DNA of 64,000 nucleotides from Cytophagales bacterium (GTDB lineage Bacteria; Bacteroidota; Bacteroidia; Cytophagales; Bernardetiaceae), in the NCBI GenBank assembly GCA_013299045.1, contig JAAFJX010000019.1, forward strand, positions 1-64,000, written 5' to 3'. Position 1 is the stretch's first letter. Each line of letters begins with the position of its first letter. Below the pieces are notes generated by a model. It made no database searches, was not told the DNA's origin, and saw nothing but the letters and a program-made list of their open reading frames with translations. A program made the translations under genes and the position numbers. This document shows, one piece after another, positions 1 to 64,000 of the stretch.

Positions 1-1731
1 TAAACCCAGCTTTTTTTGTTCTTCTAAGGGCAGTTGGTAGAGCTTGGTATAGCTCTCGCGTTGCTTTTTCCAGTCGTTGAATTGATTGACTAGAACAGTA
101 TCTCCGCTGTTTAGAATGGTATTTTTCATTTTTTGAGTGGAAGAAAAAATGATGCCTTTGGTGAAGAGGGTTTGGTTGTAAACATAGGCCATGAAGGCAG
201 CATTTTTACACACGCTCGAAAATTTGTATAAATTACTGAATATATATTTTACAGACTTCCAGTAAGCCTGCTTTTCTTCTTCTGAAAGAATTGGTAACAA
301 GGCTTTTATTTGATTTTTTTGAACTTCTGCTGCTTCCAAATACGCAGAAAGAGCCTTAGAATCTTGCCCTTGTTCATTGTAAAGATTCGCTAAGTTGTTG
401 GTTATTGATGGGTATGATGAATGTGTTTTACCTATAATCTGTTCTACTATATTACGAGCGTCTATAAGCAGTTCTTCTGATTCTTTGTATTTTTTAAGTT
501 TACGGTACAGTATGGCTAAATTGGTGCAATACAAGGAATAGTCTAAGTGCTTTTTGCCCACAATTCTCTCCTTAATCCGAATGGCATCAAGATATAGCTG
601 CTCTGTTTTTTGAAAACGACCATTGTCTCGGTATAAATTAGCCAGATTATGACAAGTAGCTGCGTAGTCAAAATGCTCTTTTCCAAAAGTTTCTTCTCGA
701 ATTTTTAGGGCTTCAAGGTACAAGGTTTCAGCCTTATCAAAATAACCTGTTTCCTGATAAAGAGCAGCCAGATTGTGGCATGAAATAGCATAGTCTGGAC
801 TTTTTTTGCCCAAAAGTTCTTCAAGAGTTTGACTATTAGCAAGATACATTTTTTCTACTCTGTCATAAAAGCCGAGTTTGTAGTAAAGCCCCGCTAAATT
901 ATTGCAGGCAATAGCATAGTCATAGCTCTTTTTTCCCAGCTTATCTTCGCGAATTTGTAAGGCTTCAAGATAAAGCGTTTCTGCATTTTCATACCTTCCT
1001 ATTTTTCTGTAAAGGGCTGCCAAATTATTGCAAGAGGAAGCATAATCGAGATGTTTTTTGCCTAAAATTTCGCCCCTAATTTGCATACACTCCAAATAGA
1101 GCGCTTCGGCTTTATCAAAATAGCCGCGTTCGTGGTAGACAGCTGCTAAACTATTGCATGAATTGGCATAGGCGGTATGTTTGGTTCCAAGAATCTCTTT
1201 ACGAATTTGTAGCGCTTCAGAAAACAGTGCCTCAGCTTTATCGAAATAACCTAGTTCAAAATAAAGCCCTGCTAAATTACCGCAAGTGCTAGGATATAGT
1301 ATGTGTTTTTTTCCTACAGTTTTATCAACAACTTGACGCGCCTCAACGAATAGTTTTTCAGCTTCTTCATATCGCCCTAGTTGTTTGTAAATTCCCGCCA
1401 AATTGCCGTTTGCCGCAGCATAAATATAATGTTGATTTCCATAAGCCTTTTGAATAATTTGATGTGCTTCTTCAATAAGCGGTAGGGCGAGCTTATGTTT
1501 TCCAGAATTGGCATAAACAATTCCTAGATTTCGGGCTACTTTGGCATAACTCGTGTCTTTGCCATGCTGCACCTCCACTTTCTTGAGGGCAATTTGCAAA
1601 ACGGAGTCTGCTGCCTTAAATTTTTGTTGTTTGGTTAGGGCTTGCCCTAAACTATCTAACTGCTGCCAAGACTGGGCTTGGGTAAAATTACTCAAAAAGA
1701 GCATTACAATGATTAAAACCGTCTTTTTCAT
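1..1731 (-). CDS. Exported TPR-repeat protein, probably TPR-CHAT (C-terminal part outside window)
   Basis: The reading frame is open from the ATG at 1731 to the left edge (577 codons, no stop). It begins with a signal peptide (MKKTVLIIVMLFLSNFTQAQ), so the protein is probably exported to the periplasm or beyond. About ten 42-residue kinesin-light-chain-like TPR units follow, with recurrent 'YA.SC.NLA.LY...G.YDKAE.LYLEA..IREE.LG.KH' spacing. The last residues in the window match the linker that precedes the CHAT protease domain in the neighbouring gene (1765-4554) and in the gene at 50598, so a CHAT domain very likely follows off-window. It starts 33 bp after the stop of the upstream paralogue, so the two are tandem and probably cotranscribed. 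The CHAT prediction is inference; the TPR array is directly visible. Confidence 0.85.
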   Translation of the reverse strand, partial: MKKTVLIIVMLFLSNFTQAQSWQQLDSLGQALTKQQKFKAADSVLQIALKKVEVQHGKDTSYAKVARNLGIVYANSGKHKLALPLIEEAHQIIQKAYGNQHYIYAAANGNLAGIYKQLGRYEEAEKLFVEARQVVDKTVGKKHILYPSTCGNLAGLYFELGYFDKAEALFSEALQIRKEILGTKHTAYANSCNSLAAVYHERGYFDKAEALYLECMQIRGEILGKKHLDYASSCNNLAALYRKIGRYENAETLYLEALQIREDKLGKKSYDYAIACNNLAGLYYKLGFYDRVEKMYLANSQTLEELLGKKSPDYAISCHNLAALYQETGYFDKAETLYLEALKIREETFGKEHFDYAATCHNLANLYRDNGRFQKTEQLYLDAIRIKERIVGKKHLDYSLYCTNLAILYRKLKKYKESEELLIDARNIVEQIIGKTHSSYPSITNNLANLYNEQGQDSKALSAYLEAAEVQKNQIKALLPILSEEEKQAYWKSVKYIFSNLYKFSSVCKNAAFMAYVYNQTLFTKGIIFSSTQKMKNTILNSGDTVLVNQFNDWKKQRESYTKLYQLPLEEQKKLGL

Positions 1732-1764
1732 TGTGCATTTTCCTGTTATAGTTCACTAAACTTC

Positions 1765-4554
1765 TTATTCCCCCACCATCACAAAAGCACCCCAGTAGTA
1801 AGGCTCTGGGAAGCGTTTTTTGAGGTTCACTTGGGCTGTTTTGAAGGCTTGGCGCTTGCTTTGGCCTTTGAGCAGAGCCGTGTAAAATTCGGTCATCAGG
1901 GTTTGTGTGGCCTCGTCATCTACCTTCCAGAGGCTCATCAGCACGGACTTTGCGCCCGCTTGCTGAAAAGCGCGTTGCAAACCAAAAACACCCTCACCCG
2001 CCTGTATGTCGCCTAAGCCTGTTTCGCAAGCGGACATCACCACGAGTTCCGTATTGTCCAACGTCAAATTCATCACTTCTTCGGCTGTTAAAATGCCATC
2101 TTCGCCTTCTGGGTTGGGTTTTTGGCAGCCAGCCAGCAAAAGGCCAGAGCGCAGGAAAGGGTTTTTGAGTAAATTGCGGTTCATGGCTGTTTGCATATCT
2201 TGCACTTCAGAATCCTTGATTTCGGGAATAAAAAATCCATGCGTAGCCACGTGCAAAATGGTGGGGCTTTTGAGATTTTTAAGGGCTTCTTCGGTGGCGT
2301 TTTCGGCCAAAAGCAGGTTTACACTGAGCTTTCGTTTGTTGAAAAGGGCATAAATTTCTTCTACTTCTTTCCGTGTGCCGGGCAGCAAAGACACCGAACC
2401 CGCCACACCCACAGCGGACTGCATTCCTGAAAAGCCAAGCGAGCGGTCGCGCTTTTTTTCTGGCTCTTTTTCTGTATTCTCAGCCCCATAAATGGGGTAG
2501 CCGAGCAAATGAGCCTGATAATTCTCGTAGTTTTGGCTCAAATCACGGCTTTTTTTATTCAATTCAATCAAATCGCGGCTACTGCCAATGAGCTGAATAT
2601 TGGCTTCTTCTAAAAGAAATTTGCCTGTTTTAGTATTTTTGAGGGTATTCAGGCTGAGTTGATGAAAAACACCATCTGGCGACAAATAAATTTTCTTGAA
2701 GCCTTTTTTGTTCAAAGTCAATAACTTATCGGCTATTGGCTTCCAGAAGGCGTTGTAAGAAACCGTATCTTCTATTTTGAACTCAATGCAGTTTTTGTAA
2801 TAGTTCAAGAATTTGTCTTCAAGTTCTTGGGCATTTTTGAAGAGATAAAAAGCAGGATAGTTTTCTGTTTGGGCGGTTAGAAACAGTGCAATATAGGCCG
2901 AATCGGCCTTGATGATTTCTATAACGGCTTCATTTTTAGCTAATTTAGCTTTCACTTCCTGCCACTTGTAAGATTTTGTTTGCACGTTCTGGTCAAAGAG
3001 CGTGGACTTTTTAGACAGGTCTTTTTCCAAGTCATTGATTTGGTTTTTCATGCTTTCCAAATCCAGATTCTGTATTTTTTGCTCTTCGGGCGAGAGTTTG
3101 TAGAGCTTGCTATAAGTCTCGCGTTGCTTTTTCCAGTTGTTGTATTGATTGACTAGAGCGGTATCTCTGCTATTGAGAATGCTATTTTTGATCTTTTGAG
3201 TAGATGAGAAAATGATGCCTTTAGTAAGAAGTATCTGGTTATAGAGGTCGGCCATGATGGCAGGCTTTTCGGAAGAATAGGCTTCTGAAAAATCCCAAAA
3301 GCGTTCAAAATAACTCTTAACAGACAACCAGTAGGCCTGTTTTTCTTGCTCGGAAAAAATTGGAAATAGCACCTCTATTTCTTTTCGTTTATTTTGGATA
3401 GCTTCAAAATAATACGGCTCAGCTTTAGTACGATATGCTTGCGTTTGATACAAATCAGCGAAGCCCATACAACTTAGCGCATAGTCTGGATGTTGCTTAC
3501 CATATAGTTCCTGAAAAATATCTTTGGCTTCTTTATAGAGTTTTTCAGCATCATTGTATGAGCCTTCTGAGGCATATAGGCTAGCCAGATTATAGCAGGA
3601 GGCTGCATAGTCGGGGTGCTTTGTGCCTAAAACATTTTTCTGTACGTCCATTGCTTCCAAATAAGCTATTTTGCTTTCTTTAAACATACCTTTTTCTTTG
3701 TAAAGTTTACCTAAATTGAAGCAAGACATAGCATAGAGTTTATGTTTGTTTCCTAGCAGTTCTTCTCTGATTTTCTTGGCTTCCAAAAACATCAACTCAG
3801 CTTTGTCATTTAAGCCTCTTCTAGTATACAATGAGCCTAAATTATGACAAGAAATAGCATATTCAAGATGTTTTTTGCCAAGAACTGTTTCACAAATACC
3901 TCTGGCTTCCAAAAATAAGCCTTCGGCCTTATCATAAAGCCCTATCATTTCGTATAATGCGGCCAAATTACTACAAGAGGCAGCATAAAAGGGGTGTTTA
4001 TTGCCTAGTACTTCTTCTCTAATGCTTTTAACTTCTAAGTACAGAACTTCCGCTCTGTCGTAAAATCCTTGATAATCGTACAAAATGGCTAAGCCATTAC
4101 AAGAACTCGCATACTCTAAATGTTTTTTTCCTAGTATTTCCTCTCTGATGCGCTTGGCTTCTAAATAGAGAGGTTCGGCTATATTGTATAAGCCCAGTTC
4201 TTCATATAATATAGCTAAGCCATTGCATGAACGGGCATAATACAAGCTCTTCTTACCCAAATATTTTTCTCTGATGTCTTTGGCCTCATGCCAATACTGT
4301 TTGGCTTCATCGTAAATGCCTAAATAAAAATAAACAAGCCCACGATTATACACCACTTGTGCATAATTGGTGTCTTTTCCATGCAGCGCCTCTACCTCTT
4401 TTTGAGCTATTTGCAGAACAGAATCCGCTTCTTCAAAGCGCTGATTTTTAGTTAAAATTTGCCCTAGTGTATCCAGTTTTTGCCACGTTTGGGCTTGGGC
4501 AATGTTGTTTACATAGGGGAGTACAAACAAGAAAAAAACACACAATATACGCAT
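1765..4554 (-). CDS. Exported TPR-CHAT protein (caspase-like protease domain)
   Basis: A 929-residue protein starting at the ATG at 4554. The frame continues upstream, but this ATG is followed at once by a signal peptide (MRILCVFFLFVLPYVNNIAQ) and is preferred. About ten kinesin-light-chain-type TPR units occupy residues ~25-430, followed by a helical linker and a C-terminal CHAT domain (caspase HetF associated with TPRs). The expected Cys-His dyad is present: His772 in LHVATHGFF and Cys843 in VVMSACETGLG. CHAT proteins are clan CD cysteine proteases; known relatives act in regulated proteolysis, but the substrate here is unknown and the signal peptide suggests an extracytoplasmic role. The last 407 residues are almost identical to the protein at 50598-53504, while the TPR halves differ strongly. 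A related gene follows 33 bp downstream. Confidence 0.9.
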   Translation of the reverse strand: MRILCVFFLFVLPYVNNIAQAQTWQKLDTLGQILTKNQRFEEADSVLQIAQKEVEALHGKDTNYAQVVYNRGLVYFYLGIYDEAKQYWHEAKDIREKYLGKKSLYYARSCNGLAILYEELGLYNIAEPLYLEAKRIREEILGKKHLEYASSCNGLAILYDYQGFYDRAEVLYLEVKSIREEVLGNKHPFYAASCSNLAALYEMIGLYDKAEGLFLEARGICETVLGKKHLEYAISCHNLGSLYTRRGLNDKAELMFLEAKKIREELLGNKHKLYAMSCFNLGKLYKEKGMFKESKIAYLEAMDVQKNVLGTKHPDYAASCYNLASLYASEGSYNDAEKLYKEAKDIFQELYGKQHPDYALSCMGFADLYQTQAYRTKAEPYYFEAIQNKRKEIEVLFPIFSEQEKQAYWLSVKSYFERFWDFSEAYSSEKPAIMADLYNQILLTKGIIFSSTQKIKNSILNSRDTALVNQYNNWKKQRETYSKLYKLSPEEQKIQNLDLESMKNQINDLEKDLSKKSTLFDQNVQTKSYKWQEVKAKLAKNEAVIEIIKADSAYIALFLTAQTENYPAFYLFKNAQELEDKFLNYYKNCIEFKIEDTVSYNAFWKPIADKLLTLNKKGFKKIYLSPDGVFHQLSLNTLKNTKTGKFLLEEANIQLIGSSRDLIELNKKSRDLSQNYENYQAHLLGYPIYGAENTEKEPEKKRDRSLGFSGMQSAVGVAGSVSLLPGTRKEVEEIYALFNKRKLSVNLLLAENATEEALKNLKSPTILHVATHGFFIPEIKDSEVQDMQTAMNRNLLKNPFLRSGLLLAGCQKPNPEGEDGILTAEEVMNLTLDNTELVVMSACETGLGDIQAGEGVFGLQRAFQQAGAKSVLMSLWKVDDEATQTLMTEFYTALLKGQSKRQAFKTAQVNLKKRFPEPYYWGAFVMVGE
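1768..2988 (-). repeat. 1.2-kb near-identical inverted repeat, left copy (CHAT half)
   Basis: This segment encodes the last 407 residues of the TPR-CHAT protein. It matches 52281-53501 on the other strand with only two amino-acid differences (Ser to Asn and Val to Met near the C-terminus) and few silent changes. Upstream of it the two genes diverge quickly. The sharp boundary indicates gene conversion or a recent partial duplication. Confidence 0.9.
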
Positions 4555-4841
4555 AGGGCAGTTGTTTTTGGCGAGCAGTAAGCTTAAAGGTTTGTCAGCG
4601 GCTGTCAATCGAATTGCTAAATGTAGCAAGAATCGGGCAAATAATAAAGAAACCTAGCCTGTCTTTTGATTAACTTTAGTACAGATTTGTTGGCACTTCC
4701 TGAAAACATACATTTCAGGCAACATTAGATGTTTACAGTGGATTTTTCAAAGCTGAAACACTTTTTTTTGAAGTAATACTCAAAAAAAATGAAGACCTTA
4801 TGCCCTTTTTTTTAAGGGTATATTAGAAAGGAACTCTATCT

Positions 4842-5984
4842 CTAATCTTCGCTTTGGGTAATTCTAAAACCTGCCTTCAGCGGAAAATGGTCGGAGTAGT
4901 CTATACTTCTATCAAGCTCAAAATCTACGCATTGAATTGAAGGACTATAAAAAATGTTGTCTATCCGTAAAAAGAAGAGCAAAAAGCTATTAAAACTAAA
5001 GCCGAAACCATTTCCCTGCATTTCAAAGGCATTTTCTAAATGGTTCTTGAGTGTGATGTAAGAAAAACTATAAGGCAAATCGTTGAGGTCTCCGCTCAGA
5101 ATAACGTGCCGGTGTGGGGACTCTAAAATATGTTGCTCAATGGCTCTAATCTGCTCGGTTCGGCGCACGGCACCGTCTTCAAAGCGTTCTAAAACAGCCC
5201 AAAAGGCTTTTTCTAAAATGCTTTGGTTCTTGAGTGCTTCCTGGTCTATGTGCATAGACTGCAAGTGCAAGTTATAAACACGGACTGTGTCCTGGCCCCA
5301 AAGCGCATCAATAAAAATTGCACCATTGGCCGTCTTTTTATCAAATTTAACCTCGCCGCGTTGTACAATGGGGTGCTTGCTGAAAATAGCCATACCGAAC
5401 TCTGCCTTGATGTTATCGCGCGATATAATTTTAAAATGATGCTGGTAGTTTCTTTGTTTGCCTATTTTTTCTAAAGTGTTATAAACCGAGTAGTCAGGTG
5501 CATTATAAAATTCTTGTAAACATTTAAAATCTGAGTCGTCAGCACTAATCCAATCAATCATTTTAATTGAACTACTCTTATCCTCTTTTTCATAATTTTC
5601 ATAGGCGTTGAAAATATGCGTGTTATAGTTCAGCACCTTCAACTGAGGCGCTTCCTGCGGCCAGAGGCTTAAAGCATAAGTATAAAACAAGAACTTATAA
5701 CCAACCAAAAGACAAATCAACGAGTAAAGCGTTAGCTGAAAGCGCTTGCGCCATATCCAGAACAAGGCAAAAAATAACAGCAAGATTTGCCAAGCAGGAA
5801 TACTAAGGGCCAGCAGGCTTACCCAACTCACAATGGTAGGCGGCACGAAAGCCGTGCAGTACGCCAAAAGTGCCGCGATACACACAAAACGGTTGATAAA
5901 AAGCACAAAACGCACACGAGCGCGTCTGTGGTACACCTTTTTTTTGTCTTTTTGGGTAAGTTTTGCTATTTTTTTTCTTTCCAT
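4842..5984 (-). CDS. Membrane-anchored endonuclease/exonuclease/phosphatase (EEP) family protein
   Basis: About 380 residues. The N-terminus is strongly basic, followed by two or three hydrophobic segments (residues ~20-100), then an EEP (DNase I/Mg-dependent phosphodiesterase) domain. Family motifs are visible in order: LKVLNYNTHIFN at the domain start, the metal-binding Glu in LQEFYN, the HLQSM histidine, the LSGDLNDLPYS metal/catalytic loop, and the C-terminal SDHFPL. All catalytic positions appear intact. Proteins of this layout are common in Bacteroidota, and their substrate (nucleic acid, phospholipid or phosphorylated sugar) is not established. The start is uncertain: a GTG at 6017 in the same frame would add 11 residues; the ATG at 5984 is chosen because it leads directly into the basic cytoplasmic segment. 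Confidence 0.85.
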   Translation of the reverse strand: MERKKIAKLTQKDKKKVYHRRARVRFVLFINRFVCIAALLAYCTAFVPPTIVSWVSLLALSIPAWQILLLFFALFWIWRKRFQLTLYSLICLLVGYKFLFYTYALSLWPQEAPQLKVLNYNTHIFNAYENYEKEDKSSSIKMIDWISADDSDFKCLQEFYNAPDYSVYNTLEKIGKQRNYQHHFKIISRDNIKAEFGMAIFSKHPIVQRGEVKFDKKTANGAIFIDALWGQDTVRVYNLHLQSMHIDQEALKNQSILEKAFWAVLERFEDGAVRRTEQIRAIEQHILESPHRHVILSGDLNDLPYSFSYITLKNHLENAFEMQGNGFGFSFNSFLLFFLRIDNIFYSPSIQCVDFELDRSIDYSDHFPLKAGFRITQSED

Positions 5985-6041
5985 TTTTGCTAAGGTATGT
6001 AGCCTCAGCCTACTCACCCCCCACTAAAAAAGTTTGTAATT

Positions 6042-6554
6042 TTATGGTTTTGTCATGGTGTGGCCACACTTTTTGCAAGTACAAAGGTCTTCCGAATCAT
6101 AAAATTTACGCATAAGAGGCGGAAATTGCTTGACAATGTCGGTCAGTACGAAATAATCCTCAAAGAGCTTGTTGTTGCATTTTTCACAAAACCACAAAAA
6201 GCCGTCTAGTTCGCCCTCACGCCTATAGCGCTCAATAACAAGCCCAACAGTATTGGGGCCGCGCTGAGGCGAATGAGGCACTTTGGGCGGCAACAAAAAT
6301 ATTTCGCCTTCTTTAACTGGCACTTCCACCGCCTCACCTTTTTCGTCAATAAGTTTTAGAACAATGTCTCCTTCTATTTGATAAAAAAATTCTTCGCCTT
6401 CGTTGTAATGATAATCCTTGCGGGCATTGGGGCCTCCTACAACCATCACGATATAGTCTTTATTGCCGATATAAACTTGCTGATTGCCTACAGGTGGCTT
6501 GAGCAGATGACGGTTCTCATCTATCCACTGTTTTAAGTTAAACGGTGCTAGCAT
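6042..6554 (-). CDS. nbaC: 3-hydroxyanthranilate 3,4-dioxygenase
   Basis: 170 residues, the usual length of the bacterial enzyme that opens the ring of 3-hydroxyanthranilate to 2-amino-3-carboxymuconate semialdehyde in the kynurenine pathway. The cupin Fe(II) ligands are recognisable as His49 and Glu55 (DYHYNEGEEFFYQ) and His94 (KVPHSP). The C-terminal rubredoxin-like site found in bacterial homologues is present as Cys123/Cys126 (CEKC) and Cys160/Cys163 (CKKC). No other kynurenine-pathway gene is adjacent; a RidA-family protein resembling 2-aminomuconate deaminase lies at 18809-19228 and could act later in the same pathway. Soluble cytoplasmic enzyme. The assignment is firm from the metal sites and overall match. 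Confidence 0.93.
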   Translation of the reverse strand: MLAPFNLKQWIDENRHLLKPPVGNQQVYIGNKDYIVMVVGGPNARKDYHYNEGEEFFYQIEGDIVLKLIDEKGEAVEVPVKEGEIFLLPPKVPHSPQRGPNTVGLVIERYRREGELDGFLWFCEKCNNKLFEDYFVLTDIVKQFPPLMRKFYDSEDLCTCKKCGHTMTKP

Positions 6555-7150
6555 GGCTTTTAGGTTATCTTTTTAAAACACAAAAATTTTGTTTTGCAAT
6601 GATAAGGGCTTTGTGTCATATTCACAAAATTTCAAGTAAAGATTTGTTGATAGTAATTTAGAAGGTGTGATACTTTCTGTTTTTATTGATTTTATTCTGC
6701 AAAAAACATGATAAAAGCCTTACAATTATTCATACAATATTGGTTTATCAAAAATAGCGATGTGGCATTCTATTTCTACGCTTATCTCGCATATATTTTT
6801 AGCTGTTCAATAAACTAGTTTGTGGATGGTTTGCCTACTTTTTAGTCTGAATATCTGATTGTTAATTCATATTCAAATCTAAAAATTGTCAGCGTTTGTT
6901 TAGCTCACCACCTTTTAAAAAAGTCTATTTATTTTATCTCTGGCAATCCGTGTTTTTAAGGAAGGACTAGATACAAAAAATTAGTCCTTTTTTTCAGGAC
7001 AATCGCTTCGGAAGCCAAAGATAGGTAGAATTTTAAAGACCTCTATGGTAAACAGGCTGTAAAAATCTTTGTACTGGGTTTTGACAATTATCTGTTGAAT
7101 CTAAGGTTGCTTTTTTGTAAAAAACACACACAATGCCGTTCTTTGCAGGC
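6555..7150. other. 596-bp intergenic region between divergent genes
   Basis: Very A+T-rich with no convincing coding frame. It must hold the promoters of the divergent dioxygenase and epimerase genes, but no exact TAnnTTTG box with a well-spaced -33 element was found for either. The one clear structure is an intrinsic-terminator-like hairpin at 6962-6994 that has no obvious gene upstream on its strand. Confidence 0.5.
6962..6994 (+). terminator. Orphan intrinsic terminator-like hairpin
   Basis: AAGGACTA at 6962-6969 pairs perfectly with TAGTCCTT at 6982-6989, with a 12-nt A-rich loop, and is followed by a T run. On the plus strand this is a standard Rho-independent terminator, yet no plus-strand gene lies upstream in the window. 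It may end a small RNA, or act as insulation before the epimerase gene. Confidence 0.5.
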
Positions 7151-8128
7151 ATGATACAACATAAAAAAATACTCATTACTGGTGGGGCAGGCTTCATTGG
7201 TAGCAATTTATGCGAAAAATTCCTTGCGCAAAACAATGAAGTAGTTTGTTTGGATAATCTAAGCACAGGGCTGTCTCAAAATATTGAGCCTTATTTAGCA
7301 AATCCGCGTTTTAAGTGGTTAGAAGGCGATATTCGTTCGCTAAATCTTTGCATAGAGGCAGCAAAAGGCGTGGATATGATTTGTCATCAGGCTGCCTTGG
7401 GGTCTGTGCCGCGCTCAGTGGCTAATCCCTTGCCCTCGCATGAGCACAATGTTACTGGTTTTTTGAATATTCTGGAGGCTGCCAAAGCCAATGCGGTCAG
7501 GCGTGTTGTTTATGCAAGCAGTTCGTCTGTTTATGGCGATGCGCCAGAGCTGCCCAAACGCGAAGAAAAAATAGGGTTGCCGCTTTCGCCTTATGCAGTT
7601 ACAAAGTTGGCAGACGAACTTTATGCACACGTTTTTGGCGCACTCTATCCGCTTGAACTGATTGGTTTACGTTATTTCAATGTTTTTGGCAAAAAACAAA
7701 GGCCAGACGGCCCCTATGCGGCAGTAATACCCAAGTTCATCGCGTTGATGCTGGCAGGACAAGCACCCGAAATACACGGCGACGGTTCGCAAAGCCGCGA
7801 TTTCACCCACATCAATAATGTACTTAAAGCCAACGAACTAGCTTTAGAAACACAAAATCCTTTGGCCTATAATACTGTTTATAATGTAGCTTGTGGTTCT
7901 AACACCACAGTTTTAGAGCTATTTGAAGGTATCAAAACACTGCTTGCACCAGACTACCCTCATATTGCCGCAATGCAACCTTGCTTCGTGCCTAAGCGGG
8001 CGGGCGATGTGGCACATTCATTGGCCTCTATAGAACGCGCAGAAAACCTACTTGGCTATGAACCAACACATGATTTTGAGCAAGGCTTAACAGAGGCTAT
8101 TGCTTGGTATAAAAAACATCACTCTTAA
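7151..8128 (+). CDS. NAD-dependent sugar-nucleotide epimerase (UDP-GlcNAc/Glc 4-epimerase type)
   Basis: 325 residues from the ATG at 7151, which places the Rossmann fold five residues after the start (an in-frame ATG at 7133 would add six residues). Extended short-chain dehydrogenase features: the GGAGFIGS dinucleotide loop, the SSSSVYGD strand with the active-site Ser, and the YAVTK catalytic Tyr/Lys pair. 'LRYFNVFGKKQRPDGPYAAVIPKF' positions (given here as landmarks LRYFNVFG and GPYAAVIPKF) resemble WbpP/TviC-like UDP-N-acetylglucosamine 4-epimerases. It would interconvert UDP-hexosamines or hexoses for polysaccharide synthesis. It stands alone rather than in a polysaccharide cluster. Exact substrate is not decidable from sequence. 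Confidence 0.88.
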   Translation: MIQHKKILITGGAGFIGSNLCEKFLAQNNEVVCLDNLSTGLSQNIEPYLANPRFKWLEGDIRSLNLCIEAAKGVDMICHQAALGSVPRSVANPLPSHEHNVTGFLNILEAAKANAVRRVVYASSSSVYGDAPELPKREEKIGLPLSPYAVTKLADELYAHVFGALYPLELIGLRYFNVFGKKQRPDGPYAAVIPKFIALMLAGQAPEIHGDGSQSRDFTHINNVLKANELALETQNPLAYNTVYNVACGSNTTVLELFEGIKTLLAPDYPHIAAMQPCFVPKRAGDVAHSLASIERAENLLGYEPTHDFEQGLTEAIAWYKKHHS

Positions 8129-8185
8129 TAATATAATTGTATATGTTAATTTCAATACCAAGTACTTAAGGGACATTGCTATATC

Positions 8186-8224
8186 TAAAAAAGCCAGAGA
8201 GTTGTTTAGTTCTTCCCTGGCTTT
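8186..8224 (-). terminator. Intrinsic terminator of the lipoprotein gene at 8250
   Basis: AAAGCCAG (8190-8197) pairs with CTGGCTTT (8217-8224); read on the minus strand the stem ends in a run of six T. It lies 26 bp past the stop codon of the minus-strand gene at 8250-8741. Confidence 0.7.
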
Positions 8225-8249
8225 AGTGCGCAGACTAGCCAAAGTTGTT

Positions 8250-8741
8250 TTACAACTTTTTGAATGATAAAATATTTTCTACTTCGCCTTTGGTCATGCT
8301 CTCAGTATCAGGGTAACCTGGCTGGCAGGGATAACCTTTGGTCATGTTATACTTGATTTCAAACTTTGTTCCAACCATTTCAGGATTACCTGTTGGGCCT
8401 TGCCCAAGTTCTTTGATGAGAGAGTCCCATAGTGCCTGCTCCTCTTGGTTCAACTGGTTTGTTTGTGCTACGCCAAAATCCCCGCAAGAAAAGGTAAGAT
8501 GCGGACAGTCGCCCATCTCAAAGGACTCAAAAGTTCCCTGAACAGTTTTTACATTACTAGTATTGGCTGCCCCATCAGCATTGCTTTCAGGGCCATCGCC
8601 TTCTTCAGCAAGCCCTGTTTCGGTATCCTCTGTGTTAGAGCCTGTTTCGTCTTCTATCTCTTGGGTATTAGTACTGCCACTTGCACACCCCCAAAAGGTC
8701 ATGGTGCAAGCTATCATCCAGATGAATAAACTTTTTCTCAT
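8250..8741 (-). CDS. Hypothetical lipoprotein
   Basis: 163 residues. A short basic N-terminus and hydrophobic stretch end in a lipobox-like TFWGC, so Cys19 is probably lipidated. A low-complexity acidic/Ser/Thr/Gly linker (residues ~20-65) follows, then a small unrecognised domain with three cysteines (residues ~78-157). The acidic linker after the lipid anchor is typical of surface or outer-membrane lipoproteins in Bacteroidota. No family is recognised. It is monocistronic, with its own terminator downstream. Confidence 0.75.
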   Translation of the reverse strand: MRKSLFIWMIACTMTFWGCASGSTNTQEIEDETGSNTEDTETGLAEEGDGPESNADGAANTSNVKTVQGTFESFEMGDCPHLTFSCGDFGVAQTNQLNQEEQALWDSLIKELGQGPTGNPEMVGTKFEIKYNMTKGYPCQPGYPDTESMTKGEVENILSFKKL

Positions 8742-8983
8742 GGTTTTGTATTATCTAATTTTTTTGATTGAAAGAGTCGTTTTAAAACGCTTCAAATTTA
8801 GAGAAAAAAGTGAACAATAGATAGTGATAAAAAAATATCACAAAAGTATATTTTTTTATCTTCGTATAAACAAAAAGCCTTATATTGCGCACAATGATTA
8901 AGTTTTATGCCTAATAGCATTCCAGCAGTATTTTATCAGACTTAATTTTATATCTTTTTACATTTTAAAGTATAAACCTGTTC

Positions 8984-9364
8984 GTGAAGTTTGCCTTTTT
9001 TTTCTGCGCGCTTTTTGTTCTTATGTTCCAATTAACGCTAGCACAAGAACAAGGCCTGCCAGCAGTAACAGCAAAATTTGACAAAGATTTTGTTCTCACT
9101 CTGAGTGGTACGGTTGGCCTAAACGGAGAATACACTGCATCATTAGAAGAGCACAACTTCACAAATTTTGAGGCAGCTAAAACCTACTGGAACTATCTTC
9201 GCGACAACTTGGTGCATTTTGCGCTTATACAAAAGGACAAGACCCTCTACGTAGTCATCTATCCGCACACGCAGTATGTGCGAGGGTGGCTTCTTACCGA
9301 CTGGAATGCTTATTTTGAGCAAAACAAGACAAAGTACTCCAGTGCCTTTAAAGACTTTAAGTAA
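8984..9364 (+). CDS. Small exported hypothetical protein
   Basis: 126 residues starting at a GTG; the first ~20 residues form a signal peptide (MKFAFFFCALFVLMFQLTLA). The mature part (~105 residues) begins with beta-strand-like alternation and has aromatic residues around TYWNYLRDN and WLLTDWNAYF. No family is recognised. It ends 23 bp before the large T9SS substrate gene and there is no terminator between, so the two are probably cotranscribed. Confidence 0.7.
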   Translation: MKFAFFFCALFVLMFQLTLAQEQGLPAVTAKFDKDFVLTLSGTVGLNGEYTASLEEHNFTNFEAAKTYWNYLRDNLVHFALIQKDKTLYVVIYPHTQYVRGWLLTDWNAYFEQNKTKYSSAFKDFK

Positions 9365-9387
9365 AGAATTAAAAAAAAATACCAAAG

Positions 9388-12300
9388 ATGAACAAGACAT
9401 TTACTCAAAGATTGCTAATATTTCTCACGCTTTTTTTGTTTGGGCATCTATCTTTTGCTCAAATAGTGGGCGCTGATGTCTATTTGCAAGGCCAATATGC
9501 AGAGGTGGGTATCTCTAGCTGCGGCAAATTTGGTACAGAGATTACCGCCCCTCCTCTTGGCCCTTATGGTGCTTATCACCCAAACATTGGTACAACGCTT
9601 GGCTTCGTTTCTGATGCAGGCAAAAACGGTTGGGGCACAGCAGGCCCTGCTATTCCATACTTAACAGGTGGCACGGTTACGCTCCCTAATTATTGTGGAG
9701 ATTATTTTCGGCCAGGAACACCCGAAGAAGGTTTTGTTGTGCGTGTCAATGGCACTAACTACATCAACAATGGCTCGTCTGGTTGTGCTGGTGCCATGAT
9801 ACCTGGTTCGGTTACTGACTACGCTATTTCTGCATCTATGGCCAAAGGTACTTGGGTAGGCAATATTGCCGTACCGGGTGGTACGGTTACCATTTCGGCC
9901 GAAACTACCGTTAAAATCAACAAAACCTACTTCGTTACGATTGTAACGATAACCAACAACTCGCCCAATCCAATAACAGACGTATATTATATGCGTACGC
10001 TTGACCCTGATAATGACCAGCCATGGTCTGGAGATTTCACTACACGTCATCGCATTACGAACAGACCTACAACACCTGTAGTAACTCCTGCAGACTGCTA
10101 TGCAAACGTATCTTCGCAGGGCGGGGCCGCTGGCGGTACCAATAGTGGTTGTTATTTAGCCTTGGGCGCAAAGGATTCACGCGCCAGAGCTGCTTTTGGT
10201 GGTTTCACCAACACTGACCCTGTCGCTATTTGGGACGGAACAGGTGGTTTTACGAACACATTAGGAGCAACTGGCTATGCTGATGAAGGTAATTCTTTAT
10301 CCATCAAAATAGGCACAATGGCTGCAAGTACCTCTACAACCGTAGGCTTTGCCTATTGTATGAGCGAGGCTGAATTGACAGAAGCGCTTGATGCAACTGC
10401 CGAATCTACAATTGCTACAGCTGATGGTGCAGATATTTCATACACCAGCGGAACTAACTTGTGCGAAGGTTCAGCCGTTACTCTGAATGTTTCTGGTGTG
10501 GCTGGCTACAACTGGGTCTGGTCGCCAGGCACTTATCTGAACACAACAACAGGCGCAACAGTTATATGTACTATGCCTGCGGGAGGTGCAGGAGTAACTT
10601 ATACTGTAACCGGCACTAGCCCTTGTAACCCTACTGTGGTGAGAACTATAACAGTGAATCCGACGGCACCTGCCCCTACGCCACTTATGACTCCTACAAC
10701 GATTTATTGCGAACAGAAAACCACCTTAACAGCTGCTTATAACACAACGGGGCTTCCTGCTGGTACTGTTACAAGCATAGATTGGTGGTCGGCAGTGTCA
10801 GGTGGGGCACTTTTGGCTGATAATTCCTTAACTTATACCACACCATTTTTGTATAGTAACACCACCTATTACGCCGACCAGTATAGTTTTACTGCCGGTT
10901 CTGGTGGGGGTGTTTTGCCTTATGATGAAACCTTCGAGCAGGTTATAGCCGCCACTACCTACACAACTGACCAGATTCCAGTACCTGCTACGGGTATGTC
11001 TGAATGGTCATGGGACGTAATAACGGGTTCTGCACGAATGAGAATTGGCGCACCGAGCATCACGGCAACAGAAGGTATGCGCTGTTTGACCTTAGATAGA
11101 AATGGGTCTGGTGCGGCTTCTTCGGGTGAGGCAGTTATTCAGTTAAACTTAGGAGGCTACTCCAGTGCAACCGATTTAACCTTGCAGTTTAATTACCTCA
11201 AGCATGGCGCTATGGCTGCTGGCGATTTTATGGTGCAGGCGCGTAAATCTACAGCTTCAGCTTGGATTAATGTCGTTGATGTATCCACACTGCCCGCAGT
11301 AGTAGGCACTTGGGGACTCTCACCCGTATATGACCTTGACGCACTACTTGGAGTAGGTGGTTTTGGCACAGACTTCCAGGTTCGTTTTAGAGTAAATAGT
11401 GTTGATAATGCGGCTACAGCCATGGCTACTCTGAAAGGGTTGTCTATCGATGCAGTTAAGATACGTGGTACTGAAAATATTGCACCACGTACTTGCCGTA
11501 GTACACGAGTTCCTGTAACGGTTACGGTGAACCCCTTACCGTTGCCCACCGCCACTACCTCATACACAATCTGTAGTGGTGCTAGCCAGACCATGACAGC
11601 CACCAAGACAACCGGTTTGGCTTCAAATCTGTTGCAATGGTACAATGCTGCTGCTGGTGGAACTCTATTAGCTACTGGCTCACCTTATAGCGTAACACCT
11701 GCTACTACCACTACTTATTATGTCCAAGAAACTTCCCCTCTGCTTATAGACCAAACCTATAACTTTGTAGCAGGTTCGGAAGGTTGGACTGCAGGGCAAG
11801 GTTGTACTGCCAGCGCATGGCTGACTCCCGGCACTTGGTCTTGGGGGTCTGATGGCGGTACTGGCGCTATGATATCGCTTGCAACAGACTATACCACACA
11901 GGAACTTCGCTCCCCTATTTATGATGTTACACGTGAAGCCTCTATAGGAGCAAATATTGAACTGTCTTTCCACCACCGTTCTACGCTGTTCAAATACACG
12001 GATATGTGGGGCTGGACAAACGCCGATTGTGGTATGGTAGTTTATCGTTTTGGTACTGGCTCGGTAGGCAGCCCTACATGGGGTACTTGGCAGAAGTTCA
12101 CACCCACCACTTTCCCGTATAACACTCTTGCTCATTGGCTGAATGTAGACCCTTATTTGACTGCTATCAGTCCTTGGGGCTGTAGTAGTTCATCGCAAGA
12201 TGTTTTTTCTGGCACGTATGGCTATACAACCTCTTTGGCCAACATTACTGTACCGTCTAATGCGGTAACCATGGAGGTTGTTCTTTATGCTGATTATGAT

Positions 12301-13548
12301 TGGTTAGACCCATCGAATACATGGTATGCAGTACCAGTAACTACAGGTAGTTGGTATGTAGATTGGGTTCGCTTACGTTCTTTGACAACAGGCCCGCTCT
12401 GCGTAGGTCCGCGCCGTGCTGTTACTGTAAACGTTGCCTCTAATCCAACCAATAACAACTTCTGTAATGCAGCAACAGCTTCGGTGGGCTACAACAGCTT
12501 CTACTCAAACCGTTGCGCCAATGCACAAGCCAGCGAGCCTAGCACACCAACAAGTTGCTTCCGCACCAATGGCGGCACAAATGCGGGAGTTAGTCATTCT
12601 GTTTGGTTTCGCTTTACTAGCCCAGTAACACAAGTTTATGGTGCTTGCATCTATTATGGAACAGATGCAGCAAATGTTCCTACTGGCGGTCAGTTTGACT
12701 CTGAAATGGCTATGTATAGTCTTACGAGTGGTAGCTGTGCGACTAATGCCAACTTTACAGGCGCTGGCCCCATCACACTAACGCAAATTGCTTGTAACGA
12801 TGACGGTGCATTAGTACCAGCCATTCACGGCCCGTGGGGTGTGCGCTCAGCCTTTAACTGTGGGTCTATAACAGCTGGCACTACGCGGTATTTTCAGGTG
12901 GACGGTGCATGGCGAGTGGCTGCGGGTACGAAAGGTGCACGTATGGATGCATTCCCTGGCGCATCTGAATCTGATGATTTTGTACTGCACATCTTCCCTA
13001 TAACTCTTTTGGACGTAGATTGGGTTAAATTCACTGGTAAGTCAGCCAACAACGGTAATTTATTGGAATGGATAACTGCCAATGAATACGGTACGAAAGA
13101 ATTTGAGGTTCAACGCTCAACAAATGGCAAAACTTTTAGTTCAATTGGTAAAGTTACAGCAAAAGGAGGCGTGAATAACAACTATGCTTTTACGGACAGC
13201 AACCCTCTAGCGCGTTCTTACTACCGCTTGCGTGAGGTAGGAATAGATGGTAAAGAGCATTTCAGTAAAGTGATTGTTCTTGACAAAAGCGCTCGTTTTG
13301 GTATCCTGAGCATCAGCCCTAATCCGGCCAGAGATGTAGCAGAGGTGCAATACACAATAGAGGAAGCTGCTACTGTAAAGCTAGAACTCTTTGATGCCAT
13401 AGGTAGATTGATGCTCTCTTCAGAGATAAATGCAACGGTAGGAGTTAATTCAACTGCTCTCAATGTAGCTACTCTGGCCAATGGCAACTATGTACTAAGT
13501 CTTACGAGTGGTACTCATAAAGCCACAGGCAAACTAGTCAAAAAGTAA
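9388..13548 (+). CDS. Large secreted multidomain protein with T9SS type A sorting domain
   Basis: 1386 residues. A signal peptide (residues 1-24, ending HLSFAQ) is followed by an N-terminal beta-rich domain (~25-335) and Cys-containing Ig-like segments of the kind found in gliding Bacteroidota, e.g. around 'SYTICSGASQTM' and 'YYVQE'. Two jelly-roll/MAM-like regions follow (about 510-690 and 785-1010, opening with DETFE- and YNFVAGSEGW-type strands), then an FN3-like module (~1210-1305) with 'VDWVKFTG.....NLLEW'. The last ~75 residues are a T9SS type A C-terminal sorting domain: SISPNPARD, then 'LELFDAIGRLM' and a terminal 'ATGKLVKK'. Expected path: Sec export, then T9SS translocation to the surface or medium. 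The domain layout suggests adhesion or binding; no catalytic motif was seen. Confidence 0.9.
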   Translation: MNKTFTQRLLIFLTLFLFGHLSFAQIVGADVYLQGQYAEVGISSCGKFGTEITAPPLGPYGAYHPNIGTTLGFVSDAGKNGWGTAGPAIPYLTGGTVTLPNYCGDYFRPGTPEEGFVVRVNGTNYINNGSSGCAGAMIPGSVTDYAISASMAKGTWVGNIAVPGGTVTISAETTVKINKTYFVTIVTITNNSPNPITDVYYMRTLDPDNDQPWSGDFTTRHRITNRPTTPVVTPADCYANVSSQGGAAGGTNSGCYLALGAKDSRARAAFGGFTNTDPVAIWDGTGGFTNTLGATGYADEGNSLSIKIGTMAASTSTTVGFAYCMSEAELTEALDATAESTIATADGADISYTSGTNLCEGSAVTLNVSGVAGYNWVWSPGTYLNTTTGATVICTMPAGGAGVTYTVTGTSPCNPTVVRTITVNPTAPAPTPLMTPTTIYCEQKTTLTAAYNTTGLPAGTVTSIDWWSAVSGGALLADNSLTYTTPFLYSNTTYYADQYSFTAGSGGGVLPYDETFEQVIAATTYTTDQIPVPATGMSEWSWDVITGSARMRIGAPSITATEGMRCLTLDRNGSGAASSGEAVIQLNLGGYSSATDLTLQFNYLKHGAMAAGDFMVQARKSTASAWINVVDVSTLPAVVGTWGLSPVYDLDALLGVGGFGTDFQVRFRVNSVDNAATAMATLKGLSIDAVKIRGTENIAPRTCRSTRVPVTVTVNPLPLPTATTSYTICSGASQTMTATKTTGLASNLLQWYNAAAGGTLLATGSPYSVTPATTTTYYVQETSPLLIDQTYNFVAGSEGWTAGQGCTASAWLTPGTWSWGSDGGTGAMISLATDYTTQELRSPIYDVTREASIGANIELSFHHRSTLFKYTDMWGWTNADCGMVVYRFGTGSVGSPTWGTWQKFTPTTFPYNTLAHWLNVDPYLTAISPWGCSSSSQDVFSGTYGYTTSLANITVPSNAVTMEVVLYADYDWLDPSNTWYAVPVTTGSWYVDWVRLRSLTTGPLCVGPRRAVTVNVASNPTNNNFCNAATASVGYNSFYSNRCANAQASEPSTPTSCFRTNGGTNAGVSHSVWFRFTSPVTQVYGACIYYGTDAANVPTGGQFDSEMAMYSLTSGSCATNANFTGAGPITLTQIACNDDGALVPAIHGPWGVRSAFNCGSITAGTTRYFQVDGAWRVAAGTKGARMDAFPGASESDDFVLHIFPITLLDVDWVKFTGKSANNGNLLEWITANEYGTKEFEVQRSTNGKTFSSIGKVTAKGGVNNNYAFTDSNPLARSYYRLREVGIDGKEHFSKVIVLDKSARFGILSISPNPARDVAEVQYTIEEAATVKLELFDAIGRLMLSSEINATVGVNSTALNVATLANGNYVLSLTSGTHKATGKLVKK

Positions 13549-13567
13549 CCTGTTTTCAGAAATGATG

Positions 13568-13612
13568 TAAAAAAAAAGACTGTTAGACGAGATTCTTACA
13601 GTCTTTTTTTTT
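13568..13612. terminator. Bidirectional intrinsic terminator
   Basis: AAAAAAGACTGT and ACAGTCTTTTTT arms are perfectly complementary and flank a short loop, with A and T runs on the two sides. It can stop transcription of the large secreted-protein gene (plus) and, from the other side, nuoB (minus). Confidence 0.85.
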
Positions 13613-13673
13613 GGATATTCTTTATTCAAAAAGCAATCAATAAAAGTGAATTCTAGTTCAAAGTTATCTTTAT

Positions 13674-14189
13674 TCAGAGCCATTTTTTGAGCGCACTACT
13701 CAAATCTTGGCGCTGTCGTATTTTATCTTGTAGTTTCAAAAAGCCGCCAATCAGGGCTTCTGGGCGCGGCGGGCAGCCTTGCACATAAACATCAACAGGA
13801 ATGATTTTGTTTACTCCCTTCAAAACATGATAACCATGCTCCCAATAGGGGCCACCACAGTTGGCACAGCTACCCATTGAGATAACATAACGCGGTTCAG
13901 GCATTTGTTCATACAAGCGCCGCACGCGGTCTGCCATTTTGAAAGTAACAGTTCCTGCCACTATCATCACATCGGATTGACGCGGTGAACTCTTTGGAAT
14001 AATGCCCAGCCTGTCCAAATCGTAATGGCTTGCGTAAGTAGACATCATCTCTATAGCGCAACAGGCTAAACCAAAGCTCATAGGCCAAAGCGAGGACAAA
14101 CGCGCCCACGTGAGCAAATCCTCTAGTGGTGCTATCAAAAGGGCACCCTCTCCTGTTTTTGTAGGTTGTAAAGCACTATTTTCTTGCAT
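13674..14189 (-). CDS. nuoB: NADH-quinone oxidoreductase subunit B (complex I, N2 cluster subunit)
   Basis: 171 residues, normal length. NuoB carries the terminal [4Fe-4S] cluster N2 that hands electrons to quinone. The four ligands are present: tandem Cys43-Cys44 ([11 protein letters not shown]), Cys108 ([10 protein letters not shown]) and Cys139 ([13 protein letters not shown]). It is a peripheral-arm, membrane-associated subunit. It is normally encoded inside nuoA-N between nuoA and nuoC; here no other complex I gene is next to it. Downstream is a bidirectional terminator and upstream (22 bp) is selO on the same strand, so it may be cotranscribed with selO. All key residues are intact, so it is probably functional. 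Confidence 0.95.
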
Positions 14190-14211
14190 AGAAAACCAGA
14201 TTATAACGTGT

Positions 14212-15666
14212 TTAAGTGCCGCAAAAAGTTTTGTAACCGGCTTCTGTTTCAGGCGGGAGCTGATAGTGGCTCAAGCCTTGCTTATTTTGATAAGGCGTAC
14301 GCCAAACTTCCAAAAGCTCGTGCAAAAGGCCAAAATTTTGGTGCTGGCTGGCGTTCTCTAGGGCTTCTTCTACCAAATGATTGCGTGGAATGAAAGCAGG
14401 ATTGTGTGCGGCCATAATCGCGGTCGCTTTCAAAAGTCCACCGTCATTTTCTAAAACGCGCATTTTCCATTTTTCTAGCCAAGCTGCAAACTCTGGGCTG
14501 TTGTATGCACTACTAGGAAATTGCTGTGTCCTCAGCCATAAAAAGGTATTTGTGTAGTCAGCACCTCTATTTTGCATAAAATCAAGTAGTTGCTGGGTGA
14601 GCAAAGCGTCTTCGGAGCGGGGTTTGTCTATACCTAGCTTTCTGCACATCATCAAATGCCTTCTGCTCTCAAAAATGGATTTGAAGGAATCTAAAAGGAT
14701 ACGTGCTTTTTGCGTAGCGACTTCAGGCGTTTCGTCCAAAAGTGGTAATAAAGCACCAGCCAAACAAGCCAAATTCCAAAGCGCTATCGTGGGTTGATTT
14801 CCAAACGCATAACGCTTTTGGGTATCAATAGAGCTAAAAACGGTTTCGAGATGATAAGCATTCATAAAGGCACAGGGGCCATAGTCAAGCGTTTCGCCTG
14901 CAATGCTCATATTGTCCGTGTTCATGACCCCATGCACAAAGCCTACGCGAAGCCAATGTATTATCAAATCAATTTGCCGATTCATAACTGCCTCTAAAAA
15001 AGCGAGCGGCTGATTGTCTGAGTTTTCTAGTTCGGGATAATGCCTTTTAACCGTGTAAATCAATAACTCAGAGAGCATTTCTTTGGGTAAGAAATTTCGT
15101 GCGTATTCAAATGTACCTACACGTATGTGGCTGGCTGCTACCCGCGTAAGTACTGCGCCTTTATGGGTCGTTTCGCGGTAAACTGGTTCGCCTGTACCAA
15201 CAACTGCCAAACTCCGCGAAGTAGGTATGCCCAAATAGTGCATGGCTTCGCTCATAACGTATTCGCGCAGCATGGCGCTTATGGTCGCTTTGCCGTCGCC
15301 TCTTCTAGAAAATGGTGTTTGGCCAGCTCCTTTGAGTTGGATGTCGTAGCGTTTCTGATAAGGGGTAATCTGCTCGCCCAGTAAAATGGCTCTGCCATCT
15401 CCAAGCATGGTAAAATGTCCAAACTGATGACCGGCATAGGCTTGTGCAATAGGCTCGGCATTTTCGGGAAGTATGTTTCCCGAGAGCCAACTCGCTATTT
15501 GTTTGGAGGTGAGCGCCTCCCAGCCAAAGCCTAATTCCGTTGCCAAAGTTTGGTTCAAAAGTAGCAAACTGGGCAGTGGCACTTCATCGGGCGGGGTATG
15601 GCTAAAAAAGAGTTTAGGCAACTGCAAAAAACTATGTTCTAGTTGCCAACCAGCATTTTTGTTCAT
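14212..15666 (-). CDS. selO: SelO/YdiU-family protein adenylyltransferase
   Basis: 484 residues from the ATG at 15666 (the frame extends 26 codons upstream; this start, [13 protein letters not shown], fits the family N-terminus). SelO pseudokinases transfer AMP from ATP to Ser/Thr/Tyr of target proteins and have been linked to redox homeostasis. Family signatures are visible: [19 protein letters not shown], then [19 protein letters not shown], the [15 protein letters not shown] region, [16 protein letters not shown], and the DFG-like region [10 protein letters not shown] with LDYGPCAFM. The protein ends in FCGT, as many members of the family do. It lies 22 bp upstream of nuoB on the same strand. 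Confident by many motifs. Confidence 0.93.
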
Positions 15667-15760
15667 GTTGAAAAAGACTTGTGGTTGTCTGCAAACACAG
15701 CGTAAGCCTGCATCAAAATTGTGCTTTTTTTTATTGATAACCAAAAAAAGGAGTAATTTG

Positions 15761-17230
15761 TTAGCTTCTGAGCTTAGCCAAAAGACAATTTACTGGCTCA
15801 AGAACCAAATTTTCTTTTTTGAGAATAGCCTCTTTGATTCGTTCGCAGGCATGAATAACTGTACTGTGATGGCGCTTGCCAAAATAGAATCCAATTTGCG
15901 TGAGCGATTGTTCAGAATACTGCTCTGCCAAATACATGGCAATATGGCGCGCTAAAGCAATTTCACGGCGGCGGCTTGCCGAAAGCATATCGCTGACGCT
16001 AATCTTGAAGTACTGCGCTACCACACGTTGTACGTCTTCTATGCTCATTTTAACTTTACTTTCGTGTGGATTTACTTCGTTGAGGGCAGCTTTAATAAAA
16101 GGCAAATCAATAGTGGTTTTTGTAAGTTGAGACTTGATGAGAATATTGTTGATGAGACCGTCTAGCTCGCGGATAGTTGCGTGAAAATGCGTTGCCAGAT
16201 AGTCTATAAGAATAGGGTCTATTTGTTGTTTTTCAGAGCTTAGGCGCACCATGATGTAGCGTTTGCGCAAATCTTGCTCTGGCGCTTCAATAGTGGCACT
16301 AAATCCCCCTTTGAAGCGCGAAATTAGTCGCTCTTCTAGTCCTTTTAGGGCAGCAACGGGGCAGTCGGAGGTCAGGACTATCTGCCTGCCAGTTTGGTGC
16401 AAATGATTAAATATCTGAAAGAAAGTGTCTTGTGTTTTTGTTTTACCGCTCAGAAATTGGATGTCGTCCACTATGAGGAGGTCAACCTCCATATAGAGAT
16501 TAATCAAAGATTGTATATTATTTTCTTTGAGAGCTTGGATATAATCAGTAACGAATCGTTCAGCAGAGGTATAGATGATTTTTTTGTCAGGATAATTCTT
16601 TTGTGCATGGTTAGCAATGGCTTGCGCTAAGTGCGTTTTACCCAGACCACACTGCCCCTGAATCAATAAAGGATTAAAAGCAGTTCTACCCATGCAGTTG
16701 GCAGCCGTGTGAGCGGTGCTTTTGGCCACTTGGTTAGAGGCTCCCTCTACAAAACTATCAAACGTATATTGCTCATTGATAGGGAACTGTTTAAAATAAC
16801 GTGTTTGTGCGCCAAAAGTAGGGTTTATTTCTAACTTAGGTGTATTCGGCGCGAGCGGAAACTTATTGGATTCCTTTCCTCTGTTGGGTAACTGAGCATA
16901 AGAGCCTGATGCTTGCTGTGGTGCAGTCATTGCGCCCTGTGCAACTGCATTGTTTGATTTAGCGGCTGTATTTGGCTTGGGCTGAGGCACATAATATTCA
17001 AACTTACCATTTTCGCCCATAACCTTCTTGATGGCTGAAGCCAAAGCCTCCAAATGATTTTGTTCAATCCATTCGCAATGAAACTTGGAAGGAGATTGCA
17101 CGGTTAAAATATTGTCAATCAGGCGTATAGGTCTGAGTGGCAAAAACCATGTTTGAAAGGCTTGTGCTGTTACTTGTTCTCTGATAACAGTTAAGCAATT
17201 TTTCCAAATAGAAGCGCAATCACTTATCAT
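15761..17230 (-). CDS. dnaA: Chromosomal replication initiator DnaA
   Basis: 489 residues. DnaA is the AAA+ ATPase that binds DnaA boxes and opens oriC. Domain I (residues 1-~85, WKNCLTVIREQVTAQAFQTW) is followed by a low-complexity domain II (~90-150) and the AAA+ domain: Walker A GQCGLGKTH, Walker B LLIVDDIQFL, and the sensor/arginine region ERLISRFKGG. The C-terminal domain IV has the DnaA signature SRRREIALARHIAMYL and ends with the GKRHHSTVIHA helix. dnaN and other replication genes are not adjacent, and no canonical DnaA boxes (TTATCCACA) were found in the ~970 bp upstream, so there is no evidence for oriC here. Confidence 0.97.
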   Translation of the reverse strand: MISDCASIWKNCLTVIREQVTAQAFQTWFLPLRPIRLIDNILTVQSPSKFHCEWIEQNHLEALASAIKKVMGENGKFEYYVPQPKPNTAAKSNNAVAQGAMTAPQQASGSYAQLPNRGKESNKFPLAPNTPKLEINPTFGAQTRYFKQFPINEQYTFDSFVEGASNQVAKSTAHTAANCMGRTAFNPLLIQGQCGLGKTHLAQAIANHAQKNYPDKKIIYTSAERFVTDYIQALKENNIQSLINLYMEVDLLIVDDIQFLSGKTKTQDTFFQIFNHLHQTGRQIVLTSDCPVAALKGLEERLISRFKGGFSATIEAPEQDLRKRYIMVRLSSEKQQIDPILIDYLATHFHATIRELDGLINNILIKSQLTKTTIDLPFIKAALNEVNPHESKVKMSIEDVQRVVAQYFKISVSDMLSASRRREIALARHIAMYLAEQYSEQSLTQIGFYFGKRHHSTVIHACERIKEAILKKENLVLEPVNCLLAKLRS

Positions 17231-17938
17231 AATAATCTCTTTATGTTAATGCAAAACGATGAACTCGCGCTCAAACTTTGCAGAGGATTTCTTTGTTGGT
17301 CGCTATTCTAATAGACAATAATTCCAAGACCTTAAAAAATTAAGGTTACAGAAAATTGTACTCTTTTGTTATGTTTATAATCAGTTACTTAGCGTACTTT
17401 ATGAAAGCAAATTTGGCCTCTGCTAAAAAAGTGCTAATATGATTAAGTAAGGCCAATATTTTTGCCTTTTGGTTTTACAAAGGTGTGGGTTTTATTTAGA
17501 ATATAAAATTGATTTTTCTAACGATTGCTTGTATTCTTTCTTAAAGAGTACCATACTTACTAAAAAAAGTGCAATGTTGGTTGTAAACCCGCATATACGT
17601 TTTTGAACTTTTCTCTTTGAACTCCTTGTTAATAAGCCGTTACACTCATTAGAACAGTCCAAGCCAACACCAATGCAAGAGCAAGTTTTGCTGAGTTGCA
17701 TGATTCTAATTATTTACTTAAAATACTTGTAATCAGATTTTTATGCTTTATTTTTGATTTCAAGCCTAATTTTGGCCTTTTTGAAAAAATGACATCTATC
17801 TTACTGATAATCAACATTATTGTATTACAATAAATAAATATTTTTTTTTGTTCTAAAAATTTGCATTGTTCATTTTAAATTTGGGTAGTAATATCGTATA
17901 TGCCTTTGAAGCAAAAAATAATATGATGGAACAACAGC
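17231..17938. other. Gene-poor stretch upstream of dnaA
   Basis: About 700 bp, A+T-rich. It should contain the dnaA promoter on the minus strand, but no exact match to the Bacteroidota promoter pattern was found close to the gene. No DnaA-box cluster was seen. The only possible coding sequence is a doubtful 69-codon frame at 17492-17701. Confidence 0.5.
17492..17701 (-). CDS. Doubtful small membrane protein
   Basis: 69 codons, ATG start. The N-terminal third contains four cysteines (CSCIGVGLDCSNEC), then a basic patch (SSKRKVQKR) and one hydrophobic segment (TTNIALFLVSMVLF) before a short polar tail. This pattern could be a small inner-membrane protein, but the codon pattern is not distinctive, no relatives are known to me, and it may be a chance frame. 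Confidence 0.25.
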   Translation of the reverse strand: MQLSKTCSCIGVGLDCSNECNGLLTRSSKRKVQKRICGFTTNIALFLVSMVLFKKEYKQSLEKSILYSK

Positions 17939-18187
17939 TAGTCCTCTCTGAAAAGTGTCTGCCACAGATTTAAGCTAAATCAAGGAGAATAGTTTACCTA
18001 TTTTAGGAATGCCTTGACGGCCTTTGAATGACTTGTCTTCTCTACTTTTTGCCTTCATTCAGAACTGAAGCGCGAGCTGAAAGTTCCGACCGTAGGTCAT
18101 AGCAAAAAAATCAAGAAATTTTAACGACAACATTCTTGTTCAAATTACTGATAATAAATTTCTTAGATATATGTTTAGGGACAGCTA
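17939..18187 (+). mobile_element. MITE-like element, internally deleted copy (family A)
   Basis: A 249-bp copy bounded by TA dinucleotides and imperfect terminal inverted repeats (left TAGTCCTCTCTGAAAAG, right TTTAGGGACAGCTA). Its left ~180 bp match the left part of the element at 58604-59070, and its right end carries the shared inner motif ATTACTGATAATAAA. It lacks the middle of the longer copies. No coding capacity. It ends 12 bp from the stop of the acetyltransferase gene. Confidence 0.75.
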
Positions 18188-18199
18188 ACTACTCATTGA

Positions 18200-18799
18200 C
18201 TATATATCCCTACTCCAAAAAAATAGGGGTTTAGGACTCTCTTGGGTGTCGTTCACGTCCTGCCATTCTATCCAACAAGGTGGCATTTTTGAGCAAACAT
18301 CAAAGCCAGCAGCACGCCAAAATCTGTCTAAAGGGCGGTAATTATTCGGTTTAAGGGGGTGGTTGAGAGGGCGTTCTACGTGGCATAATACCACTTTTTC
18401 ATACAGATTCTGTTCGCGAACATTATCAATAAAAATTTTCATCAATTTTTGGCCTGAACCTTTTTGACGGTATTCAGGCTTTAACAAAATCTCACTCAAA
18501 TAAAAAATAGAGGATAAATTTGCTCCAACAGCCTCCCATGGTGCTTTTATTTCTGCACTCTCATCAGCCATACAAAGCCCTGCTACCATTCCTACCACCT
18601 GCTCATTCAGTAAAGCCTTGACCAGCAGTGTTGTTTTTGCTTGTTGGAACTTAGCCAAATAGGCTTGTTCATAACGCATTTCACCTTCATAAAGGTAAGG
18701 GTAGGCTCTGAACAACTGCATACGCAAACGCGCTAACTCCCCGAGTTCTGGGTCAGAAAGCGCGTTTTTAAGTTCAAACACATCAATTTGTTTCATCAA
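18200..18799 (-). CDS. GNAT-family N-acetyltransferase
   Basis: 199 residues. The acetyl-CoA-binding core is visible as YLSEILLKPEYRQKGSGQKLMKIF-type sequence (landmarks SEILLKPEYR and QKGSGQKL: the V/I-x-x-x-Y-R-x-K-G-x-G motif A), followed by a VVLCHVER strand. It would transfer an acetyl group from acetyl-CoA to an amine; the acceptor (drug, amino acid or protein) cannot be told. First gene of a possible minus-strand run only by proximity: the RidA gene lies 9 bp upstream, so the two are likely cotranscribed. Confidence 0.8.
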   Translation of the reverse strand: MMKQIDVFELKNALSDPELGELARLRMQLFRAYPYLYEGEMRYEQAYLAKFQQAKTTLLVKALLNEQVVGMVAGLCMADESAEIKAPWEAVGANLSSIFYLSEILLKPEYRQKGSGQKLMKIFIDNVREQNLYEKVVLCHVERPLNHPLKPNNYRPLDRFWRAAGFDVCSKMPPCWIEWQDVNDTQESPKPLFFWSRDI

Positions 18800-18808
18800 G
18801 AAACCTGT

Positions 18809-19228
18809 CTAGTCAATAGTGGCGATGCACTTTAGCTCAATGGCGATGGGTGTGGGCAGGCAGTTAATTTCTACCGTTGTACGGCAGGGCAAATTATCCT
18901 TGAAATACTCAGCATAGAGCCTGTTGTAGGTTTTAAAGTCATCTTTCATGTTAGTCAGAAAAACCGTAACGTCTACGAGCTTTTCCCAACTACTGCCAGC
19001 TTGTTCCAGAATGAGTTTGACGTTTTTGAACACAGAATGGCATTGCGTTTCAATATCATAGCTCACAATATTGCCTTGTTCATTCAGCTCCACACCTGGT
19101 ATCTTTTTGGTGCCGCGCTCGCGTGGACCTACACCAGAGAGAAATAGCAAATTGCCAACTCGCCTTGCGTGAGGATAAAGCCCCACAGGCTCAGGGGCTT
19201 TGTCAGAGTTGATGATGTCTGAAGCCAT
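18809..19228 (-). CDS. RidA/YjgF-family deaminase, possibly 2-aminomuconate deaminase
   Basis: 139 residues. The Rid fold is recognisable from GNLLFLSGVGP, the central QAGSSWEKLVDVTVFLTNM and the C-terminal PCRTTVEINCLPTPIAIEL, which includes the Arg that binds the carboxylate of the substrate. The opening KAPEPVGLYPHARRVGN and the insert rich in Gly/Pro resemble the 2-aminomuconate deaminase subgroup rather than canonical RidA; that assignment is from memory and tentative. In that role it would hydrolyse 2-aminomuconate in the kynurenine pathway, for which the dioxygenase at 6042-6554 acts earlier. It lies 5 bp from the transaldolase gene upstream and 9 bp from the acetyltransferase gene downstream: a tight minus-strand run. 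Confidence 0.82.
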   Translation of the reverse strand: MASDIINSDKAPEPVGLYPHARRVGNLLFLSGVGPRERGTKKIPGVELNEQGNIVSYDIETQCHSVFKNVKLILEQAGSSWEKLVDVTVFLTNMKDDFKTYNRLYAEYFKDNLPCRTTVEINCLPTPIAIELKCIATID

Positions 19229-19233
19229 TTTCT

Positions 19234-19896
19234 TTATCTCAAGTTGAGTTTTTGGCCGTCTTCAATAAACTTTTTGAGACCAGCGTCTGTGAGAGGGTGG
19301 TTGAATAAATCCAAAAACACTTTAGCGGGTGCAGTAACAACGTGCGCGCCAATTTCTGCACAACGCAACACGTGCATAGGGTGGCGCAAAGAGGCCGCCA
19401 GAATTTCGGTGTCGTAGTCGTAGTTGAGGAATATGTCATTGATTTTTTGAATCAAATCTAAGCCATCTGTAGAAATATCGTCCAGCCTGCCCACAAAAGG
19501 CGATACATAACTTGCGCCTGCCTTGGCAGCAATGAGTGCTTGGGCAGCAGAGAAAATAAGCGTGCAGTTTGTTCTGATGCCGTTATTCGTAAAGTGGTGA
19601 ATGGCGCGAATACCGTCCTTGGTCATAGGCACTTTCACAACGATATTTTCGTCGATATCGGCCAGTTCTTCGCCTTCACGCACCATTCCTACATAGTCGG
19701 TGGCTAAAACTTCTGCGCTAATATCACCTTCTTCAACGATTTGGCAAATGGCCTTGTAGTGTGCAAAAATATTGTTTTTGCCTGTAATTCCCTCCTTTGC
19801 CATGAGGCTAGGATTGGTAGTTACGCCGTCCAGAATACCCAAGTTATTGATTTCACGGATTTCGTTCAGGTTGGCGGTGTCAATAAAAAAACGCAT
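19234..19896 (-). CDS. tal: Transaldolase / fructose-6-phosphate aldolase family (TalC type)
   Basis: 220 residues, the short (~220 aa) transaldolase class. It begins MRFFIDTANLNEI and has GVTTNPSL, the Schiff-base lysine Lys88 in VVKVPM, TLIFSAAQA, the YVSPFVGRLDD strand and the HPMHVLRCAEIGA loop. It moves a dihydroxyacetone unit between sugar phosphates in the non-oxidative pentose phosphate pathway; the related FSA activity cannot be excluded. Cytoplasmic. It lies between the cystathionine beta-synthase gene (upstream, 54 bp) and the RidA gene (downstream, 5 bp) on the same strand. Confidence 0.93.
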   Translation of the reverse strand: MRFFIDTANLNEIREINNLGILDGVTTNPSLMAKEGITGKNNIFAHYKAICQIVEEGDISAEVLATDYVGMVREGEELADIDENIVVKVPMTKDGIRAIHHFTNNGIRTNCTLIFSAAQALIAAKAGASYVSPFVGRLDDISTDGLDLIQKINDIFLNYDYDTEILAASLRHPMHVLRCAEIGAHVVTAPAKVFLDLFNHPLTDAGLKKFIEDGQKLNLR

Positions 19897-19950
19897 ATCT
19901 TCAATTAGTTTAAAGAAATTTTTGAGAATACTCTATTGTAAAACAACATC

Positions 19951-21327
19951 TTAAGCCTGCTGAGCGAGGGCTTCCAAAAGGTCGTGCTGCGTAATGATAT
20001 GTACTTTTTCTTGGGCATCGCGAACCAACAAAGCAGGGTTTTCTTTGGTGATAAGAGAAGCCAGCGCATCAAGCGAGTTGTCCATACCTACAAACTGAAA
20101 AGGCGCTCCCATCACTTCTCCCACGCTTTTTTGGCGCACGTCGGGGTTTTCTATGAGCAGAGCAAGAATTTTAGAATCGATGAGGCTGCCTACAATATCG
20201 CCGTTTTCTTCAACAGTCATTTGCGAAATACCTGCTTTGTGCATGGCAGCAATAGCTTGGCCTACGGACTGCTTGGTGCTCAAAGAGATAAGCTGAGAAG
20301 CCTCAGAACGATTCTTGACGATGTCGCGAGCTGTTGAGAAAGAGCGCTCCAAAAAGCCGTGGTCTTTCATCCAGCGGTCGTTATATACTTTGTTCAAATA
20401 ACGTGTGCCGTGGTCTGGCAAAATGATAACCATCACATCATCTTCTTTGAGGTGTTCGGCAGCGTATTCTAAGGCACCAAAAACCGCCGACCCACAAGAC
20501 CAACCTACAAAGAGACCTTCTTCGCGCGCCAAACGCCTTGTCATAAGGGCAGCATCTTTGTCAGTAACCTTAATGAACTGGTCAATAAAACTAAAATCAA
20601 CATTTTTGGGCAAGATGTCTTCTCCTATGCCTTCGGTGAGGTAAGGGTAAATCTCCTTTTCGTCAAAAATACCCGTTTCTTTGTACTTTTTAAACACAGA
20701 CCCGTAAGTGTCCAAGCCAATGGTTTTAAGATTTTTATTTTGCTCTTTCAAATATTTGGCTGTTCCACAAATAGTGCCGCCTGTGCCTACACCTGCTGCA
20801 AAGTGCGTGATTTTACCAGCAGTATCTGCCCAAATTTCGGGGCCTGTAGTATCATAGTGCGCGGCCGTATTGGAGAGATTGTCGTATTGATTTGGATAAA
20901 AAGAGTTGGGAATTTCTTTGTTTAAGCGGCGCGCCACAGAATAGTAGGAGCGGGGGTCGTCTGGTGTTACGTTGGTAGGGCAGATGACCACCTCAGCGCC
21001 CAAAGCACGCAATACGTCTATTTTTTCTTGCGATTGTTTATCTGAAACAGTAAAAACACACTTGTAGCCTTTTTTGATAGCAGCTAGCGCCAAGCCCATG
21101 CCTGTATTGCCAGAAGTACCTTCAATGATAGTACCACCTGGTTTAATGAAGCCTGCTTTTTCGGCATCTTCAATCATGCGGATGCCGATGCGGTCTTTGA
21201 TGGAATTGCCCGGATTAAAATATTCTACCTTAACGAGAATTGTTCCCTTTATGCCTTTGCTGACGCTGTTGAGGCGAACGAGAGGAGTGTGCCCGATGGC
21301 ATCGACGATGGAAGCGTGATATTTCAT
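19951..21327 (-). CDS. cbs: Cystathionine beta-synthase / cysteine synthase with CBS-domain pair
   Basis: 458 residues from the ATG at 21327. The frame stays open for 18 more codons upstream, but a TAATTTTG promoter-like box (minus strand, 21358-21365) falls in that extension, so the internal ATG is preferred. The N-terminal fold-type II PLP domain has the internal-aldimine Lys44 (NPGNSIKDR), the substrate loop EGTSGNTGMGLA, and the phosphate-binding GVGTGGTICG. Residues ~330-458 form two CBS motifs (SLSTKQSVGQAIAAM and MGAPFQFVGMDNSL regions), as in eukaryote-type cystathionine beta-synthase. It would condense serine (or O-acetylserine) with homocysteine (or sulfide). The CBS pair suggests nucleotide or AdoMet regulation. 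Confidence 0.92.
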   Translation of the reverse strand: MKYHASIVDAIGHTPLVRLNSVSKGIKGTILVKVEYFNPGNSIKDRIGIRMIEDAEKAGFIKPGGTIIEGTSGNTGMGLALAAIKKGYKCVFTVSDKQSQEKIDVLRALGAEVVICPTNVTPDDPRSYYSVARRLNKEIPNSFYPNQYDNLSNTAAHYDTTGPEIWADTAGKITHFAAGVGTGGTICGTAKYLKEQNKNLKTIGLDTYGSVFKKYKETGIFDEKEIYPYLTEGIGEDILPKNVDFSFIDQFIKVTDKDAALMTRRLAREEGLFVGWSCGSAVFGALEYAAEHLKEDDVMVIILPDHGTRYLNKVYNDRWMKDHGFLERSFSTARDIVKNRSEASQLISLSTKQSVGQAIAAMHKAGISQMTVEENGDIVGSLIDSKILALLIENPDVRQKSVGEVMGAPFQFVGMDNSLDALASLITKENPALLVRDAQEKVHIITQHDLLEALAQQA

Positions 21328-21458
21328 AGTGCTATGTCTTTTTGAGATGAGCCGCTGCAAAATTATAAATATTTTGAACAAAACAGATTATAGAGCAGTA
21401 TATAAATTTGGTTTTGGTCAAATCTCAGGCCGCTCTATTCAAAAAATGATGATGGCAA

Positions 21459-22439
21459 CTAAAACGCTACCGTCTTGGCTGCATTTTTTGGGCTAGTCGG
21501 AATCTGCACGCTGTATGTTTTACCAGACTTTACATCAAGCCTATAGTCTTTTATCCAAGGATTGTAATATTTTAGTAATTTATAGCTCATGCCATAAACT
21601 TTAGCAAAGTCCACCCAGCTTGTAACGGTTTGTGTAACTGTATGAATTTTGGTGCTTTCGCGCTCATAGAGTTCTGTTTGAGGAATATTAAAATGGTACT
21701 TTTTAGGGTTAGACATAATTTCTTTGAGGGCTAAAATTCTATAGACGTAGCGCGCTGTTTCGGGGTTTAGGTGTATGTCATAATAGCTTGCTGCTTTCTG
21801 GTTGGTAAGTGCTTGCTGTACACCAAAAACACCCATGTTATAAGATGCAGCCACGATTGTCCAGTTATTAAGTAGGCGGTTGGCATCTTGCAAGTAGCGA
21901 CAGGCCGCATAAGTGGAGCGCACAGGGTCTAGGCGTTCATCTACTTGCTCATTTATTTCTAAGCCGAGTTCGCGCCCTGTTTTCTCCATAATCTGCCAGT
22001 AGCCAAGCGCACCCATGTAAGAGCGCAAATTTTCTAAGTTACTCTCTATAACTGCCAAATACTTGAAGTCATCTGGAATGCCTTTTTCTTTAAATACTTT
22101 TTCAAAAACAGGAAACCAACGGTTAGCGCGTTTGATGATAAGGGCAGTTTCAGAATGACGATACACGTTGAGGTAGAGCTCTTTTTCAAAGCGTTCGCGC
22201 ACTTCTACCTCATGCAGCGGCACGTTCTCACCACAAAAATTCATCTGTTTTGGCGAAGTAATGCCTACTGCCCAGCCAGGTATTGAATTGTTGGTATTGA
22301 CTTGGCTTTTCTCTTGTATGTTGATTATTTGTTCATAAAAAACAAAGCCCATAAGAGCAATAAGCGATAGGTAAAGCAAAAAAGCGTGCATACGGCTGAG
22401 ATTATGCGCCCCTCTCAACCAGTTTAGAAAAGTACCCAT
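21459..22439 (-). CDS. Membrane-anchored lytic transglycosylase (MltD-like) with LysM-type tail
   Basis: 326 residues. A single transmembrane segment (residues ~18-38) anchors it with the bulk in the periplasm. The SLT goose-lysozyme-like domain spans ~115-245: catalytic Glu132 in LAVIESNL, then GALGYWQIMEKTGRELGL, DERLDP, and AASYNMGV. The C-terminal ~50 residues (VTSWVDFAKVYGMSYKLL...NPW, then YSVQIP) look like one LysM peptidoglycan-binding repeat. It cleaves peptidoglycan non-hydrolytically, giving 1,6-anhydro-muropeptides, in wall remodelling. It has its own well-formed promoter at 22527-22557 in the divergent region shared with the hemerythrin gene. Confidence 0.9.
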   Translation of the reverse strand: MGTFLNWLRGAHNLSRMHAFLLYLSLIALMGFVFYEQIINIQEKSQVNTNNSIPGWAVGITSPKQMNFCGENVPLHEVEVRERFEKELYLNVYRHSETALIIKRANRWFPVFEKVFKEKGIPDDFKYLAVIESNLENLRSYMGALGYWQIMEKTGRELGLEINEQVDERLDPVRSTYAACRYLQDANRLLNNWTIVAASYNMGVFGVQQALTNQKAASYYDIHLNPETARYVYRILALKEIMSNPKKYHFNIPQTELYERESTKIHTVTQTVTSWVDFAKVYGMSYKLLKYYNPWIKDYRLDVKSGKTYSVQIPTSPKNAAKTVAF

Positions 22440-22526
22440 TTTAAATTCTTCTTAGATTCTAGTAATAAAATACCATGCTTGCAGAAAGCCTAAATGCCAG
22501 CAGATGACACAACATTTTGACAGGTG

Positions 22527-22557
22527 CAAATATACACAACAGCACTACTTCGCGCAA
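22527..22557 (-). promoter_or_regulatory. Bacteroidota-type promoter of the lytic transglycosylase gene
   Basis: Read on the minus strand: TTG (22555-22557), 20-nt spacer, TATATTTG (22527-22534), matching TTG-N19-TAnnTTTG. The start codon is ~88 nt downstream. Confidence 0.6.
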
Positions 22558-22647
22558 AAAAATTGATGATAACTCTTGACATAAAATGAGTTTCAGGTTA
22601 AGGCGCAAGTTTTTCAAAAAAACACAGAGGGAATTTCAAAAAATACC

Positions 22648-22677
22648 TTGCTTTTTTATTCTCTGTTTGTAAATTTG
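22648..22677 (+). promoter_or_regulatory. Bacteroidota-type promoter of the hemerythrin gene
   Basis: TTG (22648-22650), 19-nt spacer, TAAATTTG (22670-22677): an exact match to the phylum consensus, 46 nt before the ATG at 22724. Confidence 0.65.
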
Positions 22678-22723
22678 CAAAGCAAAATGGACAGATACCT
22701 ATCAAAATATTTCTCAAAACAAG

Positions 22724-23491
22724 ATGCAAAGCAACAGTAAACTTTTGGTGGCAGATGTAGTTTCGCAGAACTTCCAGAATGCAGCTCTTTTGGATAGCCT
22801 CGGTATCTCTTTTTTTGAGCACGAAGATAAAAGTTTGCATGAACTTTGTTGTTCTTTTGGCATTGAGCCTACTTTTTTAGGAACTTACCTGCGTGAGGGT
22901 AATCTGAAGCCTTCAAAGGCTATTTTTTGGTTTCCTGAGCGCTCTGCCCCTGATGTTTTAGAACATCTTTGTGCTTGGCATAAGTATTTTGTTCATCAAA
23001 AGCTCCCTTATATGCAGCGCTTGGTAACTGCTGCGCTCCGTGCCCCAAGCCATTGCAAAGAAAGCAGAGTCATTGCCAATGATTTAAATATTGCGCTACC
23101 CCTTTTTAATCAGGACTTTATCGAACATATTGAAGAAGAGGAAAAGGGGCTTTTTGCTTATATTAACTGCCTTCATACAGCCCAAACTCAGCACTGGGCA
23201 TTTTTGAAAACAGCCTGGTATATTTTTGTAAAAAAATTATCTATCAAGCAGTTTGGTGAGCATCATTTGGAGGAGGACGACTGTATGAAAGGTATTAGAG
23301 AACTGACTTCTGACTATAAACTACCGCCGAACGCCTCTCTGGCATTGACGGTGCTTTATGCTGAACTCCAAGACCTTGAGGCAGAACTGCTCGCGCACGC
23401 ACAAACTGAAAATGACATTTTGATGCCTCTTGCCGCCGATTTAGAAGCTGCCGTACTTCAGAAATGTGCTCGTGTTCGTTTGTTACAATAA
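22724..23491 (+). CDS. RIC-type di-iron hemerythrin protein (iron-sulfur cluster repair, ScdA/YtfE-like)
   Basis: 255 residues. The N-terminal ~60 residues match the ScdA_N layout (LLDSLGISFFEHEDKSLHELC, then GTYLREG), although the cysteine pair is shifted. The rest is a hemerythrin-like four-helix bundle. Candidate diiron ligands lie with the spacing of E. coli YtfE: His86, His135 with Glu139 (HIEEE), His180 or His181, and His225 with Glu229 (HAQTE). This family repairs Fe-S clusters damaged by nitric oxide or peroxide. Cytoplasmic, monocistronic, with a good promoter just upstream. Several sites are spread over a divergent sequence, so the family call is sound but the repair role is inferred. 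Confidence 0.82.
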   Translation: MQSNSKLLVADVVSQNFQNAALLDSLGISFFEHEDKSLHELCCSFGIEPTFLGTYLREGNLKPSKAIFWFPERSAPDVLEHLCAWHKYFVHQKLPYMQRLVTAALRAPSHCKESRVIANDLNIALPLFNQDFIEHIEEEEKGLFAYINCLHTAQTQHWAFLKTAWYIFVKKLSIKQFGEHHLEEDDCMKGIRELTSDYKLPPNASLALTVLYAELQDLEAELLAHAQTENDILMPLAADLEAAVLQKCARVRLLQ

Positions 23492-23819
23492 ATTTTGTCA
23501 TTGGCGGACTTTTTGTAGGCATTTTAAAGCCTAGTAGCTAGAAGCCTCTATAAATTCAGGAATCAAAAAAACGACAGCCTGAGTTTAAATTATTTAGTGT
23601 ACCGATACAATGCCATGACCTGTTTTTTAGTTTATTCAATAGAGTTTACGCTTTTTGATTGACAGAATTAAAAGGCTTGGTTTTATAAAACTAAATACAT
23701 TAACATTACATTTGCAGAGTTGGCTGCTAAAATGGTCTTAAATTTGGGCACATCAATATTCTTTTGTGATTTTTAAACCAAAACTCACACACTCACAAAT
23801 CACTCTAAAAATAGAAGTA
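23492..23819. other. 328-bp intergenic region with promoter-like box
   Basis: A+T-rich, no coding frame. A TACATTTG box at 23707-23714 lies 106 nt before the ATG of the four-repeat protein and matches the -7 consensus, but no TTG sits at the ideal -33 distance. Confidence 0.45.
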
Positions 23820-25007
23820 ATGAAAACTGTTACAAAATTTATAACACTTCTTTCATTTTTGGGCGCTATGTTCCTGGGGCTTTCGGCAGAGGCGCAAACA
23901 ATAGGCAAGGTGCAAATCAACAGAGGGAGTCGTTATACACGCACGCACATTGTTACGCTGCACATTGCGGGCTTTAATGTGGACAAAATGATGATTAGCA
24001 ACTTTAGTGATTTCCGTGATGCACACTGGTTGCCTTATACACCTAAAATTTATGGTTGGTCTTTGAATGACAAAGAAGGCGAACAGATGATTTACGTCAA
24101 GTTCAAATCAAAAGAGCAAGGCAAGGTATCCGAAGTTTTAAACGACGCTATCACGCTAGATGCAACCGCACCAACTGGTGGCAAAATTAAAATAGATGTA
24201 CCAGACGGTACGCTCAATCAAGTAGATAGTATTCAGACTGTAGACCTGAAGCTAGAGTGCCAAGAGGCTGCTTATATGATTTTAAGTAATTCACGCTCTT
24301 TTTTCCGCAAAAGATGGCAAACTTACAAGCCAGACATGAAAGACTGGGTACTGAGTAATAGTGCAGATGGCGAAAAAATGATTTTTGCTAAATTTAGGGA
24401 TAAAGCCGGCAATATTTCTGAAATTGCGATGGACAAAATTATCATTGATACGCAAGGCCCTTTCAGAACCAAAATTGTTATCAACAATGACGAAGAGTTT
24501 ACGGCCGACAGCACCGGCAAAGTAACGATAACGGCCGTCGGTACTGGCATCACACAGATAAAACTCTCCAATACCAAAGATTTGAGTAAAGCCGTTTGGC
24601 AGCCATACAAAAAAGTGATTCCCTGGCAGTTAGCCAAAGGCGACGGTACAGCCATTGTCTATGCTGTTTTTAAAGATGGTTCAAACAATCAGTCGCAAGT
24701 TATGGACAGTATTGTGGTAGATACCACACCTCCTCAAAAGTGTAGCATTGTTATCAATGAGGGTGATGAAGTTACGCGCCAGCCAGACGGCTTGGTAGAA
24801 CTTGCTCTCAAAGCCTCCGAAGAGCACCAAGTGCTGATAAGCAATTACAAAGACTTTAGAGGCGCATACTGGGTCTATTTTGATGACCTTGTAACCAACT
24901 GGCGTTTAGAGGCTGGTATGGGCAAACGCACTGTGTATATCAAATTTAAAGATGAAGCAGGCAATATCTCCCCCGTATATAGCGACGATATTTTGCTCCA
25001 GCGCTAA
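23820..25007 (+). CDS. Exported protein of four tandem Ig-like repeats
   Basis: 395 residues from the ATG at 23820 (an in-frame upstream start would put 18 polar residues before the signal peptide, so it is rejected). The signal peptide is MKTVTKFITLLSFLGAMFLG. The rest is four repeats of ~85-95 residues, each with the core 'M/I-SN...F....W..Y.......W.L......G....I/V-YVKFKDEAGNIS' and ending in 'D..I.LD' and a Pro-rich junction (ATAPTG, TQGP, TTPP). These look like Ig-like/Big-type beta-sandwich modules seen in surface proteins. No sorting domain or catalytic motif is seen; it may be periplasmic or outer-membrane associated. Repeat 3 has diverged most. Confidence 0.82.
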   Translation: MKTVTKFITLLSFLGAMFLGLSAEAQTIGKVQINRGSRYTRTHIVTLHIAGFNVDKMMISNFSDFRDAHWLPYTPKIYGWSLNDKEGEQMIYVKFKSKEQGKVSEVLNDAITLDATAPTGGKIKIDVPDGTLNQVDSIQTVDLKLECQEAAYMILSNSRSFFRKRWQTYKPDMKDWVLSNSADGEKMIFAKFRDKAGNISEIAMDKIIIDTQGPFRTKIVINNDEEFTADSTGKVTITAVGTGITQIKLSNTKDLSKAVWQPYKKVIPWQLAKGDGTAIVYAVFKDGSNNQSQVMDSIVVDTTPPQKCSIVINEGDEVTRQPDGLVELALKASEEHQVLISNYKDFRGAYWVYFDDLVTNWRLEAGMGKRTVYIKFKDEAGNISPVYSDDILLQR

Positions 25008-25041
25008 AAAAACGCTCCTCGTCTAAAAATATACTTGTCAT

Positions 25042-25077
25042 AAAAAACCCTTTCCACAAAGCAGAAAGGGTTTTTTC
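25042..25077. terminator. Bidirectional intrinsic terminator
   Basis: AAAAAACCCTTTC and GAAAGGGTTTTTT form a perfect 13-bp stem with a ~10-nt loop between convergent genes (stop at 25007 plus, stop at 25115 minus). Confidence 0.9.
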
Positions 25078-25114
25078 AATTAAACTTTAAACTTATGCTC
25101 ATTAAAAAAATTTT

Positions 25115-25606
25115 CTATTTTTTGTAAACCTCTTCGTCTTTATTGTAAAAGAAGCTCATGTCTTTATGCTTCATAAAAAAACTTTTCAGTTCTGCCGAGC
25201 TACTGAAAGTTTCGTCTATGTTATCTGTTACTTCAAAAAGTTTTAACTCGGAAGCGCTCAGCTCCAGCTTATAAAAGTAATATTTGCCGTCTGAAAACAT
25301 ATTCAAAAACATGGTACCACCTAGTTCAGAAATATGGCCTACGTATTTAGTTTTGGTTGAGTAAGCCTTATCTGTGTCGCTCCATTCGTTTTTGGTAACG
25401 TCGTATTTATTATCGTCGCTCTTCTCAAAAATGTAAAATGGTGGGTTATCACCAGAGTTTTTTGTCCACTTCCCCATCAACTCACGCTTTATCTTGACAC
25501 CTACTGGGTCTATGGGGTGTTCGGAAGAATAAGGGCAGGCGGTAAGAACTACCACACAGAACAACATCAGTGAATAAGCTAAGGCTTTGAAATTCAAATA
25601 TTTCAT
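25115..25606 (-). CDS. Hypothetical lipoprotein (lipocalin-like size)
   Basis: 163 residues with a type II signal peptide ending in the lipobox VLTAC, so Cys24 is the predicted lipidated residue. The mature part begins with 'KRELMGKWTKNSGD' and continues with alternating strands (YIFEKSDDN, KYVGHISELGG, YYFYKLELSASEL), a pattern like lipocalin-type META/DUF lipoproteins of Bacteroidota. No catalytic site is seen. Probably attached to the outer membrane. Monocistronic between a bidirectional terminator and an empty 200-bp spacer. Confidence 0.75.
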   Translation of the reverse strand: MKYLNFKALAYSLMLFCVVVLTACPYSSEHPIDPVGVKIKRELMGKWTKNSGDNPPFYIFEKSDDNKYDVTKNEWSDTDKAYSTKTKYVGHISELGGTMFLNMFSDGKYYFYKLELSASELKLFEVTDNIDETFSSSAELKSFFMKHKDMSFFYNKDEEVYKK

Positions 25607-25817
25607 AATTTTGTTATTTTTTTAGATGACAGAAAAAAGAGTTCATCTTTATTAACATGAACCCTGCAAACATAACGTATTTGCCTACAAAAGTTGTGAA
25701 TTTAAATATCTGTTTATATGAAACGTGCTTATTTCTTTGCGAAGGCTAGGTCATAAGCCGTATGACTGCGATGCTATAAACATGGTGTAGGCGTTGTATA
25801 TTTTAGCCTTAATACAA

Positions 25818-26615
25818 CTAAACTGCGCCTATGGCCTGACGCAAACCTTTGAAATACAAAGGACTATGCTGTAAACGGCTACCATACCAAGAAAATAATT
25901 CACCGTCCACCAGCATACAGCGCGTGCTGGGGAGAAGCTCCCGCATTTGTAGCAAATGCTTCTCGCGAAAATGATAAGGCTCAGAAGATAAAAACAAAAG
26001 GTCTGGCGCTAATGCTTGGATTGCCACTTCGCTGAGAACAGGGTAGCGTTTTTCCATTAACGCATTCATGCAGCCCACAAAAGGCAGCATAGCGCTAATA
26101 AAGGTATCTGTTCCTGCTGCCATGTAAGGGGCTTTCCAGATGAGATAAAGTACCCTATGAAAGCTTTGAGGTGAGTCCACTAATAATTTTTCAAAATCTT
26201 TGGCAATTCGGCTGCAAATTTTTTCTGCATGGGGCAAATCCAAAACAACACCCAATGCTCGCATCATTTGCAGTGCATCGGTAAGATTGCATACATCACT
26301 GACCCAAACCGGCACCTCCAAAGAAAGCATATCTATCAAATCCTTAGGGTTCTCTTCTTTGTTAGCAATAACCAAATCAGGCTTCATAGACAAAATGAGT
26401 GCGCAGTCCGCATCTTTTGTCCCACCCACTTTGTTGATTTGACGGCATACCGCTTGTGGGTGAATACAATACTTGGTGATGCCTATCAGCCTTTGCCCTA
26501 AGCCAGCTTCTATCAAAAATTCTGTTTGGGAAGGCACCAAAGATACAACACGGAGCGGCCTTTGCGGTAAAGTTAAGCTGCGCCCTAAGGAGTCTTGCAG
26601 GATTTGAGGATACAT
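25818..26615 (-). CDS. Helical-backbone metal receptor (BtuF-like) without signal peptide
   Basis: 265 residues from the ATG at 26615. The frame is open further upstream but that would overlap acpP and its terminator, so the internal start is taken. BtuF/FhuD-type fold: VVSLVPSQTEFLIEAGLGQRL, then GITKYCIHP, 'VGGTKDADCALILSMKPDLVIA' (landmarks GGTKDAD and KPDLVIA), and the second lobe with 'PDLLFLSSEPYHF'. Relatives bind cobalamin or iron chelates as the periplasmic part of ABC importers. Here no signal peptide and no ABC transporter genes are nearby, so its place and ligand are unclear; Bacteroidota carry many such orphan forms. Not clearly regulated with acpP because a terminator lies between them. 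Confidence 0.82.
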   Translation of the reverse strand: MYPQILQDSLGRSLTLPQRPLRVVSLVPSQTEFLIEAGLGQRLIGITKYCIHPQAVCRQINKVGGTKDADCALILSMKPDLVIANKEENPKDLIDMLSLEVPVWVSDVCNLTDALQMMRALGVVLDLPHAEKICSRIAKDFEKLLVDSPQSFHRVLYLIWKAPYMAAGTDTFISAMLPFVGCMNALMEKRYPVLSEVAIQALAPDLLFLSSEPYHFREKHLLQMRELLPSTRCMLVDGELFSWYGSRLQHSPLYFKGLRQAIGAV

Positions 26616-26616
26616 A

Positions 26617-26655
26617 AAAAAGCCTTTTACTTGCAAATAAAAGGCTTTTTTATAA
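26617..26655 (-). terminator. Intrinsic terminator downstream of acpP
   Basis: AAAAAAGCCTTTTA and TAAAAGGCTTTTTT arms form a strong hairpin with T-runs. It separates acpP (stop at 26671) from the metal-receptor gene that starts at 26615. Confidence 0.85.
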
Positions 26656-26670
26656 CAAACAAAAACAGAA

Positions 26671-26907
26671 TTACTTCGTGTTGGCCTGAATGTATGAGAT
26701 GGCCTGACCAACAGTGCTGATATTCTCTGCTTGGTCGTCCGGAATTGAAATACCAAACTCCTTCTCAAATTCCATAATAAGCTCTACAGTATCCAATGAG
26801 TCTGCGCCGAGGTCATTGGTGAAGCTCGCTTGTGGAGTAACTTCTGTAGGCTCAACGCCTAATTTGTTTACTATGAGTTCTTTAACTCTTTGTTCGATTG
26901 AAGACAT
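26671..26907 (-). CDS. acpP: Acyl carrier protein
   Basis: 78 residues from the ATG at 26907 ([20 protein letters not shown]). The open frame runs further upstream but the extension overlaps the divergent rdgB gene and has no ACP homology. The phosphopantetheine attachment site is Ser37 in the classic [15 protein letters not shown] context. ACP carries acyl chains during type II fatty acid synthesis in the cytoplasm. It normally sits next to fabF, but here no fab gene is adjacent. A promoter-like pair lies at 26952-26982. Confidence 0.96.
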
Positions 26908-26951
26908 TGTATTGAACAATTTTTTTTTGAGTATTCTTATGAAAAGCAGCG

Positions 26952-26982
26952 CAAAGTAAAAGATAAGTTCCGTTATTGCCAA
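26952..26982 (-). promoter_or_regulatory. Putative acpP promoter
   Basis: Minus strand: TTG (26980-26982), 20-nt spacer, TTACTTTG (26952-26959), one mismatch from TAnnTTTG; 45 nt before the acpP ATG. Confidence 0.45.
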
Positions 26983-27037
26983 AAAAAACTGTTCAAACTT
27001 TATACAATATCTTATAAAATATCTAAAAATACCGATA

Positions 27038-27619
27038 ATGAAACTATGCGTTTGCTCACATAACAGCCACAAAATCAAAGAGATAAATCAAATCATAGGG
27101 CCGCATTATCTGCTTCAAAGTTTAAGCGAAATAGGCTGCCATGAGGATATTCCTGAAACCGCCGACACATTTTTGGGCAATGCCCTCCTCAAAGTCCGCC
27201 ACGTTTGGCAAAATTATCAGCTCTCTGGTTTTGCCGACGACTCTGGCCTTTGCGTTGATGTGTTGAATGGAGCACCAGGCGTATATTCAGCACGTTATGC
27301 AGGAGATGCCAGGCAGGACAGCGATAACTTAAAGCGTGTTTTGGACGAAATACAACCTTTTCAGGAAATTAAAGCGCGCTTTGTATGTGTCATTGCCCTT
27401 ATTCTCGATGGCCAAGAACACAGCTTTGAAGGCATAACCGAAGGGTGTTTGCTCAAAACGCCCCGAGGCGATGGCGGATTTGGTTACGACCCTATTTTTG
27501 TCCCAAATGGGTTTACTCAAACTTTTGCCGAAATGCCAATTACACAAAAAAATGCTATAAGCCACCGAGGCAAAGCCTTAGAACAACTCAAAAACTTTTT
27601 AGATACTTTAACGTTCTAG
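27038..27619 (+). CDS. rdgB: Non-canonical purine NTP pyrophosphatase (RdgB/HAM1)
   Basis: 193 residues, usual length. It hydrolyses dITP, XTP and related nucleotides to the monophosphate and pyrophosphate, keeping them out of DNA and RNA. Family motifs: the start [16 protein letters not shown] (S/T-x-N-x-x-K), the Asp-Asp pair in [11 protein letters not shown], the [12 protein letters not shown] loop, the base-specific [11 protein letters not shown] and the terminal AISHRGKAL. All metal- and base-binding residues are intact. Cytoplasmic. The glycosyltransferase gene begins 5 bp after its stop, so the two are probably cotranscribed. Confidence 0.96.
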
Positions 27620-27624
27620 TGCTT

Positions 27625-28527
27625 ATGAATCCAATCCCTATTGTGCTTTTCGTTTATAATAGGCCGCAGCACACCGCCAAGGTGCTAAAAGAACTTTCGC
27701 AGTGCCCAGAGGCTGCTCATACACCTATATATGTGTATGCTGATGGCCCTAAGGACAGTGCAAGCGCTGAGCAGCTAGAAAAAATAGAGAACGTGCGCGT
27801 GATAGTGCGGCAACAGAGCTGGGCGCAAAATTTAAAACTCATACCCGCCCCGCGGAATAAGGGTTTAGCACCCTCAGTTATGGAAGGGCTTGATGCTGTT
27901 TTTGAGCAACATGAGGCTGTCATTGTGTTGGAAGATGATATTGTGCCACAAATAGGTTTTTTGCAGTATATGAATGCTGCTCTTGCACTCTATGAACAAG
28001 ACGACCAAGTGTTTGGTGTGTCAGCCTTTGCGCATCCTATGAGCCGGCCAGCAGCCCAGCAAACATTCTTTCTGCCCATTGGTGCATCTTGGGGCTGGGG
28101 TACTTGGCGACGAGCCTGGAAACGCATGATACGCGACCCTCACGCACTACTCAAGGCTGTGGAAGCCAGAGGCATTGCCCAATACAATTTCGGTGGTTAT
28201 TACTTTTATGATATTCTGAAAGCACAAGCGGAGGGTAAAATAGACTCATGGGCGTGCCAGTTCCATGCAAGTATATTTTTGGCAGAAGGTCTTTTTCTAT
28301 TCCCGCATTTATCGCTGGTTAAAAACATCGGTTTTGACAGCACAGGCACACACTGCGAAGAAGATAATTTCTTTTCAAAAACTCCACTTACCAATTTTAT
28401 AGCTGTTCAAAGACAAACACTTACCTACCAATCCGATGCCCGAAAAGCGGTAGAAGAGGCTTTTAGAACAGAGTTTGGTACACCTAGCTTCTGGCAAAGA
28501 CTCCGCCATCGTATTTTTGGCAAATAG
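27625..28527 (+). CDS. Glycosyltransferase family protein (GT-A fold)
   Basis: 300 residues from the ATG at 27625; earlier in-frame starts overlap rdgB and are not family-like. The opening MNPIPIVLFVYNRPQHTAKVL is the nucleotide-sugar-binding strand seen in a GT2-like group, followed by YVYADGPKD and the DxD-type metal site in VIVLEDDIVP. The region 'GASWGWGTWRRAWKRM' (landmarks SWGWGTW and RAWKRM) is typical of the sub-group often labelled hemolytic HlpA-like or sugar transferases. Donor and acceptor are unknown. The gene ends only 5 bp before the repeat island at 28533. Confidence 0.85.
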   Translation: MNPIPIVLFVYNRPQHTAKVLKELSQCPEAAHTPIYVYADGPKDSASAEQLEKIENVRVIVRQQSWAQNLKLIPAPRNKGLAPSVMEGLDAVFEQHEAVIVLEDDIVPQIGFLQYMNAALALYEQDDQVFGVSAFAHPMSRPAAQQTFFLPIGASWGWGTWRRAWKRMIRDPHALLKAVEARGIAQYNFGGYYFYDILKAQAEGKIDSWACQFHASIFLAEGLFLFPHLSLVKNIGFDSTGTHCEEDNFFSKTPLTNFIAVQRQTLTYQSDARKAVEEAFRTEFGTPSFWQRLRHRIFGK

Positions 28528-28532
28528 CTGTT

Positions 28533-29534
28533 TAGTCGTCGCTTAATATATATATAAAGTGTTTATTATCAGAAAATTAACCAATATTTTTATCTTTAAA
28601 ATCTACTAGTTTTTAGTCTATTTTGTCAAATAACGGGCAAAACCTCAAGGGCTTTTTACGGCCTGCACTGCCTCGCATCAGACAAAAGCGAATAGCTCAA
28701 AGGTCAGACTGTGAGATTTTATGTGCAACTCTGTCATTTATTAAAACCGTGCTTTCCTCAGAATTGCGGGGGTTTTTGAACGAAAGCAAGCTCTTAAATT
28801 AACCTCTCTTGAGTCGTCAAAAAGCCCTTTTTGAGTTTTTTAAGTTCTAATTGCCCTCTTTTCACTTTTGTAGATAAACTTTTCTCGCGTTTTCAAATAA
28901 CTTTTTGTCAAATTCCTTACATCTGACTTTTTGACTAATGATTGTTTTTATACAATTTATTGGGCGTTCCCGCTTCGCGGTCGTTCGTCTTTGGGCTTCG
29001 CTTTGCTTCGGTGCTACGCACTAAACCCGCTGCCTCTCTAACGCAAATACAGGCCAATAGACGTACTCAATAACAAAAAAAAGAGATAAAGCCGCAAACC
29101 CGCTTGATGCCTAAAAATTGCTTTTGTCCTATTTTGCCTCAGCCATAGGATAGCCGTATCATAGCCGTAGTTGGCCGTACTTTAAAAGTAAAGCCTCTAT
29201 CTTAGAAAAGTACAATTATTCGCTTCCTAAAACTTACATCTCTTAGAGAGGTTAATTAAGAGCCTGTTTTATAAGAGAGTGAATCAAAGAAAAAGCCATT
29301 CGCTGTTTTAGATGAAAAAAGGCTATTTTTTCATCTAAATTGGCCTTTTGCGAGGCTTGATTTTTTTGCTATGACCTACGGTCAAAACTTTCAGCTCGCG
29401 CTTCAGTTCTGCATCAAGGCAAAAAGTAGAGAAGAGAAGTCTATCAAAGGCCGTCAAGGTGTTCCCAAAATAGGCAAGCTATCCTCCTTAAATTTAGCTT
29501 ACATCTGTTGAAAGTGCTTTTTAAGGGAAGACTA
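28533..29534 (-). mobile_element. MITE-like element (family A) interrupted by a second repeat
   Basis: A 1002-bp unit bounded by TA and inverted ends: TAGTCGTCGCTTAA at 28533 and TTAAGGGAAGACTA ending at 29534. Both outer parts match, in reverse orientation, the element at 58604-59070. The middle is split by roughly 530 bp of unrelated sequence that includes the 28789-29264 repeat. A further partial end (TTTTAAAGGGACGGCTA) follows at ~29542-29558. No frame above 60 codons is present, so it is non-autonomous. Confidence 0.75.
28789..29264 (-). repeat. Inverted-repeat element (family B), full copy nested in family A
   Basis: About 476 bp with terminal inverted repeats AGCTCTTAAATTAACCTCTC and, on the other end, the complement of GGCTCTTAATTAACCTCTCT. 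Its right ~200 bp match 58387-58600. It contains a G+C-rich palindromic stretch (~28970-29035; GTTCCCGCTTCGCGGTCGTT) unlike the surrounding A+T-rich DNA. No coding frame. Confidence 0.65.
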
Positions 29535-29604
29535 TGCAGACTTTTAAAGGGACGGCTAATTCCGAGATTATTGGAATAAAGGCTTTGCAACAAGCGTGCG
29601 GCAA

Positions 29605-29645
29605 CAAAAAAACCAAAGCGCTGCTTCCTTTCAGAAACAACGCTT
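29605..29645 (-). terminator. Intrinsic terminator of the rpsF-rpsR-rplI operon
   Basis: On the minus strand AAGCGTTG pairs with CAGCGCTT (one G-T pair) and is followed by TGGTTTTTTTG. It lies 26 bp after the rplI stop. Confidence 0.65.
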
Positions 29646-29670
29646 AAGTCGTACTCAATAGAATATCAGC

Positions 29671-30114
29671 TTACTCAGCAGCTACAGTAAAACGGATTTT
29701 ATGCTTCACGTCTTTATGCAAATTGATGAGGGCTGTGTAGTCGCCTACGTTTTTAACGTCTTCGTTCAAAGAAATTTTACGGCGGTCCACGTCAAAACCA
29801 CGCACACGGAGTGCATCGGCAATTTGGAGAGGTGTTACTGCACCGAAAATTTTGCCAGATTCACCGGCTTTGGCTTTGATGTCAAGAACGATGTCGCCGA
29901 TAGCATTGGCTATACTTTGCGCATCATCTTTGAGTTTGGCCAACTTCAAAGACTGTTGTTTGCGAATTTCAGTAACCATTTTACGGTTAGATTCGCTTGC
30001 AGAGATGGCAATACCGCGTGGCAAGAGGTAGTTACGAGCAAAACCCGGCTTTACATCTACCACATCGTATTGTGAACCAAGCCCCTGAACTTCTTCTTTA
30101 AGAATTACTTGCAT
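29671..30114 (-). CDS. rplI: 50S ribosomal protein L9
   Basis: 147 residues, normal length. The N-terminal domain has the L9 signature (MQVILKEEVQGLGSQYDVVD, then GFARNYLLPRG), joined by a long helix to a C-terminal RNA-binding domain. Third gene of the classic rpsF-rpsR-rplI operon, 51 bp after rpsR, with a terminator downstream. Component of the large ribosomal subunit near the L1 stalk. Confidence 0.97.
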   Translation of the reverse strand: MQVILKEEVQGLGSQYDVVDVKPGFARNYLLPRGIAISASESNRKMVTEIRKQQSLKLAKLKDDAQSIANAIGDIVLDIKAKAGESGKIFGAVTPLQIADALRVRGFDVDRRKISLNEDVKNVGDYTALINLHKDVKHKIRFTVAAE

Positions 30115-30165
30115 GATACAAAGAGCAAAAGAGTTTCAATAAATGCGTGATTGTAAAAGAACAGA

Positions 30166-30432
30166 TTAGAAGCCTTTTTTAAGGCCATCTGCAACGTAAG
30201 GCATTAAGCCCAAAAAGCGCGCGCGCTTGATAGCAATGGCTACCATGCGTTGATACTTTTCGCTAGTGCCAGTATAGCGACGCGGCGTAATTTTACCTTG
30301 ATCGCCCACAAACTTCATCAAGAAGTTAGGGTCTTTGTAATCAATGTAGCGGATACCGCTGCGCTTAAAACGGCAAAACTTTTTCTCTTTGCCTTTTTGT
30401 GAGCTGTGAATAGGTTCATTAACGAGTGTCAT
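30166..30432 (-). CDS. rpsR: 30S ribosomal protein S18
   Basis: 88 residues. S18 core is clear: [38 protein letters not shown] and [13 protein letters not shown]. It binds 16S rRNA with S6 in the platform of the small subunit. Located 4 bp after rpsF and before rplI, the conserved order. No zinc-type cysteine pair; one Cys only. Confidence 0.97.
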
Positions 30433-30436
30433 GTTG

Positions 30437-30823
30437 CTATTTGCTTTCTACGGCGTTTGAGGTGGTCTTTGTGTCGGCATCTTTCTTTTTGAAAGCGCCA
30501 CTCCTGCGTTTCTCATTGTAAGCCATAGCGTGCTTATCGAGCGAAACGGTCAGGAATCGCATAACGCGGTCGTCGCGTCTGAACTCAGTAGCGAGTGTTG
30601 CAATTACCTGTGGTGCAGCCTGAAACTCTAAAAGGGTATAAAATCCGCTTTGTTTACCCATCATGGTATAAGCGAATTTTGTAAGCCCCCAGTTCTCATC
30701 ATTGATGATTTTTGCACCATTCTGCTCAAGAATTTTTTTAAACTTATCTCGAACTTCACTATACTGAGCCTCAGACAATACCGGACTAACAATAAAAACA
30801 GTTTCGTAATTACGTAAAGCCAT
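30437..30823 (-). CDS. rpsF: 30S ribosomal protein S6
   Basis: 128 residues from the ATG at 30823 ([18 protein letters not shown]). The frame is open for 31 more codons, but the promoter at 30854-30882 lies inside that extension, which fixes the start. S6 forms a heterodimer with S18 on 16S rRNA. A charged Lys/Asp-rich tail ends the protein. First gene of rpsF-rpsR-rplI. Confidence 0.96.
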
Positions 30824-30853
30824 TATTGAATAAGGGTTTAAAATTTGAAAGCG

Positions 30854-30882
30854 CAAAGGTAAGCAATTTTTGAGCTTTGCAA
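30854..30882 (-). promoter_or_regulatory. Promoter of the rpsF-rpsR-rplI operon
   Basis: Minus strand: TTG (30880-30882), 18-nt spacer, TACCTTTG (30854-30861), 31 nt before the rpsF ATG. Confidence 0.65.
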
Positions 30883-31084
30883 ATACTTTTATGACTTTTT
30901 TTAGAATTAAAATCAATGCCGTCCTGCATAATATAGATATTGAGGATTTAAGAATGTTTTATTTCAAAACTTACCTATGAGGTGCAAAAAAACGTCCCTC
31001 CCAAAAAAATTGACAAAGTTCTAAAAAATACTATCTTGCGTTGCTTACACCATTGAGCCAAGAAGCCCAACTCAAGCAGATTAA

Positions 31085-31189
31085 ATTCAATATCAAGTCA
31101 AAGATTTTTTGCTGGATTCTACCACAATAAGCCTTTCTCTTTTTGATTTGGCTAAGTACAAAATGGCCAAAGGCGCGATAAAGAGATGA
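31085..31189 (+). pseudogene. Remnant of an IS4-family transposase
   Basis: A 34-codon fragment, stop-bounded, reads IQYQVKDFLLDSTTISLSLF and continues DLAKYKMAKGAIKR before a stop. 'DSTTISL..SLF.WAK....KGAIK' is the first-Asp region of the DDE domain in IS4-group transposases, where 'LH.LLD' would normally follow. The rest of the gene is absent on both sides and the flanks are A+T-rich noise. It is a decayed insertion sequence in the spacer between the rpsF promoter and the J-domain gene. The surrounding 30824-31450 holds no intact gene. Confidence 0.7.
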
Positions 31190-31450
31190 ACCTCTCAATG
31201 AACCAAAAAAAAAGGTTTTAGAAAGCCTTGTATGAGAGATGCTTTTTTGAAAAACAAAAAACATACTGAATCAATCCTAAGGCAATATCTTAACAAATTT
31301 AAAAATGTTTAGGGCGGCATTGCACAAAAATTTATATCTTGCGCCTCTTTTTTACTTCATCAACCAACTCTTATACATTTTTTTCGTTTATTTGCAGACA
31401 GAATGCCTTAGTTCTAATTCTTGTTTTGGACTTTTTAAAAGCCTTTTCTC

Positions 31451-31840
31451 ATGTCCTTGTTTGACCGCCTCAAAAACATAATAAGAGCCAATGTGAACGA
31501 CTACAACTACTCGGACGAGGAGTTGGATAGCATTGACAAAGAATATGATAAGTATATCAAAAATCAGCAGGGAGCAGAAAAAAAGACCTATGCCAATGGG
31601 TTTAATGATGTGCCACAAACTAATCCCAAAGAAATTGAAGAAAGAAGGCATTATGCTGCATTAGGCCTGATGTATGGGGCTGATTTTGAAAAAATTAAAG
31701 CGGCTTATAAAGGATTAATGAAGCAGTACCATCCTGATAAGTTTCATACCCAGCCCGATAAGCTGAAACACGCGCAGGAACAAACCCAGCGTATTAATGC
31801 TGCTTACTCTTATTTTAAGGCAAAATATAACAAGGCTTAA
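31451..31840 (+). CDS. J-domain protein with Vipp1/IM30-like N-terminal helix
   Basis: 129 residues. The C-terminal ~65 residues form a J domain: HYAALGLMYGADFEKIKAAY helix II, the HPD motif at residues 94-96 (KQYHPDKF), and the helix with QRINAAYSYFKAKY. The HPD is intact, so it should stimulate an Hsp70. The first 17 residues, MSLFDRLKNIIRANVND, strongly resemble the membrane-binding amphipathic helix 0 of Vipp1/IM30 (MGLFDR..RV.RANLND as I recall it). An acidic linker (20-62) joins the two. No Gly/Phe or zinc-finger part, so it is not classic DnaJ. A PspA/IM30-family gene starts 145 bp downstream. Function is inferred: a membrane-recruited co-chaperone, perhaps acting on PspA assemblies. 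Confidence 0.85.
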   Translation: MSLFDRLKNIIRANVNDYNYSDEELDSIDKEYDKYIKNQQGAEKKTYANGFNDVPQTNPKEIEERRHYAALGLMYGADFEKIKAAYKGLMKQYHPDKFHTQPDKLKHAQEQTQRINAAYSYFKAKYNKA

Positions 31841-31985
31841 AGACATTTAAGGTTCAGTTGAAACAAAAATGAGGATGCTGATATCCTTTGAGGTATTCAG
31901 AAAGAACAGAGTTTTGCTGAAATATACCCAAAGTGCGGATAGAGTGTTTAAAATTTTTCAAAGGTTATTTAGACGACTATATAGA

Positions 31986-32774
31986 ATGTTGAGTTTTTTA
32001 AAAAAATTATTCAAAATAGGTGAAGCCGAAGCCCAAAATTATTTGGACAAGAAGGAAGACCCCATGAAAATGTCTGAACAGGCGGTGCGCGACCTCAAAA
32101 GGGAGCTAGCAGAAAGTTTGAGGGCTTTGGCTGAAATTAAAACCATTACGATAAACGCCAAGCGAGAAGCCGATATGAACAGGCGTGGGGCAGCAGAATA
32201 TGAACAGAAAGCTATCTTGCTTCTACAAAAAGCCAGTGTGGGCGAAATAACAGAGGCAGAAGCAGACCGTTTGGCAGAGCAAGCACTTGCCCAAAAGAGC
32301 AGACTAGATGCACAAGCCCAACAGAGCGAAACGAACTTACAGAACTACGAGGGGCTTGTTAATAAGTTGGACGACAACGTGCAAATGCTCAAATCCCAGA
32401 TTACAAGTATAGAGCAAGAAGTTCGCTCGTTGCGGGCACGTTCTAAGGTAAGCGAAGCCACTAAGCGCCTACACGAGCAAATGTCTCATCTGAACGAAGG
32501 TGGTGCCTTACAACATATTGAAAAAATGCGGCAGCGCGTTGAGAACCTCGAGATTCAGAACGAAACGAATCAAATGCACTTACATACCAGCACAGATGCC
32601 AGCAGCTCCTCACTAGATGCTGAAATAAATGCTTTGCTTGGAATTTCGGGGTCTGAAAAACCTGCTGGCCTGCCGCCCTCTAGCGCTCTACAGCAGCTCA
32701 AACGCGAAATCAAAAGCCGTGAAAGCCATTTACCACCCAACGAAAGTGATGGTTTTAATCCTATTTTGCCTTAA
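31986..32774 (+). CDS. pspA: PspA/IM30-family membrane-stress protein
   Basis: 262 residues from the ATG at 31986 (MLSFLKKLFKIGEAEAQNYL); the frame opens 39 codons earlier but the N-terminus here is the family's helix 0 and is preferred. Then KKEDPMKMSEQAVRDLKREL, the conserved turn and start of the first long helix, and an extended coiled coil to ~residue 205. A C-terminal ~55-residue Ser/Pro-rich tail ends the protein. PspA/IM30 proteins are ESCRT-III-like, oligomerise on the inner face of the cytoplasmic membrane and protect it. No pspF/pspBC genes nearby. The upstream neighbour is a J-domain protein with a similar kind of amphipathic start. Confidence 0.9.
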   Translation: MLSFLKKLFKIGEAEAQNYLDKKEDPMKMSEQAVRDLKRELAESLRALAEIKTITINAKREADMNRRGAAEYEQKAILLLQKASVGEITEAEADRLAEQALAQKSRLDAQAQQSETNLQNYEGLVNKLDDNVQMLKSQITSIEQEVRSLRARSKVSEATKRLHEQMSHLNEGGALQHIEKMRQRVENLEIQNETNQMHLHTSTDASSSSLDAEINALLGISGSEKPAGLPPSSALQQLKREIKSRESHLPPNESDGFNPILP

Positions 32775-32816
32775 ATCTCTGTTTAACTTTATTGAATACT
32801 AAAAAAAATATCCACT

Positions 32817-32939
32817 ATGTCTGCACCAGCACGTACCCGCCGTGGCATTACTTGGAAGCCCGAATTAAAGCCTGATGAGCCTAAAACAAGCCCTGACAAA
32901 GATAAAAAAACACCAGAAAAAAACTCTCCTAAAAAATAA
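32817..32939 (+). CDS. Small basic hypothetical protein (40 aa)
   Basis: ATG at 32817, stop at 32937-32939. Translation begins MSAPARTRRGITWKPELKPD and continues as a Lys/Pro/Asp-rich tail ending SPKK. The amino-acid composition (Pro, Lys, Asp, Arg) is unusual for chance A+T-rich DNA, and it sits neatly between the PspA-family and phosphatase genes (42 bp from each). It may be a small disordered protein. No homologue is known to me. Confidence 0.45.
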   Translation: MSAPARTRRGITWKPELKPDEPKTSPDKDKKTPEKNSPKK

Positions 32940-32980
32940 AATTTAGGACGGGGCTTGGTCGAGAAAGCCTGTTATCTGTT

Positions 32981-33757
32981 ATGCCGCCAAATACGTGGTC
33001 ATATCGTCCTTTTTTGGAAGGAAAACTTACCCAAGCCCCCAAGTTTGCAAAAATCTCTCGGGGGGCTGGCAGACGCTGGGCTATTGCAGACATACATGGC
33101 TGTTCATTAACATTTGAGGCACTCTTACAAAAGATTGATTTGAAGCCTCAAGACCAACTTTTTTTACTCGGCGACTATATCAGCCGTGGCCCAAAAAGTC
33201 CCGAAGTCCTGCATAAAATTATAAACCTCATTCTAAACGACTGGCAGGTATTCCCATTGCGCGGCAACCACGAGGAAATGATACTTCAAAAACATGAAAA
33301 GCGTGAAAGCAGGCGTGCAGATAAACTCCAACATGAACTGCCTCTTGGGTTCATTAACCGAATCAGTAATTTAGAAGGCTTCTTACTGCCAGAATTTGTG
33401 CCTTTTTTTACACATTTGCCTTTTTATTATGAAACTGATGTTGCTTTTTTAGTACATGGTGGCTTTGATTTTACGTCTGGCAATCCTTTTCAGGACTATG
33501 ATAAAATGCTGTGGTTGCGTAATTTTATCCCCTCACCCGAGCTAGTAGGCGAGCGCCCAGTCGTGCACGGACATACACCCACCAGCTTACAAATTATAGA
33601 GGCCAAAGTAAGAGCGCGCAGCTTGGATATTTGCTTAGATAACGGTTGTGTATTTTATAACCGTCCAGACCACGGCAAGCTGCTGGCCTTAAACCTAGAC
33701 AATTATGAGCTAGTGGCACAAAACAATTTGGATTATCTGGACGTAGAAAGTAGTTAG
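32981..33757 (+). CDS. PPP-family metallophosphatase
   Basis: 258 residues. Calcineurin-like/PPP signatures in order: IADIHGC (D-x-H), LLGDYISRGP, LRGNHEE, LVHGGFDF and VVHGHTP, which supply the two-metal site. In the second motif the usual GDxVDRG reads GDYISRG, so the Asp that normally pairs with the catalytic His is Ser; Arg is kept. Such proteins in bacteria act as Ser/Thr phosphatases, diadenosine tetraphosphatases or RNA-repair phosphatases. kptA, an RNA 2'-phosphate enzyme, starts 34 bp downstream on the same strand, which makes a nucleic-acid or nucleotide substrate plausible. No signal peptide. Confidence 0.87.
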   Translation: MPPNTWSYRPFLEGKLTQAPKFAKISRGAGRRWAIADIHGCSLTFEALLQKIDLKPQDQLFLLGDYISRGPKSPEVLHKIINLILNDWQVFPLRGNHEEMILQKHEKRESRRADKLQHELPLGFINRISNLEGFLLPEFVPFFTHLPFYYETDVAFLVHGGFDFTSGNPFQDYDKMLWLRNFIPSPELVGERPVVHGHTPTSLQIIEAKVRARSLDICLDNGCVFYNRPDHGKLLALNLDNYELVAQNNLDYLDVESS

Positions 33758-33791
33758 TTCATATATTTTTAATCCTCTTAACAACTTTAGC

Positions 33792-34358
33792 ATGAAAAAT
33801 TTACCTACCGACAAAGAACTGGTCGGGCTGAGTCGCTTTTTGAGCCTAGTGCTACGCCATAAACCTGAAATCCTTGAACTTCAATTAGATAATCAGGGTT
33901 GGGCAGACATTGACACACTTATTGCACTTTGCCAAAAAGCACAAAAGACACTCGATAAAGCTATTTTGATGCACTTGGTGGAGGTAAACCCTAAAAAGCG
34001 TTTTGCAATTGACGAAACAGGCCGAAAGATTCGTGCTAGCCAGGGACATTCCATTGCTATAAACTTGGGCTATGAACCGCAAGAACCACCAGAGGTGTTG
34101 TATCATGGCACTGCCCAACAGTTTTTAACTTCTATACAAAAAAAAGGACTTTTGAAACAAAAACGACACCACGTACACCTCAGTACAAACCCCGAAACCG
34201 CCATACAGGTAGGTCAGCGACATGGCCTAGTAGTGGTTTTGGAAGTATTGGCTAAGGTCATGCACGCGCAGGGGCATCTGTTTTTTTGTTCAGAAAATGG
34301 CGTTTGGCTCACAGACCATGTACCTGCACACTTTTTAGTACTGGGCAAGCCTCTATGA
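33792..34358 (+). CDS. kptA: RNA 2'-phosphotransferase KptA/Tpt1
   Basis: 188 residues, usual length. Tpt1/KptA removes an internal RNA 2'-phosphate using NAD+, giving ADP-ribose 1'',2''-cyclic phosphate; in bacteria the physiological substrate is unclear. Motifs: SRFLSLVLRHKPE, GWADIDTLI, the ADP-ribose site YHGT, RHHVHLS and the later Arg in GQRHGLVVVL, which together supply the Arg-His-Arg-Arg catalytic set. The gene follows a PPP phosphatase gene by 34 bp and both probably share an operon. The stop overlaps a possible small frame (ATGA). Confidence 0.94.
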   Translation: MKNLPTDKELVGLSRFLSLVLRHKPEILELQLDNQGWADIDTLIALCQKAQKTLDKAILMHLVEVNPKKRFAIDETGRKIRASQGHSIAINLGYEPQEPPEVLYHGTAQQFLTSIQKKGLLKQKRHHVHLSTNPETAIQVGQRHGLVVVLEVLAKVMHAQGHLFFCSENGVWLTDHVPAHFLVLGKPL

Positions 34359-34468
34359 AAAGGATAGCTTTTGGGGCTGCTGACAAGGGAGAAATGAATG
34401 CCTTGTTTGGGACTAATACTTTCCTTTTAAGCCTTCTTGACAACTCAGCAGCTCGTTTGGTAAAGTAA
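34355..34468 (+). CDS. Doubtful 37-aa frame overlapping the kptA stop
   Basis: The start ATG overlaps the TGA of kptA (ATGA), typical of translational coupling. The product begins MKRIAFGAADKGEMNALFGT and ends RLVK. Too short to assign, may be chance. No homologue is recognised. Confidence 0.2.
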   Translation: MKRIAFGAADKGEMNALFGTNTFLLSLLDNSAARLVK

Positions 34469-34568
34469 AGAGCCTCTTTCGTGAAACAACCCACTTAAAG
34501 TGTTAATGGTCTGTTGAAGAGCTGCTACTTTTGTGCATTATCTCACTTCAAAAGCACCAAGACTCACC

Positions 34569-34928
34569 ATGAAAAAAATTATTCTGATTGCCGCACTCTC
34601 TCTCTTTTCGGTTGTCGCTAAGGCGCAATCGGCTATGGACTTCACTTTTGTCAATCAAACGGGCGAAATTCTTTGGGGACTCTACGTTTCCGAAACCATG
34701 AACCTTGAATGGGGCGAAGACCTCCTCCCCAGTGAAGTAATTGGCGATGGCGAAGAAGTAAAAATCACCTTTAGCCCTTCCAGCACCGAGTGCGAATGGG
34801 ACATTAAATTGAACAAAGACCTCAGCGGCGAAAAATTTGTAACCGTAAGCGATGTAAACCTCTGCTCCATCATGCGTCTTATCATTTACAAAACCCGAAG
34901 CGGCGGCTACGAGTACCGCACCGAATAA
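34569..34928 (+). CDS. Small exported hypothetical protein
   Basis: 119 residues from the ATG at 34569 (earlier in-frame start at 34533 would put polar residues before the signal peptide). The signal peptide is MKKIILIAALSLFSVVAKAQ. The mature ~100 residues read as a beta-sandwich: DFTFVNQTGEILWGLYVS, FSPSSTECEWDIKL, KFVTVSDVNLC and a terminal YEYRTE. Two cysteines could form a disulfide. The layout 'VNQTG..I..LYVS' with 'W.......L..G..V.I.F' resembles small periplasmic proteins of unknown function. A perfect terminator follows. Confidence 0.78.
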   Translation: MKKIILIAALSLFSVVAKAQSAMDFTFVNQTGEILWGLYVSETMNLEWGEDLLPSEVIGDGEEVKITFSPSSTECEWDIKLNKDLSGEKFVTVSDVNLCSIMRLIIYKTRSGGYEYRTE

Positions 34929-34953
34929 CAAAAGTATAGACAAAGACCACACT

Positions 34954-35001
34954 TGCTCTGGTGTCGTATAAAATAATAATACAACACCAGAGCATTTTTT
35001 T
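34954..35001 (+). terminator. Intrinsic terminator
   Basis: TGCTCTGGTGT (34954-34964) pairs perfectly with ACACCAGAGCA (34984-34994) and is followed by seven T. It terminates the exported-protein gene ending at 34928. Confidence 0.92.
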
Positions 35002-35015
35002 GGCCTTTTTTTGTG

Positions 35016-35561
35016 CTATTTCACCTGAAAACTCGCAAAAACTGTATTTGCAAGACTAGCTATGCTTTCCTTTTGAGCCAAAGGTGCAGTAATTTCACAA
35101 ACTGCCAAGCCATTACTAGAACGAATAACTTTTTTGTAAACGACCTGCTCTTTAGAAATTCCTGCCACGGTGTAATCAGTATTGTTGAAAGACTTTTGCA
35201 AAATTTCAGTCATTTCTTCACAGTCTGCTTTATAAGCATTTTCCAACGAAAAGTTCTCGGGGTCAGCCTCTTCACTACGGTCTTTGGCAGCTATAATGCT
35301 CATGCCATTATACAAAAATTCTTGTCCGTCTTGGCTTGCAGACTCCCCCTGCGCCTCAAATTCTATTGGATAGTTGATGCAAAAACCATAATTTTCGTTG
35401 CAGTATTGTTTGGTTTCTGGCATACTCATGCGCCCGGCCTCACTGCCTGCATTTTCTTCAGTATTGGCGCTCCGAGCATCGGTAGAAGTACTAGCAGCAC
35501 CACCGCAAGCGGAAAAGCCCAAAACAACAAGGCTTAAAAAGCCAATGGTTAATCTTCGCAT
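35016..35561 (-). CDS. Hypothetical lipoprotein
   Basis: 181 residues. Type II signal peptide with the lipobox LGFSAC; Cys19 is the predicted acylation site. A Ser/Thr/Ala-rich linker (20-48) follows, then a globular part with 'QYCNENYGFCINYPIEFEAQ' (two Cys), 'NGMSIIAAKDR' and 'EQVVYKKVIRSSNGLAVCEI'. This resembles the PsbP-like/DUF small lipoproteins that sense nothing obvious; no firm family. Probably in the outer membrane or periplasm. Monocistronic. Confidence 0.72.
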   Translation of the reverse strand: MRRLTIGFLSLVVLGFSACGGAASTSTDARSANTEENAGSEAGRMSMPETKQYCNENYGFCINYPIEFEAQGESASQDGQEFLYNGMSIIAAKDRSEEADPENFSLENAYKADCEEMTEILQKSFNNTDYTVAGISKEQVVYKKVIRSSNGLAVCEITAPLAQKESIASLANTVFASFQVK

Positions 35562-35688
35562 AAAATCTATTTTTTTTAGTTGCTGTTAATGAATAAAACT
35601 ATAAAAGAAATTACAACAAAAGAAGTAATAAGACTCCTCTTCATGCCAAAAAACGATGATAAAGAGGCCCTGGTTTTTTTGAAACACA

Positions 35689-35727
35689 AAAAAAGGACTA
35701 TTAGATAAACTGTTAGCCCTTTTTTTA
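35689..35727 (-). terminator. Probable intrinsic terminator
   Basis: AAAAAAAGGACTA and TTAGCCCTTTTTTT form a stem with one mismatch and T/A runs on both sides. It lies 19 bp past the stop of the minus-strand gene at 35746. Confidence 0.6.
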
Positions 35728-35745
35728 TTCAAACGTTGCTGAAGT

Positions 35746-36144
35746 CTATTCCATTTTGAGGTCTTGCACTGCAGAGTAAAAAAGCATTTGCTCTGTTTGC
35801 CAAGAATCCATGCTGCCAAACTCTTTTTGCCAGTCATCGTCTGTCTTAGCAATATAAGCCTGCCTGTCGGAGTCATTAAGTGCAGAGATGCGCACTTGCT
35901 TGTAAAACTCCATCTGTAAAGGATTCCAGTTACTAGCATCACCTCCAAAAGCGGTACGCCAGTCTTCTAGGGTCTTTTTCTGCCAGTCGGGTAGTTCGGC
36001 TGAAGGTAACTCTGTAAAAACAGGATTGGCAGGGTCAAACTTGCCTTGCGCCTGCATCTCGGCGGATACTAGGCTCATAAAAAAAAGGCAAAGCGAAAGG
36101 ATAAAGAACTTTTTCAAGGTAGTAGATTGTTTTATGAGGTTCAA
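35746..36144 (-). CDS. Small exported hypothetical protein
   Basis: 132 residues, with a signal peptide (residues ~10-32, cleavage near EMQAQ). The mature part is rich in Trp and Asp and has two similar segments: 'PDWQKKTLEDWRTAFGGDASNWNPLQMEFYKQ' (landmarks DWRTAFGGDA and WNPLQMEFY) and 'DDDWQKEFGSMDSWQTEQMLFY'. This internal repetition (W..EFG/AFGG...W...QM.FY) suggests a duplicated ~30-residue helical module. No known family. Function unknown. Confidence 0.7.
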   Translation of the reverse strand: MNLIKQSTTLKKFFILSLCLFFMSLVSAEMQAQGKFDPANPVFTELPSAELPDWQKKTLEDWRTAFGGDASNWNPLQMEFYKQVRISALNDSDRQAYIAKTDDDWQKEFGSMDSWQTEQMLFYSAVQDLKME

Positions 36145-36408
36145 TGTTTTTACAGACTTTGAAAACTGAGATACGCCAGATAATTGAGATAGATTGCTTA
36201 TTGCTGAAGGATAAACTCAATACGCTCAATCAGGTGCGTAAAGTTGGTTTTTTTTTTTTATATCTCCAAATTTTTCTGAAAACGATTTCCTAATATTTCC
36301 TAAACCAGTCGTTAAAGAATAAAAGCAAGAAGGGATAGACTGCACCTTGAAAATGAAAAAAAATATAAAAAAAATTTACAAAAAGCGTGTTTATTTAGAT
36401 TATAGATA

Positions 36409-36416
36409 TAAATTTG
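36409..36416 (+). promoter_or_regulatory. Promoter -7 box of the cytochrome oxidase genes
   Basis: TAAATTTG, an exact TAnnTTTG match, 52 nt before the ATG at 36468. No TTG at the ideal -33 position. The rest of 36145-36467 holds only A+T-rich sequence. Confidence 0.45.
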
Positions 36417-36467
36417 AGGCGTTAAAAGGGAGGTCTTCCACCCAAAAATTTTGTAAATCAATTATTT

Positions 36468-37211
36468 ATGGCAACTAACAGTATTGCTACCAACAGCAAA
36501 AGAGGTCTCTGGGGCGGTGGCGCAGAACCTTTAAAGGCCAGCTACGGAAAACTCATGATGTGGTTCTTCCTAGTGTCTGATGCACTCACTTTTTCTGGCT
36601 TTTTGACGGCTTATGGCATGGTTCGCTATGCTTATCCATCTTTTGATGCCACACAGCCTTTCAAATTTAGCGCAGAATACTGGCCTATTCCTGAAAAAGT
36701 TTTTGCAGCAGCGCCTTTTATTACAGCAGAAGCACCGCTTGTTTTCGTTGGTATTATGACCTTTATTCTCATTTTGAGCAGCGTTACTATGGTTTTGGCA
36801 GTAGAAGCGGGGCACCGTGGCTCAAGGGTAGAGGTAGAAAAATGGATGATATGGACTATCTTAGGCGGTTTGGCTTTTTTGGGCTGCCAAGCGTGGGAGT
36901 GGATACACTTTATTGGTGGAACAGGCCCTGAAAGCCCTTATTTGCAAAAAGGGGTTACTTATTTAGGTGCAAGCCTTACTCAGAATCAGTATGGCCCACC
37001 TCCATTTGCGGATTTCTTCTTTTTCATTACGGGCTTCCACGGCACACACGTTCTCTCGGGCGTGGCGCTGAATGTGCTCATTTTCTATAATACAGTTATG
37101 GGCGTTTATGAGCGACGCGGGCATTATGAAATGGTAGAAAAAGTAGGTCTTTACTGGCACTTTGTAGATTTGGTGTGGGTTTTTGTCTTTACCTTCTTCT
37201 ATCTTGTTTAA
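36468..37211 (+). CDS. ctaE: Cytochrome c oxidase subunit III
   Basis: 247 residues with five to six hydrophobic segments. Subunit III of heme-copper oxidases stabilises the catalytic subunit. Diagnostic parts: KLMMWFFLVSDALTFSGFLT in the first helix, the carboxylate-containing GCQAWEWIHF, FFFFITGFHGTHVLSGVALN with the conserved His pair, and the terminal GLYWHFVDLVWVFVFTFFYL. It lies 61 bp before a subunit IV gene in the same direction. Subunits I and II (ctaD, ctaC) and the heme genes are not in the window, although they are usually adjacent. Confidence 0.95.
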   Translation: MATNSIATNSKRGLWGGGAEPLKASYGKLMMWFFLVSDALTFSGFLTAYGMVRYAYPSFDATQPFKFSAEYWPIPEKVFAAAPFITAEAPLVFVGIMTFILILSSVTMVLAVEAGHRGSRVEVEKWMIWTILGGLAFLGCQAWEWIHFIGGTGPESPYLQKGVTYLGASLTQNQYGPPPFADFFFFITGFHGTHVLSGVALNVLIFYNTVMGVYERRGHYEMVEKVGLYWHFVDLVWVFVFTFFYLV

Positions 37212-37272
37212 AAAGCGTTTTCTCTTTTAAGAGTTTTTAGCAAAATATTTATCCCCTAAATTTTCTTATAAA

Positions 37273-37608
37273 ATGGCAAGTTACGAAGGACTCTCCGCTC
37301 AAGAAATTGAGGAAAAGAAAAACAAACAAATTCGTAAAATTTGGTTGGTTGCAGGTTATTTGGCAGTTATAACCGCTATTGAGTTTGCTATTGCATTCAC
37401 TAGCATACCAAAAGGTGTTAAAAACATCACCTTCATTGTTTTGACTATCGTGAAGGCATTTTTTATCGTTGCAGAATTTATGCACTTACGGCATGAGGTT
37501 AAAATGCTGATGTATGCGGTCGTATTGCCAATGGCATTTGTTCTGTGGTTGATTCTGGCTTTATTGATTGAAGCAGATGCTATCTTTAACGTCCTGTTTG
37601 GAGGTTAA
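37273..37608 (+). CDS. Cytochrome c oxidase subunit IV family protein
   Basis: 111 residues, with three hydrophobic segments (residues ~23-42, 50-70, 78-100). The motif around AEFMHLRHEVKMLMYAV and the small size are typical of prokaryotic COX4/CyoD-like subunits in Bacteroidota. It follows ctaE by 61 bp. Role: a small membrane subunit of the aa3-type or caa3-type oxidase. A terminator follows. Confidence 0.9.
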   Translation: MASYEGLSAQEIEEKKNKQIRKIWLVAGYLAVITAIEFAIAFTSIPKGVKNITFIVLTIVKAFFIVAEFMHLRHEVKMLMYAVVLPMAFVLWLILALLIEADAIFNVLFGG

Positions 37609-37643
37609 TTATTCTCCTGCTTGATAATCTGGTTTTTATCTAG

Positions 37644-37683
37644 AAAAGGCCGCTATTGCTTCTGCAAGTGTGGCCTTTTTTAT
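37644..37683 (+). terminator. Intrinsic terminator of the oxidase-subunit pair
   Basis: AAAAGGCC (37644-37651) pairs with GGCCTTTT and is followed by a run of T. Confidence 0.85.
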
Positions 37684-37701
37684 TAAACGGTTGTTGATAT
37701 T

Positions 37702-38355
37702 ATGCTTGAAGTAAGATTCCTCACTTGCAATGCCTTTAGTGAAAATACCTATCTCGTTTGGGACAGCACTACGCTTGAGGCCATTATGATAGACCCAGGC
37801 TGCTATGAAGATGCCGAACGTCAAGCCTTTACCTATTTTATTGCCCAACAAAAACTAAAATTGATTGGTATTTATAATACGCATTGCCACATAGACCACG
37901 TGCTGGGTTGTGCATGGGCTATGCGCACCTATAACATTCCGCTCTATATACACCAAGCCGAATTGAATAACTGCCGCATGAACCCTGTGGTGGCAGACCG
38001 TTATGGTTTCCATGCTTTTGAGCCTTTTGAGCATACACACTTCCTGAAAGAGGACGACCAGATTAAACTTGGCGAACATGACCTAAAAATCCTTTTTGTG
38101 CCTGGCCATTCACCGGGGCACGTGGCCTTTTATTCTGCCGAAAGCAAATTTTGTATCAATGGCGACGTACTCTTCCAGGGCAGCGTAGGCCGTACAGACC
38201 TTCCTGGCGGCGATATGGCAACGCTTTTAGAGAGCATTCAAGAAACCATGTTTGCACTGCCCGACGACACAACCGTTTATTGCGGACACGGCGAACCTAC
38301 AAGTATTGGTTATGAAAAAATACACAACCCTTTTTGTGGCGAAAATGCCCGCTAA
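37702..38355 (+). CDS. MBL-fold metallo-hydrolase (glyoxalase II-like)
   Basis: 217 residues. Metallo-beta-lactamase fold with the zinc motif NTHCHIDHVLG (HxHxDH), a later His in VPGHSPGHVAFY, the bridging Asp in CINGDVLF and the last His in VYCGHGEPT. Ligands for a dinuclear metal site are complete. The sequence ILFVPGHSPGHVAFYS and the GSVGRTDLPGG loop are as in YcbL/GloB-type thioesterases. Probable role: hydrolysis of a glutathione-like or other thioester in the cytoplasm. Only 28 bp separates it from moaA, so they may be cotranscribed. Confidence 0.9.
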   Translation: MLEVRFLTCNAFSENTYLVWDSTTLEAIMIDPGCYEDAERQAFTYFIAQQKLKLIGIYNTHCHIDHVLGCAWAMRTYNIPLYIHQAELNNCRMNPVVADRYGFHAFEPFEHTHFLKEDDQIKLGEHDLKILFVPGHSPGHVAFYSAESKFCINGDVLFQGSVGRTDLPGGDMATLLESIQETMFALPDDTTVYCGHGEPTSIGYEKIHNPFCGENAR

Positions 38356-38383
38356 TCAACTCTGAAAATTGACTCACGGCCCA

Positions 38384-39382
38384 ATGCAAACGCTTTTTGA
38401 CAATCATGGCCGCAAAATAGACTATTTGCGTTTGGCTGTAACAGACCGCTGTAATTTGCGCTGCTTTTATTGTATGCCAGAGAAGGGTGTCCAATTTCTC
38501 AGAAAAAAACAATTATTGAGCTTAGAGGAACAAAAACGACTTCTACGTATTCTTACTGTAGCAGGCATTCGTAAGGTGCGGATAACAGGAGGCGAGCCTT
38601 TTGTCTATCCTGATATAGAGGCACTTTTAGATTTTTTGGCTTTGGAGCTTGATATCCCTAAATTGAGAATCACGACCAATGGCGTTTTGACTGAAAAATA
38701 TTTACCTCAGTTTGAAAAGTGGGGACTGGAAGTGGTTAATCTGAGCCTAGATGGCACAGATGCACTTTCTTTTGAGAGAATTAGCAGACGCAAACATTTC
38801 AAAAGCGTTTGGCAAACTTTTCAGGCTTTGTTAGAACGCGGCATTCGCGTCAAAATCAATGCGGTTATAACGGCTGGGGTGAACGACAACCAGCTCATTC
38901 CACTTGCGCGCCTTGCAGAGGAGTATCCCGTTGAAGTCCGTTTTATTGAAGAAATGCCTTTCAATGGTGTAGGTGCACGTACCGACACGCTCTGGTGGAA
39001 CTATCAGCGTTTGAGGCAGAGTTTAACCAACGCTTTCGGTACACTTGAGCCTTTACCCAGCCAACCCAGCGAAACAGCTATGCGGTTTGGAATAAGTGGC
39101 TTCAAGGGGTATTTAGGCATCATTGCTGCTTTCTCACGCACTTTTTGTGGCACTTGTAACCGTTTGCGGGTTACGGCAGATGGAACTCTCAAAACCTGCC
39201 TCTACGACGACGGAGTCTTTAACATTCGTGATTTGTTGCGCGCTCATCCTAAAGACGACGAACCTATACGGCAGAAACTTACGCAAGCTCTCGCTAATCG
39301 TTCCAAAGATGGCTTTGAGGCTGAAAATAGACGTTCTAGTAAATCTAAAATCACCGAGTCCATGACTCAAATTGGAGGCTAA
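38384..39382 (+). CDS. moaA: GTP 3',8-cyclase MoaA (molybdopterin synthesis)
   Basis: 332 residues from the ATG at 38384 (a TTG five codons earlier is in frame but not needed). Radical SAM enzyme: Cys23, Cys27, Cys30 in RCNLRCFYC. The C-terminal second cluster is supplied by the Cys residues in FCGTCNRLRVTADG and LKTCLYD. The protein ends in Gly-Gly, the tail required for activity in MoaA. Substrate-binding 'ITGGEPF' and 'LSLDGTD' are also present. It makes the cyclic intermediate that MoaC turns into cPMP. No other moa genes are nearby. Confidence 0.96.
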   Translation: MQTLFDNHGRKIDYLRLAVTDRCNLRCFYCMPEKGVQFLRKKQLLSLEEQKRLLRILTVAGIRKVRITGGEPFVYPDIEALLDFLALELDIPKLRITTNGVLTEKYLPQFEKWGLEVVNLSLDGTDALSFERISRRKHFKSVWQTFQALLERGIRVKINAVITAGVNDNQLIPLARLAEEYPVEVRFIEEMPFNGVGARTDTLWWNYQRLRQSLTNAFGTLEPLPSQPSETAMRFGISGFKGYLGIIAAFSRTFCGTCNRLRVTADGTLKTCLYDDGVFNIRDLLRAHPKDDEPIRQKLTQALANRSKDGFEAENRRSSKSKITESMTQIGG

Positions 39383-39475
39383 AAAAGCATGAATACCTTG
39401 CTGTATCCTTTAATACCACTTTTTTATAGTCATAATATTTTTTTAGAATAATTCCTTCCTTATTCAAAAAAGAGT

Positions 39476-39483
39476 TATTTTTG
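39476..39483 (+). promoter_or_regulatory. Promoter -7 box of the gene at 39514
   Basis: TATTTTTG, an exact TAnnTTTG match, 30 nt before the ATG at 39514. The in-frame TTG at 39481 would fall on this box, which argues for the ATG as start. Confidence 0.45.
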
Positions 39484-39513
39484 CAGCATAAAAAAAATAA
39501 TCTTATTGCACTT

Positions 39514-40038
39514 ATGTCTATTGCCAACAACAAAGGCTATTCGCCATCTATTATTAAGCAGTTCCGCGAACGTATTCAAAAAGAAAATTACTCTTTTATT
39601 TTGAATGATGAAATTGAGCGTAGCGAAGAGAGTGTTGCCTTCTTCTTTGTAGGCGAATACAAGGGCAATGCCGTTGTATTTGATGCTTGTGTTTATACGC
39701 TCCGTTTGCAGTATGAAGTAGAAGTTCTGGAGCAAGCTCAGGAGATTGTGCAAGAAAAATTTGATGATTTTGATTGGGAAAACGGAGACGAAAATGAACC
39801 CAAGGCGGTTGATTTATTTGAAAAAACAGTGAGCATTATTGATGAAGAAAAATCAGTACAAGTAGCCGAATTTATTGATTTTGACGAAACAATAGAACTT
39901 GGTGTTGGTATTGATGCAGCCCTGAACTGTACTGAAATAACTGATGCCGTCATTGAAAAGTTTATTCAGGACTTTAATAAGGGTAAGCTCGTCTTATCTG
40001 ATACCTACGCCTCTTTTGAGGTTCGTGAGGCCTTCTGA
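39514..40038 (+). CDS. Hypothetical acidic protein
   Basis: 174 residues from the ATG at 39514. No signal peptide, so cytoplasmic. Opens MSIANNKGYSPSIIKQFRER and has an acidic middle (DDFDWENGDENEPKAVD) and a C-terminal helix pair (EITDAVIEKFIQDFNKGKL). Residues 40-75 read as beta-strands ('ESVAFFFVGEYKGNAVVFDACVYTLRLQYEVE' region; landmarks FFFVGEY and VVFDACVY). No recognised family; the well-formed start and strong bias for Glu/Asp suggest a real gene. Confidence 0.7.
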   Translation: MSIANNKGYSPSIIKQFRERIQKENYSFILNDEIERSEESVAFFFVGEYKGNAVVFDACVYTLRLQYEVEVLEQAQEIVQEKFDDFDWENGDENEPKAVDLFEKTVSIIDEEKSVQVAEFIDFDETIELGVGIDAALNCTEITDAVIEKFIQDFNKGKLVLSDTYASFEVREAF

Positions 40039-40191
40039 AACTAAAATTTAAAGGCTTTGGCCAGTGTAAAAACATATAGTTGGACAGAAACCTCTCTTGG
40101 TTTGAACTGGGAGGGGATTTTGGGTTTTACCTGATGGCGTAAAGATGATTATCAGCGTCTTTATCTATTTCGTGAACCCAATCTCCATTTT

Positions 40192-40866
40192 ATGCAAGTT
40201 ACATCTTATCAAAATATTGAATTTGTTAATTACCGCCCTGAACACTATCCTGAACTAAAAGCGGTTATGCAGTTAGCTTACGCATCGGTGGGTGCGCAAT
40301 ATGCCTGCGAACAAGAAATGAATCTGCTTTCCGTGCTCTATCCCGAAGGGCAATTTGTATGCTTGGTGAATGGTATTTTGGCTGGCTGTGTTACAACTCG
40401 CATTGTGCCTTTTGCTAAATACAGCAAACCCCACCGTCTAGACCAAGTAGCAGACCTCAACACCTTTATCGAAGATGCTGAAATCGGCGACGTTGTGTGT
40501 GGTCTGGACGTGGTCGTACATCCAAACTTTAGAACGCTCAAGCTAGGCACAAAATTAATGCAGTGTTCTCTAAATCAGTCTTTTAAAGATAACTTCCCAT
40601 TCTATATAGGCGCTTCGCGGGTAGCTAATTACAAAAACTATGCTGCAAAAATGTCGCTCTATACTTATGTTCAAAATGTACTGACAGGCCAGCTGCGCGA
40701 CCCCGCTTTGAGTTTCCATTTAAGCTACGGTGCAAGAGTCATTGACCTCATTTATAATTTTGACCCCCAAGATACTGAGTCGGTGGGTTGTGGGGTTGTT
40801 GTTGTGTTTGACAATCCATGCTACAACGCCAGCTTGCCACGTACAAATCATCTACAAGCCGGCTGA
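40192..40866 (+). CDS. GNAT-family N-acetyltransferase
   Basis: 224 residues. Begins with 'FVNYRPEHYPELKAVMQLAY' and contains a GNAT core: FVCLVNGILAGCVTT, VVCGLDVVVHPNFRTLKLGTKLM, which holds the pyrophosphate-binding R-x-x-x-L-G-x-x-L loop (RTLKLGTKLM), and PFYIGASRVANYKNYAAKM. Relatives in Bacteroidota and cyanobacteria include a domain that is often fused to a carbon-nitrogen hydrolase; here it stands alone. Substrate unknown. Cytoplasmic. Confidence 0.78.
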   Translation: MQVTSYQNIEFVNYRPEHYPELKAVMQLAYASVGAQYACEQEMNLLSVLYPEGQFVCLVNGILAGCVTTRIVPFAKYSKPHRLDQVADLNTFIEDAEIGDVVCGLDVVVHPNFRTLKLGTKLMQCSLNQSFKDNFPFYIGASRVANYKNYAAKMSLYTYVQNVLTGQLRDPALSFHLSYGARVIDLIYNFDPQDTESVGCGVVVVFDNPCYNASLPRTNHLQAG

Positions 40867-40942
40867 GCGCTTTAGTCCAGTTTTTTTTAAAACTAAAAAT
40901 GGACTCGCTTTCAGGTTATACCATAAGTTTTTCTTGTTATTC

Positions 40943-40973
40943 TTTGCTATTTAGCAAGTTTTACTTATTTTTG
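40943..40973 (+). promoter_or_regulatory. Promoter of lepA
   Basis: TTTG (40943-40946), 19-nt spacer, TATTTTTG (40966-40973). Both boxes match the Bacteroidota consensus; the ATG of lepA is 98 nt downstream. Confidence 0.65.
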
Positions 40974-41070
40974 CAAACTTAAAGCGAGGCTTTGGTTTAT
41001 GTTTTTATAAAAAAAAATAAAACTTTGTTAATTCCCTAAGAAGCCCAAAAACACGCGAAAGCCAATTTGT

Positions 41071-42855
41071 ATGAAAAATCTCCGTAACTTTTGTATCATA
41101 GCTCACATTGACCACGGCAAAAGTACCTTAGCAGACCGTCTCCTAGAGTTTACCAAAACAGTAGCTGCACGCGATATGCAAGCCCAACTTTTGGACAATA
41201 TGGACTTGGAACGTGAGCGCGGCATTACCATCAAAAGCCATGCTATCCAAATGGACTTTTTTTATAAAGGAGAAACTTTTGTATTAAATTTGATTGATAC
41301 GCCAGGTCACGTGGATTTTTCCTATGAGGTATCGCGCTCCATAGCGGCCTGTGAGGGCGCTCTATTGGTTGTAGATGCCGCTCAGGGTATAGAGGCGCAA
41401 ACCATTTCTAACCTCTATTTAGCCATTGCGAGTAATCTCACCATCATTCCAGTACTTAACAAAATTGATTTGCCGAGTGCTCAGCCCGAACTCGTTGGCG
41501 AACAGATTATAGACCTTATTGGCTGCGACCGCGAAGATATTATTTTGGCAAGCGCTAAAGACGGTATAGGCATTCCTGAAATACTGGCAGCCATTGTTGA
41601 GCGAGTGCCAAGCCCTAAAGGCGACCCCAATGCGCCCTTACAGGCACTTATTTTTGACTCCGTCTTTAATTCTTATAGAGGCGTAGAAGTGCTTTTTAAA
41701 GTACTGAATGGCACTATCAAGAAAAATGATAAAATCAAATTCATGGCCACAGACCGCATTTATGATGCCGACGAGGTAGGTATCATGCGCCTGAACTATG
41801 AGCCTAAGCCTGAAATTTCAGCCGGGAACGTGGGCTATCTCATTTCTGGAATAAAAGTAGCCAAAGAGGTAAAAGTAGGCGATACCATAACCTTGCTCAG
41901 TACTCCTGCCGCCGAACCTATCAAGGGCTTTGAAGATGTAAAGCCCATGGTCTTTGCCGGTATTTATCCCGTGGACACCATTGATTTTGAGGAGCTTCGT
42001 GCCTCTATGGAAAAACTGCAACTCAACGATGCAGCCCTTACCTGGGAGCCTGAAACCTCTGCGGCCTTGGGTTTTGGCTTCCGTTGTGGATTTTTAGGTA
42101 TGCTGCACATGGAAATTGTGCAAGAACGCCTTGAACGTGAGTTTGATATGACGGTTATTACAACCGTACCTTCTGTCCAGTTCTTGGTTACGCTGGGTAA
42201 CGGCGACTTACAAAAAGTAAGTGCTCCGTCCGAAATGCCTGAGCCTGGTAAAATGCGTAAAGTAGAAGAACCATTTATCAAAGCAACTATCATTACTAAA
42301 GCAGAATACATAGGTGCAATCATTTCTTTGTGCATCGAAAAACGAGGTATTATCAAAAATCAGTCTTACCTTACCGTGGACCGTGTAGAAATGATATTTG
42401 AAATGCCATTGGCCGAAATTGTATTTGATTTCTTTGACAAACTCAAAACAATTTCTAGAGGCTATGCTTCGTTGGATTATGAGTTGATAACACCGCAAGA
42501 GTCCGATATGGTCAAGCTGGACATCATGCTAAACGGCGAAAACGTGGACGCGCTTTCAGCTATTGTGCATAGGTCTAAGGCGTATGATTGGGGCAAGCGT
42601 ATCTGTGAAAAACTAAGAGAACTGCTCCCGCGCCAGCAGTTTGAAATTGCTATTCAGGCTGGTATAGGCGCAAAAATTATCGCTCGCGAAACGGTCAAAG
42701 CTTTGCGTAAGGACGTTACGGCCAAATGCTATGGGGGAGATATTTCGCGTAAGCGCAAACTCTTGGAAAAACAGAAAAAAGGTAAAAAGCGTATGCGCCA
42801 AATTGGCCGCGTGGAAGTGCCGCAAGAGGCTTTTATGGCCGTACTAAAAATTTAA
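41071..42855 (+). CDS. lepA: Elongation factor 4 (LepA)
   Basis: 594 residues, normal length. GTPase that back-translocates ribosomes or helps initiation and 30S assembly. G motifs: [12 protein letters not shown] (G1), RGITIKSHA (G2), DTPGHVDF (G3), NKIDLPSA (G4). LepA-specific C-terminal domain with '[25 protein letters not shown]' (landmarks CYGGDISRK and KKGKKRM). It is peripheral to the membrane in bacteria. It has its own promoter and stands alone, without lepB beside it. Confidence 0.97.
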
Positions 42856-42932
42856 TAATAACCGTTCCTACTATCTTTTGGCTCTTTTTTTGACATCAAA
42901 AAGTAATAATTGACTTGTAAAAGAAAAAAACA

Positions 42933-43472
42933 ATGGTAAAAACTTGGACTCAAAAATGCGCTTTGGTGATAGGCTCGGTCGTTCTTTGTCTTATTATAAC
43001 AACAGCAGCCTTTTCGCAGATTAATCCTAAAAGCTTGGGTATAAAGTATGATGCAGATGCGCTGCCGCAGGCTTTAGAACTTGCCAGTAAAAACTATGCA
43101 AATATCAAGAATGGGAGCTTTGAGCGCAACTCTTTGGCACTAAAAGCCCTCTTGCCTACACATACTGGTCATCATCATCGCATGGAGGCTATTGCACTCC
43201 TTATGGCCAGCATAGACCCCACTAACTTTGATAAAACGGAAATGGGCATACGTGCTGCCTATGCCTGTATGTCTGCCGTTGTACATCTTGCCTATGCGCG
43301 TACATCTGATTTAGGGGTAGCTATCCCACAAACAGAAGTAGATGCGGTTGTGCAGGCTATGGAAAGAATTTACCCTGACCGTCAGTCTCTAACCGACCGT
43401 ATTGTAGAAAAAATGAATGTTGTGATGGCTGCTGATGCTGCTAAAGAAGCCGCGTCAGAACAAGAAAAGTAA
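42933..43472 (+). CDS. Exported hypothetical protein
   Basis: 179 residues, with a signal peptide (residues ~10-29, ending AAFSQ). The mature part is mostly helical with no cysteines that matter; a His-rich 'THTGHHHRMEAIALLMASID' near residue 78 stands out and could bind metal. Followed by a helix-rich 'AYACMSAVVHLAYART' and ending in an acidic/Ala-rich tail. No family is recognised. A strong terminator (43496-43538) follows. Confidence 0.72.
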   Translation: MVKTWTQKCALVIGSVVLCLIITTAAFSQINPKSLGIKYDADALPQALELASKNYANIKNGSFERNSLALKALLPTHTGHHHRMEAIALLMASIDPTNFDKTEMGIRAAYACMSAVVHLAYARTSDLGVAIPQTEVDAVVQAMERIYPDRQSLTDRIVEKMNVVMAADAAKEAASEQEK

Positions 43473-43495
43473 CATTTCTTTCGCTGTGTCCAGAC

Positions 43496-43538
43496 AAAAC
43501 CTTACAAAGCGATTTTAACTTTGCAAGGTTTTTTTTTA
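43496..43538 (+). terminator. Intrinsic terminator
   Basis: AAAACCTTACAAAG pairs with CTTTGCAAGGTTTT (one A-C mismatch) with a T run of nine. It insulates the downstream ribosomal block from the gene upstream. Confidence 0.85.
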
Positions 43539-43613
43539 TTTGTGTTATACGACCAAATTTATTTCACTACTGGCGCTAAAACAAGGCTTGGCTATAATTT
43601 TTTAAAAAAGGTA

Positions 43614-43643
43614 TTGCTTTTTGAAAATAAAACTCTATTTTTG
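43614..43643 (+). promoter_or_regulatory. Promoter of the isolated rplB block
   Basis: TTG (43614-43616), 19-nt spacer, TATTTTTG (43636-43643), ~108 nt before the rplB ATG. Together with the terminator upstream, it shows that the block is an independent unit. Confidence 0.65.
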
Positions 43644-43750
43644 CGGTCTGTTAAGTATTATCCAACTGCTCTGCTAGCAATACAATCAGCTAAAGCCTTG
43701 ATAGTCAAGTGCTGCAAAGATTGTGAAAAAGCAGAGTGAATTTCAAAAAA

Positions 43751-44581
43751 ATGGCTGTTAAAAAACTCAGACCCGTAACGCCCGGGCAAAGATTCAGAGT
43801 GGCACCGTCTTTTGCAGACATTACCACAAAAAATCCAGAAAAATCTTTGCTTGAACCCCTGAAAAAGTCAGGTGGTCGTAACAATCAAGGGCGTATGACG
43901 ATTCGGAACGTAGGCGGAGGCCACAAACAACTGTACCGAATCATTGATTTCAAACGCGCAAAACGCGACGTTAGTGCTGAAGTAATGACGATTGAGTATG
44001 ACCCGAACCGTTCGGCTCGTATTGCGCTCATTAAGTACGAAGACGGTGAAAAAGCCTACATCATTGCACCAAACGGTCTTAAAGTAGGTACTAAGGTGCG
44101 TGCTGGTTCAGGGATTGCCCCTGAAGTAGGCAATGCGCTTCCACTCTCCGATATGCCTATCGGTACTGTTGTTCACAACGTAGAGCTGAAGCCAGGCCAG
44201 GGTGCAGCTATGGCGCGTAGTGCAGGTACTTATGTGCAACTCGTGGCGCGTGATGGCAAATATGCTACACTCAAATTGCCTTCGGGCGAAATGCGTTTGG
44301 TTTTGGCCAATTGCTATGCCACAGTAGGCTCTGTTTCTAATGCAGACCACATGAACGTAACGCTCGGTAAAGCGGGCAGAAATCGTTGGCTAGGCCGTCG
44401 TCCTCGCACGCGCCCTGTAGCCATGAACCCCGTGGATCACCCAATGGGTGGTGGTGAAGGCCGTGCATCTGGCGGACACCCACGTTCTCGCAATGGTCTG
44501 TATGCAAAAGGACAGAAAACACGTAAGCCTAACAAGTACTCTGACAAGTTCATTGTTAGCAAACCTAAAGCTAAAAAGTAA
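43751..44581 (+). CDS. rplB: 50S ribosomal protein L2
   Basis: 276 residues from the ATG at 43751 ([15 protein letters not shown]), normal length. L2 is a primary 23S rRNA-binding protein at the peptidyl-transferase centre. Core: [18 protein letters not shown] near the N-terminus and the C-terminal active-site-adjacent motif [20 protein letters not shown]-type sequence (landmarks [13 protein letters not shown] and GGHP). It opens a four-gene block L2-S19-L22-S3. In almost all bacteria it is preceded by S10-L3-L4-L23, but here a promoter and terminator lie immediately upstream instead. Confidence 0.98.
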
Positions 44582-44605
44582 CCCCTACACCTCGTACAAA
44601 AATTT

Positions 44606-44887
44606 ATGGCACGTTCATTAAGAAAAGGCCCATACGTAGAAGCCAGACTTGAAGGCAGAGTCCTTGAGTTAAATAAGGCCAGCAAAAAGAAAGTTATCAA
44701 AACTTGGTCTAGGCGCTCCATGATTACTCCCGACTTTATCGGGCACACGTTTTCGGTACATAACGGTAACAAATTTATACCTGTTTATGTAACTGACACT
44801 ATGGTAGGCCACAAACTCGGCGAGTTTGCTCCTACCCGCAACTTTAGAGGCCACGTAGCCAAAAAAGATAAAAAAGGTAAAAAGTAA
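44606..44887 (+). CDS. rpsS: 30S ribosomal protein S19
   Basis: 93 residues. S19 core: [20 protein letters not shown], then [23 protein letters not shown] and [18 protein letters not shown] basic Lys-rich tail ends it. It lies 24 bp after rplB and 27 bp before rplV. It binds 16S rRNA in the 30S head. Confidence 0.98.
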
Positions 44888-44914
44888 ACAGGTCGCTCAA
44901 GACCACTTGTAAAC

Positions 44915-45379
44915 ATGGAAGCTGTAGCCAAATTACGAAATTTATCCATATCGCCACGCAAAATGCGCTTAGTAGCCGACCTCGTGCGTGGCCAAAGCGT
45001 TAAGAAGGCACTTGGCCTGCTCAAATTTGAAGGCAAAGCAGGTGCGCCTTATCTTCACAAACTCATTCTCTCGGCCGTAGCCAACTGGCGTGCGCACAAT
45101 CCCGGAGAAGAGAACCTTGTTGAAGCACTCCGTATCACGACTATCTTTGTAGATGGCGGCAAAGTTCTCAAAAGAATGCTGCCTGCCCCGCAAGGCCGTG
45201 CATACCGTATCCGCAAACGTTCTAACCACATCACCCTTGTTGTTGATATACCTGAAGAGGTACGTGACTCTCAAGATGACGTGATGAACGTGGCCAACAC
45301 GCTCGCTACCGAGCAGTTAGAAAAGGCCGACAACAATACATCTTCTTCTGATTCAATTGAAAACCCTAAAGAAAACTAA
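44915..45379 (+). CDS. rplV: 50S ribosomal protein L22, C-terminally extended
   Basis: 154 residues. L22 core: LRNLSISPRKMRLVADLVRG, then GAPYLHKLILSAVANWRAHN and the exit-tunnel loop region KRMLPAPQGRAYRIRKRSNHI. The last ~40 residues (from EVRDSQDDVMNVANTL on) form an acidic, low-complexity tail with DNNTSSSDS that goes beyond the usual ~110-residue length. It lies between S19 and S3, 27 and 12 bp apart. Confidence 0.97.
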   Translation: MEAVAKLRNLSISPRKMRLVADLVRGQSVKKALGLLKFEGKAGAPYLHKLILSAVANWRAHNPGEENLVEALRITTIFVDGGKVLKRMLPAPQGRAYRIRKRSNHITLVVDIPEEVRDSQDDVMNVANTLATEQLEKADNNTSSSDSIENPKEN

Positions 45380-45391
45380 CCTCCAAACACT

Positions 45392-46255
45392 ATGGGACAG
45401 AAAGTCAATCCTACCGGCTTACGCCTTGGTATTATCAAAGGTTGGGATTCCAACTGGTACGGTGGACGCGGATTTGCCGACAAACTCATTGAAGACAGCC
45501 GTATTCGTCAATACATTCGTACACGTATTCCGCGTGGCGCAATATCTAAAGTTGTTATTGAGCGTACACTCAAGCGTATCACAATTACTATTCACACGGC
45601 ACGTCCGGGAGTAGTCATTGGCAAAGAGGGAGCTGAAGTGGAAAAAATCCGTCAGGAGCTCAACCGCATTACTGGTAAAGATGTTCAAATCAACATCTAC
45701 GAAGTAAAGCGCCCTGAAACTGACGCAACGCTTGTGGCTGAAAATGTAGCACAACAATTGGAAGCGCGTATGTCGCACCGTCGTGCTATGAAGCAAGCCA
45801 TTTCTAATGCAATGCGCAACGCGCAAGGCATCAAAGTTAAATTGTCTGGCCGTTTGGGTGGTGCAGATATGTCCAGAATTGAGATGTACAAAGAAGGACG
45901 TATTCCGTTGCACACACTCCGTGCTGATATTGACTATGCTTATACGTTTGCACAAACCGTTTACGGTAAAATTGGTATTAAAGTATGGATTTGCAAGGGT
46001 GAAATCTACGGCAAACCAGACCTGACCCCTGAACACGCTAACGAAAGCACTCAGAAGCGACAAGGCAACGACCGTAACGACCGTAACGACCGCAATGAGC
46101 GTAGCGACCGCGGTATGCGTGGTGGTCGTAACAACGATGACAACCGCAATGAGCGTGGTAACAACAACAACAATAACAACAATCGTGGTAACAACAACAA
46201 TCGTGGCGGCGGTAATCGCGGCGGTGGCGGTGGTAACCGTGGTGGTAACAGATAG
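45392..46255 (+). CDS. rpsC: 30S ribosomal protein S3 with an Arg-Gly-Asn-rich tail
   Basis: 287 residues. Core: [20 protein letters not shown], the KH-type RNA-binding motif around [17 protein letters not shown], and the C-terminal [10 protein letters not shown]-like [19 protein letters not shown]. About residues 215-287 are an extra tail: RND repeats, then RGG, (R/N)N and poly-Asn/Gly runs. S3 lines the mRNA entry channel and has helicase activity together with S4 and S5. A terminator follows; L16, which should be next, is absent here. The tail is low-complexity and might bind RNA. Confidence 0.96.
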
Positions 46256-46281
46256 AGTTGTTTGAATATTAGGTAAATAAC

Positions 46282-46320
46282 AAAAAGAGAGCAGAAAACA
46301 TATTTCTACTCTCTTTTTGT
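46282..46320 (+). terminator. Intrinsic terminator of the rplB-rpsS-rplV-rpsC block
   Basis: AAAAAGAGAGCAGAAA and TTTCTACTCTCTTTTT pair with a single mismatch, ending in a T run. It lies 27 bp after the rpsC stop. Confidence 0.85.
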
Positions 46321-46542
46321 TTAATTGGCTTATAGTCAAATGCTTATGTTATCATTCTAATTCTATAAAACAAGGAAGGCTTAGCAGCGGTGTATATAAA
46401 AAATGACTTTTTTTTAAAAAAATAGCACTTTTTTTTGTATAATATCTTTATTGGTACTAAATTTATAGCAAATTTATAAGGTTTTATAAAAAGATAACAA
46501 ACAACAGTTCTCTTACGGGAGGCAAATCTAGGCTTTTTGTAT

Positions 46543-48066
46543 ATGGCAGACTCTGGTTTCAATCATAAATACGGCAACATGGCTGAATCTTCTATCATAA
46601 AAGTAATTGGTGTAGGCGGTGGTGGCGGCAATGCCGTTAGCCATATGTATCGCATGGGCATCAAGGGCGTTGATTTTTATATTTGCAACACAGATATTCA
46701 GGCACTCACGCTCAGCCCTGTTCCACACAAAATACAGATAGGAGCAAAACTGACTGGTGGCCTGGGGGCTGGTGCGAATCCTGAGGTAGGTAGAAATGCT
46801 GCACTTGAGAATAAGCAAGAGATACGAGAAATATTGAGCCATAATACCAAAATGCTCTTTATTACTTCTGGCATGGGTGGTGGTACGGGTACAGGAGCTG
46901 CTCCTGTTATAGCCGAAATTGCCAAAGAATTAGGTATTTTGACCGTTGGCATTGTTACTGCACCTTTTGAGTTTGAAGGTAAGCCTAAGCAAAACCGTGC
47001 GCAAAACGGTATTGATGATTTGCGCAAGCACTGCGACTGTGTTATAGTCATTCTGAACGACCGTTTACGCAACGTGTATGGTAAGGCATCAGCCAAAGAA
47101 GCGTTCAAGCAGGCAGATAATGTACTTGCTAGAGCCGCTAAATCTATTGCTGAAATTATTACTGTGGCTGGCACTATTAATGTGGATTTTGAGGACGTGC
47201 GTACAGTTATGAAAGATGCGGGAGCTGCTGTTATGGGTTCTGCCGTGGCGGAGGGTGAAAACCGAGCCCGACGTGCTGCCGAAGCTGCTATTTCTTCCCC
47301 TCTGCTCAATAACACCAATATTTACGGCGCTAAATACATTCTACTATGTGTTGTAGTGGGAGACGAGGATACTTTCCAAATGGAAGAACTTGAAATTATT
47401 ACGGCTTATATACAAGAACAGGCTGGTGATAATGCAGAGGTTATTTATGGGCAAGCAGCAGACGAAAATCTAGGCGACAGCATTAGTGTTACTATTATCG
47501 CTACAGGCTTTGATGATAAAACTGAACATCTCAATATTGACCATAAGCGTACTATTGACCTTGGTGCGAATATCAAGAAGTCTTATACTCCTTACGCCTA
47601 TACGCCGCCGCCAATAAACAAACCTACTTATACGCCACCAACGGTGCAGCAGTATAAAGCAGACGACGACGATTTTTTTGATAAACCTACCAGCAAGGAT
47701 GTAAACCATACGGTTTCCAACAAGAATGTGGTAGATAAAATCATTTATGGTCTGGACGATTCCTACCATGACTCGGCAGATTATGAGAAAAAAAAAAAGA
47801 TGATGAGCAGTACTGATGGCTCTAATTGGCCTACTGATTCTAGTTACATTGTCAAGAAAAACTCCGCTAAAGATTTGGGTAAAACAATAGCAGAAATGAA
47901 CGATGAGGACATGAAAGAGCTACGTGAAGTGCCTGCGTATATGCGCAAAAACGTAACTCTCACCTCTTCGCAAAGCACCCAAAGCAGCGAACATTCACGC
48001 CTCAAAATAGATGAAAACAACGATTTGATTGGTGGAAACAAATTTTTGCATGACAATGTCGATTAG
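46543..48066 (+). CDS. ftsZ: Cell division protein FtsZ
   Basis: 507 residues from the ATG at 46543. Tubulin-fold GTPase that forms the Z ring. GTP site: VIGVGGGGGNAVSHM, then the tubulin signature GGGTGTGAAPVIAEIA and the T7 loop region NVDFEDVRTVM. The long C-terminal spacer (~345-480) is rich in Pro/Tyr/Asp. The end has the two Bacteroidota-type motifs: VPAYMRKNV and the terminal NKFLHDNVD. ftsA and ftsQ are not upstream, unlike the usual dcw order. The upstream spacer is A+T-rich with a stretch like TTGTATAATATC at ~46436; no clear promoter match. Confidence 0.97.
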   Translation: MADSGFNHKYGNMAESSIIKVIGVGGGGGNAVSHMYRMGIKGVDFYICNTDIQALTLSPVPHKIQIGAKLTGGLGAGANPEVGRNAALENKQEIREILSHNTKMLFITSGMGGGTGTGAAPVIAEIAKELGILTVGIVTAPFEFEGKPKQNRAQNGIDDLRKHCDCVIVILNDRLRNVYGKASAKEAFKQADNVLARAAKSIAEIITVAGTINVDFEDVRTVMKDAGAAVMGSAVAEGENRARRAAEAAISSPLLNNTNIYGAKYILLCVVVGDEDTFQMEELEIITAYIQEQAGDNAEVIYGQAADENLGDSISVTIIATGFDDKTEHLNIDHKRTIDLGANIKKSYTPYAYTPPPINKPTYTPPTVQQYKADDDDFFDKPTSKDVNHTVSNKNVVDKIIYGLDDSYHDSADYEKKKKMMSSTDGSNWPTDSSYIVKKNSAKDLGKTIAEMNDEDMKELREVPAYMRKNVTLTSSQSTQSSEHSRLKIDENNDLIGGNKFLHDNVD

Positions 48067-48088
48067 TCGTGGCTAGAGGGTCGTTACT

Positions 48089-48170
48089 TAGTCGTCCCTT
48101 AAAATATCTCTAAGGTATTTGTTATCAGTAAATTAAACAAACATCTTAGATATATCTTCAGGGATAACTA
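48089..48170. mobile_element. 82-bp mini element (family A ends only) between convergent genes
   Basis: Bounded by TA, with inverted ends TAGTCGTCCCTTAAAATATC and, from the other side, TAGTTATCCCTGAAGATATA. Inner motif GTTATCAGTAAATTAAACAA is shared with the longer copies. The arms can pair over ~35 bp. It starts 22 bp after the ftsZ stop and ends 1 bp before the complement of the stop of the histidine phosphatase gene (48172), so it may serve as a shared terminator. Confidence 0.7.
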
Positions 48171-48171
48171 T

Positions 48172-48828
48172 TTACGGCTTAGGGACGAGGCTTTCTATTT
48201 GACTGAGATGCTTCACATCATTTTCAAGTAAGATGCTACATTTATCGTCCACCATTTCTAGCACGTAAAGTCCCAGATTGGTGTGCATATAACGCTCCAT
48301 TTCTCTTATATTTTGTTCCAAAAGCAAGCAGAGCAAAATGCGCACTGCTCGTCCGTGCATACAGATAAGTAGATGATTTTCGTTTTGACGCTTTTTAATC
48401 AAATCTATCACCTCTTTTTGCCTCTCCATAACCTGAAATGGGCTTTCACCGTCTGGATAAGCGCGATGCCCTTCGCCTCTGTTCCAAGCAGCCATAAGTT
48501 CTGCGTGCTCTAGGTCGTCTTGTGGTGTTAGGATTCTGCCTTCGCGGTTTCCCCACGATATTTCGTTCAGGCCAGCGTGCTGCTCCCAGTTAATGCCTTT
48601 TTTTATAAAGCCAGCTACGCTCTGATGAGTCCTTTTGAGCGTAGAAGTATAAATTCTATCAAATTGTTGATGCTGATAGTGTTCAAAAAATGCTAAGGCT
48701 TGGCTTCTGCCTTTTTCGTTAAGGCTGGAGTCAATTCCACTCCCTTGCACCATGTTCATTTTGTTGTACTCCGTCTCGCCATGCCTGATAATGTACAAAA
48801 TCTGAGCATTTTTCGTATTGTTGGTCAT
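48172..48828 (-). CDS. Histidine phosphatase (phosphoglycerate-mutase-like) family protein
   Basis: 218 residues. The catalytic phosphohistidine motif is LYIIRHGETEYN; then SLNEKGRSQAL, 'YTSTLKRTHQSV' and the second catalytic histidine LLICMHGRAVRILLC. Residues binding phosphate (Arg after H, Arg in KRT) are intact. Substrates in this branch include phosphorylated sugars, phosphoglycerates and alpha-ribazole phosphate; the exact one is unknown. Cytoplasmic. Its promoter is likely the near-consensus GACCTTTG (minus) at ~48869 with TTG about 20 nt upstream. Confidence 0.88.
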   Translation of the reverse strand: MTNNTKNAQILYIIRHGETEYNKMNMVQGSGIDSSLNEKGRSQALAFFEHYQHQQFDRIYTSTLKRTHQSVAGFIKKGINWEQHAGLNEISWGNREGRILTPQDDLEHAELMAAWNRGEGHRAYPDGESPFQVMERQKEVIDLIKKRQNENHLLICMHGRAVRILLCLLLEQNIREMERYMHTNLGLYVLEMVDDKCSILLENDVKHLSQIESLVPKP

Positions 48829-49115
48829 AAGTGCACGCTTTTTAGTAAGCTTCTGCTCTAAAAAGTTGCAAAGGTCGCATTTTTTTTGACAAAATCTCGC
48901 TTTCTATATAAATTTTGTGTGAAAATAATTAAAGCGATAGCTTAAATGGTCAGGAAGCCAATATTTGAGTTCGTCATTTTTTTTTGTGGAAACTTTTCTT
49001 AAAACAAAGACTTAAAAAAAGAGTTTGCGTTTAAGTAAAAGTACACTTCATTTCTGCAATAATCCACTCAAAGCAGAAATCATGAATAAAGGTACGCAAG
49101 TTTTATCAATAAAAT

Positions 49116-50468
49116 ATGGAAAAGCCACATCAAGAACCAAGCGAGCAGCCGCAGGAGCAGTCCAGCATACCCACCTCAAAAGTGCAACGTGCCACACAAT
49201 TTGTTAAAACAGGCGTAAAAATTGGCTCAAACTACGTCAAACACTATGCTAAAAAGGTTATTGACCCTACACTCACCAAAATGGATTTGGACAAGGCCAA
49301 TGCTGATGATGTCTATGAAACACTGAGCCAACTCAAAGGCAGCGCCCTCAAAATGGCACAAATGATGAGTATGTACCAGAATGTGCTGCCGCAAGCCTAC
49401 ATAGATAAATTTAAAATGTCGCAATATTCTGCTCCGCCGCTCTCTCTGCCTTTGGTGGTGAGTACTTTCAAAAAAAATTTTCAAAAAAGCCCCTTTGAAC
49501 TTTTTGATACTTTCAGCAAAGAGGCGCTTCATGCCGCTTCTATAGGACAAGTTCATGAAGCAGAGCTTGCTGGTAAAAGACTGGCCGTTAAGGTGCAGTA
49601 CCCAGGCGTAGCAGAGAGTATTAGTTCAGATTTACGCCTCGTACGTCCTTTTGCACAGCAACTTATGGCGCTCAACGAAAAGGAAATTGACCTCTACATC
49701 AACGAAGTGGAAACGATGATGACCGCCGAAACTAACTATGTGCTAGAACTTGAACGCTCAGAACGTATTTCCAAAGCCTGTGCGCATATACCCAACTTAT
49801 TTTTTCCAAAATATTACGCAGAATATAGTTCGGAGCGCATCTTAACGATGGACTGGCTAGACGGGCAACACGCAGACGCATTCTTGGCAGAACATAAGCC
49901 CTCGCAAGAAGTCCGAAATGCCATTGGTCAGGCAATATGGAATTTTTACGATTACCAAATGCACGAGCTTTTGGAAGTACACGCAGACCCTCACCCCGGC
50001 AACTTTTTAATGAAGCCCAACGGTACAGTAGGAGTTATAGATTTTGGATGTGTTAAGGTTATTCCGCCAGACTATTACCAAGCCCATTTTAGCGCAATTA
50101 ACCAGGAAGTTTTTACCGATAAGGCATATATGGAAGAGGTTTTTATACGTATGGAGTTCCTCAAGCCCGATGACACACCCGAAGAGCGCCGTTTCTTTTT
50201 AGATTTCTTTATTGAGATGTTAGATATTTCCACGAGACCTTTTCGTTCGCCAACTTTTGACTTCGCAGACCAAGTTTACTTTCAAGATTTAACTGCCTTT
50301 GGTGAGCGTCTGGCCAAGCTACCAGAGTTACGCAATTCCAAACAAGCTCGTGGTTCGCGCCATGCTCTCTACTTAAATCGCAGCTATTTTGGCCTGTACT
50401 ATCTGATGAACTTACTAGGCGCGAACATCACAACTGGCAACAGCTTGTGGTTTCAGAAGAAAAAGTGA
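49116..50468 (+). CDS. ABC1/UbiB-family atypical kinase
   Basis: 450 residues. Protein-kinase-like fold. KxGQ-type motif region: 'LKGSALKMAQMMSMY', where the Gly is Ala (KMAQ), then the alanine-rich nucleotide loop AASIGQVHEAEL with VKVQYPG, and the catalytic pair EVHADPHPGNFLM and VGVIDFGCVKVIP (the HAD.HPGN and DFG motifs). Relatives promote ubiquinone/menaquinone synthesis or lipid handling. The N-terminal ~35 residues are polar and may be disordered. It is monocistronic, followed by a hairpin at 50489-50521. Start choice: ATG at 49116 gives the usual N-terminal helix (VKTGVKIGSNYVKHYAKKV). Confidence 0.9.
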   Translation: MEKPHQEPSEQPQEQSSIPTSKVQRATQFVKTGVKIGSNYVKHYAKKVIDPTLTKMDLDKANADDVYETLSQLKGSALKMAQMMSMYQNVLPQAYIDKFKMSQYSAPPLSLPLVVSTFKKNFQKSPFELFDTFSKEALHAASIGQVHEAELAGKRLAVKVQYPGVAESISSDLRLVRPFAQQLMALNEKEIDLYINEVETMMTAETNYVLELERSERISKACAHIPNLFFPKYYAEYSSERILTMDWLDGQHADAFLAEHKPSQEVRNAIGQAIWNFYDYQMHELLEVHADPHPGNFLMKPNGTVGVIDFGCVKVIPPDYYQAHFSAINQEVFTDKAYMEEVFIRMEFLKPDDTPEERRFFLDFFIEMLDISTRPFRSPTFDFADQVYFQDLTAFGERLAKLPELRNSKQARGSRHALYLNRSYFGLYYLMNLLGANITTGNSLWFQKKK

Positions 50469-50488
50469 ATCTCTTAAAAATTTTGCAG

Positions 50489-50521
50489 AAACCTGTAAGA
50501 GCTTAAAAACCTTACAGGTTT
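50489..50521 (+). terminator. Terminator-like hairpin after the UbiB-family gene
   Basis: AAACCTGTAAG and CTTACAGGTTT form a perfect 11-bp stem with an 11-nt loop; the T tract is short (TTTGATT), so it may be weak or may act together with a partner. Confidence 0.55.
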
Positions 50522-50597
50522 GATTGCTGATAATTATCTAAAACACATGACAACTAAATAATTAAGATTCTATTATTTGAGAATAGCACCAATCATC

Positions 50598-53504
50598 ATG
50601 CGGATTATTTTTTTGACCTTCACGCTCCTCTTTTTAAGCATTTTGGCACAAGCCCAAACTTGGCAGCAGATGGATAGCTTAGGCGTAGTTTTTTTAAAGA
50701 GCGCCCGATACAAAGAGGCAGACAGCCTCCTTAGTATGGCATTTGATGCCGCTAGTGCTTCTAAAAACGATACCATAAAGCTCAGAGTTGGAAGTAATTT
50801 AGGGATTCTATATTACCGACTAGCACAATATGAGAAGGCCATAACTTATTGGCATGAGGCAAGAGAAACAGCTGCACGTCTGCATGGTCATCAAAGTCTA
50901 GCTTATGCCGAAATGTCTAATAAGTTGGCAATAGTCTATCAAGCCACACAAAATATTGCGGAGGCAGAAAAATTATACTTAGAAGTCATATCTGTACGTA
51001 AGAACCTGCTAGGCGTTAAGCACCCTGAATATGCAGGAGCTTGTAGCAATTTGGGAACTTTATATATGAAGATGGGAGTCTATGATAAAGTAGAAGAGCT
51101 TTTTATTCGTGCTAAAGAAGCTAGAGAAGCCACTTTTGGGAAAAAACATTATGACTATGCAGCATCATGCCATAATTTAGGTGCTTTTTACATGGAGATT
51201 GGCAGTTACTTAATTTCTGAAGAACATTTACTAGAAGCAAGGCGCATTCGTGAAGAGATACTAGGAAAAGAACACCCCGATTTTGTAGCTTCATGTGAGA
51301 CCTTGGCGAACCTATACCACAAGCTAGGTCTGCAAGAAAAAGCGGAAGAACTTCATAAAGAAGCAAAAGATATTTACGCAAAAGTTTTAGGAAAAGAACA
51401 TCCTCGCTATGCACAAAGTTGTGGTAATCTAGCAAAAGATTATGTTTACATGAATAAATTAGATAAAGCAGAACCTTTATTCCTTGAAAATTTAGCGATT
51501 CAAAAAAAGATTAGCAATGATAAATTCATTGGCTATGCGGGGGCCTGTCTAAACATGGGAAACATTTATTTGATACAAAAAAATTACCAAAAAGCAAAAT
51601 TCTATTTGATAGAAGCTCTAACCATACGTGGTGAAGTGCTAGGTGAAAAGAACTTAATGTATGCAAACAGTTGTCAGAGTTTGGGTGCATATTATTTAGA
51701 TACAAAGCAATTTGACTCTGCTGCCAAGTACCTCAATATTGCCAAAAGGATACACAAAAACGATGTATCAAACAAAAGTGCTGAATATGCAAGCATCAAT
51801 TTGAGTCTTGCTCAGCTGCTGTCTATGCAAGAGCGTTATATTGAAGCTGAACTTTTGTGGACTGAACTCCTAAACTCAACAAAGGAAGAAATAATTACTT
51901 TATTGCCTACGCTTTCAGAAAAGGAGCGGCTTGATTATTTGACCATGACAGACTCTTATACCGAAACCTTCTCTTCTTATTGTATTAAATACTCTCAAGA
52001 AAATTCTAGCATCACGAATCAACTATTTAATCATACTTTATTCAGAAAGGGGCTTGTTTTCTCCTCTACCCAAAAAATGAAAAATGCCATTTTAGAAAGC
52101 GGAGATACGGTTTTGGTCAATCAGTACAACAACTGGAAAAAGCAGCGCGAAACCTACACCAAACTCTACCAACTGCCCCTTGAAGAACAAAAAAAGCAAA
52201 ATTTGGACTTGGAAGGAATAAAAAACCAAATCAATGATTTGGAAAAAGACCTGTCTAAAAAGTCTGCTCTCTTTAGCCAGAACGTGCAAACAAAATCTTA
52301 CAAGTGGCAGGAAGTGAAAGCTAAATTAGCTAAAAATGAAGCCGTTATAGAAATTATCAAGGCTGATTCGGCCTATATTGCACTGTTTCTAACCGCCCAA
52401 ACAGAAAACTATCCTGCTTTTTATCTCTTCAAAAATGCCCAAGAACTTGAAGACAAATTCTTGAACTATTACAAAAACTGCATTGAGTTCAAAATAGAAG
52501 ATACGGTTTCCTACAACGCCTTCTGGAAGCCCATAGCCGATAAGTTATTGACTTTGAACAAAAAAGGCTTCAAGAAAATTTATTTGTCGCCAGATGGTGT
52601 TTTTCATCAACTCAGCCTGAATACCCTCAAAAATACTAAAACAGGCAAATTTCTTTTAGAAGAAGCCAATATTCAGCTCATTGGCAGTAGCCGCGATTTG
52701 ATTGAATTGAATAAAAAAAGCCGTGATTTGAGCCAAAACTACGAGAATTATCAGGCTCATTTGCTCGGCTACCCCATTTATGGGGCTGAGAATACAGAAA
52801 AAGAGCCAGAAAAAAAGCGCGACCGCTCGCTTGGCTTTTCAGGAATGCAGTCCGCTGTGGGTGTGGCGGGTTCGGTGTCTTTGCTGCCCGGCACACGGAA
52901 AGAAGTAGAAGAAATTTATGCCCTTTTCAACAAACGAAAGCTCAGTGTAAACCTGCTTTTGGCCGAAAACGCCACCGAAGAAGCCCTTAAAAACCTCAAA
53001 AGCCCCACCATTTTGCACGTGGCTACGCATGGTTTCTTCATTCCCGAAATCAAGGATTCTGAAGTGCAAGATATGCAAACGGCCATGAACCGCAATTTAC
53101 TCAAAAACCCTTTCCTGCGCTCTGGCCTTTTGCTGGCTGGCTGCCAAAAACCCAACCCAGAAGGCGAAGACGGCATTTTGACGGCCGAAGAAGTGATGAA
53201 TTTGACGTTGGACAACACGGAACTCGTCGTGATGTCCGCTTGCGAAACAGGCTTAGGCGATATACAGGCGGGTGAGGGTGTTTTTGGTCTGCAACGCGCT
53301 TTTCAGCAAGCGGGCGCAAAGTCCGTGCTGATGAGCCTCTGGAAGGTGGACGACGAGGCCACACAAACCCTGATGACCGAATTTTATACAGCCCTACTCA
53401 AAGGCCAAAACAAGCGCCAAGCCTTCAAAACAGCCCAAATGAACCTCAAAAAACGTTTCCCAGAGCCTTACTACTGGGGCGCTTTTGTGATGGTGGGGGA
53501 GTAG
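50598..53504 (+). CDS. Exported TPR-CHAT protein (third copy)
   Basis: 968 residues from the ATG at 50598 (an in-frame TTG lies 7 codons upstream, but the signal peptide MRIIFLTFTLLFLSILAQAQ starts here). About eight to ten kinesin-light-chain-like TPR units to ~residue 430, a helical linker, then the CHAT domain with His811 (HVATHGFF) and Cys882 (MSACETGLG). The last 407 residues are almost identical to the gene at 1765-4554; only two substitutions are seen, while the TPR part differs throughout. Same export and putative cysteine-protease role. It lies 130 bp after the UbiB-family gene and trxB follows 144 bp downstream with its own promoter. Confidence 0.9.
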   Translation: MRIIFLTFTLLFLSILAQAQTWQQMDSLGVVFLKSARYKEADSLLSMAFDAASASKNDTIKLRVGSNLGILYYRLAQYEKAITYWHEARETAARLHGHQSLAYAEMSNKLAIVYQATQNIAEAEKLYLEVISVRKNLLGVKHPEYAGACSNLGTLYMKMGVYDKVEELFIRAKEAREATFGKKHYDYAASCHNLGAFYMEIGSYLISEEHLLEARRIREEILGKEHPDFVASCETLANLYHKLGLQEKAEELHKEAKDIYAKVLGKEHPRYAQSCGNLAKDYVYMNKLDKAEPLFLENLAIQKKISNDKFIGYAGACLNMGNIYLIQKNYQKAKFYLIEALTIRGEVLGEKNLMYANSCQSLGAYYLDTKQFDSAAKYLNIAKRIHKNDVSNKSAEYASINLSLAQLLSMQERYIEAELLWTELLNSTKEEIITLLPTLSEKERLDYLTMTDSYTETFSSYCIKYSQENSSITNQLFNHTLFRKGLVFSSTQKMKNAILESGDTVLVNQYNNWKKQRETYTKLYQLPLEEQKKQNLDLEGIKNQINDLEKDLSKKSALFSQNVQTKSYKWQEVKAKLAKNEAVIEIIKADSAYIALFLTAQTENYPAFYLFKNAQELEDKFLNYYKNCIEFKIEDTVSYNAFWKPIADKLLTLNKKGFKKIYLSPDGVFHQLSLNTLKNTKTGKFLLEEANIQLIGSSRDLIELNKKSRDLSQNYENYQAHLLGYPIYGAENTEKEPEKKRDRSLGFSGMQSAVGVAGSVSLLPGTRKEVEEIYALFNKRKLSVNLLLAENATEEALKNLKSPTILHVATHGFFIPEIKDSEVQDMQTAMNRNLLKNPFLRSGLLLAGCQKPNPEGEDGILTAEEVMNLTLDNTELVVMSACETGLGDIQAGEGVFGLQRAFQQAGAKSVLMSLWKVDDEATQTLMTEFYTALLKGQNKRQAFKTAQMNLKKRFPEPYYWGAFVMVGE
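52281..53501 (+). repeat. 1.2-kb near-identical inverted repeat, right copy (CHAT half)
   Basis: Counterpart of 1768-2988 on the opposite strand, 49.3 kb away (between inner ends). Two amino-acid changes in 407 codons and a small number of silent changes, including the stretch after HVATHG. Identity falls sharply upstream of the repeat, in the TPR linker. Confidence 0.9.
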
Positions 53505-53566
53505 GCATCTATTTGTTAAAAATGCTTAATTCTACATGATGTTTTGTTTGATACCTACTTTTAAAA

Positions 53567-53595
53567 TTGTTTTAAATGAAATTTAACTATTTTTG
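53567..53595 (+). promoter_or_regulatory. Promoter of trxB
   Basis: TTG (53567-53569), 18-nt spacer, TATTTTTG (53588-53595), 54 nt before the trxB ATG. Confidence 0.6.
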
Positions 53596-53648
53596 TGCGG
53601 CTATTGTAACGCTAACTACTGGAACAACTAAAAAATTGATTATAGATT

Positions 53649-54584
53649 ATGTCTGAACATACCAAATGCCTGATACTAGGCTCTGGCCCTGCTGGCTATA
53701 CTGCAGCTATTTACGCCGCGCGGGCTGGCCTGAAGCCTGTTCTAATCAAAGGTAACCAGCCTGGAGGGCAGCTCACTATTACAACAGACGTTGAAAATTA
53801 TCCAGGCTATCCTAAAGGGATTATGGGGCCTCAAATGATGCAAGACTTTGAAGCCCAAGCAGCTCGCTTTGAGACAGATATTCGTTCTGGCATGGCTACT
53901 TCAGTCAATTTCAGCGGCTCGAAACACACTGTTACGATTGATGAAAGCTATCAGATAACTGCCGACACCGTCATCATATCTACTGGTGCTTCTGCCAAAT
54001 GGCTTGGCATACCGTCCGAAACACGCTTAAATGGACGCGGCGTGTCGGCCTGTGCGGTTTGTGATGGCTTCTTTTTTAGAGGTTTGGACGTGGCTATTGT
54101 GGGTGGTGGAGACTCCGCCTGCGAAGAGGCCAGTTATTTGGCCAAGCTATGTAAAACTGTTCATTTATTGGTGCGCCGAAACACCATGCGTGCTTCTAAA
54201 ATTATGCAAGACCGCGTTCAGAGCATCGATAATATTCAAATTCATTGGCACTCTGAAACAGACGAAATACTTGGTTCGGAAGCCGTAGAGGGTTTGCGTA
54301 TACGCGACACACGTACTGGTGAGTTGCGCGAATTGAGCATACAAGGTTTTTTTGTCGCCATAGGACATCAACCCAATACTCATATTTTCAAGAATGCTTT
54401 GGCAATGGACGAGCAAGATTATCTTGTTACAGAGAAGGGAAGCACAAAAACAAATGTGGCAGGAGTTTTTGCCTGTGGAGACGTGCAAGACCGTGTTTAT
54501 CGTCAGGCGATTACAGCAGCTGGTACAGGCTGTATGGCTGCACTTGATGCAGAACGCTACTTAGCTACTACAGGCGTACACTAA
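53649..54584 (+). CDS. trxB: Thioredoxin reductase
   Basis: 311 residues, normal length. Low-molecular-weight FAD/NADPH enzyme. FAD-binding: ILGSGPAGYTAAIYAARAG; NADPH-binding: AIVGGGDSACEEASYL. The redox-active pair is Cys135/Cys138 in SACAVCDG. The C-terminal FAD site is GVFACGDVQD. It reduces thioredoxin for ribonucleotide reductase and peroxide defence. Monocistronic with its own promoter. Confidence 0.96.
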   Translation: MSEHTKCLILGSGPAGYTAAIYAARAGLKPVLIKGNQPGGQLTITTDVENYPGYPKGIMGPQMMQDFEAQAARFETDIRSGMATSVNFSGSKHTVTIDESYQITADTVIISTGASAKWLGIPSETRLNGRGVSACAVCDGFFFRGLDVAIVGGGDSACEEASYLAKLCKTVHLLVRRNTMRASKIMQDRVQSIDNIQIHWHSETDEILGSEAVEGLRIRDTRTGELRELSIQGFFVAIGHQPNTHIFKNALAMDEQDYLVTEKGSTKTNVAGVFACGDVQDRVYRQAITAAGTGCMAALDAERYLATTGVH

Positions 54585-54788
54585 ACTCAAGTACCTATTT
54601 TTTTAGAATGAACGAGTCTGTCTAAATTTGGCACAACTATTTCTTTGTGCTTTTGCACGTTTGTTGTTGCTGGTAGCTTGTTAAATGAACGCCTCACCTA
54701 ATGTTTACTTTCTTTACTAGCCTGTATTTATCGTTTTTATACCAAAGGCCTTTTATCTTGTTTATCAGACTATTGAACACTATATAAA

Positions 54789-56375
54789 ATGAGGGACAGT
54801 CAGAAATATCTAATCCTACTTCATAGGCTATTATCCGTCGTATTCTTTTTTTCTGTAAGCAATACGCTAATGGCTCAAACGAACAAAAAAGGAGATTTTA
54901 CGGATATAAAAGTTCCAGACCGCATTCTAGCAGTATCTGACTCTGCCTATGTGCGCGGAAAGCTGAAATATAAAGCCGATTCCACTGCGCTTCGCGACAG
55001 CTTAGAAAAAGTTTACAACGTTCTTAAATTTGCCCCACAAACAACCGATAGCCTAATTGAACGTGCGTTAGACGACTTGGCCAACAAAAGTGAGCCATAT
55101 ACCAACGACCCAAAGAATGTAGAGAAAAAATATAGCAAAGTAAAAAAATATAGAAAAGACAAAAACCAAACCAGTACCGAAAGCGATAATGCCTTGCGCA
55201 ATAATCCCTTCACTAATGAGAGCGAGGCACGTCAGTTTTTTACAGAAATTCTGAACGATAAAACCCCCATAAGGGCTGTCTTGAACCTGAATGACCTTGC
55301 TCAAGAAAAAAGAAATAAGAACGATTCTATTAATCTGACAAACTTGACCATTGCGTCCGAGATTCAAAAAACCGAAGATATGTATGAGGACAGTATTCAG
55401 CAAAACCAACAGAATAAAGAAGATGTAAGTACTCAGGACGAAGGATTTGAGGACTTGTCAGACTTTGCAAACGAAGAGGATTTGCAAGACTCTTTGGGGT
55501 ACAATACGGACGGAATTGTACGAGAAAATAGAGATAACTACAACGATGCACCCGCCAAAGACATTGTCATTGTGGCTGAGCAGCAACTCACCGTAGATAG
55601 TATTTGGGTTACTATGGCCGAGTATTATTCTGTTTGGAATACAGAATATGTCAATCCATACAACATCGACATCAATAAATTTGATGATACTGTTGTCATA
55701 AAACTTTATGATACGACCAGAGCACATTGTTGGTTTCCGCCCCTAGACAATATCATTCTCACCTCAGAATTTGGACCACGCTGGGGGCGTTGGCATCATG
55801 GCTCAGACATAGATGTAGAAATCGGCGACCCTGTTTATGCCGTTTTTGATGGCATAGTCAGGATTTCGCAGTATGGCGGTGGCTATGGAAAACATATTGT
55901 ATTGCGGCATCACAATGGCCTTGAAACGGTTTATGGCCACCTTAATAAACTTTACCTCAAAGTGGGCGATGTTGTAACTGCTGGCCAACAAATAGGAGAA
56001 GCTGGCAATACGGGGCGAAGCACAGGCCCGCACCTACACTTTGAAATACGCTATCAGGGTTATGCCTTTAATCCAAGATACGTTTTTGATTTGGCCTGTG
56101 CCGAGATTGTCCATGACTCACTCTGGATAAAGCCCTCCTTTTTTAAGCATCTCCGCAATGACTACCGCCCCAGCCGTACACGCTATGCAAGCTCTAAAAC
56201 CTACAACAGCAGCAATGGGAAGTACCGAAACGCCGTTTATCATACCGTCCGAAGTGGAGATACCCTCTGGGCTATAAGCCGTCGTTATAAGGTCAGTGTA
56301 AGTCAGTTATGTAAACTGAACGGACTTTCGGCAAAAGCAATTTTGAAGCTAGGCAAACGGCTAAGAATCAGATAA
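54789..56375 (+). CDS. Exported M23-family metallopeptidase with C-terminal LysM
   Basis: 528 residues with a signal peptide (~15-30, ending LMAQ). A long polar, Asp/Lys/Asn-rich region (~40-260) probably is disordered. The M23 (LytM-like) domain is at ~310-435: zinc His336/337 with Asp340 in HHGSDIDVEIG, and HLHFE with the His pair near 416, so the zinc site is intact. A single LysM is at ~482-528 (YHTVRSGDTLWAISRRY). It cleaves peptide cross-links of peptidoglycan or acts as a regulator of division amidases. It lies convergent to a GH3-family gene 31 bp away; no terminator was evident. Confidence 0.9.
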   Translation: MRDSQKYLILLHRLLSVVFFFSVSNTLMAQTNKKGDFTDIKVPDRILAVSDSAYVRGKLKYKADSTALRDSLEKVYNVLKFAPQTTDSLIERALDDLANKSEPYTNDPKNVEKKYSKVKKYRKDKNQTSTESDNALRNNPFTNESEARQFFTEILNDKTPIRAVLNLNDLAQEKRNKNDSINLTNLTIASEIQKTEDMYEDSIQQNQQNKEDVSTQDEGFEDLSDFANEEDLQDSLGYNTDGIVRENRDNYNDAPAKDIVIVAEQQLTVDSIWVTMAEYYSVWNTEYVNPYNIDINKFDDTVVIKLYDTTRAHCWFPPLDNIILTSEFGPRWGRWHHGSDIDVEIGDPVYAVFDGIVRISQYGGGYGKHIVLRHHNGLETVYGHLNKLYLKVGDVVTAGQQIGEAGNTGRSTGPHLHFEIRYQGYAFNPRYVFDLACAEIVHDSLWIKPSFFKHLRNDYRPSRTRYASSKTYNSSNGKYRNAVYHTVRSGDTLWAISRRYKVSVSQLCKLNGLSAKAILKLGKRLRIR

Positions 56376-56406
56376 AAGCGCCTGCCCCTGCCAGAATAAA
56401 AAACAC

Positions 56407-57945
56407 CTAGGCCCTACTCCCAAAGCCTTTTTCTGCTAATAAGGCCAATACTTCGTTCATAAAAAGACGGTCATTAGCCAGCCGCGGTACTTTATTTTGG
56501 CCGCCTAGTTTGCCTTTTTGGCGCATCAACTCATAGAATGTTCCCAGCGGAATTGCTTGAATAAGTGGAGCCAAAAGCGCAATATCCTTGCTGCGTTTGG
56601 CTTCGTAGTCCGAGTTTAGACTTTTGAGTGTGCTGTCCAGAACGTTTGCAAAAATGGCCAAATCATTGGGCTGTGTTTCAAACTCTATCAGCCACTCATG
56701 TCCACCTCTTTTTCCATTCTCAATAAAGACAGGAGCCGCCGTAAAGTTACTCACTTGTGCACCTGTGGCCACACAAGCACGCACTAGGGCGCTTTCAGCA
56801 TTTTCTATGGCCAGCTCTTCCCCAAAAGCATTGATAAAATGCTTCGTACGACCATTGATGCGTATGCGGTACGGATTTTTGCTAACAAAACGCACAGTAT
56901 CGCCTATCAGGTAGCGCCACAAACCAGCATTGGTGCTAATGACTAAAGCATAGCTCTTGTTAAGCTCTACCTCTTCTAGCGTAAGTGTTTTTGCGTAAGG
57001 GTCTTGCAAATTATCTAGTGGCAAAAATTCATAATAAATACCATAGTCTGTCATCAATAGCATATCAGGCTCGCCCAGCTGGTCTTGTAAGCTAAAAAAG
57101 CCTTCAGAGGCATTATAAACCTCCAAATAAGCCATGTCAGGCGAAGGAATCATGGTCTCAAAAAGGACTTTGTAAGGCCCAAATGCCACTGCTCCATGAA
57201 AAAAACACTCCATATTCGGCCAAACTTCCAGAATAGATTTGGACTGGCTCAGTTCAAGCATTTTGCGTATAAGAAAAATAGTCCAGGTTGGTACGCCATG
57301 AATACAAGTAATGTTTTCATGGAGAGTGGCTTCCGCCATTTTTTGAATCTTGTCCTCCCAGTCGCTCAAGAGCGCAATATCTAAGCTAGGGGCACGGAAA
57401 GATTGCGCCCAAAGCGGCAAATTTTTCATAATGAGACCAGAAACATCACCTATTGTAGTATCTTCCGCGTCAGGGTTTGGCATAATGCTACCACCAACCG
57501 AAAGAGATTTACCTTTAAAAATCTTGGTCTGAGGCCGATTATCAATAAAAACCGCCAATAGGTCTTTGCCCCCTTCAAAATGGCAGTCTTCAAGCGCTTC
57601 AGAGGATACAGGAATAAACTTGCTTTTGGCGTTCGTTGTACCCGAAGACTTGGCAAACAGTTTGATGTCCGACGGCCAAAGAACCTGTTGTTCGCCCTTC
57701 AAAATGCGTTCAATGTAAGGAAAAAAATCCTCGTAGGTAGAAATCGGCACACGCTGCTTATAATCCGTTACGTTGCGAAGCTGATGGTAGGAATATTTTT
57801 GCCCCCAGGCAGTGTAGCGCCCCTTATGAATAAGGTAGTCAAAAACCTTTTTTTGAGTGTCATGCGGATTTTGGGCACAAAAGCTAATATGTGAGAGCCT
57901 TTGCTTAATAACGTTTACACTGAGCCAGTTAAGAGCGGATTTCAT
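56407..57945 (-). CDS. GH3-family acyl-acid amido synthetase-like protein
   Basis: 512 residues, the size of bacterial members of the GH3 auxin-responsive promoter family (adenylate-forming). ATP motif: KSSGTTNAKSKFIPVS near residue 95. Then VYNASEGFFSLQDQLG, matching the YxxS/TE region, and YLIGDTVRF. In plants GH3 enzymes conjugate hormones with amino acids; the role in Bacteroidota is unknown. Cytoplasmic. Next gene is convergent at 56375. Confidence 0.9.
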   Translation of the reverse strand: MKSALNWLSVNVIKQRLSHISFCAQNPHDTQKKVFDYLIHKGRYTAWGQKYSYHQLRNVTDYKQRVPISTYEDFFPYIERILKGEQQVLWPSDIKLFAKSSGTTNAKSKFIPVSSEALEDCHFEGGKDLLAVFIDNRPQTKIFKGKSLSVGGSIMPNPDAEDTTIGDVSGLIMKNLPLWAQSFRAPSLDIALLSDWEDKIQKMAEATLHENITCIHGVPTWTIFLIRKMLELSQSKSILEVWPNMECFFHGAVAFGPYKVLFETMIPSPDMAYLEVYNASEGFFSLQDQLGEPDMLLMTDYGIYYEFLPLDNLQDPYAKTLTLEEVELNKSYALVISTNAGLWRYLIGDTVRFVSKNPYRIRINGRTKHFINAFGEELAIENAESALVRACVATGAQVSNFTAAPVFIENGKRGGHEWLIEFETQPNDLAIFANVLDSTLKSLNSDYEAKRSKDIALLAPLIQAIPLGTFYELMRQKGKLGGQNKVPRLANDRLFMNEVLALLAEKGFGSRA

Positions 57946-58101
57946 CAGTAAAAATATTTTATAAACCAGTATTGTGCAAAATTATAGAAAATACTTGAAT
58001 CTGCGCAAGTTCTATCGTTTGGCTTATAAGCGAGCCTCTAAACCATCATTCTACTCAGAAAAAACAACTAACTTGCGCCTCGGTTTAAAACGCATTGCGC
58101 C

Positions 58102-58395
58102 ATGGCATACAAAGACCTCAGAGAAGAAGAAATAAAGAACAAAATAGAACAAGCGTATTTTGAAGGATTGGACTGCACCAAAATTGTTGGCAACATAGAC
58201 TTCTGCGTTACTGTACCCACAGCTCCTGAGCAAGAAGTACAGTCTTTGTTCTGGGCTGAAGCTAAAAAAGGCCAGTCGGATATCTATAAATCCATTGTGC
58301 AGTTAATTTTGACCGTTGGTAAGGCCAGAACTTTTGATAAAAGCCTGCCCCCAGCCTTTTTGGGTGCTTTTGATGCCGAAAAAATAGGCTCTTAA
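58102..58395 (+). pseudogene. Truncated 5' end of a restriction-modification (type IIG-like) gene
   Basis: 97 codons. The product begins MAYKDLREEEIKNKIEQAYF and contains DFCVTVPT, FWAEAKKGQSDIYKSIVQL and GKARTFDKSLPPAFLGAFDA. In my recollection this is the N-terminus of a family of large Bacteroidota proteins that join a PD-(D/E)xK-type nuclease (here D...E-A-K) to an N6-adenine DNA methyltransferase. Frame ends with FDAEKI followed by GS and a stop that lie in the inverted repeat (family B) starting at 58387. The whole rest of the gene is absent. So it appears broken by repeat insertion or by deletion next to it. The nuclease motif may still be folded, but activity is unlikely. Confidence 0.6.
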
Positions 58396-58600
58396 TGAAC
58401 CTCTCTGAGAGATGTAAGTTTTAGGAAGCGAATAATTGTATTTTTTTAAGATAGGGACTTTACTTTTAAAGTACGGCCAACTACGGCTATCATACGGCTA
58501 TCATACGGCTATCATACGGCCGTTCTAGGGCTGAGGTAAAATAGGACAAAAGCAATTTTTAGGCTTCAAACGGGTTTGCGGCTTTATCTTTTTTTTTGCT
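58387..58600 (+). repeat. Partial family B repeat
   Basis: Begins GGCTCTTAATGAACCTCTCT, the terminal inverted repeat of the element at 28789-29264, and matches its right ~200 bp in reverse orientation. It stops a few bases before the family A element at 58604. Confidence 0.75.
58483..58515 (+). repeat. 11-bp tandem repeat (x3)
   Basis: ACGGCTATCAT three times in a row, with a fourth partial copy (ACGGCC). The family B copy at 28.8-29.3 kb has only two diverged units in the same place. Confidence 0.85.
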
Positions 58601-58603
58601 ATT

Positions 58604-59070
58604 TAGTCTTCCCTTAAAAAGCACATTCAATAGATGTAAGCTAAATTTAAGGAGGATAGCTTGCCTATTTTGGGAACACCTTGACGGCCTTTGATAGACT
58701 TCTCTTCTCTACTTTTTGCCTTGATGCAGAACTGAAGCGCGAGCTGAAAGTTCCGACCGTAGGGCATAGCAAAAAAATCAAGCCTCGCAAAAGGCCAATT
58801 TAGATGAAAAATAACATTTTTCATCTAAACCAGCGAATGGCTTTTTCCTTGATTCACTCTCTTGCAAAACATAGTTGCACAGAAAATCTCACCCTCTGAC
58901 ATTTGAGCCATTCGCTTTTGTCTGATGCGAGGCAGTGCAGGCCGTAAGAAGCCCTTGAGATTTTGCCAGTTATTTGATAAAATATGCTAAAAACTGAGAT
59001 ATTTTAAAGTAGAAATACTCATTTAATTTACTGATAATAAAAACTTTAGATATTTTTTAAGAGACGACTA
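58604..59070 (+). mobile_element. MITE-like element (family A), full-length reference copy
   Basis: 467 bp bounded by TA, with ends TAGTCTTCCCTTAAAAAG and TTTTTTAAGAGACGACTA. It contains a conserved segment (CTTGACGGCC...GCGCGAGCTGAAAG), then an inverted-repeat hairpin (GATGAAAAATAACATTTTTC), and CTGATGCGAGGCAG, then ATTTACTGATAATAAAAAC near the right end. No reading frame of note. Best copy to define the family. Confidence 0.8.
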
Positions 59071-59072
59071 CA

Positions 59073-59385
59073 TAGTCGTCCCTTAAAAAGTCGGCATAAG
59101 AACAAGCACATCAATTGATTTGTTTGCTTTAGGAACACTCTCAGGATTTTGGGTGGCTTTTTCTTTGATTGGTGCTTTTGCCAAACATGGTTGCACAGAA
59201 AATCTCACCCTCTGACCTTTGCGCTATTCACTTTTGTCTGATGCGAGGCAGTTAAGGACTTAAAAAGCCCTTGCATATTACCAGTTTCTTGACAAAATAG
59301 GCTAAAACCTAAGAGATTTTAAAGACAAAGTGCTTGTTTAATTCACTGAAAATAAGCATCATAGGTGTATTTTAAGGGAAGGCTA
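59073..59385 (+). mobile_element. MITE-like element (family A), second tandem copy
   Basis: 313 bp beginning TAGTCGTCCCTTAAAAAGTC and ending TTTTAAGGGAAGGCTA, 2 bp after the previous element. Its right ~200 bp match the right half of 58604-59070 (including CTGATGCGAGGCAG); the left half is short. No coding capacity. Confidence 0.78.
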
Positions 59386-59514
59386 GCTATGGCATGAATC
59401 TGCAAAAAAACACCTGATAGAAGACTAAATGTTCCTGAAGTTGCGCTTTATTAGTTTGATAACCAACAATTTATGCTACCAATAACCTCTACAATAGAAG
59501 TTATTGTGTGTTTT

Positions 59515-59546
59515 TTTGCAATAAGTTTTACAATCATGTACCTTTG
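59515..59546 (+). promoter_or_regulatory. Promoter of the DUF1501-type gene
   Basis: TTTG (59515-59518), 20-nt spacer, TACCTTTG (59539-59546). The ATG is 233 nt downstream, leaving a long leader with an AGAGGT...ACCTCT hairpin at ~59618-59637. Rest of 59386-59778 has no gene. Confidence 0.6.
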
Positions 59547-59778
59547 CGCTTAGGTGAGATGTACCTTCTGTCTTTTTGAGTAGGGAAAACCTAAAGTTAC
59601 AAAGGATATGTTGAAACACAGAGGTCAATCACCTCTTTGTTCCCCATGCAAAACGCTGTGTTTGTCTGTTTAACCAGAGTTATTTGATGGTCTTTGAGAA
59701 TTATCCAACAAAAAAGTTGTTCCTTTCGTTTAGAAATTAAATAGAGTATTACTAACCTTCACTTTGAGCATTTGTTTT

Positions 59779-61080
59779 ATGGACAGAAGAAAATTTTTAT
59801 CAAAAGCAGGCTTAGTTACTGGTGGTCTTTTGTCTGCACCATACATTTTGCCTTCGGGTCGTTTATTCGCCAAAACTGCCAGCCGTAAGGTGAACCATGT
59901 CGTTTTATGTATGTTTGCGGGTGGTCTGCGCCACTTGGAGTCTGTCCAAAAAATGGACGGCAACCTCATGCCGAATATGCTTCGCGGCACTGAGGCCATC
60001 AGCAGCGACTTACTCGGCAGCATGAGCGCCCTACCCACACCAATTAGCACTCCATTAGAACAAAAAGGTGTATTTTTCAAAGAGTTTCGCTTTGCCAAAG
60101 GCCCAACTGGCCACTTCAACGCACACAGCACCATGATGTGCGGTGCTTACAGTGAAGCAGACGTGGATATTCGCCGCCGAAACAGCACGCCTACTATCTT
60201 TGAATACTACAATAAACATAATTCGCCCAAAACTACCCAGCTCAAATCTTGGTGGGTATCTAACTCTCTAGGCCCCTATCCCAACCTGAATTTTAGTACC
60301 CACCCTGACTACGGCCCGCTCTATGGTGGCAACTACATTCAGCCCCAAACCATGCTGAACGAGGCCATTTATGAGGCCATAGGCAAGCCTAAAAGTTTTA
60401 CAGATACAGAAAAAAGCAAGATAAACCGACTCCGCGCCTTCTGCGACAACAACTTTGCTGGCGAGTATAAAGGAGTGCCTTCTGGTATTACAAATACGCC
60501 CTCTGATGCCATTATGATAGAGCAGTTTTTGGCCAAACTTTATTTAGAAGCTATAGAAGGAAAGCTGGACAATGCGTGGGGTATTCCGTCCTACATGAAC
60601 TATGATATGTATAATGTTTACTTTGCAGAGCGTATCATGGAGCAGTTTCTGCCAGAGTTACTTGTTGTAAACATGAGTTCTATTGATATTTGCCACCAAA
60701 ATTACAGCGGTTATTGCAATTATCTGCGCTTTGCGGACTACGCGGTGGCGCATCTCTGGAAGACCATTCAAAGCACGCCAGGCATGGCCAACAACACCCT
60801 TTTACTCATAGCACCAGAGCACGGCAGAAACCTCTACACCAATACAGTGGTGGACGAAAATGGTCGTTTTGGTATAGACCACAGCAACGATGAAATGTCC
60901 CGCCGTATCTTCTGCATGGCGCTGGGGCCTGAGGGAGTTATTAAGCAAAATTTGCGCTTTGATGAGGAGAGAGGCGAAAGCATAGACCTTGTGCCTACCA
61001 TTGCACACGCCTTGGGCTTTTATGATGACATTCCTAAAGGTATGCTGCAAGGCAGAGTACTTGAAGAAATCTTTGTGTAA
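59779..61080 (+). CDS. Exported DUF1501-type protein (alkaline-phosphatase superfamily)
   Basis: 433 residues from the ATG at 59779 (MDRRKFLSKAGLVTGGLLSA), which gives a twin-arginine-type signal (RRKFLSKAG); an ATG five codons upstream is less apt. The pattern VVLCMFAGGLRHLES corresponds to the usual first metal/phosphate region of DUF1501 proteins, GHFNAHSTMM and APEHGRNLYT match conserved His/Asp regions, and GIDHSNDEMSRR supplies the C-terminal HxxN-type motif. In the alkaline-phosphatase/sulfatase fold the nucleophile is not obvious here. Expected in the periplasm; function unknown. The next gene starts 25 bp downstream, so the two are probably cotranscribed. Confidence 0.85.
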   Translation: MDRRKFLSKAGLVTGGLLSAPYILPSGRLFAKTASRKVNHVVLCMFAGGLRHLESVQKMDGNLMPNMLRGTEAISSDLLGSMSALPTPISTPLEQKGVFFKEFRFAKGPTGHFNAHSTMMCGAYSEADVDIRRRNSTPTIFEYYNKHNSPKTTQLKSWWVSNSLGPYPNLNFSTHPDYGPLYGGNYIQPQTMLNEAIYEAIGKPKSFTDTEKSKINRLRAFCDNNFAGEYKGVPSGITNTPSDAIMIEQFLAKLYLEAIEGKLDNAWGIPSYMNYDMYNVYFAERIMEQFLPELLVVNMSSIDICHQNYSGYCNYLRFADYAVAHLWKTIQSTPGMANNTLLLIAPEHGRNLYTNTVVDENGRFGIDHSNDEMSRRIFCMALGPEGVIKQNLRFDEERGESIDLVPTIAHALGFYDDIPKGMLQGRVLEEIFV

Positions 61081-61105
61081 AACTAACAACTTTCTTGCAA
61101 AAAAA

Positions 61106-61672
61106 ATGTTGCACTTGCCCTTGTCTTTGCACGACGCACTAGATGCTTTTCAGCTCAAGTTAGAGCGAACGGATTTGTTCAAAAAGCAAGCCCCTGAGCC
61201 TGTGGTGGTAGAAGACGTGTTCAGACAGGGGCTTGAATTGGCTTTTGACAAGCATGGTTTAGTAGAACAATTTTTTGATACCAATTTTTTTGTCATGCCT
61301 ATTCTCAGGCAAGTTTTTGAGCCGCTTGGTTGCAAAATTCAAAAAAAACATAAAGTCCTTTTTGCACAAAACGTACTCAAAGCAGACTATTTGGTACAAG
61401 CGCAGCAGGAAGGCTCTGATTTGGCTGTCGTGAACATCAATGGCAGACTAATGGACGACGTATTGCAAGAAGCTCTGCTGCTACTTGTGGCGCTTCTGGG
61501 CAAGGAAAGCAGACGTGTTTCGGCTCTGCTTACGGACGGCAACGAATGGCACTTTTGCTATTTAGAGGGCAATACGCTGCATCTGCATAACCACAGGCTA
61601 TTTACATACGATGTTGAAATACTGGGAGGGGCTATGCGCGCACTCCTACAAGAGGAAGGCAGCCTGGTCTAA
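61106..61672 (+). CDS. Hypothetical protein with degenerate nuclease-like fold
   Basis: 188 residues from the ATG at 61106. No signal peptide. The segment KADYLVQAQQEGSDLAVVNI, then 'LQEALLLLVALLGKE' and SALLTDGNEWHFCYLEG, resembles the strand-helix pattern of PD-(D/E)xK-type nucleases (for example the 'TDG..W.F' strand). But the catalytic E-x-K is replaced by N-I-N in VVNINGR, so it would be inactive if this is right. It lies 25 bp after the DUF1501 gene. Unknown function; the fold is an inference. Confidence 0.65.
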   Translation: MLHLPLSLHDALDAFQLKLERTDLFKKQAPEPVVVEDVFRQGLELAFDKHGLVEQFFDTNFFVMPILRQVFEPLGCKIQKKHKVLFAQNVLKADYLVQAQQEGSDLAVVNINGRLMDDVLQEALLLLVALLGKESRRVSALLTDGNEWHFCYLEGNTLHLHNHRLFTYDVEILGGAMRALLQEEGSLV

Positions 61673-61816
61673 AGTCAGCGCTTGGTGCAGAACTAAAAAA
61701 TACGCACTCCTAAAGCAACAAGACATAGAACCAAGCCCAGTTTTTGCTTTTACGTCCATCGTGTTTGGAGCAAAAAACAAAAAATTGGGCTGCATACAAG
61801 CAACTAACACTTCAGG

Positions 61817-62011
61817 CTAGACAGAAGTCATAGGCTTTTGCTTGTTCTGGACAGCCAAACAAATGCTCTTGTCCAGAATAGCATTCATACTCTGTTTCTG
61901 CTCTGCGCTTAACCTGCTTAAAAGTGCCTCGTAGTTAGTATTTGATAAGTGTTGATTCTTTGCTACAAAGTTTAGAATCTCTTGGGCTGTTTTAAGTTCC
62001 TGATGCTTCAT
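61817..62011 (-). CDS. Small hypothetical protein
   Basis: 64 residues. MKHQELKTAQEILNFVAKNQ... predicted all-helical, with no signal peptide and no Cys/His pattern beyond one Cys. Its codon use is like neighbouring genes and it fits the spacer between the two plus-strand genes. No family known. May be chance. Confidence 0.4.
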   Translation of the reverse strand: MKHQELKTAQEILNFVAKNQHLSNTNYEALLSRLSAEQKQSMNAILDKSICLAVQNKQKPMTSV

Positions 62012-62437
62012 ATAGCTTTTGATAGTGGTTATAGATATACAACTGCGAAATATTCCACAAGAAAAAGATAAAAATACTATTTACCAAAAAATTGTTGAAT
62101 AAATTTAAAAAAAACATCAACAAAACTTACTGAACTGCTCACACAATTCAATGTGCCATAAGAATATCAAAAGCTGTCAGTAATAACTATTTTTGAAAAT
62201 TCATACATTCAATGCCACTCAAAACCTTAAAAAAGCCAACCAGATGCCTTTTATCTGTTGAATCTAAGTTATCTATTCTGCGTCAATTCTAAAGTTCTAT
62301 CTCCTCTAAATCGTGGCATATTGCCATTTACCATATTTACCATTGTATCAGAAAGACCCAAAAGAGCATAAACAAAACTTTAGTCAAAACCTCAAGTGGC
62401 CTCCAAAAGAATTTTGCTGTATTTTGACTATTATAGC
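62012..62437. other. Empty spacer before tex
   Basis: About 430 bp, A+T-rich, without a gene, repeat or clear hairpin. The promoter for tex follows at 62438. Confidence 0.5.
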
Positions 62438-62467
62438 TTGTTTCATCAGCACAAATGCTTAGTTTTG
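62438..62467 (+). promoter_or_regulatory. Promoter of tex
   Basis: TTG (62438-62440), 19-nt spacer, TAGTTTTG (62460-62467), an exact match to the Bacteroidota consensus, 57 nt before the ATG. Confidence 0.65.
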
Positions 62468-62524
62468 CATCTGTTTTCTTTTTTTCAATGTTGGCTTCAG
62501 AACCAAAAAAAATTCCGCTTCAAA

Positions 62525-64000
62525 ATGGAAAATAACTTTATCAAGATAGCCGCTGAGCTTTCTGTTTCGGTCAAGCAAGTAAAAATTACGGTAGAACTGC
62601 TAGATGAGGGCAATACAGTGCCTTTTATTGCGCGCTACCGCAAAGAACTCACCGAAAGCCTAGACGAAGTACAAATTGCTGACATTCGCGACCGCATAGA
62701 GCAACTCCGCGAGCTTGATAAACGCAAAGAAGCCATCATCAAATCCATTGAAGAGCAAGGCAAACTGACTCCTGATTTGCTCAAGGCAATCGCCATGGCC
62801 GAAACAATGGCTGTACTGGAAGACGTTTATTTACCCTATAAGCCCAAACGAAAAACGAGAGCCTCCATGGCGCGTGAAAAAGGACTTGAGCCACTTGCTT
62901 TGCAGCTTTTTGAACAAAAGAACATCAACCTAGAAGAGACCGCTGCCGCTTATGTCGTGGCGGACAAAGACGTAAACAGCGTAGAGGAAGCATTGGCTGG
63001 TGCGCGCGACATTATAGCCGAAATGGTTAATGAAAATGCCGAAATTCGCTCAAAAATGCGCGTCATGTTTGAGAAAAAGTCGGTTGTCTTTGCCAAAGTT
63101 ATTAAAGGAAAAGAAGAAGAAGGCCAGAAGTACAAAGATTATTTTGACTGGTCGGAGCAACTACAAGCCGCGCCTTCACACCGAATATTGGCTTTGCGCC
63201 GTGCCGAAAAAGAGGGCATCATTACCTTAGCCTGCGAGCCAGACGAGGACGAGGCGCTGCTTTTAATGAACGAGCAGTTTGTTCTGAGCAACAATGCCGC
63301 CGCTAATCAAGTAGAAGTGGCCGTTAAAGATGCCTACAAACGCCTGCTGAAACCCTCTATGGAAACAGAGGTGCGTCTAGCGTCCAAAAAACGTGCGGAC
63401 GAAGAGGCCATCCGTGTTTTTGCCAACAATATGCGTCAGCTTTTGCTGGCAGCACCACTCGGCCAAAAGCGCGTTCTGGCCCTAGACCCAGGCTTTAGAA
63501 GTGGCTGCAAAGTAGTTTGTATGAACGAACAGGGAGCCTTGCTTTACGATACTGTCGTTTATCCAAACGAACCACAGAAAAAAATAGCGGAGTCGGGGCT
63601 TCTAATCAAAAATCTTTGTCGCGAGTACCGCATTGAAGCCATTGCTATAGGAAACGGCACAGCCAGCCGCGAAACGGAACGCTTTGTACGTAATTTGGAT
63701 ATTCCTAAAAACATTCAAGTTGTGGTGGTCAATGAGAGCGGAGCCTCCATTTATTCTGCTTCAAAAATTGCCCGCGATGAGTTTCCTGACAAAGACGTTA
63801 CGGTGCGCGGTGCGGTATCTATTGGCCGTCGTTTGATGGACCCTCTTGCCGAGTTGGTAAAAATTGACCCCAAGTCCATTGGCGTTGGGCAATATCAGCA
63901 TGACGTAGACCAAAAAGCACTCAAAACAACGTTGGACGACGTGGTTATTAGTTGTGTGAACGCTGTAGGCGTAAACGTCAATACAGCCAGCCGCGAGTTG
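62525..64000 (+). CDS. tex: Tex-family RNA-binding transcription accessory protein (3' end outside window)
   Basis: Open from the ATG at 62525 to the right edge (492 codons, no stop). N-terminal Tex domain: TVPFIARYRKELTESLDEVQ, then EDVYLPYKPKRKTRASMARE. The YqgF/RNase H-like domain starts ~residue 318: VLALDPGFRSGCKVVCMNEQ, then IAIGNGTASRETE and VVVNESGASIYSASKIARDE. The helix-hairpin-helix part is entered at the edge (IGVGQYQHDVDQ, LDDVVISCVNAVGVNVNTAS). The C-terminal S1 domain lies outside. Tex is a conserved cytoplasmic factor that binds nucleic acid, affects transcription and stress/toxin expression. It has its own promoter. Confidence 0.96.
   Translation, partial: MENNFIKIAAELSVSVKQVKITVELLDEGNTVPFIARYRKELTESLDEVQIADIRDRIEQLRELDKRKEAIIKSIEEQGKLTPDLLKAIAMAETMAVLEDVYLPYKPKRKTRASMAREKGLEPLALQLFEQKNINLEETAAAYVVADKDVNSVEEALAGARDIIAEMVNENAEIRSKMRVMFEKKSVVFAKVIKGKEEEGQKYKDYFDWSEQLQAAPSHRILALRRAEKEGIITLACEPDEDEALLLMNEQFVLSNNAAANQVEVAVKDAYKRLLKPSMETEVRLASKKRADEEAIRVFANNMRQLLLAAPLGQKRVLALDPGFRSGCKVVCMNEQGALLYDTVVYPNEPQKKIAESGLLIKNLCREYRIEAIAIGNGTASRETERFVRNLDIPKNIQVVVVNESGASIYSASKIARDEFPDKDVTVRGAVSIGRRLMDPLAELVKIDPKSIGVGQYQHDVDQKALKTTLDDVVISCVNAVGVNVNTASREL

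What the first reader, a model, noticed from the sequence alone, without database searches (positions are those of the whole stretch)
31451..32774. J-domain protein carrying a Vipp1/IM30-type amphipathic helix, encoded beside a PspA-family gene
The J-domain protein begins MSLFDRLKNIIRANVND, which closely resembles helix 0 of Vipp1/IM30 (as I recall it, MGLFDR..RV.RANLND). This helix anchors PspA/Vipp1 to membranes. The intact HPD motif (residues 94-96) should recruit Hsp70, and the next gene encodes a PspA/IM30 protein whose own N-terminus is different (MLSFLKKLFKIGEAEAQNY). In chloroplasts a separate J-protein (CDJ2) is known to act with Hsp70 on VIPP1. Here the membrane-targeting helix appears to have been moved onto the J-protein. 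A bacterial Hsp70 route to PspA assembly or disassembly is a reasonable hypothesis.
Basis: partly seen in the sequence, partly recalled or inferred. Interest (0 to 1): 0.68.

Follow-up and report, generated by a model that had tools for sequence, protein, structure and literature searches.

The report
Helper chaperone paired with membrane-repair gene
A small bacterial helper of the Hsp70 chaperone, whose front end resembles the membrane-gripping helix of the membrane-repair protein PspA, is encoded next to PspA in several distant bacterial groups, which suggests that Hsp70 may help to build or take apart PspA coats on damaged membranes.

Summary
Window 31451-31840 encodes a 129-aa J-domain protein (HPD 94-96). 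Its N-terminus matches helix alpha0 of Vipp1/PspA: against 177,635 PDB sequences all 8 hits are Vipp1/PspA, in register, though weak (best E 0.059). The next gene (start 31986) is PspA/IM30. In the order, 15 of 25 genomes with the J-protein have a PspA directly downstream. In four phylum-level groups a fuller operon occurs, J-protein, CesT/Tir-like chaperone, PspA: 10 of 10, 22 of 23, 14 of 16 and 2 of 3 genomes with a strong J match; three of the four misses end at contig edges. 'Helix moved onto the J-protein' is wrong: the neighbouring PspA keeps its own alpha0. Most likely the J-protein recruits DnaK to PspA polymers at membranes, like chloroplast CDJ2-HSP70B on VIPP1. That PspA is the client is inferred. 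Cyanobacterial DnaK is already known to bind Vipp1. The dedicated J-protein operon appeared in none of the papers that I looked into; the 2024 survey of PspA partners never uses 'DnaJ' in its main text.

The parts
31451..31840 (+). J-domain protein, 129 aa: N-terminal amphipathic alpha0-like helix, variable linker, C-terminal J-domain
31451..31501 (+). codons for residues 1-17, the Vipp1/PspA alpha0-like helix MSLFDRLKNIIRANVND
   Evidence: phmmer; profile; AlphaFold helix 3-13 at low confidence
31649..31822 (+). J-domain (residues 67-124), HPD at 94-96
   Evidence: Pfam; alignments
31841..31985 (+). 145-nt gap between the two genes; promoter-like matches in the region are at chance level
31986..32774 (+). 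PspA/IM30 family protein, 262 aa, with its own alpha0 helix

Best explanation
The gene encodes a membrane-docking class C J-domain co-chaperone dedicated to PspA. Step 1 (inferred): its alpha0-like helix puts it on the same stressed membrane patches, or into the same coats, as PspA. Step 2 (inferred from the intact HPD and established J-protein biochemistry): the J-domain stimulates DnaK there. Step 3 (inferred, by analogy with HSP70B-CDJ2-VIPP1): DnaK loads onto PspA and uses ATP to assemble or take apart PspA polymers, the task that Vps4 has for eukaryotic ESCRT-III. In other phyla a CesT/Tir-like chaperone encoded between the two genes is a third partner. In Cytophagales a duplicated PspA stays with the J-protein while the other PspA stays with the CesT/Tir gene. 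Shown here: gene structure, helix similarity, conserved J-domain and conserved gene order. Not shown: membrane binding, the client, any activity.
For: J directly followed by PspA, same strand, in 15 of 25 genomes of the order with a J match at E <= 3.4e-10. J-CesT-PspA in 10 of 10 (L148), 22 of 23, 14 of 16 and 2 of 3 genomes with a strong J match. J-to-CesT gaps are 4-40 nt in 51 of 66 loci (some genomes twice, longest-ORF starts); J stop and PspA start overlap by 4 nt in L006, L012, L016. In a further MAG (L070) J lies head to head with a Vipp1-like PspA, starts 67 nt apart. Helix. HPD invariant 26 of 26. One full-length Hsp70 gene in the genome. J-linked and CesT-linked PspA group together, apart from Vipp1-like PspA (100/100). 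Precedent: HSP70B/CDJ2/CGE1 assembles and disassembles VIPP1 in vitro (passage in PMC10602608); Synechocystis DnaK2 and DnaK3 were pulled down with Vipp1, DnaK2 also by co-precipitation (passages in PMC4297356); PspA alpha0 binds membranes (passages in PMC12358876).
Against: In 10 of 25 J-positive genomes of the order J is not beside a PspA; one (G026) has no PspA hit at all, though its J lies at a contig edge. So J need not serve only PspA. Direct J-PspA gaps in the order reach 347 nt and the window gap is 145 nt, so co-transcription is not assured. Helix similarity is weak for some members (L132 p 0.68, L079 p 0.15, L149 p 0.14, L016 p 0.11); N-termini of L214, L122 and L160 found nothing in the PDB. 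AlphaFold gives the helix low confidence (pLDDT about 50). PspA itself hydrolyses ATP slowly, faster with membranes (passage in PMC12358876), so another energy source exists. No interaction was or could be tested here.
Confidence: 0.5

Rival explanations
1. PspA is the platform, not the client: the J-protein brings DnaK to PspA-marked damaged membrane so that DnaK can handle misfolded or mis-inserted membrane proteins there.
For: Same gene-order evidence; the helix would give co-localisation without PspA remodelling; J is not beside PspA in 10 of 25 genomes of the order.
Against: Repeated coupling with PspA itself in four phylum-level groups, and retention of a duplicated PspA beside J in Cytophagales, point to PspA more directly; the known plastid J-protein for a PspA homologue acts on the polymer.
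Confidence: 0.27
2. The alpha0-like helix is a mimic that packs into or caps PspA polymers rather than a membrane anchor; the J-protein is a polymer adaptor for DnaK.
For: Similarity exceeds what the residue-class pattern alone gives in 18 of 22 members tested (p < 0.05) and is in register with the Vipp1 N-terminus; in Vipp1 rods alpha0 also contacts the rod wall (passage in PMC12358876).
Against: [quoted passage not shown] the shared sequence may only reflect the same lipid chemistry.
Confidence: 0.13
3. The J-protein is an ordinary co-expressed general stress chaperone, linked to PspA only because both are needed under envelope stress.
For: Operons often collect genes by regulation; window gap is 145 nt, other direct gaps reach 347 nt.
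Against: A PspA-type helix on the J-protein is then unexplained; 4-nt overlaps suggest coupled synthesis.
Confidence: 0.08
4. Chance adjacency and chance helix resemblance.
For: The single-sequence match of the N-terminus is weak by itself (E 0.059).
Against: Repeated gene order in four phylum-level groups and a profile score above 930 of 930 background N-termini.
Confidence: 0.02

Closest known systems
Chloroplast CDJ2-HSP70B-CGE1 acting on VIPP1 (Chlamydomonas)
   Same: A dedicated J-protein with an Hsp70 partner for a PspA/Vipp1-family protein (passages in PMC10602608 and PMC13051332).
   Different: Plastid system; no CDJ2 sequence was fetched, so homology beyond the J-domain was not tested. 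Here the J-protein carries a Vipp1-like alpha0 and lies beside PspA, often with a CesT/Tir-like chaperone.
Synechocystis DnaK2/DnaK3 with Vipp1 (PMC4297356)
   Same: Bacterial Hsp70 bound to a PspA-family protein by pull-down and co-precipitation (passages).
   Different: 'DnaJ' does not occur in that paper's main text and 'J-domain' once, in the reference list; no J-protein for Vipp1 was seen in the passages.
CesT/Tir-PspA dyads of Ravi et al. 2024 (PMC11237479)
   Same: A CesT/Tir-like gene next to PspA; the authors propose a chaperone-like role in assembling membrane-linked complexes (passages).
   Different: The words DnaJ and J domain do not occur in its main text; the J-protein adds an Hsp70 route. 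Its supplementary tables could not be read here.
DjlA co-chaperone (NCBIfam NF006948)
   Same: C-terminal J-domain behind an N-terminal membrane segment (recalled for DjlA); best NCBIfam hit by E-value (3e-11).
   Different: 43.4 bits against a cut-off of 162; only residues 23-125 match, and DjlA's transmembrane and TerB-like parts (recalled) are absent.
AtcJ, short J-protein for cold adaptation in Shewanella (PMC6715715; abstract start in the listing only)
   Same: Short J-protein devoted to one task.
   Different: It has a 21-aa C-terminal extension and a different role; no alpha0-like helix is mentioned in the part seen.

Membership tests
J-domain protein (PF00226) | Profile match over the curated cut-off | tested here: met
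   41.4 bits vs 27.8, residues 67-124
J-domain protein (PF00226) | HPD motif | tested here: met
   H94 P95 D96, invariant in 26 of 26
Class C (type III) J-proteins | No zinc finger or DnaJ C-terminal domain; no G/F region | tested here: met
   Only PF00226 over cut-off, and the protein ends 5 residues after the J-domain match
PspA/IM30 family (neighbouring gene) | PF04012 over cut-off, alpha0 region included | tested here: met
   107.4 bits vs 33.9, profile positions 3-200; own alpha0
PspA/IM30 family (the J-protein itself) | PF04012 match | tested here: not met
   Not listed at E <= 1 for the whole J-protein; only the N-terminal helix resembles PspA
DjlA (NF006948) | Score over the curated cut-off | tested here: not met
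   43.4 vs 162 bits
CesT/Tir-PspA dyad (Ravi et al. 2024) | CesT/Tir-like gene directly beside pspA | tested here: not met
   Not met at the window locus (L002, L003); met for the other PspA of this genome (L001, PF22550 E 1.5e-49) and in the J operons of other groups
CDJ2-type function | Hsp70-dependent assembly or disassembly of a PspA/Vipp1 polymer | not testable with these tools
   Needs biochemistry
CDJ2-type function | Membrane or PspA binding by the J-protein | not testable with these tools
   Only sequence similarity, and hydrophobic moment 0.55, top 4.9% of background ORFs
CDJ2 orthology | Sequence relation to CDJ2 beyond the J-domain | not tested
   No CDJ2 sequence was fetched

The most novel reading that the evidence does not exclude
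An unreported bacterial ESCRT-III remodelling module, found here in four phylum-level groups: a J-protein that wears a PspA-type alpha0 helix brings DnaK onto PspA coats, so that Hsp70, not an AAA ATPase, powers the dynamics of these bacterial PspA polymers, with a CesT/Tir-like chaperone holding PspA before or after assembly.
Probability: 0.4. Interest if true: 0.85.

Novelty: new variant of a known kind. Interest (0 to 1): 0.72.

Why it matters
PspA and Vipp1 are bacterial ESCRT-III proteins without a known Vps4: Liu et al. 2021 write that it is not clear whether an equivalent ATPase assists Vipp1 (passage in PMC8281802), and Ravi et al. [quoted passage not shown] A conserved operon that codes for an Hsp70 co-chaperone with a PspA-like helix gives a concrete, testable candidate, and would make chloroplast HSP70B-CDJ2-VIPP1 and cyanobacterial DnaK-Vipp1 instances of a wider bacterial theme.

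Tried and rejected
Rejected: 'helix moved from PspA to J' (only L016 of G046 has a shortened PspA alpha0 among the 20 printed). Rejected: counting the records titled Gemmatimonadetes and Zetaproteobacteria as extra phyla; their genomes G351 and G350 turn up in the phylum samples of G347 and G349. Rejected as family members: the Desulfobulbaceae-type hits, J-proteins with an N-terminal hydrophobic GCGGC segment, and Clostridia-type proteins with an N-terminal J-domain. Led nowhere or against: N-termini of L214, L122 and L160 gave no PDB hit; L020 gave one unrelated hit; of seven J N-termini scanned against Pfam, PF04012 came up for one only, at E 0.17, and unrelated families at similar E for three others. 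AlphaFold of the J-protein: mean pLDDT 65.7, not used as evidence for membrane binding. Family f36 (most of the 61 genomes, name unknown) gave only matches to the J-domain part, mostly in frames of ordinary-DnaJ length; in the group of G349 only 3 of 58 genomes have the J-protein: the module is patchy. L070 was labelled 'unlinked' in the tree because only same-strand neighbours counted; one search shows it is head to head with J. No J tree was built. A PDB fold search was not run.

Full report
OBSERVATION. The window encodes a 129-aa protein at 31451-31840 (+). It has a C-terminal J-domain (Pfam DnaJ, residues 67-124, 41.4 bits against a cut-off of 27.8) with HPD at 94-96. After a 145-nt gap comes a PspA/IM30 gene on the same strand. 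The mechanical ORF begins at 31869, but the start that lines up with relatives is ATG 31986, giving 262 aa. PF04012 scores 107 bits, and Vipp1 chains are its best PDB hits. Promoter- and terminator-like matches around the pair are at chance level.

THE N-TERMINAL HELIX. The first 21 residues were searched against 177,635 distinct PDB sequences. All 8 hits up to E 10 are Vipp1 or PspA; six align residue 1 to residue 1, two are shifted by one. The best whole-sequence E is 0.059, so each match is weak alone, and the chains are near relatives of each other. Against the chain named sll0617, MGLFDRLGRVVRANLND, 11 of 17 residues are identical. A relative's N-terminus (L006) hit only Vipp1 chains, 4 of 4. 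N-termini of L214, L122 and of the unlinked subfamily member L160 hit nothing; L020 hit one unrelated chain; a conservative hand-made variant of the window peptide hit nothing. A profile made only from 71 PspA alpha0 segments (about 9 effective sequences) scored the window J N-terminus 21.5; 930 background N-termini, mechanical ORFs of 200 aa or more from the loci, reach 8.3 at the 99.9% quantile. Of 132 distinct J-domain ORFs scored, non-family J-proteins included, 63% fall in the top 1% of the background. The start was the best-scoring M in the first 60 residues, or residue 1, for J and background alike. Random substitutions that keep the residue classes reach the observed score in under 5% of trials for 18 of 22 members, picked by me after to span the groups; L132, L079, L149 and L016 fail. 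So for most members tested the likeness goes beyond an amphipathic pattern. Shared descent and convergence on the same lipid chemistry cannot be told apart.

THE HELIX WAS NOT MOVED. The neighbouring PspA has its own alpha0, MLSFLKKLFKIGEAEAQNYLDKKEDP, moment 0.43 against 0.55 for the J helix. By eye 19 of the 20 J-linked PspA N-termini printed there are of usual length; that of L016 is shortened.

GENE PAIRING IN THE ORDER. One search covered 59 genomes, the window's own included; 25 have a J match at E <= 3.4e-10 (in the other genomes the matches listed are weaker, best 4.6e-7, and mostly in the J-domain part). PF04012 was then searched in the 24 besides G000 (G000). J is directly followed by PspA on the same strand in 15 of 25: G000, G001, G002, G003, G005-G010, G012, G031, G042, G046, G056. 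It is not in G004, G013, G017, G023, G027, G033, G039, G048, G054; G026 has no PspA hit and its J lies 135 bases from a contig end. In G012, G031 and G046 the J stop overlaps the PspA start by 4 nt; direct gaps elsewhere reach 347 nt. Among named records, L063-L068, L074 and L097 have the pair (some are the same genomes again), and L070 has J head to head with a Vipp1-like PspA, starts 67 nt apart; L069, L071, L072, L075, L078, L107, L118 and L141 have no PspA in the held stretch, and L076 ends too soon. The order is Cytophagales by the titles of kin records and NCBI's placing of Bernardetiaceae.

A WIDER OPERON. Two of these (L148, L122) and the gene beside the window genome's other PspA (L001) match Pfam CesT_Tir_1 at E 4e-45 to 2e-56; the rest were called by a profile of my own. 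Counts: among 61 genomes around the Chlorobiales-titled G289 (same phylum as the window), 10 have J at E <= 1.4e-31 and 10 of 10 have J-CesT-PspA (L148). Among 60 of the phylum of G348 (record titled Nitrospina), 23 have J at E <= 2.7e-25, 23 of 23 with CesT next and 22 of 23 with PspA; L224 ends at a contig edge. Seven more genomes there have weaker matches and no such neighbours. Among 60 of the phylum of G347 (Latescibacteria), 16 have J at E <= 1e-18 and 14 the full operon; L243 and L249 end at contig edges. Among 58 of the phylum of G349 (Oligoflexales), 3 have J at E <= 1e-18 and 2 the operon; L254 has neither neighbour. One search repeated 56 of those genomes. In a 296-genome sample of the window's phylum most rows listed match the J-domain part only (the list is cut). 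A second J subfamily there (L153-L155, L158-L162, L164-L166, L169) has a similar first helix but no PspA within about 1.5 kb. Group names come from record titles; G handles carry none.

PSPA TREE. In a 63-row tree (46 J-CesT-linked rows thinned to 16 at random) the J-linked and CesT-linked PspA form one group, apart with 100/100 support from nine Vipp1-like PspA labelled unlinked. Eight of the nine come from genomes whose J is elsewhere; the ninth, L070, is the head-to-head case. In Cytophagales 20 of 21 J-linked PspA form one clade with weak support (85/83), many on long branches. The window genome has both kinds. Long branches make fine placement unsure.

MECHANISM. Established elsewhere: J-domains with HPD stimulate Hsp70 (general knowledge); HSP70B/CDJ2/CGE1 assembles and disassembles VIPP1 in vitro (PMC10602608, passage; PMC13051332, passages); Synechocystis DnaK2 and DnaK3 associate with Vipp1 (PMC4297356, passages); PspA alpha0 binds membranes, and PspA itself has a slow ATPase raised by membranes (PMC12358876, passages). 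The genome has one full-length Hsp70 gene and two short weak matches. From these I infer that the J-protein docks by its alpha0-like helix where PspA works and hands PspA to DnaK. AlphaFold gives helices at 3-13 and 22-40 and the J-domain, with fair confidence only for the last.

NOVELTY. Ravi et al. 2024 (PMC11237479; passages) report CesT/Tir-PspA dyads; DnaJ and J domain do not occur in the main text; supplements could not be read. PMC9239133 (passages) has neither term. Searches of the open-access library listed no paper whose title or abstract start pairs a bacterial J-protein gene with pspA; most of those papers I saw only as listings, and subscription journals and most preprints are not held. 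Hsp70 binding to a bacterial PspA-family protein is not new. What seems new is the J-protein with a PspA-like helix in PspA operons: a new variant of a known kind.

Noticed in passing
L153-L155, L158-L162, L164-L166, L169 (for example L160:1492-1941): A second Bacteroidota J-like subfamily, often MGQ.FDR... with an acidic DELRRIIDEL-type segment before the J-domain, has a similar first helix but no PspA within about 1.5 kb.
   Followed up: partly
L070, J 5889-6284 (+), PspA start 5822 (-): In one Cytophagales MAG the J gene lies head to head with a Vipp1-like PspA, a third arrangement of the pair.
   Followed up: partly
L018, L020, L069, L071, L107, L141: Longer J-proteins, several from Microscillaceae- or Microscilla-titled records, begin MITKML.EIFQA-like instead, with no PspA in the held stretch.
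   Followed up: no
L077, L080, L083 and similar Desulfobulbaceae loci: A separate J-protein with N-terminal GCGGC and hydrophobic segments and a C-terminal J-domain.
   Followed up: no
C-terminal 40 residues of window PspA, about 32655-32774: J- and CesT-linked PspA often end in an SLxxLKxKM-type segment, and several J-linked ones carry a second LxxLKxxLK copy at the very end; a possible docking tail (by eye).
   Followed up: partly
L122, L132, L133: In these loci the J-CesT-PspA operon is flanked by a gene for a protein of about 1073 aa upstream and one for a protein of about 550 aa with a Tat-signal-like start downstream.
   Followed up: no
window 32819-32939 (+): Small lysine/proline-rich ORF (MSAPARTRRGITWKPELKPDEPKTSPDK...) directly after PspA, read; conservation not tested.
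   Followed up: no
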